From Hellea sp. (GTDB taxonomy: Bacteria; Pseudomonadota; Alphaproteobacteria; Caulobacterales; Maricaulaceae): a stretch of DNA of 41,397 nucleotides. The notes under the pieces were generated by a model. The model was not told the DNA's origin, made no database searches, and was given only the letters and a program-made list of their open reading frames with translations. Below, in pieces: positions 1-41,397 of the stretch. Both the position numbers and the translations under genes were made by a program. Every line of letters starts with the position of its first letter. The stretch's first letter is position 1. Where the stretch lies: contig JAHDFA010000008.1 in assembly GCA_020628495.1 (NCBI GenBank), positions 1 through 41,397 on the forward strand. Reading direction: 5' to 3'.

Positions 1-2
1 TG

Positions 3-482
3 GATCTCGTTGAAATCTGCACGGCTGAGGACGTGACGCTGGCTTATGTCAAACCGCATGGTGCACTATACAATGATTCCGTTTTCGACGCTCAAAAAGC
101 AGACCTCATCGCCACCGTAATCGCCGATCTCAATTTAGGATTAGCGTTTCTTGGTGGCCCAAATTCGGAAATGGGACGCGCCGCAGCTGATCACGGACTT
201 CGCTTTATTTCGGAGGGCTTTATTGATCGCCGCTATACGGATGATGGGCATCTCCTGTCGCGCAAAATTGACGGCGCCGTAATCAAGGATCAGACGGAAC
301 GTCTAAACCAAGCCCGGTCATTGGCGACAACTGGCCACGTTCAAACGCATTCCGGGAAGACGCTCACATTGCAAACCGGATCGCTTTGTGTTCATGGAGA
401 CAGTGCAGGCGCCGTTGAAACCGCTCGACAAGCCCGCGCAGCAATAGAGGCCGAGGGCCTGAAAATTAAGGCCTTCGCATAA
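3..482 (+). CDS. pxpA: 5-oxoprolinase subunit A (LamB/YcsF family), 5' truncated by window edge
   Basis: Frame is open from position 3 (DLVEICTAEDVTLAYVKPHGALYND...); KPHGALYN and EGFIDRRYTDDGHLLSR motifs of LamB/YcsF; followed by pxpB/pxpC. Confidence 0.93.
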   Translation, partial: DLVEICTAEDVTLAYVKPHGALYNDSVFDAQKADLIATVIADLNLGLAFLGGPNSEMGRAAADHGLRFISEGFIDRRYTDDGHLLSRKIDGAVIKDQTERLNQARSLATTGHVQTHSGKTLTLQTGSLCVHGDSAGAVETARQARAAIEAEGLKIKAFA

Positions 483-1142
483 ATGACGTCCAGAGCCGAT
501 CTTCCGAAAATTTCCGTCTATGGCGATCACGCTGTTTTGGTGGATTGGGAAACGGATACGTTTTCCCCTGACATCAATGACACTGTGCACGGGCTCGCAG
601 CGAAGTTATGGGAGAGCGGAAAATATATTGAAGTCGTACCGGGATATGACTCCTTGGTTTGCGTATTCGATCTCGCTTTGCAGTCAAGCAAATCAACAAA
701 ACGCCATATTGAGGATGTGCTGGCGGGACATGACTTCAGTAAAAGTAAAATGGGCAAATTAGTCGAAATTCCGGTGCATTACGGCGGCCTGGATGGACCC
801 GATATGGATAGGATTTGCGCGGCATCCGGGCTTTCAATGGACGCGGTCATTGCTCTTCACAGCCGGGATGAATACCGTGTGTGTATGATGGGCTTTATTC
901 CGGGTTTCTCTTTCCTGTCACCTGCGCCGAAAAAACTACACCACCCCAGACTAGCTACACCGCGTGCAAAAGTTCCCGCAGGAAGTATCGGCATTGCGAA
1001 TTGGCAAACAGGCATTTACGGGCTTGAGAGCCCTGGCGGCTGGCAAATTATCGGGCGGACACCGCTTTCAATTTTTGATGCAAAGCGCGAGTCCCCGTTT
1101 CTTCTTAATGCCGGTGATCGCGTGAGGTTTATTCCGCAATGA
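483..1142 (+). CDS. pxpB: 5-oxoprolinase subunit B (KipI family)
   Basis: Motifs VPGYDSLVCVFD, GFIPGFSFL, PRAKVPAGSIGIANWQTGIYGLESPGGWQIIGRTP. Confidence 0.95.
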   Translation: MTSRADLPKISVYGDHAVLVDWETDTFSPDINDTVHGLAAKLWESGKYIEVVPGYDSLVCVFDLALQSSKSTKRHIEDVLAGHDFSKSKMGKLVEIPVHYGGLDGPDMDRICAASGLSMDAVIALHSRDEYRVCMMGFIPGFSFLSPAPKKLHHPRLATPRAKVPAGSIGIANWQTGIYGLESPGGWQIIGRTPLSIFDAKRESPFLLNAGDRVRFIPQ

Positions 1143-2074
1143 CTATAAGCGTACTTCATTCCGGCACACAGACCCTCATTATGGATGCTGGCCGTCCGGG
1201 CCATCGCCATCAAGGCATTCCTGGCGGCGGCGCGGCGGATAAATTATCATTTGCTATCGCAAATCATCTCGTTGGAAACCGGTGGGATACACCGGCATTG
1301 GAATGCGCGCTGGGCGGTCTGCATATTCGGTTCAATAAGGATTATACAATCGCCCTCTCCGGTGCACAGATGTGGTCCCAAAATCAAGGCATGAACCTGC
1401 CTTTAAACAAGGCTGTTCAAGTCGAAGCTGGTGACATTCTGACCATGAGTTTCACCCGTGCAGGCTGCCGTGCCTACCTGGCCATTGCAGGCGGCGTGAA
1501 GGCAGAGCCTTTTCTGGGATCGGTGTCGACTTATCTGCCGGCAAAAATCGGCGGCTTAAACGGCGAAGCCCTGAAAACAGGCGATGAAGTTGAAATCGGT
1601 GAGCCTCAAGGTGAACCGCAAAATCTGCCCAAGGGTCATATTCCGCTGTTGTCCAATCATATTGTTCTACGCGCGGAACAAGGGCCTGAATGGGACGCCC
1701 TGTCCGATGCGTCCAAACGCTATCTATTTACCACGCCATTCTATGCCACGACGGCAACGGACAGAATGGGATCCCGTTTGAAAGGCGACTTGGTCACTCT
1801 GGATACAGCCTTGAAGATGACGAGTAGTCCGCTCCTACCGGGCAGTTTACAAATTCCACCAGACGGGCAGCCTATTCTCGCCTTGGCCGATGGACATTGC
1901 ACAGGCGGTTACGCACGCGCCTTGCAAGTCATTCAGGCTGACCTTTGGCTCTTAGGGCAGATCGCCCCCGGTGCAGCCGTCAGCTTCCGTCGCAGTTTTG
2001 CGCAAGAAGCAGAAATTGTTCTGCGAGGCAAAAATAGCTATTACGCAGATCTTATTCCCGGATTTTCTTTCTAG
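1139..2074 (+). CDS. pxpC: 5-oxoprolinase subunit C (KipA / biotin-dependent carboxyltransferase-like)
   Basis: DAGRPGHRHQGIPGGGAADKLSFAIAN, YLAIAGG, ATDRMGSRLKG motifs; 4-nt overlap with pxpB. Confidence 0.95.
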   Translation: MTISVLHSGTQTLIMDAGRPGHRHQGIPGGGAADKLSFAIANHLVGNRWDTPALECALGGLHIRFNKDYTIALSGAQMWSQNQGMNLPLNKAVQVEAGDILTMSFTRAGCRAYLAIAGGVKAEPFLGSVSTYLPAKIGGLNGEALKTGDEVEIGEPQGEPQNLPKGHIPLLSNHIVLRAEQGPEWDALSDASKRYLFTTPFYATTATDRMGSRLKGDLVTLDTALKMTSSPLLPGSLQIPPDGQPILALADGHCTGGYARALQVIQADLWLLGQIAPGAAVSFRRSFAQEAEIVLRGKNSYYADLIPGFSF

Positions 2075-3781
2075 ATGAAATTTGTCCTTCTGGACGACCA
2101 GGGCACCGGAGAACAATTTGTTTTCCGTAATCCCACAAGCCTGATTACGGCGGAAAGTCGTGATGATCTGCCTTGTACTTTCGCGAAAATTGAAGCGGCG
2201 CAGGCGGATGGAAAATGGCTCGCGGGATGGATTTCTTATGAGTTGGGGCATGCACTGGAAAAACGTTTCGATACCCCCGATACACCGCTCCTGCAACTCG
2301 GTGTGTTTGAAGCACCGTCAGACACGCCGCCTGTCGATTGGCTCTACACTCGAAATATTCCTGAATTGAATTTTCAACCGAAATGGACCGAGGCGGAATA
2401 TCTTTCGCGGTTTAATCGGGTCCAGGACTATTTGAAATCGGGGGACTGTTATCAAGTCAACTTGACCTTCCCGATGTTTGCGAGAAGCGCGGCCACTGCA
2501 ACAGAAATTTATGCCGCTTTCCGCCGTCGTCAGCCCGGAAGATATGGCGCGATTGTAAGTCTTGGAAACACTGAAATCGTCAGTTTTTCACCGGAATTAT
2601 TCTTTGAACGCAAAGGCAGGCATATGCGGATGCGTCCGATGAAAGGAACGCGCCCCCGATCACATGACCCCATCGCGGATGCGGCCTTGCTGGCTGACAT
2701 GCAGGCTGAACCGAAAAGCCGGGCCGAAAATTTGATGATAGTGGACCTTCTCCGCAATGATCTTTCGCGGCTTTGCGTGCCAGGGAGTGTCGACGTGCCG
2801 GAATTATTCGCGTTGGAAACATATCCGACCCTGCATCAAATGACATCACAAGTGACGGGGAAACTCAAAGCGGAGACTCGCTGGTCTGATATTTTGCACA
2901 GCCTGTTCCCTTGCGGATCAGTCACAGGGGCGCCTAAAATCCGGGCGATGGAAATTATCAAAGAGTTGGAAAGCGGGCCACGCAATGCCTATTGCGGATC
3001 TGTCGGTTATATCGCGCCAAGTGGCGACGCCAGTTTTTCCGTCGCTATCAGAACCGTGCAAATGCGAGACGGCGAGTTGAGATATGATGTCGGCTCCGGT
3101 GTCGTGCTGGATAGTGACGGGCCGGACGAATATCGTGAATGTTTGCTGAAATCCCGCATTTTTGATGTATCCTCTGACGGCGTGATTGAGACCTTTCGGC
3201 GTTTGCCCAGTGGCGAAATTCCGCGCGCGGCCTTGCATAAAGACCGATTTGCATCCGCAACAACCCCGGCCTTCGCTGACCATCTCTTTAAATCTGCAGA
3301 CTGTCCGGTCGATAAGGACCTGCGCGTAAGCGTCATTGCGAGGGACGGTAAGATATCGTCCCAAATTATGGACTATCAGGCGATGGACATACCGATTCGG
3401 CTTGCCTTATCGCGTTACCCGCTAACGCCAAATGTGCAAAACACGCAAATTAAGACAACTGCGCGAGACTTTTACGAGGGCGAGCGCACCCGCCTCGCAG
3501 CTTTAAAAGGCGTAGCCGAAGTTATTTTCGTAAATGAGGAGGGTTTAGTTTGCGAGGGATCTTATACATCAATCTTCATTGAAGTGGGCGGCAAGCTGCT
3601 CACACCAGGGCTATCCTGCGGATTACTGCCCGGAGTTTTACGTCAGGCCTTGATTGAAAGTGGCCAGGCGGTTGAGGCGCGGTTGACGATGGCAGACATT
3701 AAAACTGCGGATGCCATTTTTGTCGGCAACAGCCTCCGGGGTTTAATGCCCGCCGATTTCATAGACTTTTTGCCACATTAG
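2075..3781 (+). CDS. pabB: Aminodeoxychorismate synthase component I fused to 4-amino-4-deoxychorismate lyase (PabB-PabC)
   Basis: Chorismate-binding core (SGDCYQVNLTFP, MKGTRPR, FPCGSVTGAPKIRAMEII, YCGSVGYIAPSG) plus C-terminal aminotransferase class IV domain (VIFVNEEGLVCEGSYTSIFIE). Confidence 0.92.
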   Translation: MKFVLLDDQGTGEQFVFRNPTSLITAESRDDLPCTFAKIEAAQADGKWLAGWISYELGHALEKRFDTPDTPLLQLGVFEAPSDTPPVDWLYTRNIPELNFQPKWTEAEYLSRFNRVQDYLKSGDCYQVNLTFPMFARSAATATEIYAAFRRRQPGRYGAIVSLGNTEIVSFSPELFFERKGRHMRMRPMKGTRPRSHDPIADAALLADMQAEPKSRAENLMIVDLLRNDLSRLCVPGSVDVPELFALETYPTLHQMTSQVTGKLKAETRWSDILHSLFPCGSVTGAPKIRAMEIIKELESGPRNAYCGSVGYIAPSGDASFSVAIRTVQMRDGELRYDVGSGVVLDSDGPDEYRECLLKSRIFDVSSDGVIETFRRLPSGEIPRAALHKDRFASATTPAFADHLFKSADCPVDKDLRVSVIARDGKISSQIMDYQAMDIPIRLALSRYPLTPNVQNTQIKTTARDFYEGERTRLAALKGVAEVIFVNEEGLVCEGSYTSIFIEVGGKLLTPGLSCGLLPGVLRQALIESGQAVEARLTMADIKTADAIFVGNSLRGLMPADFIDFLPH

Positions 3782-3849
3782 ACACACGCCATTGACGCCC
3801 TTTATATGCCCGCTAAAGTGGCGTTTCTTAATGCGGGATATTTCTTAAC

Positions 3850-4818
3850 GTGCCACTCATTCTCCATGCTTTTCATATTTCGGCTGATGGTAAGGCGACG
3901 AAAATTTCTGAAGATAAATTAGGGCTGCCAGGGCCTGAGGGCGATGGGTATGATTGGTATCATCTACGCAGACATGATCCGACCATTCAGGCAGTTTTCG
4001 ACGCTGATATATATTTGGATAAAATCGCCGAACGGACATTATTGGCAGAAGATTCTCGTCCCCGTACAATTCTGAGGGATAAGGATGTACTCCTCAATTT
4101 ACGAGGCGTAAATCTCAATCCGGGCGCCAAACCCGAGGATATGATTGGCATACGCTTTTTCGTCCAACCCACGCGCATCGTAAGTGTTGAAAAACGCCCG
4201 CTTAAGGCCACGCGCGATATCGCCAAACGCCTGCTGACCCAGCCAGCTCCACCCACCCCCGGAGGGTTTATCTCCAACTTCGCTCAAGCCATGATAGATC
4301 GCATGGCACCGACAATCACGGATTTGAATGAACAAGTCGATGAGTTGGAAGAACGCATTGAAACCGGAGATACTGAAGCAGCTCGCCCAATGGTCACTGA
4401 TCTGAGGCGGCAATCAATTTTGTTGCGGCGCTTCCTTGCGCCGCAACGCGATGCTTTGAATTCACTCTCGCAACAAAAATTGCCATGGATAACGACTGAC
4501 GACCAATTACGCCTACGGGATGCTGCGGATCAGGCAACGCGTGTGACCGAAGAATTGGACGCTGTACGCGAGCGCTGTGCAATAGTGAAAGATCAACTGA
4601 CCGATCTGCGCGCAGAGCAAATGAATAATAATATGATGATATTGGCCGTCGTCTCGGCGGTTTTCCTGCCATTGGGGTTAATCTCAGGAATGATGGGTAT
4701 TAATGTTGGTGGCATGCCTTGGACAGAAAGCGCGATGGGTTTTTGGTATGTCACGGCCATTATTTTGGGCATAGGCATTATTCAAATGATTATATTCAAA
4801 CTCATGAAATGGATCTGA
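3850..4818 (+). CDS. CorA/ZntB-family divalent cation transporter
   Basis: C-terminal two-TM CorA fold, LGLISGMMGINVGGMP (GMN-like) motif; GTG start. Confidence 0.9.
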   Translation: MPLILHAFHISADGKATKISEDKLGLPGPEGDGYDWYHLRRHDPTIQAVFDADIYLDKIAERTLLAEDSRPRTILRDKDVLLNLRGVNLNPGAKPEDMIGIRFFVQPTRIVSVEKRPLKATRDIAKRLLTQPAPPTPGGFISNFAQAMIDRMAPTITDLNEQVDELEERIETGDTEAARPMVTDLRRQSILLRRFLAPQRDALNSLSQQKLPWITTDDQLRLRDAADQATRVTEELDAVRERCAIVKDQLTDLRAEQMNNNMMILAVVSAVFLPLGLISGMMGINVGGMPWTESAMGFWYVTAIILGIGIIQMIIFKLMKWI

Positions 4819-4825
4819 CCCGGCT

Positions 4826-5584
4826 GTGATCCGCTTCATCTTATCTATATTGCTAGTGGCATTTGCGGGGCTTTGGCTTTCGCAACAAAGTGCTGCCGCG
4901 CAAAACGCTGATTTAGAAATACCGACGGCCTCAGAACAAAGTATCGTTCACAGCGAAGCTGATATTGAGCGCGCCTATCGCGCGATCAAGCGCAATGAAG
5001 ATTATCAAATGGAACTCGCAGAGCCCATTCCGCGCAAGCCCGCTTCCGCTTTCGAAAAATGGTTGGGGAAAGTTTTCAGTGCAATTGGTAAAATCCTACT
5101 TCCATTATTCGAAATCCTTTTTTGGCTTTGTGCGGGTGGACTGATTCTAGGGGCACTCTACCTCGTGGGCCGCGCAATTTATGAGACGCGCTTTGCCAAA
5201 CCTGCTAAAAAATCGGACGACACGCCCGATATTCCATTATATCAACCTGCCCAAGCCCAAGCCCGTATCTTGCTGGATGAAGTCGATAAATTGGCGGCGG
5301 AAGGACGATATGGGGAGGCCGTGCACACATTACTGTTTCGCTCCATTCAGGACATTGACCGCAACCGCCCCAATGTTGTGCGGCGAAGTCTTACCGCGCG
5401 GGAAATTGGGAGCTTGTCAGTCTTGACGACTGAAGCGCGCATCGCATTTTCGACAATTGCGGGCGTCTCGGAACTTGCACATTTTGGCGGTGTTGCTGTC
5501 AATAAAGCAGGCTTTGAAACGGCGCGGGCAGCCTATGCTGATTTGACCGGTCAAACGGCCGCGCCGCGAAAGTCTCGCCGATGA
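4826..5584 (+). CDS. DUF4129-like membrane protein
   Basis: Signal peptide, single TM, C-terminal YGEAVHTLLFRSIQDIDR...RSLTAREI region; neighbourhood of MoxR cluster. Confidence 0.7.
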   Translation: MIRFILSILLVAFAGLWLSQQSAAAQNADLEIPTASEQSIVHSEADIERAYRAIKRNEDYQMELAEPIPRKPASAFEKWLGKVFSAIGKILLPLFEILFWLCAGGLILGALYLVGRAIYETRFAKPAKKSDDTPDIPLYQPAQAQARILLDEVDKLAAEGRYGEAVHTLLFRSIQDIDRNRPNVVRRSLTAREIGSLSVLTTEARIAFSTIAGVSELAHFGGVAVNKAGFETARAAYADLTGQTAAPRKSRR

Positions 5585-7116
5585 GCCGCACCAATACTGC
5601 ACGTGAACGTCACTTGGCAGCCAGCCTGACCGGGCGAGGCAACAGCTCGCGTCGGCCCGGACTTAGTAACGTTCTGTTCCGCCCCATCACGCTCATCAGC
5701 CTGATCCTCATCGGCTTTTTCGCATTCGGCGCCCTGATCGTTTTGGGCGGTTTTGCAAAGGATCTTCGCAAAGCGCCGCCGGGCCAAGCGACTCCGCGCT
5801 CCGTTTCCGCTGTGGGATATCAAGCGCTCACGGATTATCTTGAGAAATTGAATTATGATGTGCGCGAAACGCGGGGCAAACGAGATTATTACGACCGTGA
5901 AGAAAGACTGGTGATATACACCCCGTCCCGTCCGACTTGGCGCCTCTCAAAAACCTTGGAAAATGAAGGTGACGCCGTCAATTTCATTATATTACCGAAA
6001 TGGTCCGTGGGGCAAATGATTGCACAGCCCGGAGAAGATGCCCGGAAAGGATGGGCTCGTAAAACTCGGGGCACAGGTCTGTATTATCCAAGCGCATATG
6101 AGAACATGATGGACGGGCTGCCCGTTCTGCGACGTCTTGCTAAGCCGTCCCCTGACGCCGAACTGATTTTCAACACCTCAAGCGCACGAAATAGCTTCGG
6201 CACCTATCAGCCAGATTTCATCGACCTCCAATATTTTGATTTAGAAAGCAGATGGCCTGCCTATCTTGAGGAATTAAGAGAGGCTGAACGAAAAAAGGCC
6301 GAAGAACGCCGCCGGCAAGACGCCGAAGCGAGAGGCGAGACATATGAGCCGAGAAAGAAAAAAGAGAAAAAGAAAAAAGAATCTGACGAAACGAAACCGA
6401 AAGAAGAAAACGTCACACCCGAACCTCTTCCCAAGCATAAAGTGATGTTGAAGATAGATGGCAAAGCCGTCTTAATTCAATTGGAAGACACTCAGACATA
6501 TATCCTTTCAGAGCCTGACCTGATTAACACCATGGCTTTTAAAACACAAAGCGGTGCGGCGTTTACACATGCAATTATTGACGAAATTATTTTTGATGCC
6601 AACGCCATATCCATGTCTGCGGATTTTGATGTCAGCTTGCACGGAATCGAAACCAATCGGAACATTATTAAGCTGATGGTGACGCCGCCCTTCCTCGCCG
6701 CAACGCTTTGCCTTTTAGCGGCGGGCGGCCTGATTGCTTGGCAAGGATTTAACCGCTTTGGCGACCCGGCGCGGCAGCGCCCTGACTATGCTCATGGTCC
6801 TGTCAGCCTTGCCCAAACAGCGGCTGATTTTATGGGCATTGCTGATAGGGCACATAAAACCGGCGAGGATTATGCCGATTTGATAAGGCGGCAAGTCGTG
6901 AAAGAACTGGGATATAAAGACCGCACGACAAAGTTTACCGATACTCTCTTAGATACGCGCGAAAAACGCCTGAAAATCCAACCGGAATTTGCCGACCTCA
7001 AACGCGCCATTGCCGGTGCAGACCCACAAAGTTACGGACAATATGCCCGCGCCTTAACATTATGGCGCGATGCCATGACCCGCCCTGATTACCCGCAAGG
7101 CCCACAAAATTCATGA
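5581..7116 (+). CDS. DUF4350-like membrane protein with Lys/Glu-rich insert
   Basis: N-terminal [20 protein letters not shown] region, C-terminal TM; position between DUF4129-like protein and MoxR. Confidence 0.65.
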
Positions 7117-7123
7117 AGGACTC

Positions 7124-8122
7124 ATGCCAATGACCGATACACCCACTGACAGCCGCCCGAACGAAAAAGCACTGGCCGACATTCAAATGCTTGCTGATTC
7201 CATTCGAAAAGAGGTTGGCAAAATCATAATTGGACAGACCGACACAGTCGACCTCATGCTGACGGCGCTTCTTTCGCGCGGCCATATTTTGCTGGAAGGC
7301 GTTCCGGGTACGGCTAAAACATTTTTGGCGCAAGTCTTTGCGCATGTGACTAAACTCGACTTTGGACGCATTCAATTCACGCCGGATCTTCTTCCGGGGG
7401 ATTTGCTCGGCACGAACCTCTTCTCTTTCCAAACCAATGAGTTTACCCTCGTCAAAGGGCCGATTTTTTGCGACATGCTGCTCGCTGATGAAATCAACCG
7501 GACGCCTCCAAAAACGCAATCCGCGCTTTTGGAAGCCATGCAGGAGCGCCAAGTCACCATTGATGGAACGCGATTCCCATTGGGCGAAAATTTCATGGTC
7601 GTCGCAACGCAGAACCCGATTGAACAACAGGGCACTTACCCCTTGCCGGAGGCACAGTTGGACCGGTTCTTGTTCAAACATATTCTGTCTTATCCTGACC
7701 GGGATGAGGAAATCCGAATTATCGAACAACATGGACAACGCAGCGGTACCCCGTCCATGTCCGATCTAGGCCTAAAAACCGTCATGACGAAAGCCGCGCT
7801 GAAAAAAGCGCGCGCGGCCATTTCGGGGATTCATCTGAATGACGAAGTTACGCATTACGTCGTCGACTTGGTACGCGGCACACGAGACAACCCATTATTT
7901 GAGACCGGGGCCAGCCCGCGCGCCGCCGCGATGATTGCCAGCTCGGCCCGCGCTTTTGCAGCGCTGCAAGGCCGCAATTATGTGCTTCCCGATGACGTTA
8001 AATCCATCGCCCTTCCTGCCCTGCGCCACCGGGCCGTCCTCTCTCCAGCAGCTGAAATCGAAGGCCGCACGGCAGATGAAGTCATCACAGCGGTCATTGA
8101 GCAAACACAGGCTCCTCGGTGA
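7124..8122 (+). CDS. MoxR-family AAA+ ATPase
   Basis: Walker A GVPGTAKT, Walker [29 protein letters not shown], sensor [21 protein letters not shown]. Confidence 0.97.
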
Positions 8123-8189
8123 TATTTTTTCCGAGAGATAAACTCCTCCACCACACAGCGGGGGAAGAGACAATTCTGCTTTTTCGTCT

Positions 8190-9536
8190 ATGAAATTCCG
8201 CACCCAAACATATCCGACGCGAGCTGCCGTTTTTGCGGCCGCCTTAGGCTTGCCGGTCACGCTTTTGCTGGCTCTATTCCTGCCTGACCTCTGGCTTGTC
8301 GGCGCGGCTTGGGTCGCCGGTATTTTGGGACTGATTGCGCTGGACGTGTTCCTTTCGACACCCATCAAAAAGATGGAGCCGCAAATTGAAGCCCCCGGTT
8401 CCGGTTATATCGGACATAATTATGATGTCCGGGTCACAACTGAATTCGGGCCGGGCATACCGCCCCGCGCCCCGGAACAACGATTAAGCGTCAATGACCG
8501 CCTCTCCGTTTCGCCTGCATTGGCGCAAGCAGGTGTCGGCGAAGGTGGCATGCTGTCGCTTTTTAGTTTGCGGACGGATTTGCGCGGTACAGCGGAGTTG
8601 GAGCGAATTTGGACGCGCTGGCAAGGTCCTTTGGGTCTGGTCTGGCGACAACGGATTGATCCGTTACAGCGCGAAATTCCCGTAACATCTGACACGCAAA
8701 TGGTGCGGGATACGGCCGCTGAAATTTTTACCAAAGACGCTAGTATCGGACAAAAATTACAACGACTGCGCGGCGACGGCACCGAATTTGACGGGCTGAC
8801 GGAATGGTTGCCGGGCATGGATAAGCGGTCGATTGATTGGAAACACTCCGCACGCCACGGCACACTTTTGTCACGGGAATTTCGGACGGAGCGAAATCAT
8901 AATATCATCTTTGCCTTTGATAGCGGACATTTAATGGCCGAAGAGGTTGAGAATAGTGAAACAGGCGAAGGGATGACAAAACTGGACCGCGCCTTAAATG
9001 CGGCCCTTTTAATGGCGTTTGTCAGTTTGAAAATCGGCGACAAAGTGGGGATGTATGCATTTGATGAGAAGCCTTATCTCTACGCGCCCGCCATTGGCAA
9101 TACACGTAGCTTCGCGCAAATTCGCCGCGTCTCGGCGCGAGTGGATTATTCTACGGCGGAGACGAATTTCACATTAGGCTTGAGCCAGCTCGCTCAAAAT
9201 CTACAGCGCCGAACACTCATTGTTGTCTTCACAGATTTTGTGGACAGCACCCAAGCCGAGCTCATGGTCGAGAATATGGCCCGCCTTTTAAAACGTCATA
9301 TCGTGATTTTTGTGGCATTCCGAAATACGGCGCTGGACAAACTTATCACTCAAGATGCGACAACCCCTGAGGAGGCAGCGGCCAGCCTCATAGGTGACGG
9401 GCTGATGCGTGAACGCGATATTGTTTTACGGCGGTTGGAACGCATGGGCGTGAATGTCATCGACGCCGATGCGGATACGCTGAACATGAAAGTGCTCAAC
9501 ACTTATATGCTGCTCAAGGCCCGAAATGCCATTTAA
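8190..9536 (+). CDS. DUF58 domain protein
   Basis: GDGTEFDGLTEWLPGMDKRSIDWKHSARHGTLLSREFRTERNHNIIFAFD motif. Confidence 0.93.
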   Translation: MKFRTQTYPTRAAVFAAALGLPVTLLLALFLPDLWLVGAAWVAGILGLIALDVFLSTPIKKMEPQIEAPGSGYIGHNYDVRVTTEFGPGIPPRAPEQRLSVNDRLSVSPALAQAGVGEGGMLSLFSLRTDLRGTAELERIWTRWQGPLGLVWRQRIDPLQREIPVTSDTQMVRDTAAEIFTKDASIGQKLQRLRGDGTEFDGLTEWLPGMDKRSIDWKHSARHGTLLSREFRTERNHNIIFAFDSGHLMAEEVENSETGEGMTKLDRALNAALLMAFVSLKIGDKVGMYAFDEKPYLYAPAIGNTRSFAQIRRVSARVDYSTAETNFTLGLSQLAQNLQRRTLIVVFTDFVDSTQAELMVENMARLLKRHIVIFVAFRNTALDKLITQDATTPEEAAASLIGDGLMRERDIVLRRLERMGVNVIDADADTLNMKVLNTYMLLKARNAI

Positions 9537-9545
9537 GGACCAGAC

Positions 9546-10550
9546 ATGACACCCCGGACCCTGACACTAAAATCCAAACGTTTTCGCGAAGAACGCCAAG
9601 CGGTTTGGAAAGAAATGGAAGTGATGCTGCAAAGGATAGAGGCGCGATCAGTCCGCAATCTCACCGATGAGGAAATCATCAAATTGCCACGGCTTTATCG
9701 CTCTACCCTCTCCTCCCTGTCGGTCGCGCGCGCGACATCGTTGGACCAGAGCGTCGTCAGCTATCTCGAATCGCTCTCCACCCGCGCCTATTATGTAATT
9801 TACGGAAGTCAGCAACGATTACGCGACCGCATTTACGGCTTTTTCGCCCGCGATTGGCCGCTGGCCGTTCAAGGCGCTTGGAAAGACTTGGCTGTGTCGA
9901 GTTTTATATTTGCACTCGGCATGTTGATTGGTTTTGTTTTGGTCTCCAATAATCCGGATTGGTTTTATTCTTTCATGGATGAAGCCATGGCGAGTGGACG
10001 CACACCGGCGGCGTCCGAGGAGTTTTTGCGTGACACTATATACGGCTATGAGAAAGAGGATGGAGGACTAGGCGTCTTCGCGGCCTTCCTTTTTTCTAAT
10101 AATAGCCGTGTTTCAATACTGGCATTCGCTCTGGGTTTCGCCTTTGCACTGCCGACCATTGTCCTCTTGCTTTATAACGGTCTGTCGATAGGGGCATTTA
10201 TTGCGGTCTTTACGGAAAAGGATTTGGGTTTCGAAATTGGCGGTTGGCTCGCCATCCATGGCACAACGGAATTATTCGCAATCGCATTGGCAGGCGCTGG
10301 CGGTATGTTGATTGGCCGCGCTGTGGCCTTTCCCGGTGATATGACCCGTATGGAATCCCTGAGGTCCAAAGCCGAGCAAGCCGCCATTATTCTAGGGGGC
10401 GTCGTTGTCATGATGTTTGTCGCCGGATTAATTGAAGGGTTCGGGCGACAGCTTATCCAGAATGATTGGGTTCGCTACGGAATTGGCGGATCCATGTTGC
10501 TATTCTGGTTGCTTTATTTCTTCTTGCCGCGAAAGGCGTTGGAACAATGA
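9546..10550 (+). CDS. SpoIIM (stage II sporulation protein M-like) membrane protein
   Basis: Multi-TM; LSIGAFIAVF...WLAIHGTTELFAIALAGAGGMLIG motif. Confidence 0.88.
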   Translation: MTPRTLTLKSKRFREERQAVWKEMEVMLQRIEARSVRNLTDEEIIKLPRLYRSTLSSLSVARATSLDQSVVSYLESLSTRAYYVIYGSQQRLRDRIYGFFARDWPLAVQGAWKDLAVSSFIFALGMLIGFVLVSNNPDWFYSFMDEAMASGRTPAASEEFLRDTIYGYEKEDGGLGVFAAFLFSNNSRVSILAFALGFAFALPTIVLLLYNGLSIGAFIAVFTEKDLGFEIGGWLAIHGTTELFAIALAGAGGMLIGRAVAFPGDMTRMESLRSKAEQAAIILGGVVVMMFVAGLIEGFGRQLIQNDWVRYGIGGSMLLFWLLYFFLPRKALEQ

Positions 10551-11428
10551 GTACGGCCGGGAACCTCTCCGCCGCTCAGGTCAAAATGGGCCGACGACAT
10601 TTAATTACGCCTGAGGGTGTCGACCTGCAAATCGAATTGGCTGATGTCGGTGCGCGCATTGGGGCATTTACAATCGACCTGATTATCATCACGCTTGCGC
10701 TGATTGCATCTGCCTTCGCCCTAAATTCGATGAGCCTTTATAGCCAAGACATGGCGAATACGATTTTCATTTTAATCGCGTTTCTGTTGCGCAGTTTTTA
10801 TTTCACCCTTTTTGAATTGGGACGGCGCGCTGCTACGCCCGGAAAAATGGCCCTAAAAATCCGTGTCGCAGCACGCGGTAAAGCCAGACTATCAGCAGCC
10901 AGCGTCTTTGCCCGAAACGCCCTTCGCGAAATCGGGTTTTTTCTGCCCATCGGATTTTTATTCGGGATTGGCATGGGCGGCGTTGATGGTTGGATGAGCT
11001 TGTTGGCATCCATTTGGGCCGGGATTTTTCTGCTTTTCCCACTCTTCAATAAAGATCGCCTGCGGGTCGGCGACCTCGTTGCGGGGACGTGGGTTGTCCG
11101 TGCCCCGCGTCCTATGTTGGCCGCAGATTTGATCACAACCGATCGGCCGGAGCATGAGGCAACATTCTCAAAATTCGCCTTCACTCCAACGCAAATTGAT
11201 ACTTACGGCATCAAAGAATTACATGTTTTGGAAGATGTATTGCGCGCAAGAGACACGGAAATTTTAAAGGATGTTGCCAGCCGTATCCGTACAAAAATCG
11301 GCTGGGTTTGGGAAGAAGGCGAGAGCGATGTTGCGTTTTTACGTGCCTATTATGCCGCGCTGCGGGGTCGCCTGGAGTCAAAAATGTTGATGGGCGTCCG
11401 CCGTAAGGACAAATTCGATAAGCGCTAA
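10547..11428 (+). CDS. RDD-family membrane protein
   Basis: ADVGARIGAFTIDLIIITL, FELGRRAATPGKMALKIRV motifs; ATG at 10547 overlaps preceding stop (ATGA). Confidence 0.88.
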   Translation: MSTAGNLSAAQVKMGRRHLITPEGVDLQIELADVGARIGAFTIDLIIITLALIASAFALNSMSLYSQDMANTIFILIAFLLRSFYFTLFELGRRAATPGKMALKIRVAARGKARLSAASVFARNALREIGFFLPIGFLFGIGMGGVDGWMSLLASIWAGIFLLFPLFNKDRLRVGDLVAGTWVVRAPRPMLAADLITTDRPEHEATFSKFAFTPTQIDTYGIKELHVLEDVLRARDTEILKDVASRIRTKIGWVWEEGESDVAFLRAYYAALRGRLESKMLMGVRRKDKFDKR

Positions 11429-12807
11429 CACTCAATCACATTGACAGCCAAGCCACCTTGGCTGGTCTCTTTATATTTTGAGCTCATATCCAGACCTGTC
11501 TGGCGCATGGTTTCAATCACTTGATCAAGGCTGACCTTTCCGGCACCGCTGCCATGCAGGGCGAGACGCGCTGCATTAGCCGCCTTCACTGCGCCAATCG
11601 CATTGCGTTCAATACAGGGGATCTGCACAAGCCCGCCGACCGGATCACACGTCAGGCCCAGATTATGCTCCATACCGATTTCGGCGGCGCTTGCGACCTG
11701 TTCGGGCGATGCGCCCCAAACCGCGGCCAGACCGCCCGCTGCCATGGAGCACGCCACACCGACCTCACCTTGGCAGCCCATCTCCGCGCCTGAAATTGAG
11801 GCGCGTTGTTTATAGAGAAGTCCAATCCCGCCAGCTGTTGCTAAAAATATACGCGTTTTTTTCTTGTCCGGTTTTGCTGTCTCGTCGCAGCAATAATGAC
11901 GGATTATAGCAGGAATGATGCCGGCCGCACCATTCGTAGGCGCGGTTACAACCTGCCCGCCTGCAGCATTCTCCTCATTAACCGCCATAGCGTAAACATT
12001 CAGCCAATCGAAAAGAGTTTCCCGTTCATTAGCGCCAGGAGCACCGCAAAGTTTCGCCCAGATATCAGGTGCACGGCGCCTGACGTGAAGGCCGCCCGGA
12101 AGTTCGCCACGTGTATTTAATCCGCGCTCTATCCCCTGCAACATCACAGCCATGATGCGGTCCAACCGCACCTCCGTTTGAGCTCTTGGGCGGCGCGCAT
12201 CTTCATTCTTCATAATCAAATCTGCAATGCTTATTTTCTGTTGCGTACAAACAGACAGCAAGTCTTTTGCAGAGCCAAAGACATATGGGACAGCCCCCCC
12301 GCCCACAGCGACTTTGTCATTTTTTGCGGGTTTGGACAGTTGAGCATGGCTGGCGGTAAATCCGCCGCCAGTGGAATAATAAATGCGCTTGTAAATCAGC
12401 GCGCCTTTAGAGTCGAAAGCCTGCAATTCCATCTCATTTGGATGCAATTTCGCCGCCTGGTCAAAATCAAGGATAATATCTCTTTTCGGGTCGAATTGTA
12501 CGGTCCGGCCATCGCGGGTAAATTCGAGATTTTCGGATAATGCAGATAGTGCGGCCTCTGCCATATTCAAATTGATGGTTTCGGGTTTAAAACCCAGTAG
12601 TCCGAGTTGACCGGCGCGTAGCGTCCCGTGACCCAATCCCGTAAAGGCCAGTGACCCCCGAAATATCATGCGTATTCTATCAGTTTTCGTGAGAAGTTTC
12701 TTTTGACCAAGTCTTCTCCAAAACCGCTGCGATATTCGCATTGGCCCGACGGTATGTGAGGATGACGGCCCAATGCCGATACGAAAAATGTCGAGTATTG
12801 AGAGCAT
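11425..12807 (-). CDS. sdaA: L-serine ammonia-lyase (iron-sulfur dependent)
   Basis: [67 protein letters not shown]. Confidence 0.97.
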
Positions 12808-12871
12808 GATTGGTACTTACTCTCAATGTCTCCCATGTGGCAATCATTAGAGAATTAATTTTAAGCTGCGG

Positions 12872-13051
12872 CTAATCCCGGTCGACTTTTGGTCCTGCGA
12901 TAAACCATATGAGTGTGCCGAAAAAAGGAAAAACCAACACGAATAATGACCAGATTATACGCCCTGCTGTGTCAGTAGAAGATTGCCAAATATGATATAG
13001 AGCCCAAGCAGATAAGAGCATGCTCGCTACAAATCCAGCCGTCCAATACAT
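12872..13051 (-). CDS. Small PLDc_N-type membrane protein (start set at the RBS-preceded Met)
   Basis: Two TMs, IIWSLFVLVFPFFGTLIWFIAGPK typical of PLDc_N; AGAGGA upstream of ATG at 13051. Confidence 0.75.
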   Translation of the reverse strand: MYWTAGFVASMLLSAWALYHIWQSSTDTAGRIIWSLFVLVFPFFGTLIWFIAGPKVDRD

Positions 13052-13115
13052 GAAAAATCCTCTTTGTAATAGTCTATGAGAGCGCAAAAGGCTGCGCAGG
13101 TTTCTTAACTCATGT

Positions 13116-13140
13116 TACGAATTGGCCAGGCCCTGGTTCC
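13116..13140 (-). promoter_or_regulatory. Candidate EcfG-type promoter (GGAAC-N16-CGTA) for the PLDc_N-type gene
   Basis: Minus strand GGAACcagggcctggccaattCGTA, about 65 nt upstream of the ATG. Confidence 0.5.
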
Positions 13141-13197
13141 AAGAAAGCTGAAGAAAGAGTCAGTGGGAACGAAAAGTCTTTCATTAGGGTTGATGAA

Positions 13198-14172
13198 GTG
13201 ATGTCAGCCATGCCGAAATTATTGCGATACAGCTCTGATGCGGAACCGGGTTTTACGCGTCGTCGTCGCGGCTCAGGATTCTCCTACCACACATCTGAGG
13301 GACAGATCATCAAACAGCGCACAATCTTATCACGCATTCAGTCGCTTGGATTGCCGCCCGCCTATGAAGATGTGTGGATTTGCGAGGATGCCTTTGGTCA
13401 TTTGCAGGCAACCGGACGAGATGAAAAAGGCCGTAAGCAATATAGATATCATGCGGATTGGCGTGAATTTCGTGATCGTAGAAAATTTGACAGCCTCTCG
13501 GACTTTGCATTAGCTCTCCCGCATATCCGTGATAAAGTTGCGCGAGACTTACGGAGGGAAAATCCTGATATGCGGTTCGTATGCGCCGCTTTGGTCCGGC
13601 TGATTGACCGTGGGGCTTTACGTATAGGCAATCGCGGATATGAGGGGGATAGCTTTGGGGCATCCACTTTGCGCACACGACATCTAAAATTAATGCAGAA
13701 TGGCTTTCGCCTGGATTATACTGCAAAAGGCGGAAAGCGTATCCGCAAAACAATCCGTGACAAATATTTAGCCGCAATCTTGGAAAAAATTGACGACCTG
13801 CCCGGTCATCATTTATTTCAGTATATTGGCAGAAACGGCAATATTTGCCGACTGGATAGCGGTGACGTTAATCAATATTTACCTGAAACGTTCACGGCTA
13901 AAACTTTTCGGACGTGGCATGGGAGTGTTGCGGCGTTCCAAGCGGCAACGCAAGAAAACCCCACTATTAAATCAATGTGTGAGGCTGCCGCAAAGCGTCT
14001 ACATAATACCCCTGCAATCTGCCGAACATCTTATATTCATCCGAACATTATCGCATTGGCAGGGATGAGTGAGGCAGAGAGATCGGACAAACTAGCATCA
14101 TTGACGGTGCCGAAAAAACGCGGATTGAAAATTGCGGAACGCAGATGCCTTTCGCTTATCACATCATCATGA
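13198..14172 (+). CDS. DNA topoisomerase IB
   Basis: RRRGSGFSYHTSEG, LPPAYEDVWIC, GRDEKGRKQYRYHADWR, RFVCAALVRLIDRGALRIGN, TFRTWHGS motifs. Confidence 0.95.
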   Translation: MMSAMPKLLRYSSDAEPGFTRRRRGSGFSYHTSEGQIIKQRTILSRIQSLGLPPAYEDVWICEDAFGHLQATGRDEKGRKQYRYHADWREFRDRRKFDSLSDFALALPHIRDKVARDLRRENPDMRFVCAALVRLIDRGALRIGNRGYEGDSFGASTLRTRHLKLMQNGFRLDYTAKGGKRIRKTIRDKYLAAILEKIDDLPGHHLFQYIGRNGNICRLDSGDVNQYLPETFTAKTFRTWHGSVAAFQAATQENPTIKSMCEAAAKRLHNTPAICRTSYIHPNIIALAGMSEAERSDKLASLTVPKKRGLKIAERRCLSLITSS

Positions 14173-14176
14173 CTGC

Positions 14177-14202
14177 GGAACAATGTGGCCACCTGGACCG
14201 TT
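14177..14202 (+). promoter_or_regulatory. EcfG-type promoter (GGAAC-N17-CGTT)
   Basis: GGAAC at 14177-14181, CGTT at 14199-14202. Confidence 0.7.
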
Positions 14203-14240
14203 ACAAAGGTTGATATATTCGTTAAATTGAAAGTCAAAAG

Positions 14241-14339
14241 ATGAAATTTATTATAAGAACAATCTTCGCTGCAGCCTTGTCATGGGCCGTGCGGGAATTT
14301 CTTGAAAGTCAAACAACCACGACAAAGAAAATCGATTAA
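14241..14339 (+). CDS. Candidate 32-aa small protein MKFIIRTIFAAALSWAVREFLESQTTTTKKID
   Basis: ATG..TAA ORF about 40 nt downstream of a perfect EcfG-type promoter; N-terminal hydrophobic segment; below the ORF-track length cut-off. Confidence 0.5.
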   Translation: MKFIIRTIFAAALSWAVREFLESQTTTTKKID

Positions 14340-15511
14340 CGCCCTTCGGTAGAGCCTAACAATCGACTTTCCAGTACTGTAACATGATAGCTGAGACCCG
14401 TCGGTGAGATGTCAAAACTTGCCTCCCCTTGGAAATCAGCAGGGACGATTCTGCTCAAAATTTGCATACCAAAACCCTTGCCTGATTTTGGGCTTTCAGC
14501 CAGTGTTGACCCTACACAGTGCTCTATCCAAGACAATTTAGGGCTAGGCAACATCCTCCAAGAGAAAATAACTTCTCCTGCATCATTTCCAAGCGCACCA
14601 TGTTTCAAGGCATTGGTGGCCAATTCATTTAGCATCAAGGTGAGTGTAAAAGCCGCGCGGGCGGTTACAAGAATGTCGTCATCTGACTGTATAGAAATGC
14701 GGCCGTCGATTTCACCTTTTCGAAAGCCAAATGGGGCTAATGTGATTTCTGATAATTCGCGAAGCGAGACCGGACTGTAATCATTTTGCGCCAGCAGCGT
14801 TTGCGTGTGTGATAATACAGTGATTTTATTCCGTAACCGCTTAATCAATTGCTCCCGAGAGGCATCCGTACGCCCCAGAATAGAAACAAGACCGGAAATA
14901 TGGGCATACATATTCCCCATACGGTGCTGCAATTCTTCATTAATCAGGTTTAAATCTGCATTCTCAGCGTCAAGATTTTCATTCAATTCCTGAAGCTCCG
15001 CATTGTCCTGCTGAACAGCGGCGTAAGTAATTTCACTCATCACGGTTTCAGCTAAGTCGGACAATAGCTGCGCCTGCTCTGGACGAAATTCCGACCGGGG
15101 TTCGGTATCAATGACGCAAAGCGTTCCCAATGCGTGTCCATCATCTGTAACGAGCGGCGCGCCAGCATAAAATGATATATTGGGATCGCCTGTTACAAGG
15201 GGGTTTTCCGAAAAACGACTATCCTTTGACGCATCTAAGATAACTGTAATATTATTAGGTGTCCGTATGGCATGATCGCAAAAAGCGACGTCCCGCGACG
15301 TCTCTGTGGCATCAAGACCAATATTTGATTTAAACCACTGCCGGTCAGCATCAATTAACGACACAAGCGCTATTTTTGTACCGAAAGCGTTTTGTGCCAT
15401 GCGAGTAATTCTATCAAAACGCGCCTCTGCAGAAGTGTCCAGCAGGTTAGTCGCCTTTAATGCACGAAGGCGGCGGGACTCTTCAGAGCTTTCTGACAAG
15501 ACAGACCTCAT
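14336..15511 (-). CDS. GAF-domain sensor histidine kinase, HWE/HisKA_2 type
   Basis: GAF region (FCDHAIRTPN...FYAGAPLVTDDGHALGTLCVID), H-box ELQHRMGNMYAHISGLVSIL, N-box LNELATNALKHGAL. Confidence 0.88.
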   Translation of the reverse strand: MRSVLSESSEESRRLRALKATNLLDTSAEARFDRITRMAQNAFGTKIALVSLIDADRQWFKSNIGLDATETSRDVAFCDHAIRTPNNITVILDASKDSRFSENPLVTGDPNISFYAGAPLVTDDGHALGTLCVIDTEPRSEFRPEQAQLLSDLAETVMSEITYAAVQQDNAELQELNENLDAENADLNLINEELQHRMGNMYAHISGLVSILGRTDASREQLIKRLRNKITVLSHTQTLLAQNDYSPVSLRELSEITLAPFGFRKGEIDGRISIQSDDDILVTARAAFTLTLMLNELATNALKHGALGNDAGEVIFSWRMLPSPKLSWIEHCVGSTLAESPKSGKGFGMQILSRIVPADFQGEASFDISPTGLSYHVTVLESRLLGSTEGR

Positions 15512-15632
15512 CGCTATATTACCTATACTAGGCTGAGTTAGCCCGCTTTCGATTTATGCGATAATTCAAATATAGTGGCAATACGATAACCTATGTTAAC
15601 GAGACAATGCCGTATTCCACAGTCCAGAAGCG

Positions 15633-17021
15633 CTATGCCGAGCCGCCAAGCCAATCCTGCTCCTGTCTTGCCTTTTCCAGAGACACATCATTTTGCAAGG
15701 CTGCGGCAATTTTAGTGGCAAGTGCTGCAATCGCCTCGCGATCCACTTCATTGGGTAAGGCATCATATGTGGCGCGCACAAGATTGGAAATCTCAGTTTC
15801 CAAGACTTTTTTGCGACTCTCCATAGTTGCGCGGGCATGCAATTTGCCCAACATGGACAGCATTGCAGATGCGGCGATTTTATCCGAAGCCACATAAGCC
15901 CGACTTTTCCCTGCGAAAACTCCAAGCAATATTTCAAATGTGAGCGGATTCGCAATTATACGCCGCTTATTCTGGTCATCAAAACGATCCGCGACCGGGT
16001 CCGGCGCGCTCAGCATCACATTTAAACAGGATTGATACCAGTGAATACAATTTATCGCCGTATAGGGATCGTTCACTCCGGGTGAAAGCGCGCGGGCCAG
16101 AACTTCCACAAGCTCGTCCGCGAGGTAGAGCGCGTTTTGATGTACTGTCCGGGCCTTACCCATGGCATAAGCATCCCGAATATTTTCAGCCAATTCCTCT
16201 TCTTTTTTTTCAGAAATATGTGTGCCGTCACTTTTCCAAACGTCCACCAAAATATCGCCATATACAACAAAATCCCCTGGCTGAAATTGCAGATCAATTA
16301 GGAGATCCCGCTCTGAAGCGATTTTGACCAGATAAGGAAAATTCAATGTTTGCACATAACCCTCATCAGATGCCGTCACGCGCAAAGCCTGCTTTACATC
16401 AAAATCGCACCCGCCATCTTCCAGCCTGGGCCGAATCTCATTTTCAGCCCCGACCAATTCTCTCAAACGATCGCGAAGTCTGCGTCCGATGCGCGCCGTG
16501 ATATTTCCAACATTCAATGTTTCCGGAATATGATGCACAAAATATATTAGAACACCAACGGATAAGAGCGTCATCAACATTGCGACGAGGACAGATATGT
16601 TTGGTACGAATTCGGGAATGGCTTCGCCGGGTACGGATTCATCTCCGGTGTGCGCAACACGCAAAATCAAGAGGCTATAAATAAAGGTCGAGGTAAAAAC
16701 ACCCAGAGTGAACTGATTGGCCTTATCGCGCATAAAATTACCGATAAGGCGCGGCCCGTATTGTGCCGCGGCGTTTGTCACAGCCACCATTGTTAGAGAG
16801 AAAGTCACGCCTGCAATGGATATCATTGAACCGGTGATGATTGAGAGGATCGCCCGCGTGCCTTCAATACTGTTCGGCGCGAATATTCCGGCCATTCTAA
16901 AATCTTCAGAACCTAAAGCGCGATCAATTGCAACGGTTATAGCCGCCAAGATAACGGACCCGATGGCCATAATCATCGGAATGAAATAATAGCTGCTTTG
17001 TAAATCTTGCCAGAGCTTCAA
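15633..17021 (-). CDS. DUF2254 membrane protein
   Basis: GSMISIAGVTFSLTMVAVTNAAAQYGPRLIGNFMRDKANQFTLGVF; LARALSPGVNDPYTAINCI. Confidence 0.9.
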   Translation of the reverse strand: MKLWQDLQSSYYFIPMIMAIGSVILAAITVAIDRALGSEDFRMAGIFAPNSIEGTRAILSIITGSMISIAGVTFSLTMVAVTNAAAQYGPRLIGNFMRDKANQFTLGVFTSTFIYSLLILRVAHTGDESVPGEAIPEFVPNISVLVAMLMTLLSVGVLIYFVHHIPETLNVGNITARIGRRLRDRLRELVGAENEIRPRLEDGGCDFDVKQALRVTASDEGYVQTLNFPYLVKIASERDLLIDLQFQPGDFVVYGDILVDVWKSDGTHISEKKEEELAENIRDAYAMGKARTVHQNALYLADELVEVLARALSPGVNDPYTAINCIHWYQSCLNVMLSAPDPVADRFDDQNKRRIIANPLTFEILLGVFAGKSRAYVASDKIAASAMLSMLGKLHARATMESRKKVLETEISNLVRATYDALPNEVDREAIAALATKIAAALQNDVSLEKARQEQDWLGGSA

Positions 17022-17171
17022 TATGCGGGCGGATGAGCGGATAGGTTTTATTCCTAATAAAAGAGGGACTAGAAGCCGCGCTTGTTGAAACGTAGCGAAA
17101 CCACGTCTGAGAGGTTAAGGCCAGAAAATTCAAATAGGCCCGTTCAAATTTGCAATCAGGTAAATCTGAAA

Positions 17172-17390
17172 TCAGGCTTTCGAAATTTCGGAATGAGACT
17201 TCAGGACCCGGTCACCATCTTCCTGTTCAATTATATAGGCCGGGGAGTCAGAGGATGCGTTGCGCGTAACCTCTGTGCCTTTAATCGTACGTGTCACATC
17301 ATCGGTGAAACTTTCCTGAACTTTACCGGTGGCTGTTCCGTTGCCCCAACTCCATTTCACTTTTGTGCCTTTATTATATGCTTTCGACAT
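17172..17390 (-). CDS. DUF2945 / hypervirulence-associated Tudor-like small protein
   Basis: KGTKVKWSWGNGTATGKVQESFTDDVTRTIKGTEVTRNAS..PAYIIEQEDGDRVLKSHSE; start at the RBS-preceded Met (17390). Confidence 0.88.
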   Translation of the reverse strand: MSKAYNKGTKVKWSWGNGTATGKVQESFTDDVTRTIKGTEVTRNASSDSPAYIIEQEDGDRVLKSHSEISKA

Positions 17391-17429
17391 AATTCTATCA
17401 CCTTTTTTGCTGACTGCATGCGGCTTACT

Positions 17430-17455
17430 TACGTCACAAGATTGGAACCGGTTCC
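17430..17455 (-). promoter_or_regulatory. Candidate EcfG-type promoter (GGAAC-N17-CGTA) for the DUF2945 gene
   Basis: Minus strand GGAACcggttccaatcttgtgaCGTA, about 40 nt upstream of the ATG. Confidence 0.55.
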
Positions 17456-17487
17456 CTGGCCTATAGTTTAAAATTTTCCTAATTGCG

Positions 17488-17513
17488 GGAACTAATCTCG
17501 GAATTGCCACGTT
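17488..17513 (+). promoter_or_regulatory. EcfG-type promoter (GGAAC-N17-CGTT)
   Basis: GGAAC 17488-17492, CGTT 17510-17513, about 50 nt upstream of ATG 17566. Confidence 0.75.
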
Positions 17514-17565
17514 GTTTAGATGTCCGGAAGCTAGCCTTCCTTAATTAGTAAACAAAGTTCATATC

Positions 17566-18054
17566 ATGCTACGCTTTATATTCTGCCTCGTATTTATAGC
17601 GCCAATATTTTTTCTTCCGAGCATACTCGGAAATCAGGACGCAGTAGCCAGCATTGAAATCCAAGAGGATACATATGATGCGTTCACTGACGCTAAACTC
17701 ACCGCTTTAGATAAGTGCGAGCCGGAAACCATTCCAGTGTACTTTAGTGATACGTTTGTAGAAACTCACTCAGCTGAATTTCTTCATTCCGCAGTTGATG
17801 CAGCTACGGATTGCGCCATTGCAACAGTTCGGGTCGTCGGATTGAAATTCGACACCATGACCGATGCTGAACGCACGATTTCTGACAAGCAAGTTCAGGA
17901 AGTAACAGAATTTCTTAACGCCTATGGGATCAATTTGAATGTCGAACGCTCTGCCCGTAAAATTGAGTTGGATACACGCGCCGTTAACGGCCGTGCGGTC
18001 ATCGTTGAATTTGAATTTGAGCCTTCCTTTGAGACAGCAAGCGCGGCTCAATAA
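17566..18054 (+). CDS. Exported protein with possible degenerate OmpA-like domain
   Basis: Signal peptide; VYFSDTFVETHSAEFL...SDKQVQEVTEFLNAYGINL...NGRAVIVEFEFE has an OmpA-like periodicity. Confidence 0.6.
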   Translation: MLRFIFCLVFIAPIFFLPSILGNQDAVASIEIQEDTYDAFTDAKLTALDKCEPETIPVYFSDTFVETHSAEFLHSAVDAATDCAIATVRVVGLKFDTMTDAERTISDKQVQEVTEFLNAYGINLNVERSARKIELDTRAVNGRAVIVEFEFEPSFETASAAQ

Positions 18055-18130
18055 AAGTCGTTTTCTCCCGGAAGGCACAATTTTGAAAAGCCGACGACTA
18101 CTCTCAAAACTTCTCAACAAAATGCTGAAG

Positions 18131-18171
18131 AAAAGCCACCTACTGAAAATTCAGTAGGTGGCTTTTTCTTT
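18131..18171 (+). terminator. Rho-independent terminator
   Basis: Perfect 16-bp stem AAAAGCCACCTACTGA/TCAGTAGGTGGCTTTT, 4-nt loop, T-rich tail. Confidence 0.9.
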
Positions 18172-18220
18172 TTAAAGGATCTTGGACAATATATATAGTT
18201 CATTACCAGAACCTTGATTT

Positions 18221-18991
18221 TTAACTATGGAAGAACAAGGCCTGACTGATAGCGGCTTTCACATTATCCGGCTCGAACGGCTTAGAAATAAGATAGGCTG
18301 GTTCGGGCTTATCGCCTGTGAGCAAACGCTCGGGGAAGGCGGTGATGAAGATAACAGGAACATTATATTTTGCGAGAATATCTTCAACTGCGTCAATGCC
18401 TGAACTGCCATCAGCAAGATGCACATCCGCCAAAACCAATCCAGGCGTTTTTGCTTTTGCGTTCCGAACCGCATCTTCTCGCGTAGCAGAAATACTGTCA
18501 ACGACATGTCCCAACTCTAAAACCAGACCTTCAATATCAGCCGCGATAATTGGTTCATCTTCTATAATAAGAACATTGGTGCGCAGCTCTTTTTCAATAT
18601 CGGCTTCGGCATCTTTTATAAGATCACGCGCATCCGACACACTAATATTCATCACCGCTGCAGTGTCTTCAATTGACAAGCCTTCAAGCGATTGCAGCAA
18701 AAAGGCTTGTCTGGAAACCGGTGTCAGCTTCGAAACCCGTTTGACCGTATTAGAGCCATCAACAGACTCATCTGTTTCCAGCTGCGCACCGGTTGTCGAC
18801 CAAATTGCCAGAAACATGCGGTAAAGCGCAATTTTGGGGCTCAGCGCGGTATCAATATTTGCTTCGCCTGCGGCGAGTGCCTCTAGGGCAGTGCGCACAT
18901 ATGTATCTCCGGAGGCTTGTGAGCCCGTGAGAGCCCGCGCAAATCGGCGTAAATAAGGTAAATACGGACCATAGGTTTCGACTAGGCTCAT
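18221..18991 (-). CDS. phyR: PhyR-type anti-anti-sigma response regulator (sigma-like N-terminus plus receiver)
   Basis: N-terminal EcfG-like region, C-terminal receiver NVLIIEDEPIIAADIEGLVLELGH...LVLADVHLADGSSGID. Confidence 0.95.
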   Translation of the reverse strand: MSLVETYGPYLPYLRRFARALTGSQASGDTYVRTALEALAAGEANIDTALSPKIALYRMFLAIWSTTGAQLETDESVDGSNTVKRVSKLTPVSRQAFLLQSLEGLSIEDTAAVMNISVSDARDLIKDAEADIEKELRTNVLIIEDEPIIAADIEGLVLELGHVVDSISATREDAVRNAKAKTPGLVLADVHLADGSSGIDAVEDILAKYNVPVIFITAFPERLLTGDKPEPAYLISKPFEPDNVKAAISQALFFHS

Positions 18992-19040
18992 CGTGTTGTC
19001 TCTTTTCCTAACATTTGTGGAACATTTTTATGTTTTTTGC

Positions 19041-19066
19041 GGAACCAACGCGCGTTCCCTCGCGTT
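19041..19066 (+). promoter_or_regulatory. EcfG-type promoter (GGAAC-N17-CGTT) for nepR-ecfG
   Basis: GGAAC 19041-19045, CGTT 19063-19066. Confidence 0.8.
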
Positions 19067-19099
19067 CAGCTGGTTAGCACTCGATTGTTATGTATGACT

Positions 19100-19124
19100 T
19101 ACGCGCACTTTGCATAACGGTTCC
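19100..19124 (-). promoter_or_regulatory. Candidate EcfG-type promoter (GGAAC-N16-CGTA) for phyR
   Basis: Minus strand GGAACcgttatgcaaagtgcgCGTA. Confidence 0.6.
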
Positions 19125-19155
19125 AGTCAATATTCGCTTTTTTTGAAAGAACGTC

Positions 19156-19356
19156 ATGAGCCAAGATAAAGTTCAGAAGTCCGGAGGCAAGCGAGCCTCA
19201 ATTACGGAATTTTCCGATGATCCCTTAAAGGATAAAATCGGCTCGTCTTTACGAAAAATGTATGACGAGGTTGTCAATGAACCCATCCCGACTGATTTTC
19301 TAAAGCTGCTGGCCAGCGCCGATAAGACATCCTCGTCCGACAATGAGAGTGCTTAA
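19156..19356 (+). CDS. nepR: NepR anti-sigma factor
   Basis: IGSSLRKMYDEVVNEPIPTDFLKLL NepR signature; lies between phyR and ecfG. Confidence 0.95.
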   Translation: MSQDKVQKSGGKRASITEFSDDPLKDKIGSSLRKMYDEVVNEPIPTDFLKLLASADKTSSSDNESA

Positions 19357-19357
19357 T

Positions 19358-19993
19358 ATGTCCGAAACAGCTCAAGTTACCGGCACGGTTTCTAAAACGG
19401 AAGCCGAAGAAGACGTCATTCCCTTTAATGAAGAAGAGTTTCGCAATGAATTGACGGCTCTCATTCCGCATTTGCGCGCTTTTTCGCGATCTCTCTGCGG
19501 GAACGCAACCTTAGCTGATGACGTTGCTCAGGATGCACTTCTCAAGGCGTGGAACGCGCGGGAGCGCTTTCGTCCGGGATCAAACTTGAAGGCCTGGACA
19601 TTCACAATTTTGAGAAATCAGTTTTATTCAATCAAGCGCAGATCTTGGCGGGCGACATCCCTTGAACCGGAAGTCGCGGAACAAACCATAGTCTCCGTTT
19701 CCAATCAAGATGACGGCGTTCGGTTAAATGAGTTACGGTCTGCTCTTGACCGTCTGTCTGATGATCAACGTGAGGCGATTATTCTCGTGGGCGCGACAGG
19801 CATGTCATATGAGGAAGCGGCGGAAGTCTGTGATTGCGCGACAGGCACAATTAAAAGCCGCGTCAGCCGGGCTCGCAAAACACTGCAGTCCATAATGGAT
19901 GAAGGGGATTTCGAAAATAGATCTGACGGCATTGGCGCATTGCAAGCTATGGATGCCATCTTGGATGAAGCTGACAAACTTTCCAACCGATAG
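19358..19993 (+). CDS. ecfG: EcfG-family general stress response sigma factor
   Basis: Sigma2 LIPHLRAFSRSLCGNATLADDVAQDALLKAWNARERF..NLKAWTFTILRN; sigma4 LDRLSDDQREAIILVGATGMSYEEAAEVCDCATGTIKSRVSRAR. Confidence 0.96.
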   Translation: MSETAQVTGTVSKTEAEEDVIPFNEEEFRNELTALIPHLRAFSRSLCGNATLADDVAQDALLKAWNARERFRPGSNLKAWTFTILRNQFYSIKRRSWRATSLEPEVAEQTIVSVSNQDDGVRLNELRSALDRLSDDQREAIILVGATGMSYEEAAEVCDCATGTIKSRVSRARKTLQSIMDEGDFENRSDGIGALQAMDAILDEADKLSNR

Positions 19994-20009
19994 CTGAAAC
20001 GAGCATTTC

Positions 20010-21713
20010 GTGGCGCTGGATAGTGAACTTACAGTAGGCAAGACAAGCGATTTAAGGCGTCGATTTGGCCTCATTCTGGCTTTGGCGCTGCTTCCTATTT
20101 TGTTGCTGTCAATCTGGCAATCCTATCACGATTATAAGCGCGAAACTCAGCTCCGCGAAATCGCTTTGGAAGTATCAGCTGAGGAAGCTGTCTCCGATAT
20201 TGTTGATCTACTCAAAACGGCAAAATCTGTCTTAAATTTATCTGCAGATCTTGTGAGGCCTGAAACATGTCAGGTCGACCTCGGCCGAGTTATGCGAGGC
20301 TTTCCTGACATCTATAATATGGCCACATATTGGGGCGAAGACGAAGAAATTTGCGAGGTCAGGAGCATCAGAACGAATGCGCCGCTCAGTGCTGCGCTGG
20401 AAAATATGACGCCGGAATATCCGTATAAGCTTAATGTTCTGGAGTTCGATGCGGATAATCCCGGTCCCAGACGCACTCTGGTCATGGCCCATGGCAATTT
20501 TGATGCTGAAAAAAATCTGAAAAGCATCTTTTTCTCATCCTACGACCTCTCTACGCTCAGAAACCTGAGAAATCGGGAAATTTTACCGAATGATGTTAAG
20601 GTTTCCATATTCAGTCGTGACGGGCAAATTTTGGTCGGAGATAATAACAGCACAAAAAATGTCCGCGAAAGCTGGGCCGCGCTTTTAGATAATCAGGACA
20701 GAGTAACCATGAGCCTTCCGGATTCCCAAGGCAAACCGCGAGAAATTATCTTATTACCAACAACTGAGAAAGAGTTGTTTCTGGCCATTTCAAGACCAAC
20801 GCCCAGCTTGATTTCCTGGAATCGTGTTAACCCTTGGGCTTCAATTCTTCTGCCAATTCTAGGCTGGATTTTTGCTTATATTGCGATTTGGCTGGCATTG
20901 GACACTTTAATATTGTCACGTATTCGGGCTATGCGACGGGACGTTTTAAAATTCTCGCATTCAAATATCATTCCGCCGCTGGGAAAAGACAAAAACTATT
21001 TCGATGCGATTACGGATTTGCGAAAGAGCTTTAGAACAATGTCCAGTCGAATTGTGGATCGGGAGACGGAACTAAGAACATCACTCAGGGAAAAAGACGA
21101 TATCCTGCGAGAAGTGCATCATCGCGTTAAAAATAATCTTCAAATCATAATTTCCCTACTTAATATGGGAAAACGCCAGGTCGATGACCCCTATTATACG
21201 CAGGCTTTGGACGATACCCGCAATCGTATCACAGCAATTTCTCAAGTTCATAAAACGCTGCATGAGTCTGACGCCATGTTGAGCGTTGACCTTGTACCAT
21301 TCATGAAAGAATTGACGGCCCGCTTAAGCAAGGCATTGGACTTTAAGGCCCGAAATATAAAAATCGTGTCCCACGTAGATGCTGGTGCCGTGAATGCTGA
21401 TACGGCGACCCCCCTCTCGCTGTTCATGGTGGAGGCTTTAACAAATTCCGCAAAGCACGGTCTGCCAGATGGCGGCACAATCAGCACAACACTTGTCGAG
21501 GCAAATGGCGTACTTACGCTCACGGTTCAAGATAATGGTATCGGTGCTGAGGCGGCGTCAAAACGCGATGCGATCAGCCCGGAATTATCGACAAGCACGG
21601 GAACCGGACAAAAATTGATGCAGGGATTTGCGCGTCAATTGGGCGGCACATATATATCTGAAAGCTCCAGCCAAGGTTATATGTGCCGTTTATCCTTTCA
21701 CCGCAGTCGTTGA
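20010..21713 (+). CDS. Membrane sensor histidine kinase, HWE/HisKA_2 (PhyK-like)
   Basis: Two TMs flanking a periplasmic domain; H-box EVHHRVKNNLQIIISLLNM; VEALTNSAKHGLP; 16 nt after ecfG. Confidence 0.92.
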   Translation: MALDSELTVGKTSDLRRRFGLILALALLPILLLSIWQSYHDYKRETQLREIALEVSAEEAVSDIVDLLKTAKSVLNLSADLVRPETCQVDLGRVMRGFPDIYNMATYWGEDEEICEVRSIRTNAPLSAALENMTPEYPYKLNVLEFDADNPGPRRTLVMAHGNFDAEKNLKSIFFSSYDLSTLRNLRNREILPNDVKVSIFSRDGQILVGDNNSTKNVRESWAALLDNQDRVTMSLPDSQGKPREIILLPTTEKELFLAISRPTPSLISWNRVNPWASILLPILGWIFAYIAIWLALDTLILSRIRAMRRDVLKFSHSNIIPPLGKDKNYFDAITDLRKSFRTMSSRIVDRETELRTSLREKDDILREVHHRVKNNLQIIISLLNMGKRQVDDPYYTQALDDTRNRITAISQVHKTLHESDAMLSVDLVPFMKELTARLSKALDFKARNIKIVSHVDAGAVNADTATPLSLFMVEALTNSAKHGLPDGGTISTTLVEANGVLTLTVQDNGIGAEAASKRDAISPELSTSTGTGQKLMQGFARQLGGTYISESSSQGYMCRLSFHRSR

Positions 21714-21728
21714 TATTCCCGAATAGCC

Positions 21729-21768
21729 AAAAATTAAAGACCGATTGCAGGGGAAGCAATCGGTCTTT
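21729..21768 (-). terminator. Terminator hairpin, better U-tract on the minus strand
   Basis: Stem AAAGACCGATTGC/GCAATCGGTCTTT (21736-21748 / 21756-21768); minus strand continues TTTAATTTTT, plus strand continues GAGTG. Confidence 0.8.
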
Positions 21769-21791
21769 GAGTGTGTCGAGGGGAACGACGC
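21729..21791 (-). ncRNA. Candidate EcfG-dependent small RNA with C-rich loop
   Basis: EcfG-type promoter GGAAC-N17-CGTA (21798-21823, minus) placed directly before a short transcript ending at the minus-oriented terminator; loop UUCCCCU and upstream GUUCCCCUCG. Confidence 0.45.
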
Positions 21792-21797
21792 CATTAC

Positions 21798-21823
21798 TAC
21801 GCAAGGCTTGGCCATTCGGTTCC
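21798..21823 (-). promoter_or_regulatory. Candidate EcfG-type promoter (GGAAC-N17-CGTA) with no ORF downstream
   Basis: Minus strand GGAACcgaatggccaagccttgCGTA. Confidence 0.5.
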
Positions 21824-21889
21824 ATAAAATCTTAATTTTTTGATCTTCTTCAATCTATGCTGGTTTCAAAACGAAGTTTTTAAGGATTT

Positions 21890-21914
21890 GGAACGATTCA
21901 TCTTCGGCCTCGTT
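21890..21914 (+). promoter_or_regulatory. EcfG-type promoter (GGAAC-N16-CGTT)
   Basis: GGAAC 21890-21894, CGTT 21911-21914; 57 nt before ATG 21972. Confidence 0.75.
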
Positions 21915-21971
21915 ATTAATGTGACGCCGCACCAATACTGGCGCGCGAAAATGATTAGACGGAGAATTATC

Positions 21972-22286
21972 ATGGCAACTAAGACATCAAAAACGACAGC
22001 AAAGAAAAATGTTGTTGCTTTAAAGCCTGACGTACAGACACAAATCGAAGCTTTGCGGAAGGACATCGCACTTCTCGCGGATGCCGTAAAAGTTCAGACG
22101 AAACAAACCGTCAATGAGCGCACCGCAACAGCAAAAGCTGTTGCTTCAGAAAAAGCTGATGTTGCAAAAGCTAAATATGACGAGCTGACAACAAAGGCTG
22201 AAACCCAAATTAAAGAAAATCCTCTGACATCCATCGCGATTGCAGTAGGTGCAGGAATGCTTTTGGGCGCGATTACGCGCGGCTAA
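21972..22286 (+). CDS. DUF883/ElaB-YqjD-like stress membrane protein
   Basis: Helical Ala/Lys-rich body plus C-terminal ENPLTSIAIAVGAGMLLGAITRG motif; ATG at 21972 after GGAGA. Confidence 0.85.
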   Translation: MATKTSKTTAKKNVVALKPDVQTQIEALRKDIALLADAVKVQTKQTVNERTATAKAVASEKADVAKAKYDELTTKAETQIKENPLTSIAIAVGAGMLLGAITRG

Positions 22287-22292
22287 TTAAGG

Positions 22293-22727
22293 ATGGCTCT
22301 CGCCAGAACGGCATTAGCCCTCGCGCCAATTTTTATCAGAGCGCGCACCCGTCGGCCAGCTAAACGCTTGGCCGGCGTTGTAGTGTCTATAGGTCTCATG
22401 GCCTTGGCCTGTTTGTTTTTTCTAATCGCCGGCTTTGTCTGGATCACGAAAACCTATGGTGCAGAATTCGGATTTTTGGCTATCGGGCTAACTTTTTTCT
22501 TATTCGCTAACATCATTTACTTTTCGTCACGCGGCTCAAAGGTCAAACCCGAAGATGTGGATGATGAACTGGGCCTAGACCCTATAGCGAAATACATACC
22601 TGACGACTTGCAAAATGACCCGCGAGTGCTGGCGCTTCAGGAAAAAATAAAAGAACACCCTGTCGGATCAACTGCTGCCGCGGTTTCCTTGGGTTTCATC
22701 ATATCCAATCAAGTATTCGGAGATTAA
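22293..22727 (+). CDS. Small two-TM membrane protein (phage holin/Act_hol-like superfamily possible)
   Basis: Two hydrophobic segments; 6 nt after the DUF883-like gene. Confidence 0.6.
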   Translation: MALARTALALAPIFIRARTRRPAKRLAGVVVSIGLMALACLFFLIAGFVWITKTYGAEFGFLAIGLTFFLFANIIYFSSRGSKVKPEDVDDELGLDPIAKYIPDDLQNDPRVLALQEKIKEHPVGSTAAAVSLGFIISNQVFGD

Positions 22728-22730
22728 ATT

Positions 22731-22880
22731 ATGAGTTACGAAACTTCGGACGGAACAACTCACATTGCAAAAACTGAAGCTCGAGGAGGCAGACGTGTCA
22801 AAGCTATGCCGATCATTTTGGGTATTTCCACTGTCGCTGCAGCTTTCATACTCGCAATTATTTTATTCGTCGCGATTTAA
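22731..22880 (+). CDS. 49-aa single-TM small protein MSYETSDGTTHIAKTEARGGRRVKAMPIILGISTVAAAFILAIILFVAI
   Basis: ATG..TAA 3 nt after the preceding stop; C-terminal TM; operon followed directly by a terminator. Confidence 0.7.
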   Translation: MSYETSDGTTHIAKTEARGGRRVKAMPIILGISTVAAAFILAIILFVAI

Positions 22881-22902
22881 AAGACACACTTAAAAATTTG
22901 AG

Positions 22903-22930
22903 AAAGCTCTCCGTTTAGGAGAGCTTTTTC
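22903..22930. terminator. Rho-independent terminator (probably bidirectional)
   Basis: AAAGCTCTCC-GTTTA-GGAGAGCTTT followed by TTC. Confidence 0.85.
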
Positions 22931-22932
22931 GT

Positions 22933-24399
22933 TTAACGGAAGACCGGGTCATCCAAACTGCGAAGTTTACGAGAGTGGAGCGTTCCGTTTTCTGCTCCGG
23001 TTTTCATGATGCGCATGGCTTCCAAACCGATATTTAAATGTTGCGCCACGCGGGAACGATAGAAGACCGCTGCTGTACCGGGAAGTTTAATTTCCCCATG
23101 CAGCGGCCTGTCAGAGACACATAGAAGTGTTCCATATGGCACGCGGAAACGGTATCCATTGGCGGCTATCGTTGCGCTTTCCATATCAATTGCAATGGCC
23201 CGGGATTGGTTCAGACGCGGGCGCAGTGCTGCATAGCGCATTTCCCAATTACGGTCATCCGTTGTGACGACCGTTCCGGTGCGAACATGTCGCTTCATCT
23301 CTTGGCCCGATAATTCCATCACATCGCCAATCGCATCTGTCAGAGCAATTTGCACCTCGGCAATTGTCGGGAGAGGAATATCCGGCGGCAAAACATCATC
23401 CAAAACTTGATCATCCCGCAAATAGGCATGCGCCAAAACGAAATCACCCAAAATTTGAGATGACCGCAAGCCGCCGCAATGCCCCAGCATCAGCCAGCAA
23501 TGGCTACGGAGGACTGCGATATGGTCTGTTATTGTTTTCGCATTTGAAGGTCCGACACCAATATTAATCAGCGTAATGCCCATCCCGTCTTCGGCCATGA
23601 GGTGATAAGCCGGCATTTGCGGTAATTTGTAATTTGGATCTTCCGCATAATCCGCCCCATCGGTAATAACGCCCTGACCGGGCGCGCAAAAACCCGTAAT
23701 TGCGGGATCCGTGCCGACGACCTCCCGCGCGTGTTCAACAAATTCGTCAACATAGCGCTGGTAATTCGTGAAAATTACGAATTTCTGGAAACACCCCGGT
23801 TGCGTGCCGGAATAATGCCGAAGCCGCTGCAGAGAATAATCCGTGCGAAGCGCAGGAAACAGGGCCAGCGGATAAGGCTCATCCGAAGCGCGTTCAGTTA
23901 CCCCGTCAGCCAAATCATCATGGATATGGGTAAGATCAGGTAGCGTGAAATGCTGCCCGATTGCCGCAGAGCGTTCCGCTGTTAATTCAAATGAAGATGG
24001 GTCAATTGCGAATACCAAAGGAATTTTTACGTCTGAAGGCCCGACATAATATTCGACCTCATTCGCGGTCTCAATCCGTGTGAGTTGGTCGAGTAAATAG
24101 CTCTCAAAAATATCGGGCGATGTAATGGAGGTCCCGTACCAGCCTGCACCGCGAATAGAGACAAATCCGGAAAATTTTATATCTCCGCTGCGCCGCTTTC
24201 CAATGCGAACCAGAAGATAGGGATAAGTCGGCATGGGGCCGGCAGGGGCTTCTCCGCTCGCGGCATAGGCTTCAAAGGCTGTGTTCAAATCCTCTACTGC
24301 ACCATTATAAAGTCGCCCCAATTCCCGCATGACCTCATCCTTATTTGCACAAGGGGACAAATCGTTAAAAAATGACGGGATATGGCCGAGTAATTTCAA
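22933..24399 (-). CDS. amn: AMP nucleosidase
   Basis: N-terminal AMNp domain, MGITLINIGVGPSNAKTITDHIAVLRSHCWLMLGHCGGLRSSQ, AIDMESATIAANGYRFRVPYGTLLCVSDRPLHGEIKLPG. Confidence 0.96.
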   Translation of the reverse strand: MKLLGHIPSFFNDLSPCANKDEVMRELGRLYNGAVEDLNTAFEAYAASGEAPAGPMPTYPYLLVRIGKRRSGDIKFSGFVSIRGAGWYGTSITSPDIFESYLLDQLTRIETANEVEYYVGPSDVKIPLVFAIDPSSFELTAERSAAIGQHFTLPDLTHIHDDLADGVTERASDEPYPLALFPALRTDYSLQRLRHYSGTQPGCFQKFVIFTNYQRYVDEFVEHAREVVGTDPAITGFCAPGQGVITDGADYAEDPNYKLPQMPAYHLMAEDGMGITLINIGVGPSNAKTITDHIAVLRSHCWLMLGHCGGLRSSQILGDFVLAHAYLRDDQVLDDVLPPDIPLPTIAEVQIALTDAIGDVMELSGQEMKRHVRTGTVVTTDDRNWEMRYAALRPRLNQSRAIAIDMESATIAANGYRFRVPYGTLLCVSDRPLHGEIKLPGTAAVFYRSRVAQHLNIGLEAMRIMKTGAENGTLHSRKLRSLDDPVFR

Positions 24400-24493
24400 G
24401 TTGGAACTCCGAATGTTAAATTAAATTTTTCAGGCCCTATAGCTTTCCGAACCCATAGGCCAGAAAAATCGTTATCACGTTAAGGTGCGCAAC

Positions 24494-25741
24494 CTATAAA
24501 GGCGAAAGACCTGTCAAGCCAGCAATCGCGATAACGACGGAAGCAATCGCCGCGCTCATAAAATTAGAAAGATTTCCGGCCAAAACCGTTTTCAGCCCGA
24601 GTTTAGAGATTTCCGTTTTTCGCTCAGGCACAACTGCGCTGAGTCCGGCAATCAAAATAGCGAGCCCGCCAAAATTCGCAAAACCGCACAGCGCCAATGT
24701 AATGGCGACTTGCCCCTGTCGTGAGAAATCCTCTTTCACCCCGGTGAAATTAAAATAGGCGAGGAACTCATTGAGAATGACTTTTTCACCGAGAAAACGT
24801 CCGGCCTCTGCCGATTCATTCCACGGCACGCCAATCATCCAAGCCACGGGTTGGAACAGCACGGAGAAAATTCCTTCCAACGACAAATCAGGCTTACCGA
24901 ACCATCCGCCAACGCCGCCCAAAATGCCGTTCAGCAAAGCGATGACCGAAAGCACGGCAATCAGCAACGCCATTACGGCCAGCATGATCTGAAGACCTGT
25001 CATGGCACCATTGGTCAGCGCCTCAATGAGCGATCCTGCTCGTCCGGAGTCCACTTTTTTGGCTTCCTCACTGTCAATATCGAAAGGCGTTTCCGTTTCC
25101 GGTACGAGTATACGCCCCATGAGCAGACCGCCCGGTGCGGCCATGAGCGCAGCGGTGATCAGTAATTTCGGATCAATACCAATCGCGGAGTAAGCGACAA
25201 GGACTGTGCCCGCGACGGAAGACAGGCCCAAGCTCATCATGACGAAAAGCTGGGCGCGCGTGATTTTTGGTAGGTAAGGCAGCACTGTCAGTGGGGCCTC
25301 CGCCATACCGACAAAAATATTGGCGGCGGCACAGGTAGATTCCAAACGGCTGGCACCCGTGATTTTTCGCACGACGGACCCAATTCCGCGAATAATCCAT
25401 GTCATAATGCGCAGATGGAACAGGACAGCAAAGAGAGCGGCGATAAAGATGATGATGGGCAAAATCTGGAAGAAGAAAATAACGTTTGTTCCGCCCTTTT
25501 CATCGCCGAGCTCGCCAAACATAAAGGTCGTGCCTTGTTTGACGAAACCTTTCATGGCTTCGACTCCGGTGGACATGCCGCTCAGAACAAGATCACCCAT
25601 GGGCGTTAAAAGCGCGAAGACAGCAATTGCAATTTGAAGCGCCAAAGTCCGCGCGGCGAGATCATAACGCACAGCCGATTTCGTCTCGGAGAATAGCCAG
25701 GCAACGGCCAGTAAAACGATAATACCAATTAATCCGGTCAT
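24494..25741 (-). CDS. Concentrative nucleoside transporter (NupC/CNT family)
   Basis: NIFVGMAEAPLTVLPYLPKITRAQLFVMMSLGLSSVAGTVL; GVPWNESAEAGRFLGEKVILNEFLAY; CGFANFGGLAI. Confidence 0.96.
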   Translation of the reverse strand: MTGLIGIIVLLAVAWLFSETKSAVRYDLAARTLALQIAIAVFALLTPMGDLVLSGMSTGVEAMKGFVKQGTTFMFGELGDEKGGTNVIFFFQILPIIIFIAALFAVLFHLRIMTWIIRGIGSVVRKITGASRLESTCAAANIFVGMAEAPLTVLPYLPKITRAQLFVMMSLGLSSVAGTVLVAYSAIGIDPKLLITAALMAAPGGLLMGRILVPETETPFDIDSEEAKKVDSGRAGSLIEALTNGAMTGLQIMLAVMALLIAVLSVIALLNGILGGVGGWFGKPDLSLEGIFSVLFQPVAWMIGVPWNESAEAGRFLGEKVILNEFLAYFNFTGVKEDFSRQGQVAITLALCGFANFGGLAILIAGLSAVVPERKTEISKLGLKTVLAGNLSNFMSAAIASVVIAIAGLTGLSPL

Positions 25742-25860
25742 GCGATTTTCCCCGAGGTTCGACCCCGTTTCTCCCCCACGAGAGAGGCGGGCGCAAGGGG
25801 GCGCAAGGTCATGGTTCTGTGGATTATAAATGCACGCTCCGCGCTCACTCACCCAATAAA

Positions 25861-25884
25861 AAAGGCGCCCCGAAGGACGCCTTT
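25861..25884 (-). terminator. Rho-independent terminator for the TonB receptor gene
   Basis: AAAGGCGtccttcggggCGCCTTT read on the minus strand, followed by TTTT. Confidence 0.85.
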
Positions 25885-25911
25885 GATAATTCGTATTCCA
25901 AAAGCGAAGTC

Positions 25912-28900
25912 TTAGAAATCGTAACGTGCACCGAAACGAATTTCGTAAGCAGACGCTTGGTTGATACCAAAGCGCTGACCTTGATTAAGCGTGTTAGGGA
26001 ATGCCGGACGCTCCAATACACCCCAGTCGCTATTGATGAGGTTCGTCAGGTTATCGATAACCATGAAGACTTCGGTACGGTCATCCGCGCGCAGACCCGG
26101 TAATTCCTGACTGATGCGAAGATCAATCTTTGTCCAGCTTGGAGACGTAAATTCATTCCGCTCAGTGCCAGGCAACAGAATGCTGTCGCCGCTATTTCCG
26201 AGGAATGGTGTGAAACGATACAAATCATTCGCAACGCCGTTCAATGTCCGCGAGAATGGTTGACCGGACTGGCTTTGGAAGAAGGCCGAAATATTCGTGT
26301 CATAATCTTTAATAATCCAGTCGCTTCTATTCGCCACAGACGCCGTGAAACGGTGTTTTGTGTTATAGTTTGATGTCGACAGGATTTGCTCTTGCGGGTT
26401 CAGGAACGCACGGTTGTTATAGTTCGAGAATGCGACAGAACTTGTCATAGGCTGAACATCTTGGGCATCAGAGTATGCATAACCTGCACGCATGGACCAA
26501 CCGCTATCCCAACGCTTTGACGCGCCGATTGAGGCCACAAAGGCGCTATTGGATTTGTCCGCATTTGTGAGCGTAAAGCTGTCAATCAAGTCACTGCTGA
26601 ATGTTGGGACAGTCAGGTTATATGTCGTTCCGTTTTCAGTGACTTCAACGTTGCGAGTGCCTGTTTCGACAAGATCGCCGCGCTGGATGATGGCTGTGTT
26701 TTGGCTATCTGACCAAAGCAGGTCGGCCTGGAACAACCATTGGCCACCAAAGAGGCTTTCACCCGTGTCAAAGTCAGGCGTGAAGGTCATACCCAAAGAG
26801 TATTTCCAATCAGATGGGATTTTGAAATCAGGATCGAGATAGTTAATCTCGAAGTTACGTCCAACACCGGTTCCAACACTGTCAAACAATTCTGTAGGAA
26901 TAGCGTAACCGGGACCGTTTGGAACGCCGTCTTCTGCAGCGGTATAGTCCAGTGCAAAAAGGTCAATTCCGGCACGATCACGAAGACGCGCACCCACCTG
27001 GGTGATGTTGTTGGAGGAGTAGTTGTTTGACAGCCAAACATTCGGGTTACCGCCGGAGTAACGACCTGCACCACCGCGAATTTGCAGCGTGTCAGTCGCA
27101 TCAAATGTGAAACCAAGACGCGGTTGGAATAAGCTTTCACCATCAAAGTTTTGCGCATTCGAGAAACCGTAATCGGCTGTGAAAGCCGGGTTTTCTGTTG
27201 GCGTGTCATCGGAGGTATACCAGTCATAGCGGGCACCCAGAATGACTGTCAGATTGTCAGTCATATTCCACTCGTCTTGCGCATATAACGTATTCAGTGC
27301 GTAACCCCAATTGGCGGCTGCGTCGTCAGGGTTTTGCGAGGGGGCGTTATTATATTCAATCTGACTGGCGATACCGTTGCGGAAATCATCGATAGAATTG
27401 AAACGGATTTCAGTCTCAGTGTGCTGAACGAACAGATTGAAGATATCCAACTCTGAATATTCACCACCAAATGTGAAGCTATGATCGCCCATTGTGTAGT
27501 TTGCACGGCCGAAGAGTTGCAGAACTGTGTAGTTCAGATCATTGGACTGACGTGAGTCGTCACCGCCGAGATAAACATCAACGTCGCCTCTGCCAGTCGG
27601 GCTTTCAGCCGTGACACGGAATTCACCAAAATCGTTTCCGCCAAGGGTTTCCTGACGGTTATCGACATCGATATAATTGGCACGAAGTTCTGTAGAGAAA
27701 TTATCCGTCCAGTCAGAGAATAATGAACCGGAGTAAGAGAAGAGCTCTGTGCCGCGCTCATATAAGTGATTGGAGAATTCGAGCTCATCCGTATCGCCAT
27801 CGGAGCGGATGATGTTGAAGCCGTCATTCCAATTGATTGTACCGGAGGCACGATGCGCGTCGCTGATGTTCCAATCCAGACGCACAAGGATTTTGTCGTC
27901 TTTGTTGCCGAAGCTGTCCGGAATAAAGCCGGGGTCATAGTCATAAACTTCTTGGGAAATTCGCGCAATTTCTTCGATTTGTGTTTGACTGATTTGGAAG
28001 TCACCGTCTCCAACAGTAATCGCAGTCTGCGGATATGTGTTCGCCCCGTCGAGACCTTCATAAGACGCGTAGAAGAACAGCTTGTCTTTAATGATTGGGC
28101 CGCCAATACCGACGCCGTAACGGAATTCGTCAAAGTCACCGAAATCGAAATCAACGTCTTTGACATTCTTGCCGCGCAGGGAGTCATTTGTGTAATCGAC
28201 AAATGCGCTGCCGCGGAATTCGTTTGTCCCGGATTTCGTGACAGAGTTGATGTTACAGGCTGTGAAACCGCCATATTTCACGTCAAATGGCGCGATTTCC
28301 ACAGAGACCTGTTCAAGGGAATCATATGGGAAAGGCTGACGCTCTGTTGGATAGCCATTGGAATTCAAACCAAAGCTGTCATTCAATGCAATCCCGTCCA
28401 GCGTGATAGAGTTAAAGCGGGAAGATTGGCCCACACACTGAACGGAGTTGATACCGCCGCGGCCTTCATCAACAAAGACGCGTGGGTCAATCCGGATAAC
28501 GTCGGCAATGTTCCGGTTAATAGCCGGTGCATCTTCAAGTGTTTCCAGACCAAAACTGGCATTTGGACCCAATGCCAAATTAGTCACGACCTGACGCTGT
28601 GCAACAACGATGATTTCGTCTGCGCCAACTGTTTCGCCTTCTAATTGGAAGCTAAGTTGTGTGTCGTCACTCAAGGAGAGTGCTACGCCTTCAACGGATT
28701 CGCCTTGGAAACCGGGGGCGCGGACTGTGATGCTGTAAACACCTGTGATGGGCAGGTTCCGGCCTGTGAATGCGCCGTTGCTGTCCGTGGATAATGTTCT
28801 CGCAAATCCTGTGGATGTATTGACGAGAGCAACAGAAGCATTCGCAATACCGTTACCATTGGAGTCGACAACTGTACCCACAATGGATGAGGACGTGACC

Positions 28901-28998
28901 TGTGCATGTGCGACGCCTGTTGTCGCGGCGAGTGTCAGAGCGATGGTGCTCGCTGACATAATGGCGCTTAGGCCGAAGGAGGCGAAAGTTTTGTTCAT
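25912..28998 (-). CDS. TonB-dependent receptor, Oar-like with N-terminal carboxypeptidase-regulatory-like domain
   Basis: Signal peptide; SSIVGTVVDSNGNGIANASVALVNTSTGFARTLSTDSNGAF; plug SRFNSITLDGIALNDSFG, VTKSGTNEFRGSAF; C-terminal aromatic residue RFGARYDF. Confidence 0.94.
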   Translation of the reverse strand: MNKTFASFGLSAIMSASTIALTLAATTGVAHAQVTSSSIVGTVVDSNGNGIANASVALVNTSTGFARTLSTDSNGAFTGRNLPITGVYSITVRAPGFQGESVEGVALSLSDDTQLSFQLEGETVGADEIIVVAQRQVVTNLALGPNASFGLETLEDAPAINRNIADVIRIDPRVFVDEGRGGINSVQCVGQSSRFNSITLDGIALNDSFGLNSNGYPTERQPFPYDSLEQVSVEIAPFDVKYGGFTACNINSVTKSGTNEFRGSAFVDYTNDSLRGKNVKDVDFDFGDFDEFRYGVGIGGPIIKDKLFFYASYEGLDGANTYPQTAITVGDGDFQISQTQIEEIARISQEVYDYDPGFIPDSFGNKDDKILVRLDWNISDAHRASGTINWNDGFNIIRSDGDTDELEFSNHLYERGTELFSYSGSLFSDWTDNFSTELRANYIDVDNRQETLGGNDFGEFRVTAESPTGRGDVDVYLGGDDSRQSNDLNYTVLQLFGRANYTMGDHSFTFGGEYSELDIFNLFVQHTETEIRFNSIDDFRNGIASQIEYNNAPSQNPDDAAANWGYALNTLYAQDEWNMTDNLTVILGARYDWYTSDDTPTENPAFTADYGFSNAQNFDGESLFQPRLGFTFDATDTLQIRGGAGRYSGGNPNVWLSNNYSSNNITQVGARLRDRAGIDLFALDYTAAEDGVPNGPGYAIPTELFDSVGTGVGRNFEINYLDPDFKIPSDWKYSLGMTFTPDFDTGESLFGGQWLFQADLLWSDSQNTAIIQRGDLVETGTRNVEVTENGTTYNLTVPTFSSDLIDSFTLTNADKSNSAFVASIGASKRWDSGWSMRAGYAYSDAQDVQPMTSSVAFSNYNNRAFLNPQEQILSTSNYNTKHRFTASVANRSDWIIKDYDTNISAFFQSQSGQPFSRTLNGVANDLYRFTPFLGNSGDSILLPGTERNEFTSPSWTKIDLRISQELPGLRADDRTEVFMVIDNLTNLINSDWGVLERPAFPNTLNQGQRFGINQASAYEIRFGARYDF

Positions 28999-29256
28999 TT
29001 TGGTGGACCCATATTTGGTTCGAGAAAATTTGAGCGGCATATGCGCGAGTTATATGACAGGGTTATGACACGCAAATGTGACTCACCGTGATTATTAAAG
29101 TTACCCACATGTGCTCCAAACAGAGCAAAATCCTACGCAATCCCCCATAAATGTGGAGGTTTTATCATCGTTTTTGACCAAAACTCAGGAATTATCCCCA
29201 AATCTAAATTCGCAGAGTCTGTGTTTTTTTGCGCTCTGTTGCTTTAAAACCACACT

Positions 29257-29895
29257 ATGTTGACGCTCTCCCCCCTTCCCGATTCTCCGCGAATCCTTGC
29301 CATTGCAGGTGGGAGTTGTTCCGGGAAATCGACTCTGGCTGCTTATTTGCGCGATTATGTGGGGGCAGAAATCTGCCGCCTTGTCCGACAAGATGATTAT
29401 TATCACGACATACGCGAGCGCGGCGGCTCCCCCATGGTCAATTTCGATATTCCTGAGGCATTGGATTTCGATCTGCTGCGCGAAAATTTACTGGCATTTA
29501 AGAGAAACGAACCCGTCGCATTGCCGAATTATGATTTCACCACCCACCAACGCCGCACGCCGAGCGAGCCGCGCAATCCGCGTCCCTTGATTATCGTCGA
29601 AGGGATTTTGCTGCTGGCCCAAGCGGAATTGCGCGACGTGTTTGACCATAGTGTCTTTATGCGCTGCGCGCCCGAGCTGCGCCTGTCCCGCCGTCTGGAA
29701 CGCGATACAACGGAACGCGGCCGCTCCCGCGATGATGTTTTGCGCCAATTCCACGACCAGGTTGAACCGGCCCATCAATCTTTTGTCAGCCCGTCTCAAA
29801 TTCATGCCGATCTCGTCATCGACCAAACGCAATATATTTCAAATATGACCCGCGTTGTTGAATCCGTCGTGGCATTGGTGAATGCTGGCGCGTAA
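29257..29895 (+). CDS. udk: Uridine kinase
   Basis: P-loop IAGGSCSGKSTLAAYL; DDYYHD; NFDIPEALDFDLL; VEGILLL; RLSRRLERDTTERGRS. Confidence 0.9.
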   Translation: MLTLSPLPDSPRILAIAGGSCSGKSTLAAYLRDYVGAEICRLVRQDDYYHDIRERGGSPMVNFDIPEALDFDLLRENLLAFKRNEPVALPNYDFTTHQRRTPSEPRNPRPLIIVEGILLLAQAELRDVFDHSVFMRCAPELRLSRRLERDTTERGRSRDDVLRQFHDQVEPAHQSFVSPSQIHADLVIDQTQYISNMTRVVESVVALVNAGA

Positions 29896-29926
29896 GGATA
29901 ATCAACGCTAAATATAAAGACCGTCC

Positions 29927-31168
29927 ATGGAACACCGCGCATTTGGCCTGATTGGCATTATTCTTATCCTCTTCATTGCGTGGGCCGCGTCTGAAAATCG
30001 CAAAGCCATTCGACTGCGCACGGTCGGGGCCTGTTTCGCTCTGCAAGTCGCCATCGCGATTTTCGTGCTTTATATTCCGGCAGGCAAAACTGTGCTGGAA
30101 ATCGCGGCAAACAAAGTCTCGACCCTTCTCTCTTATGCGGATGCGGGCATCGGGTTTGTTTTCGGCAATTTGTCCGATTTGGAAGGGTTCTCTTTTCTGG
30201 TAAGAGTTCTGCCCATAATTATTTTCTTCGCCGCGTTAATGGAAGTTCTTTATCATCTTCGCATTATGCAAATTATAGTGCGCTTGGGCGGGTCTGCCAT
30301 TCGCTGGCTGACAGATACGCGTCCGGTGGAAAGTTTGAACGTCATTGCCAATATTTTCGTCGGGCAAACGGAAGCGCCCCTGTCCCTGAAACCCTATCTG
30401 CCCAGCATCGGAAAGCCTGAGCTATTCGCCATTATGGTCTCGGGTCTGGCCTCGGTCTCGGGCACGGTTTTGGGCGGATATATCGCTCTTGGGATTGAGC
30501 CAAAATATCTTCTCGCGGCCTGTTTCATGTCCGCACCGGCCGGATTATTGATGGCCAAAATGATTATGCCCGACTCGTCAACAGATACGAAGGAAGAGAA
30601 ATTACAAAACGCCAAAGCGGTCTACGCCATGGCGGAAACCGGACCGCGTCACCCCAGCATTTTTATGGCCGCCGCAGTCGGAGCTCAAAATGGGGTCAGC
30701 CTGGCCGTTGCCATCGGTGCCATGTTGATTGCCTTTATCTCCCTGATTGCGCTGGTCAACGGCTTGCTGGGCTGGACAGGCGGGTGGTTCGGTCAGGACG
30801 AGCTTTCGCTGCAAATGATTTTGGGCTGGATCTTCTCGCCCGTTATGTGGGCCGTCGGCGTGCCATGGTCCGAAGCTCAATTAGCGGGCGGCATTTTCGG
30901 TGAGAAATTGGTCGTGAATGAATTTATCGCCTTTGGGTCTCTGATAGAGGCGGAAAGCTCGCTTTCGCCAAAATCCGTCGTCGTTCTCTCTTTTGCTTTA
31001 TGCGGCTTTGCCAATATTGGTTCCATCGCCATTCTTCTGGGCGGGCTCGGTACGCTCATTCCTGACCGCATGCCCGACATTGCGCGCATGGGCGTTAAAG
31101 CCGTCTTCGCCGCCAGCCTCGCCAACCTCATGAGTGCGGCTTTGGCCGGGATATTGGTGGGGTTATAG
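29927..31168 (+). CDS. Concentrative nucleoside transporter (NupC/CNT family), paralogue of 24494-25741
   Basis: VIANIFVGQTEAPLSLKPYLPSIGKPELFAIMVSGLASVSGTVLGGY; GVPWSEAQLAGGIFGEKLVVNEFIAF; CGFANIGSIAI. Confidence 0.96.
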   Translation: MEHRAFGLIGIILILFIAWAASENRKAIRLRTVGACFALQVAIAIFVLYIPAGKTVLEIAANKVSTLLSYADAGIGFVFGNLSDLEGFSFLVRVLPIIIFFAALMEVLYHLRIMQIIVRLGGSAIRWLTDTRPVESLNVIANIFVGQTEAPLSLKPYLPSIGKPELFAIMVSGLASVSGTVLGGYIALGIEPKYLLAACFMSAPAGLLMAKMIMPDSSTDTKEEKLQNAKAVYAMAETGPRHPSIFMAAAVGAQNGVSLAVAIGAMLIAFISLIALVNGLLGWTGGWFGQDELSLQMILGWIFSPVMWAVGVPWSEAQLAGGIFGEKLVVNEFIAFGSLIEAESSLSPKSVVVLSFALCGFANIGSIAILLGGLGTLIPDRMPDIARMGVKAVFAASLANLMSAALAGILVGL

Positions 31169-31325
31169 AAGACGTTATCTATTCAAACTTCGTCCCTGTT
31201 TTTCGACGGCTAAAGACAAATAAAATTTAATCACCTCAATCGGTTATAAAAAACTTCAGAAACTCCGTCCTCGTTTTCAGTTTTGAGGGGCATATTTAAG
31301 CTGTTCTTTCAGACATTGGACAGGT

Positions 31326-31780
31326 GAGCGCTTACTTGCTGGTCTGGAGGACGGTAGGGTTGAGCGGCTTGGTGTGAGAACCAAGCGTGTGCCGGACCTT
31401 TTGTGGCGAGAGACGACCGCTGGTTCTTAAACCGGGGCTGTTGTGACTGTCGGAAGATGGGGTTGGTTTGAGGTGGTAGGAAACGCCAAAGGCTGACAGG
31501 TTTGATCATCCTCACCAGATGATGCGGCCTCATGGCAAGTCTGACCGGAAGGGCTAACTGCGGGACCCCCGACCGTTGCATCAAAAACTGCCGCCGCAGG
31601 GCCTAGCAATTGGCGTAAGCCAAATGCGGGGATGGAATGGGCTTTCTGCCCAATCCATTTCGGTCAACGCGAGAAACACTTTTACTATTCGGTACTTCCG
31701 TCGTGGAGGCCGACCCTGCGGGCAGTCCTTTTGCCCAAAGAAGAGAACTTGGCAGACTCCTTGATGGGCTGTGAGCGCTC
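31326..31780 (+). ncRNA. Candidate large structured non-coding RNA, family not recognised
   Basis: No convincing ORF; multiple stems on the plus strand including G-U pairs; 7-bp helix joining the two ends (GAGCGCT 31326-31332 / AGCGCTC 31774-31780); GNRA-capped hairpin TTGGC-GTAA-GCCAA 31610-31623. Confidence 0.5.
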
Positions 31781-31953
31781 TCGCATGGGCTGATTTCATC
31801 CGTAACTTTTTATTAATGACGTCGACCCCGCGATTAAAAGGTCTTCATGTCCACGCCATTCAGCTTGCGTTAATTCACCGAGTCTGCGTTAGTTATAACA
31901 TTGCGCTAAGGAACGAGTGCAAACCCCTACATTGTTAACCCACGGAGCCCGCC

Positions 31954-33030
31954 TTGCGCCAAATCCTCGCCGCCTTCATTCCACTATTTGCTTTAACACT
32001 TGCTTTGCCCTCTCCTGCGGCGGCGCAATCCAAATCCGCCATCAGCTATGACGCTTCACGCAATGTCTTCACCATGGCACCAACCATTCAAAAGGTCACG
32101 CCGGGCGTTGTGTCAATTTCCACGATTGAAACCGAGGAAGCAGATGGCAGCACAATCGGCGGCATTGGGTCCGGCGTTATCATTGACGCAGAGGCAGGCC
32201 TGATTTTGACGAATGACCATGTGATTGAAGATGCGCAATCCATCACCGTTATCTTGTCCGACAAAAGACGTTATCGCGCCACCGTGCGCGGGCAGGACCC
32301 GGAAACAGATTTGGCCTTGTTGGAAATCCCCGGGACGAATTTAACGGCCCTGCCCGTCTCTGCATCGGATGATGTTCTGGTCGGGGATATCGTCATAGCT
32401 GTCGGCAATCCTTTCGGCCTGTCCCATAGCGTCAGCACGGGCATCGTCTCTGCGATTGGGCGAACGGATGATAATCCACTGGGATATTCCGATCTCATTC
32501 AAACGGACGCAGCAATTAACCCCGGTAATTCAGGCGGCGCGCTCGTCAATTCCGCCGGGGAATTAATCGGAATTAATTCCGCTTTGGTCTCAAAACAAAG
32601 CGGGGGCGGCGGCATCGGTTTTGCCATTCCCGCCCATACATTCCGTGCCATCGCCGCGCAATTGCAAGTCTATGGTGAGGTCACGCGCGGCTCTCTCGGG
32701 GTGATGATTTCTCCTGTCACGCAGGATGCTCAAGCCCGATTGGACCTGCCGCATCTCAACGGCGCCCATATTGTGGAAGTCACTCAAAACGGCGCAGGCT
32801 TTGCCGCAGGACTGCAAGTAGATGATGTTGTGACGGAATTTGCCGGGCGCGAAATCGGGAACAGCTCTGACTTGCGCTATGCCGTCGGGCTCGTGCGGCC
32901 CGATACGGTTTCACGGCTGACATATATTCGCGGCGGGGCAGTGTCTGAAATCGATGTGATTATCCGCGCCAAAGACTATGTGCAAACGGCGGAAATCCAA
33001 AACATATTGGAACCGGCTTCAATTAATTAG
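31954..33030 (+). CDS. Trypsin-like (DegP/HtrA-type) periplasmic serine protease with PDZ domain
   Basis: Signal peptide; GVIIDAEAGLILTNDHVI, DLALLEI, TDAAINPGNSGGALVN; single C-terminal PDZ; TTG start with upstream CGGAG. Confidence 0.93.
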   Translation: MRQILAAFIPLFALTLALPSPAAAQSKSAISYDASRNVFTMAPTIQKVTPGVVSISTIETEEADGSTIGGIGSGVIIDAEAGLILTNDHVIEDAQSITVILSDKRRYRATVRGQDPETDLALLEIPGTNLTALPVSASDDVLVGDIVIAVGNPFGLSHSVSTGIVSAIGRTDDNPLGYSDLIQTDAAINPGNSGGALVNSAGELIGINSALVSKQSGGGGIGFAIPAHTFRAIAAQLQVYGEVTRGSLGVMISPVTQDAQARLDLPHLNGAHIVEVTQNGAGFAAGLQVDDVVTEFAGREIGNSSDLRYAVGLVRPDTVSRLTYIRGGAVSEIDVIIRAKDYVQTAEIQNILEPASIN

Positions 33031-33650
33031 CGCGATAAAATAGCGTCACAAATCTCTATGGCGGCTTGCAAAACTTCGTCAATGCCAAGGCCTGTCGTAT
33101 CGAGCATATGCGCATCTTCCGCAGGCTTCAGGGGCGCAGTCGCCCGCGTGCTGTCGCGGGTATCGCGTTCGATGAGCTGCGACAGAACCTGCTCGACGCT
33201 CAAATTTTCACCATATCCCGTCAGTTCAGCATGACGGCGTTTTGCGCGCTCTGCCTGACTGGCTGTGACGTAAAGTTTCACATCCGCATCCGGGCAAATA
33301 ACGGTTCCGATATCCCGCCCGTCGAGCACGCCGCCCGATGCCGCGAAGTTGCGCTGGAAATCGAAAAGGGCCGCACGGACTTCGGGATGGACGGACACTC
33401 TGGAGGCTGCTGCCCCTATTGGACCGGATTTCAAAATGGGATCGGACAGAGCGTCAGCAGAAATCGCCTTCGCAGCGCGCGCCGCGTCACGGGCATTGTC
33501 AACATCGTCGCCGGCGTCCAGAACGCGCTTTGCCGCCGCGCGGTACAGTTTTCCCGTATCGAGATAGGGCAGTCCGTAATGCGCCGAGAGCCCTTTGCCC
33601 AGCGTGCCTTTACCGGAGGCAAATGTGCCGTCTATCGCAATAACCGTCAT
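33027..33650 (-). CDS. cmk: Cytidylate kinase
   Basis: IAIDGTFASGKGTLGKGLSAHYGLPYLDTGKLYRA; LDGRDIGTVICPDADVKLYVTAS; RDTRDSTRATAPLKPAEDAHMLDTT. Confidence 0.97.
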   Translation of the reverse strand: MTVIAIDGTFASGKGTLGKGLSAHYGLPYLDTGKLYRAAAKRVLDAGDDVDNARDAARAAKAISADALSDPILKSGPIGAAASRVSVHPEVRAALFDFQRNFAASGGVLDGRDIGTVICPDADVKLYVTASQAERAKRRHAELTGYGENLSVEQVLSQLIERDTRDSTRATAPLKPAEDAHMLDTTGLGIDEVLQAAIEICDAILSR

Positions 33651-34969
33651 GATATTTCATCCTCTCGGATCTCAGCCCCAAGCCCGCGCATCAACTCAAA
33701 AAAGGTCGGGAAACTTGTTGCAATCATGGAAGCATCATCAATGGAAATGGGTCCGTCTGCAACACATCCCAATATAAGCGCACTCATGGCAATCCTGTGG
33801 TCATGATAGGTTTTGACTAGACCACCGCCACTGACAATGCCGCCCGTGACTTTCAATCCGTTCTCCAGTTCTTCGACCTGAACGCCGTTCTGCCTCAGTA
33901 AATCGGCGGTCGCTGTAATCCGGTCACTTTCCTTCACGCGCAGCTCGCCAATATCATCCATAATGGTCGTTCCATTTGCGACGGAGGCCGCGACAGCGAG
34001 AATGGGATATTCATCAATCATAGACGCAGCGCGTTCGGGGGGCACCGTGATCCCGCTCAGCTTTGAATATCTAACGTGAATATCTGCAATGACCTCACCG
34101 CCCGATTTGCGAAAGTTATCGGCTTGGACGTGACCGCCCATTTCCGTCAAGCAATCAAACAGGCCCGTCCGCGTTGGATTCATCATGACATTCTCGACAA
34201 TAATATCCGATCCCGGCGTTATCAGCGCCGCAACAATCGGAAAGGCCGCAGAGGAGGGATCGCCAGGGACATTTATTCTCGTCGATTCCAAAGCGACAGG
34301 CCCTTCGAGCTTGATCAAATCCGCGCCGTTTCGCTTGGTCACCTCGACTTTGACTCCAAACGCGCGGAGCATATTTTCGGTATGATCGCGTGTCGGAATG
34401 GGTTCCGTCACCGTCGTAATACCGTTCGTATTTACCGCCGCCAACAAAACGGCAGACTTCACCTGCGCAGACGCGATTGGCGGCGTATAACTGAGCGGTG
34501 TCAAACTGCCGTCGCTTTCAAGCGTCACAGGCAGACGACCGCCCTCTTGCGCCGTCGCGGTGACACCCATGTCGCGCAATGGATCCAAAATCCTGTTCAT
34601 TGGCCGAGACGACAGCGAGGCATCTCCGGTAAATGTCGCGCGAAGATTATATCCTGCACACGCGCCCATAATCAGACGCACCCCGGTGCCGGCATTGCCA
34701 CAGTCCAAATCAACATCGGGTGTTTGCAATCCGGCCGCGCCGCACCCTTCCACCGTGTAAGCGCCCTCACCCGTCTTTGTGATAACAGCGCCCAAAGCCT
34801 GCATCACAGATGCCGTCGAGAGAATGTCTGCCCCTTCCAACAAACCTGTAATTTGAGTCGTGCCTTCCGCCATCGCGCCCAAGATCATTGATCTATGGCT
34901 AATAGACTTATCTCCCGGCGCACGCACCGTGCCTGAAAGCGGTTTGGATTTACTTGACGAACTGCGCAT
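33647..34969 (-). CDS. aroA: 3-phosphoshikimate 1-carboxyvinyltransferase (EPSP synthase)
   Basis: LSGTVRAPGDKSISHRSMILGA; DCGNAGTGVRLIMG; LRVKESDRI; YHDHRIAMS. Confidence 0.98.
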   Translation of the reverse strand: MRSSSSKSKPLSGTVRAPGDKSISHRSMILGAMAEGTTQITGLLEGADILSTASVMQALGAVITKTGEGAYTVEGCGAAGLQTPDVDLDCGNAGTGVRLIMGACAGYNLRATFTGDASLSSRPMNRILDPLRDMGVTATAQEGGRLPVTLESDGSLTPLSYTPPIASAQVKSAVLLAAVNTNGITTVTEPIPTRDHTENMLRAFGVKVEVTKRNGADLIKLEGPVALESTRINVPGDPSSAAFPIVAALITPGSDIIVENVMMNPTRTGLFDCLTEMGGHVQADNFRKSGGEVIADIHVRYSKLSGITVPPERAASMIDEYPILAVAASVANGTTIMDDIGELRVKESDRITATADLLRQNGVQVEELENGLKVTGGIVSGGGLVKTYHDHRIAMSALILGCVADGPISIDDASMIATSFPTFFELMRGLGAEIREDEIS

Positions 34970-35101
34970 GAGGGGCTGTCGCTTCCATTGATTGTTGACT
35001 CACATAAGCCAAACGCTAAGAGGCGCGGGTCTCGCAAATTCACACGTTCACCGCAAGCGTTTCTGCAAGACATCAAGCAAGGCATGAAGAAGGTGTTCAA
35101 C

Positions 35102-35560
35102 ATGGCAAAAGTCGATATCGGCACAAAACGGGTTTGCCCCGAATGTGAAGCCAAATTTTACGATCTGACAAAAAATCCGGCCGTTTGCCCGATGTGTCAA
35201 AACAGTTTTGATCCGTCAGAACTGGATCCAAATGTTGTTCTGCCAACAGCCCCGCTTAAGCCGCAAACGTCTAAAGCCGATGATGATGAAGATGATGATA
35301 TCGAAGACGCGGTTGAAGTGGATGAAGATGACATCGACGAAGAAGAGCAAGCGGCCAAAGAGCTGGAGCTCGACGGTGACGATGCCGCTATTATTTCAGG
35401 CGGCGCCAGCGATGATGACGATGATGCACCTGACTTTGACGGCTTCTCGACAGATGAAGATGAAGACGAAGATGCGGCTCTTGTTACAGATGATGACGAA
35501 GACACGCTTCCGCCAGGCATTGCTGATGACGATGATGACGAGGAAGAAATCGAGATCTGA
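35102..35560 (+). CDS. TIGR02300/FYDLN-acid family protein with zinc-ribbon-like head and acidic tail
   Basis: MAKVDIGTKRVCPECEAKFYDLTKNPAVCPMCQNSFDP followed by an Asp/Glu-rich tail. Confidence 0.9.
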   Translation: MAKVDIGTKRVCPECEAKFYDLTKNPAVCPMCQNSFDPSELDPNVVLPTAPLKPQTSKADDDEDDDIEDAVEVDEDDIDEEEQAAKELELDGDDAAIISGGASDDDDDAPDFDGFSTDEDEDEDAALVTDDDEDTLPPGIADDDDDEEEIEI

Positions 35561-35685
35561 GCGAACAGTTGGGCCGGTTCATTCCGGCCCGCAAATCCCG
35601 CTTGCCACGCCGCGCAACGGGCGTTAAACGGCGCGACCAAACCCCGGTTTTCGCATTCAGGTTACCGGGCCGAATGGAATAGTTC

Positions 35686-35761
35686 GGGGCCTTAGCTCAG
35701 CTGGTAGAGCGCTTCGCTGGCAGCGAAGAGGTCAGGGGTTCGACTCCCCTAGGCTCCACCA
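35686..35761 (+). tRNA. tRNA-Ala (anticodon GGC)
   Basis: GGGGCCT acceptor, GCTC D arm, CTTCG-CTGGCAG-CGAAG anticodon arm (GGC), AGGGG-TTCGACT-CCCCT T arm, encoded CCA. Confidence 0.97.
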
Positions 35762-35858
35762 TTCTCAAAATATCCCGTCACGAAACGTCACTAAAATTTC
35801 ATATTCTCAGACTCTAACGCGGCTTGCATTGCGTTCAGGCCGCAGGCAGTGAGCCCAT

Positions 35859-37178
35859 ATGAAAAGCATACGTGACCTGAAAATTGCAACAATTGGTGCG
35901 GGCTATGTCGGCCTGGTGACCGGCGTTTGCTTTTCCGATTTTGGCTATGACGTCACCTGTGTTGATAAAGACAAACGTAAGGTTGACCAGCTCAAAGCCG
36001 GACAAATGCCCATTTTTGAAGACGGGCTTGAGGCTTTAGTGAAACGCAATGTCAAAGCCGGGCGATTACACTTTACAACAGAGCTATCAGACGCGGCGTC
36101 AAAGGCTGATGTTGTCTTCATCGGGGTCGGTACGCCGCCTGCCGAGGACGGGTCCGCAGACCTTCAATATGTTATGGCGGCCGCGAAAGAACTTGCCTCA
36201 TTATTGGACGGCTTTACCGTCATCGCTATCAAGTCAACAGTTCCGGTCGGAACGGGCGATAAAGTCGAGGCTTTGATGCGGGAGGTCGCGCCAGATGCGG
36301 ACTTCGCGGTGGTATCCAATCCCGAATTCTTGCGCGAAGGCGCTGCGATAGCCGATTTCACGGATCCGGACCGCGTTATCATTGGGACAACGGATGAGCG
36401 GGCGCGTGATGTGATGGCACGACTTTATCGGCCATTCTCGGCGCTCGGGCCGCCGACGGTTTTCACGGATAGGCGTACGTCCGAGCTACTTAAATATGCA
36501 GCGAATGCCTATCTCGCCACGAAAATCAGTTTCATCAATGAAATTGCAGACCTTTGCGAAGCTGTCGGGGCAAATGTTACTGACGTTGCATTTGGGATGG
36601 GGTTGGACGAGCGGATTGGATCGAAATATCTGGCCCCCGGCCCCGGTTATGGCGGATCTTGCTTTCCTAAAGACACCAAAGCGCTGCTCGATATCGCTAA
36701 AAAAGCGGGGGCTCAGTCGCGTATCGTCGAACAAGTCGTGGCTGTGAATGAAGCCCGCAAACAGTCCATGGCAGAAAAGGTCATTACATTATGTGGAGGA
36801 TCGGTGCAAAATCTGACTGTCGCCATGTTGGGGCTGGCTTTCAAGCCTGATACGGATGACGTTCGCGAAACACCGGCCTTTCCAATCATCGAAGCCCTAC
36901 AAAAAGCCGGTGCCAGAGTCCGAGCCTTTGATCCCGAGGCAATGGAAGAGTCCAAAGATCATCTATCAAATGTTATCTATGCGCAGGATGCTTATGATTG
37001 CGCGCGCGGTGCGGATGTCATCGTTCTGGCGACGGAATGGAAACAGTTCCGAAATCTGGATTTCAACTATTTAGGTGAGATCATGGTGTCTCGAAAATTC
37101 GCTGATTTACGCAATGTCTACGCCCCCGAACATGTTCGCAGTCATGATTTTGACTATGTGAGCATTGGACGCGCATAA
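35859..37178 (+). CDS. ugd: UDP-glucose 6-dehydrogenase
   Basis: IATIGAGYVGLVTGVCFSDFGYDVTCVDKD; AANAYLATKISFINEIADLCE; GPGYGGSCFPKDTKAL; AFKPDTDDVRETPA. Confidence 0.97.
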   Translation: MKSIRDLKIATIGAGYVGLVTGVCFSDFGYDVTCVDKDKRKVDQLKAGQMPIFEDGLEALVKRNVKAGRLHFTTELSDAASKADVVFIGVGTPPAEDGSADLQYVMAAAKELASLLDGFTVIAIKSTVPVGTGDKVEALMREVAPDADFAVVSNPEFLREGAAIADFTDPDRVIIGTTDERARDVMARLYRPFSALGPPTVFTDRRTSELLKYAANAYLATKISFINEIADLCEAVGANVTDVAFGMGLDERIGSKYLAPGPGYGGSCFPKDTKALLDIAKKAGAQSRIVEQVVAVNEARKQSMAEKVITLCGGSVQNLTVAMLGLAFKPDTDDVRETPAFPIIEALQKAGARVRAFDPEAMEESKDHLSNVIYAQDAYDCARGADVIVLATEWKQFRNLDFNYLGEIMVSRKFADLRNVYAPEHVRSHDFDYVSIGRA

Positions 37179-37293
37179 AACGTCAGTTCTATGGTCGATT
37201 TTGCACGATTTCGGCGAGTGACTTATTGAAAAGCGATAAAATCGTCATTAGGTCTATCAGGTAAGAAAAGACGAAGAGGGAGGAAGTTCGAAA

Positions 37294-38400
37294 ATGTCTA
37301 CGTTCGAAACACAGATAGAAAAATCAAAGCAGGAAGTAGCGGAAGCGCAGAGCAAAATTGCTGAGCTATCGGCGCGTATTGATACGGCGCGTTCGAAAAT
37401 GAGCCAGGGTACAGATATTTCCTTGGATATTGAAAATGCGTCCTTGGATGACGTCCATGCGCATTCCGATCTGATGAATGCCAATATCGCCGAGCTGATT
37501 ATGGGTTTGGACGATGTGACTGCTGGGTTTTCAAAAGACTTTGACGGCTTGCGGTCCAAGACGGGCTGGGAAAAATTTGTCGGCATCTTCTCAAAACAGC
37601 GGGCGGAAAGCCTCCGGGCAGAGCGTGTTCGTGCGGCGTCTATTGAGGACAAGCTGCAAGACTTGATTGCCAAATCCAACACGATCCAAGCCATGCTGCA
37701 AGAACAGTTGAATGAACTGGGTCATCACAAGAATAAGGTCGAAGGCAATTTGCAGAAGACTTTGGTTGACCGTGAAGCCGCTGTGACTGTGCTGGAAGAG
37801 ATCAAAGGCGAAATTCAGGCGCTTGACCCGCAGATCATCGAGCTGGAAGGCAAGCTCGGTGTCGTAACCAAGCCAAAAGAGCGTGCGCAGTTGGAAGCTG
37901 AAATGGCAAAGCTGAATGCCCGTCATAATGAGCTGGCGCAGCTGGAGCAGGTCAAAATTTCGGAAAGCCAAACACTCGAGCGCTACATCGAAAAGGGTAA
38001 GACTTGGATGGACTCGCTCCAAAACCAAATCGCCACACAAATGGTGCTCCTGAACAAGCTCTCGACCGACACAAAGCAACGGGTTGTTCTCTATGATGCC
38101 TTGTCGAAATCTCTAAAAACGGCACAGCAGCAAGACGTCGCGCATAAGATCAACGAGATTGGTGTGGCTACGGATAAAGAGGCGCAAGTCGCTATGGCCG
38201 CCATCGGCGCTGCGACAAATTCAAAAATGGCTGAGATGATGGAAGCTCATGAGGACCATATCGTCTTTGCGCGGAAAGTTCTGGAAGAGAAGGTCAAGGC
38301 TGATGAGCGTTTTGCACGCCGCTTTGAGAAGATCGTCGAGAAACATGATGCCAATGCCTATGGCGAAGAGTCCTTAGGCACGGCCGGAGGCCAGGCCTAA
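37294..38400 (+). CDS. Coiled-coil protein of unknown function (possibly TelA/toxic-anion-resistance-like)
   Basis: Extended helical heptad-like composition; GGAGG RBS; operon with the next two genes. Confidence 0.5.
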   Translation: MSTFETQIEKSKQEVAEAQSKIAELSARIDTARSKMSQGTDISLDIENASLDDVHAHSDLMNANIAELIMGLDDVTAGFSKDFDGLRSKTGWEKFVGIFSKQRAESLRAERVRAASIEDKLQDLIAKSNTIQAMLQEQLNELGHHKNKVEGNLQKTLVDREAAVTVLEEIKGEIQALDPQIIELEGKLGVVTKPKERAQLEAEMAKLNARHNELAQLEQVKISESQTLERYIEKGKTWMDSLQNQIATQMVLLNKLSTDTKQRVVLYDALSKSLKTAQQQDVAHKINEIGVATDKEAQVAMAAIGAATNSKMAEMMEAHEDHIVFARKVLEEKVKADERFARRFEKIVEKHDANAYGEESLGTAGGQA

Positions 38401-38401
38401 G

Positions 38402-39520
38402 GTGGACCTGTCTTATACGCACCGCGTGCTGGATAGCGCGCGGGCGACCCGCCGATATTTTGCTAAATTCGAGCGTATCATCACGCATTTGCGCTCTGTG
38501 GCCACACTTTCCTCTGATGAAGGTTTGATCACAGAAGCCGAGCAGAAAATTTTGAGCCAATATCTGGGCGATTTGAATAATAGCTTCACGGCCCTGTCTT
38601 ATAAATATCTGATGACGAACCGCGCGCCGGATTCGGGAAAGATGAGTATTGATAAAACAGAATCCGGATTTCCGGTTTTCTCTGAAATTATACAGCTCGC
38701 TGCCGATGCGACTCAAGCAAAGAAGCATCTGAAGTCTCTGCCCGACCAAGAGCGCCTTAAAAAGGATATGGTCAATCATATCCTGACCGAACGCTCCGCG
38801 CCGACAACGCTTCAATATGCACTGGCGCAACGGATTTATTATGAGACTTTGGTGAATGAAAATCTGTTCTTGTCGCAGAACCACCCGCAAATCGTGTGGG
38901 TCGGCAAGGATCTGCATCGTCAGAAACGGCGCTATATCATTCATTGGGCCGCCTATGATTCAAAGACGAATATTCCTGTCGTCTATTTGATGGTTGTGGA
39001 TGACACAGCCAATCGAGCGCTGCCAAATGATGAACGCCGCTGGCCGCGCGTTCAGGATGCGCTGATGGCGCAGGCCATATCCGAATTGAAACTGCTGACG
39101 ATTGCGAAAGGCTTTGACGAAGACTTTAACGGGCTGCATCCGAAAAGCCTCCGCCGGTTTCATTTAGGACCGATGCACAGCCATGCCTTTACCGAACAGC
39201 GTGGCCCCATTCGTGAGGTCTTAGCCAATGCAATTGGCGAAGAAGGTTTGGATTGGGCGCTCGCTTGGACGGTGGAAACGCTAATTTCCGATGGGCAAGA
39301 ATGGAAGAAAGTCGGCGTATTCAAACAAGCGCCCCGCGAAGTCTTCAAACTCGATGCGTTTAACATGTCCGGCAAAATGGACGGCGTCACAGATGTGACC
39401 CGGGCGCTGATTTTGCCGCACCGCGCCTTTCAGGTGATGGAAGAAAAACATGCCGATGATTTCGCAGGCGTCCGCAAATATGTCGTCGGGCAGAACGCGA
39501 AAATTTTAAGTTACACCTAG
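38402..39520 (+). CDS. Conserved-looking protein of unknown function
   Basis: 372-aa ORF starting 1 nt after the previous stop; no motif recognised. Confidence 0.75.
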   Translation: MDLSYTHRVLDSARATRRYFAKFERIITHLRSVATLSSDEGLITEAEQKILSQYLGDLNNSFTALSYKYLMTNRAPDSGKMSIDKTESGFPVFSEIIQLAADATQAKKHLKSLPDQERLKKDMVNHILTERSAPTTLQYALAQRIYYETLVNENLFLSQNHPQIVWVGKDLHRQKRRYIIHWAAYDSKTNIPVVYLMVVDDTANRALPNDERRWPRVQDALMAQAISELKLLTIAKGFDEDFNGLHPKSLRRFHLGPMHSHAFTEQRGPIREVLANAIGEEGLDWALAWTVETLISDGQEWKKVGVFKQAPREVFKLDAFNMSGKMDGVTDVTRALILPHRAFQVMEEKHADDFAGVRKYVVGQNAKILSYT

Positions 39521-39530
39521 AGGAAATAAT

Positions 39531-41397
39531 ATGTCGAACGCCTCTGACCTGATGGAAATAAAAGAAACCGCAATCCGTGAGAAAGTTCCGGCGGCGCAAT
39601 CGATGCTGGATGGTTTTGACCATACGCCGCGTCTGGCCAAAGCAAAGGATATCGAAACGGTAGCGTCTAAATCTCCGGGTATTGGCGGCACGCGCCGTCG
39701 CTTTCGCTCGACAACGCCGGGTCTGGTGACCGCGTCAACGGCGAAAGCCGAAGGCGTCAATATTATCGCCCGCGTTGAAGCTACAGATGAAGATGATGCC
39801 TTGATGAGCCCTGTACAGGCGGGCGTGCTCCATGGCTTAAGACGGGCGCTTTCAACAGCGCTGACCGTTGTTGATCAATATGCGGATGCGACGGGCTTAT
39901 CCGCCCTGATGAAGGCGAATTTGGAGGGGAAGCTCCCGGCGTCAAAACAAACGGAATTTAACGAAGGCCTTGCTGCCAGCTCGATCATCTCGCTGCATGT
40001 CTTCGCCAATATGGCGAGTTATTTACTGTCATCCCTGCATGACACGTCAGAGCTCTCAATTGATGTCGGGGATGTCGAAGAAGTCCTGACGGACAACCCG
40101 CAACTCGCGCTGTTGGGGGCTTTGTGGGAACTCGATCAAGACCTCGCGGTGTTTGCGGATAGCGAAGATAAACTCATCCCAACTGTGACGGCTTTTCTTG
40201 AACAACTCATGGAAAAAGCAAGTCTGCGCGCGGCGAACTTGCCGCGTCTGGAGGCTTTTACATCTGTCGCCTACCGCGTCGAAGAGGATGATTTTGAAAT
40301 CCGTGGCTTTGAAGCGGCCAGCCGGGCCAAATCGTCCAAGCTAACCATGACCTTCAAAAAGCCGAATGAAATTGTCGGCAACCATATCGCCAAATATCAG
40401 GCCATGAAATTGGCGAAAATGATCATGGCCTATGATTTTGATCGGAAGTTAAATCCTTTTGTTGAGCTTGGCGGTTTCATCTTCACCTTTATGGGTGATG
40501 GCAAACCCGGAACAGGTAAGACCATCTTAATCCAGATGATGGCCGGGTTGATAAATGATTATTGCAACAATGCGGGATATCCCTTCCGCTATCAGAACCT
40601 CTCCACCGAGAGCATTGATAGCTATCAGGGTAAGTCGGCGCAAAATGCCAAGGCCTTTTTCAATACGGTAATTGATCCCAATGTCATTGGTTTTGGGACA
40701 ATTGACGATATTGACCAACTCGCCGGAAAACGCGGTGACCGTCAATCTTCTGCCGGCCAATTAGAAATCACAGCCGTCTTGATGGAGAGTTTTGCAGGCG
40801 CCAATACGGTCGTGCGCGGGAATTGCACCTTTGGCATGTTTTCCAACTATCCGGAGAATGTTGATGATGCATTGCGGCAGCGTGCGGGCGCAAGGTTCCT
40901 TGTCGACGGCCCGCAAACGCGCGAAGACTATATTGATATCCTGCATATTTTGATGGGTAAGAACCATAAAATCCCTGTTGGGGATCATGAGTTGTTTGAG
41001 ACGCAGCAAATTAAAAAAGCTGTGGCGCGCTCGTTTGAAGCGCATAGTAAGCCACAAGAAGATGGCCTGATCAAAGTCTATGAAGAGACGACAAAACAGC
41101 TCGGTAAGCTGGATACGCTGGCCAAAATCGGCGCTTATTTGAATAATATTCAGAATGTCGATGAGCGCTTTACGGGCCGCGCGATTAAAAACATCACGGA
41201 CGCGATTAAAGTCCGGGCCATGGATTTTGAACTTCCCGATGAGTGGATGGAAAACCCCGACCTCTTCCTGTTCAAAAATTACGACGCAAAGAAAGAGATG
41301 ATAGCCGATCTGGCCGTGCCGATCACGGTCGACATGGTCCTGCAAGAAATCAATCGCTACGCCGATTCAGAATTCCGCTACGCCGATAAATCAGACG
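39531..41397 (+). CDS. AAA+ ATPase, 3' truncated by window edge
   Basis: Open frame from ATG 39531 to window end; Walker A GKPGTGKT; TIDDIDQLAG Walker B region; MFSNYPENVDDALRQRAGARF sensor/arginine-finger-like region. Absent from the ORF track because no stop lies in the window. Confidence 0.88.
   Translation, partial: MSNASDLMEIKETAIREKVPAAQSMLDGFDHTPRLAKAKDIETVASKSPGIGGTRRRFRSTTPGLVTASTAKAEGVNIIARVEATDEDDALMSPVQAGVLHGLRRALSTALTVVDQYADATGLSALMKANLEGKLPASKQTEFNEGLAASSIISLHVFANMASYLLSSLHDTSELSIDVGDVEEVLTDNPQLALLGALWELDQDLAVFADSEDKLIPTVTAFLEQLMEKASLRAANLPRLEAFTSVAYRVEEDDFEIRGFEAASRAKSSKLTMTFKKPNEIVGNHIAKYQAMKLAKMIMAYDFDRKLNPFVELGGFIFTFMGDGKPGTGKTILIQMMAGLINDYCNNAGYPFRYQNLSTESIDSYQGKSAQNAKAFFNTVIDPNVIGFGTIDDIDQLAGKRGDRQSSAGQLEITAVLMESFAGANTVVRGNCTFGMFSNYPENVDDALRQRAGARFLVDGPQTREDYIDILHILMGKNHKIPVGDHELFETQQIKKAVARSFEAHSKPQEDGLIKVYEETTKQLGKLDTLAKIGAYLNNIQNVDERFTGRAIKNITDAIKVRAMDFELPDEWMENPDLFLFKNYDAKKEMIADLAVPITVDMVLQEINRYADSEFRYADKSD

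Follow-up and report, generated by a model that had tools for sequence, protein, structure and literature searches.

The question raised by this locus is what occupies the gap between the genes for a CNT nucleoside transporter (Nucleos_tra2) and a DegP-like protease (Trypsin_2 and PDZ_2) in the window, the 41,397 nt stretch of Hellea sp. DNA analysed here. A check of the open reading frames found no credible ORF in this gap, as an earlier note on the sequence had stated, and several of the stems that it had pointed out there are real. Its description of the gap as a large structured non-coding RNA (ncRNA) on the plus strand, of unrecognised family, also stands, since the locus has no Rfam match, covariation is overwhelming and a sigma70-like -10 element precedes the 5' end. 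The extent of 31310-31800 given at that time is corrected here to 31303 to about 31790, with the 5' end well placed and the 3' end approximate. The neighbouring region 22933-31168 holds an apparent nucleoside-salvage cluster of a nucleosidase-like protein, two CNT transporters, an Oar/TonB-type receptor and a uridine-kinase-family protein; the last of these and one of the transporters were assigned with Pfam and the others by eye.

We addressed whether the locus belongs to a known RNA family. None of the 4227 families of Rfam 15 reaches its gathering threshold at the locus, and the best sub-threshold matches there under relaxed thresholds are at the level of chance (E about 3), so that this check, which had been suggested earlier, assigns the RNA to no known family. 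A scan of the whole window gave a tRNA-Ala as its sole match. RNase P RNA, tmRNA and SRP RNA have a comparable size range and a complex fold, but the RNA described here differs from them in its many copies and in having no Rfam match. Bacterial class A RNase P RNA is normally encoded by a single gene per genome, whereas the ncRNA has about 40 copies, and the class A model RF00010 matches elsewhere in the genome, at C6:18075-18454 with 311 bits. ARAGORN identified only the tRNA-Ala in the window. RNase P RNA and tmRNA, neither of which the earlier note could match to the gap, are rejected.

The ncRNA resembles OLE, GOLLD and ROOL, which are ornate RNAs that form homo-oligomers, in being a large, highly structured bacterial RNA, and in Rfam scans the models of these three families gave no match to the locus. 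It differs from them in its length of 300-500 nt, its chromosomal location, its approximately 40 mosaic copies per genome and its at least 16 alternative self-complementary loop hexamers (see below), and its own oligomerisation is a prediction. A group II intron or retron ncRNA was rejected because there is no Rfam match at the locus and no RVT_1 domain in the complete genome of Litorimonas cladophorae (G013). A Y RNA of a Ro60 system was likewise rejected, as a search for the TROVE domain found no match in G013, G008, G010 or G002; a few weak matches in other genomes have a distribution that does not follow the ncRNA. Literature searches found no description of the family. These results indicate that the ncRNA, as judged from its sequence, falls outside every known family in the tests run and represents a new class of RNA.

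Besides the window genome, 10 further genomes of the genus gave repeated matches to a DNA search with 31310-31800; many of these matches lie at contig ends, where repeats are expected to fall. The complete genome of L. cladophorae has 40 sites that match a 22-base motif from the 5' end of the RNA with up to three mismatches, 19 on one strand and 21 on the other; G008 has 45 such sites and G010 has 44. The control pattern, read backwards, was found at 0-1 sites. Two covariance models that were built separately, R1 for the 5' domain and R2 for the 3' core, recovered at least 24 and at least 30 copies per genome, respectively, in several genomes. By these counts the ncRNA is a dispersed multicopy family with about 40 copies per genome, and its members are about 300-500 nt in length across the family.

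The relatives detected span six genera, all within the family Robiginitomaculaceae. Besides the genomes with these high counts, R1 and R2 picked up weaker relatives in four and five other genera of this family, respectively. The motif search returned L. cladophorae, which is placed in the Robiginitomaculaceae (Maricaulales), and uncultured Caulobacterales MAGs, which marks the source of the window as a Litorimonas-type alphaproteobacterium. Two matches outside the Caulobacterales (L122, Gemmatimonadetes, and L140, Betaproteobacteria) were discarded, the remainder of the RNA being absent from both. R2 had zero matches in 384 other alphaproteobacterial genomes. Neither R1 nor R2 detected a copy in the genus-mates G001, G006, G011, G014 and G017, indicating that the ncRNA is not essential across the genus.

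Of 100 dinucleotide shuffles of the locus, 99 fold less well than its plus strand (z -2.85), and the minus strand does about as well (z -2.64). Folding energy alone is thus not decisive, and it is the comparative evidence that decides. Two independently built domain alignments gave very strong covariation, an outcome that the earlier note had named as a check on its call. In the 5' domain (47 distinct copies) 97.9% of cells are standard pairs and both sides change in 18 of 30 pairs; none of 500 shuffles was as good, and controls in which the pairing was slid gave 32-56% paired cells. In the 3' core (31 sequences) 94.0% of cells are paired, with both-side changes in 11 of 16 pairs. Several pairs are always or mostly G.U (47 of 47 sequences for columns 58-101 and 62-97), which would give A.C mismatches on the opposite strand. 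The features of the locus are as follows.

31260-31302, plus strand: predicted promoter of the ncRNA, with a conserved block around -43 to -32 and the -10 element CATATT at 31291-31296.
31303-31790, plus strand: the ncRNA, about 488 nt, recognised by homology to about 40 copies per genome, a conserved 5' end and a conserved 3' hairpin.
31305-31312 (TCTTTCAG) with 31344-31351 (CTGGAGGA), plus strand: helix P1, 8 pairs, fully paired (100% of cells) across the 47 sequences.
31318-31321 (GGAC) with 31725-31728 (GTCC), plus strand: proposed long-range pseudoknot, with a covarying flanking pair.
31323-31328 with 31335-31340, plus strand: hairpin P2, 6 pairs, 96% paired, 5 with both-side changes.
31327-31332, plus strand: self-complementary hexamer AGCGCT at the tip of P2, the proposed homotypic kissing contact (self-complementary in 124/124 copies).
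31356-31366 with 31390-31400, plus strand: helix P3, 98.1% paired, enclosing P4.
31367-31373 with 31380-31386, plus strand: helix P4, with TGTGAGA on the loop side (module A), 96.7% paired, both-side changes at 7 of 7 pairs.
31420-31592, plus strand: variable inner module region, from module comparison in L. cladophorae, differing between copies.
31594-31601 with 31714-31721, plus strand: 3' core helix, 99.6% of cells paired across 31 sequences, with both-side changes in 6 of its 8 pairs.
31602-31660, plus strand: optional insert hairpins TTGGC-GTAA-GCCAA and GATGGAATGGGC/GCCCAATCCATT, present in some copies only.
31661-31671 with 31702-31712, plus strand: helix PB, with a 2x2 internal loop, 88% of cells paired, compensatory pairs.
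31691-31698 with 31705-31711, plus strand: hairpin PC, 76% of cells paired, compensatory pairs.
31752-31772, plus strand: 3' terminal hairpin GCAG-a-CTCC-ttgat-GGG-CTGT, followed by CGC(A/T)TG; a strict pattern finds it in 52 of 106 copies.

The 3' core helix at 31594-31601/31714-31721 is the best supported of all. Both sides change at four pairs of P1, and its loop holds P2 together with the 5' strand of the long-range pairing. The pair flanking GGAC/GTCC is Watson-Crick in 64 of 107 copies compared with 49.5 in shuffles (0 of 10000 as high), a test that is weakened by the kinship of the copies; inspection by eye shows the pairing compensated in divergent genera. PB and PC have a common 3' strand and are mutually exclusive, yet both covary, and their competition may reflect a conformational switch or a strand exchange inside the 3' core. 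Among the stems proposed earlier, GCTTGGT/ACCAAGC is the covarying P4 and TCGGTC/GGCCGA now lies within PB (31661-31665/31708-31712). The GTAA hairpin and GATGGAATGGGC/GCCCAATCC do exist, but as optional inserts in some copies and not as a general feature of the family, while GGTCTGG/CCGGACC conflicts with the covarying helices P1 and P3 and is not supported.

When 120 copies were aligned at GTTC, a sigma70-like -10 element was seen to be placed exactly 7-12 bases 5' of the conserved start of the RNA, with A at -11 in 96% and T at -7 in 98% of copies. The predicted +1 is the G of GTTCTTT, at 31303 in the window. One copy, on C6, is 96% identical to that of the window, and the homology between the two runs through the promoter region. 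In place of the usual TTGAC -35 box, which it does not resemble, there is a near-invariant ATCC block at about -35 to -32 (31268-31271 in the window; C at -33 in 97%), which may mean that an activator or an unusual sigma factor is involved. From this signature the ncRNA genes are expected to be transcribed. The idea that GTTCTTT is a boxA antiterminator has a loose similarity behind it, the rRNA leader carrying TTTTCTTTGAACG. At the other end, the terminal hairpin shows visible compensation (GCAG/CTGC, GCCG/CGGT, GTCG/CGAT).

Comparison of the copies shows that they are mosaics in which interchangeable modules are set on a common 5' end and 3' core. There are three kinds of module (A, B and C) in L. 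cladophorae, where 5' ends and 3' cores are common to all. The six module C copies share a mean identity of 92% in the module compared with 71-73% in the promoter flank and tail. A positional orthologue was found for 23 of 41 loci (a partial sample). One such site is that 5' of the DegP-like gene, which is occupied in the window genome, G008, G010 and L. cladophorae (L226, where the downstream gene is of the same protein family). At the corresponding site in G009 (L236, about 690-1000) we recognised by eye a very divergent RNA-like sequence overlooked by the sequence search, which has the palindromic hexamer GTGCAC in a hairpin and the core GCCGCGTGGG/CCCACGCGG. The type of RNA at the DegP-like site differs across genomes (A/AGCGCT, A/GAGCTC, B/GTATAC). 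Copies at orthologous sites are 73.1% identical and non-orthologous copies of the same two genomes 73.5%, whereas paralogues of the same genome are 81.3% identical (94.6% for the best paralogue). That paralogues are more alike than copies at orthologous sites indicates concerted evolution, most simply by gene conversion. The copies in L. cladophorae are evenly spaced, at weak significance (P about 0.02).

Tens of dispersed copies on both strands, a mosaic structure with variable inserts and absence from some genus-mates are also features of a non-autonomous mobile element (MITE-, group II- or retron-like), the structure of which would serve its own transposition with no role for the cell. We regard this as unlikely, though the copies may have had a selfish origin. 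Sites are conserved between species, the DegP-like one included, and identity falls off outside the RNA and its promoter. Terminal repeats or target duplications were not apparent on non-systematic inspection, and the complete L. cladophorae genome has no match to a reverse transcriptase. Nor was the ncRNA found in INPHARED phages, PLSDB plasmids or, with two patterns, viral contigs, where one chance match lacked the remainder of the RNA.

The clearest constraint on the family concerns the tip of P2. In 124 copies, gathered with a motif that excludes the hexamer itself, the P2 tip hexamer is self-complementary in every one, although 16 different hexamers occur there; other windows of the first 120 nt are mostly self-complementary in 0-75% of copies. 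Twelve of the hexamers are perfect palindromes (AGCGCT, GAGCTC, GACGTC, AGGCCT, TGATCA, GTATAC, GTCGAC, ACGCGT, GCGCGC, ACATGT, ACCGGT, GGCGCC), and four are self-complementary only through G.U pairs (GGGCCT, GACGTT, GGCGCT, GTGCGC; 21 copies). Shared ancestry inflates the copy counts, but the 16 types have to be accounted for regardless. The rule was kept in 12 of 13 relatives with recognisable 5' ends examined later, the single exception being L276 (G003) with GACGAC. Only 3 of 114 copies repeat their own hexamer further downstream, against 8.1 expected, which argues against an intramolecular partner, so that the partner is most simply another molecule. The same count removes the helix GAGCGCT/AGCGCTC, once proposed to join the ends of the RNA; these ends of the window copy are no feature of the family.

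Palindrome switching in OLE L9.3 and GOLLD L21a has been taken as covariation evidence for intermolecular kissing loops that were seen by cryo-EM (PMC12286853). The same pattern, of palindromes that switch in evolution within a symmetric loop, is found here with 16 self-complementary hexamers in all 124 copies, and suggests that the P2 tip is the signature of a symmetric intermolecular kissing loop through which the RNA would homodimerise. The mechanism is not itself new, having precedents in OLE and GOLLD. In the AGCGCT and AGGCCT types the covariation model places the hexamer partly inside the P2 stem, and a kissing contact would then need partial opening of the stem or a 4-nt core. The HIV-1 dimerisation initiation site is likewise a hairpin close to the 5' end, and the palindromic loop of six bases at its tip starts homodimerisation; it belongs to an unrelated RNA and has very few alternative palindromes, compared with at least 16 in the ncRNA.

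It can be seen in L. cladophorae that the hexamer tracks the inner module, with one exception in 39. Module A copies have AGCGCT, GAGCTC, GGGCCT or AGGCCT, module B copies TGATCA, GTATAC, GTCGAC or GACGTT, and module C copies GACGTC. This sorting fits sets of RNAs that would each pair only among themselves, and it follows equally from shared ancestry.

Conserved trans-encoded sRNAs are known in the Alphaproteobacteria (PMC3927594). As the ncRNA, too, is intergenic, with an apparent promoter of its own and many paralogues, it might be an ordinary trans-acting regulatory family with many members, like sRNA families of the Rhizobiales, its palindrome being a regulatory seed or a minor dimer contact. 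This we consider improbable, since the loop is conserved in its self-complementarity and not in its sequence. The ncRNA, moreover, greatly exceeds typical antisense sRNAs in size and degree of structure, and the trans-encoded sRNAs of the Alphaproteobacteria, some with several paralogues, are much shorter and less structured. We know of no counterpart among those families to its copy number, modularity and loop rule.

It is somewhat more improbable still that each copy is a cis-acting leader or riboswitch for the gene downstream. Such a role would suit the window copy, which lies 5' of a co-directional DegP-like gene, as do those of G008, G010 and G013, and the mutually exclusive PB and PC would be in keeping with it. 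However, the copies stand alone in intergenic regions with mixed orientation to their neighbours: of the 40 in L. cladophorae, only 25 have a downstream gene that points the same way, and the nearby genes that do so have unrelated functions (BipA, phosphoglucomutase, carbamoyltransferase, ribonucleotide reductase (RNR) small chain, HslU-like AAA, MatE and others). The window RNA, furthermore, ends roughly 160 nt short of the DegP-like start. Finally, a DNA operator or other protein-binding palindrome about +25 from the start site would suit the 12 hexamer types (of 16) that are perfectly palindromic as DNA, but this is very improbable given that the other four types (21 copies) can pair with themselves only through G.U, and so only as RNA, that the hexamer is always at the tip of a covarying RNA hairpin, and that one protein is not expected to follow so many unrelated sequences.

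Each of these four explanations fits the evidence less well than a new ncRNA family with homotypic pairing between its molecules, and we consider this joint reading probable. The family itself is secure: the sequences establish it together with its fold, promoter signature, copy number, loop rule, conserved positions and concerted evolution, and to these the reading adds, as proposals, that the copies are transcribed, that their RNAs dimerise in the cell and sort by type, and that they serve as a scaffold or RNP. Each copy would be an intergenic gene in its own right, read from a sigma70-type promoter of its own, and its RNA would fold into a compact core closed by the long-range GGAC/GTCC pairing, with interchangeable inner modules carried on a common frame. 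The tip of P2 would pair with that of another molecule of the same hexamer type, giving homodimers or larger homo-oligomers, and copies with unlike hexamers would not pair. Gene conversion would keep the copies alike within a genome, while their chromosomal positions would be inherited. An extension of this model is that each genome holds several mutually orthogonal sets of RNA, self-sorting by a palindrome code in one loop into homo-oligomeric complexes or scaffolds, with modules shuffled by gene conversion; we put it forward tentatively, as somewhat short of an even chance. No protein partner of the ncRNA was found, and we infer only with considerable doubt that the dimeric RNA would have a structural or scaffolding function in the cell or form the core of an RNP.

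To our knowledge, structured bacterial RNAs of this size are usually encoded by single genes, and few are known to self-assemble. Among described RNA classes we found no counterpart to a family of this kind, in which about 40 mosaic copies per genome keep to conserved sites, are homogenised inside each genome and carry a switchable self-complementary loop. If the pairing is homotypic, the ncRNA would be a new class of self-assembling bacterial RNA, its hexamers a natural library of orthogonal RNA dimerisation loops, and it would allow a direct test of whether RNA-only assemblies are commoner than thought. L. cladophorae, a named type strain with a sequenced genome and 40 copies, makes the question testable at the bench.

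A small palindromic insert of about 35-45 nt, a hairpin with the sequence GTGCATTT...AAATTGCAC or a variant of it, was also observed at varying positions inside ncRNA copies (L053, L072, L076, L084, L092, L148, L196 and L197). It resembles a mini repeat of the REP/RPE type, nested within the ncRNA.
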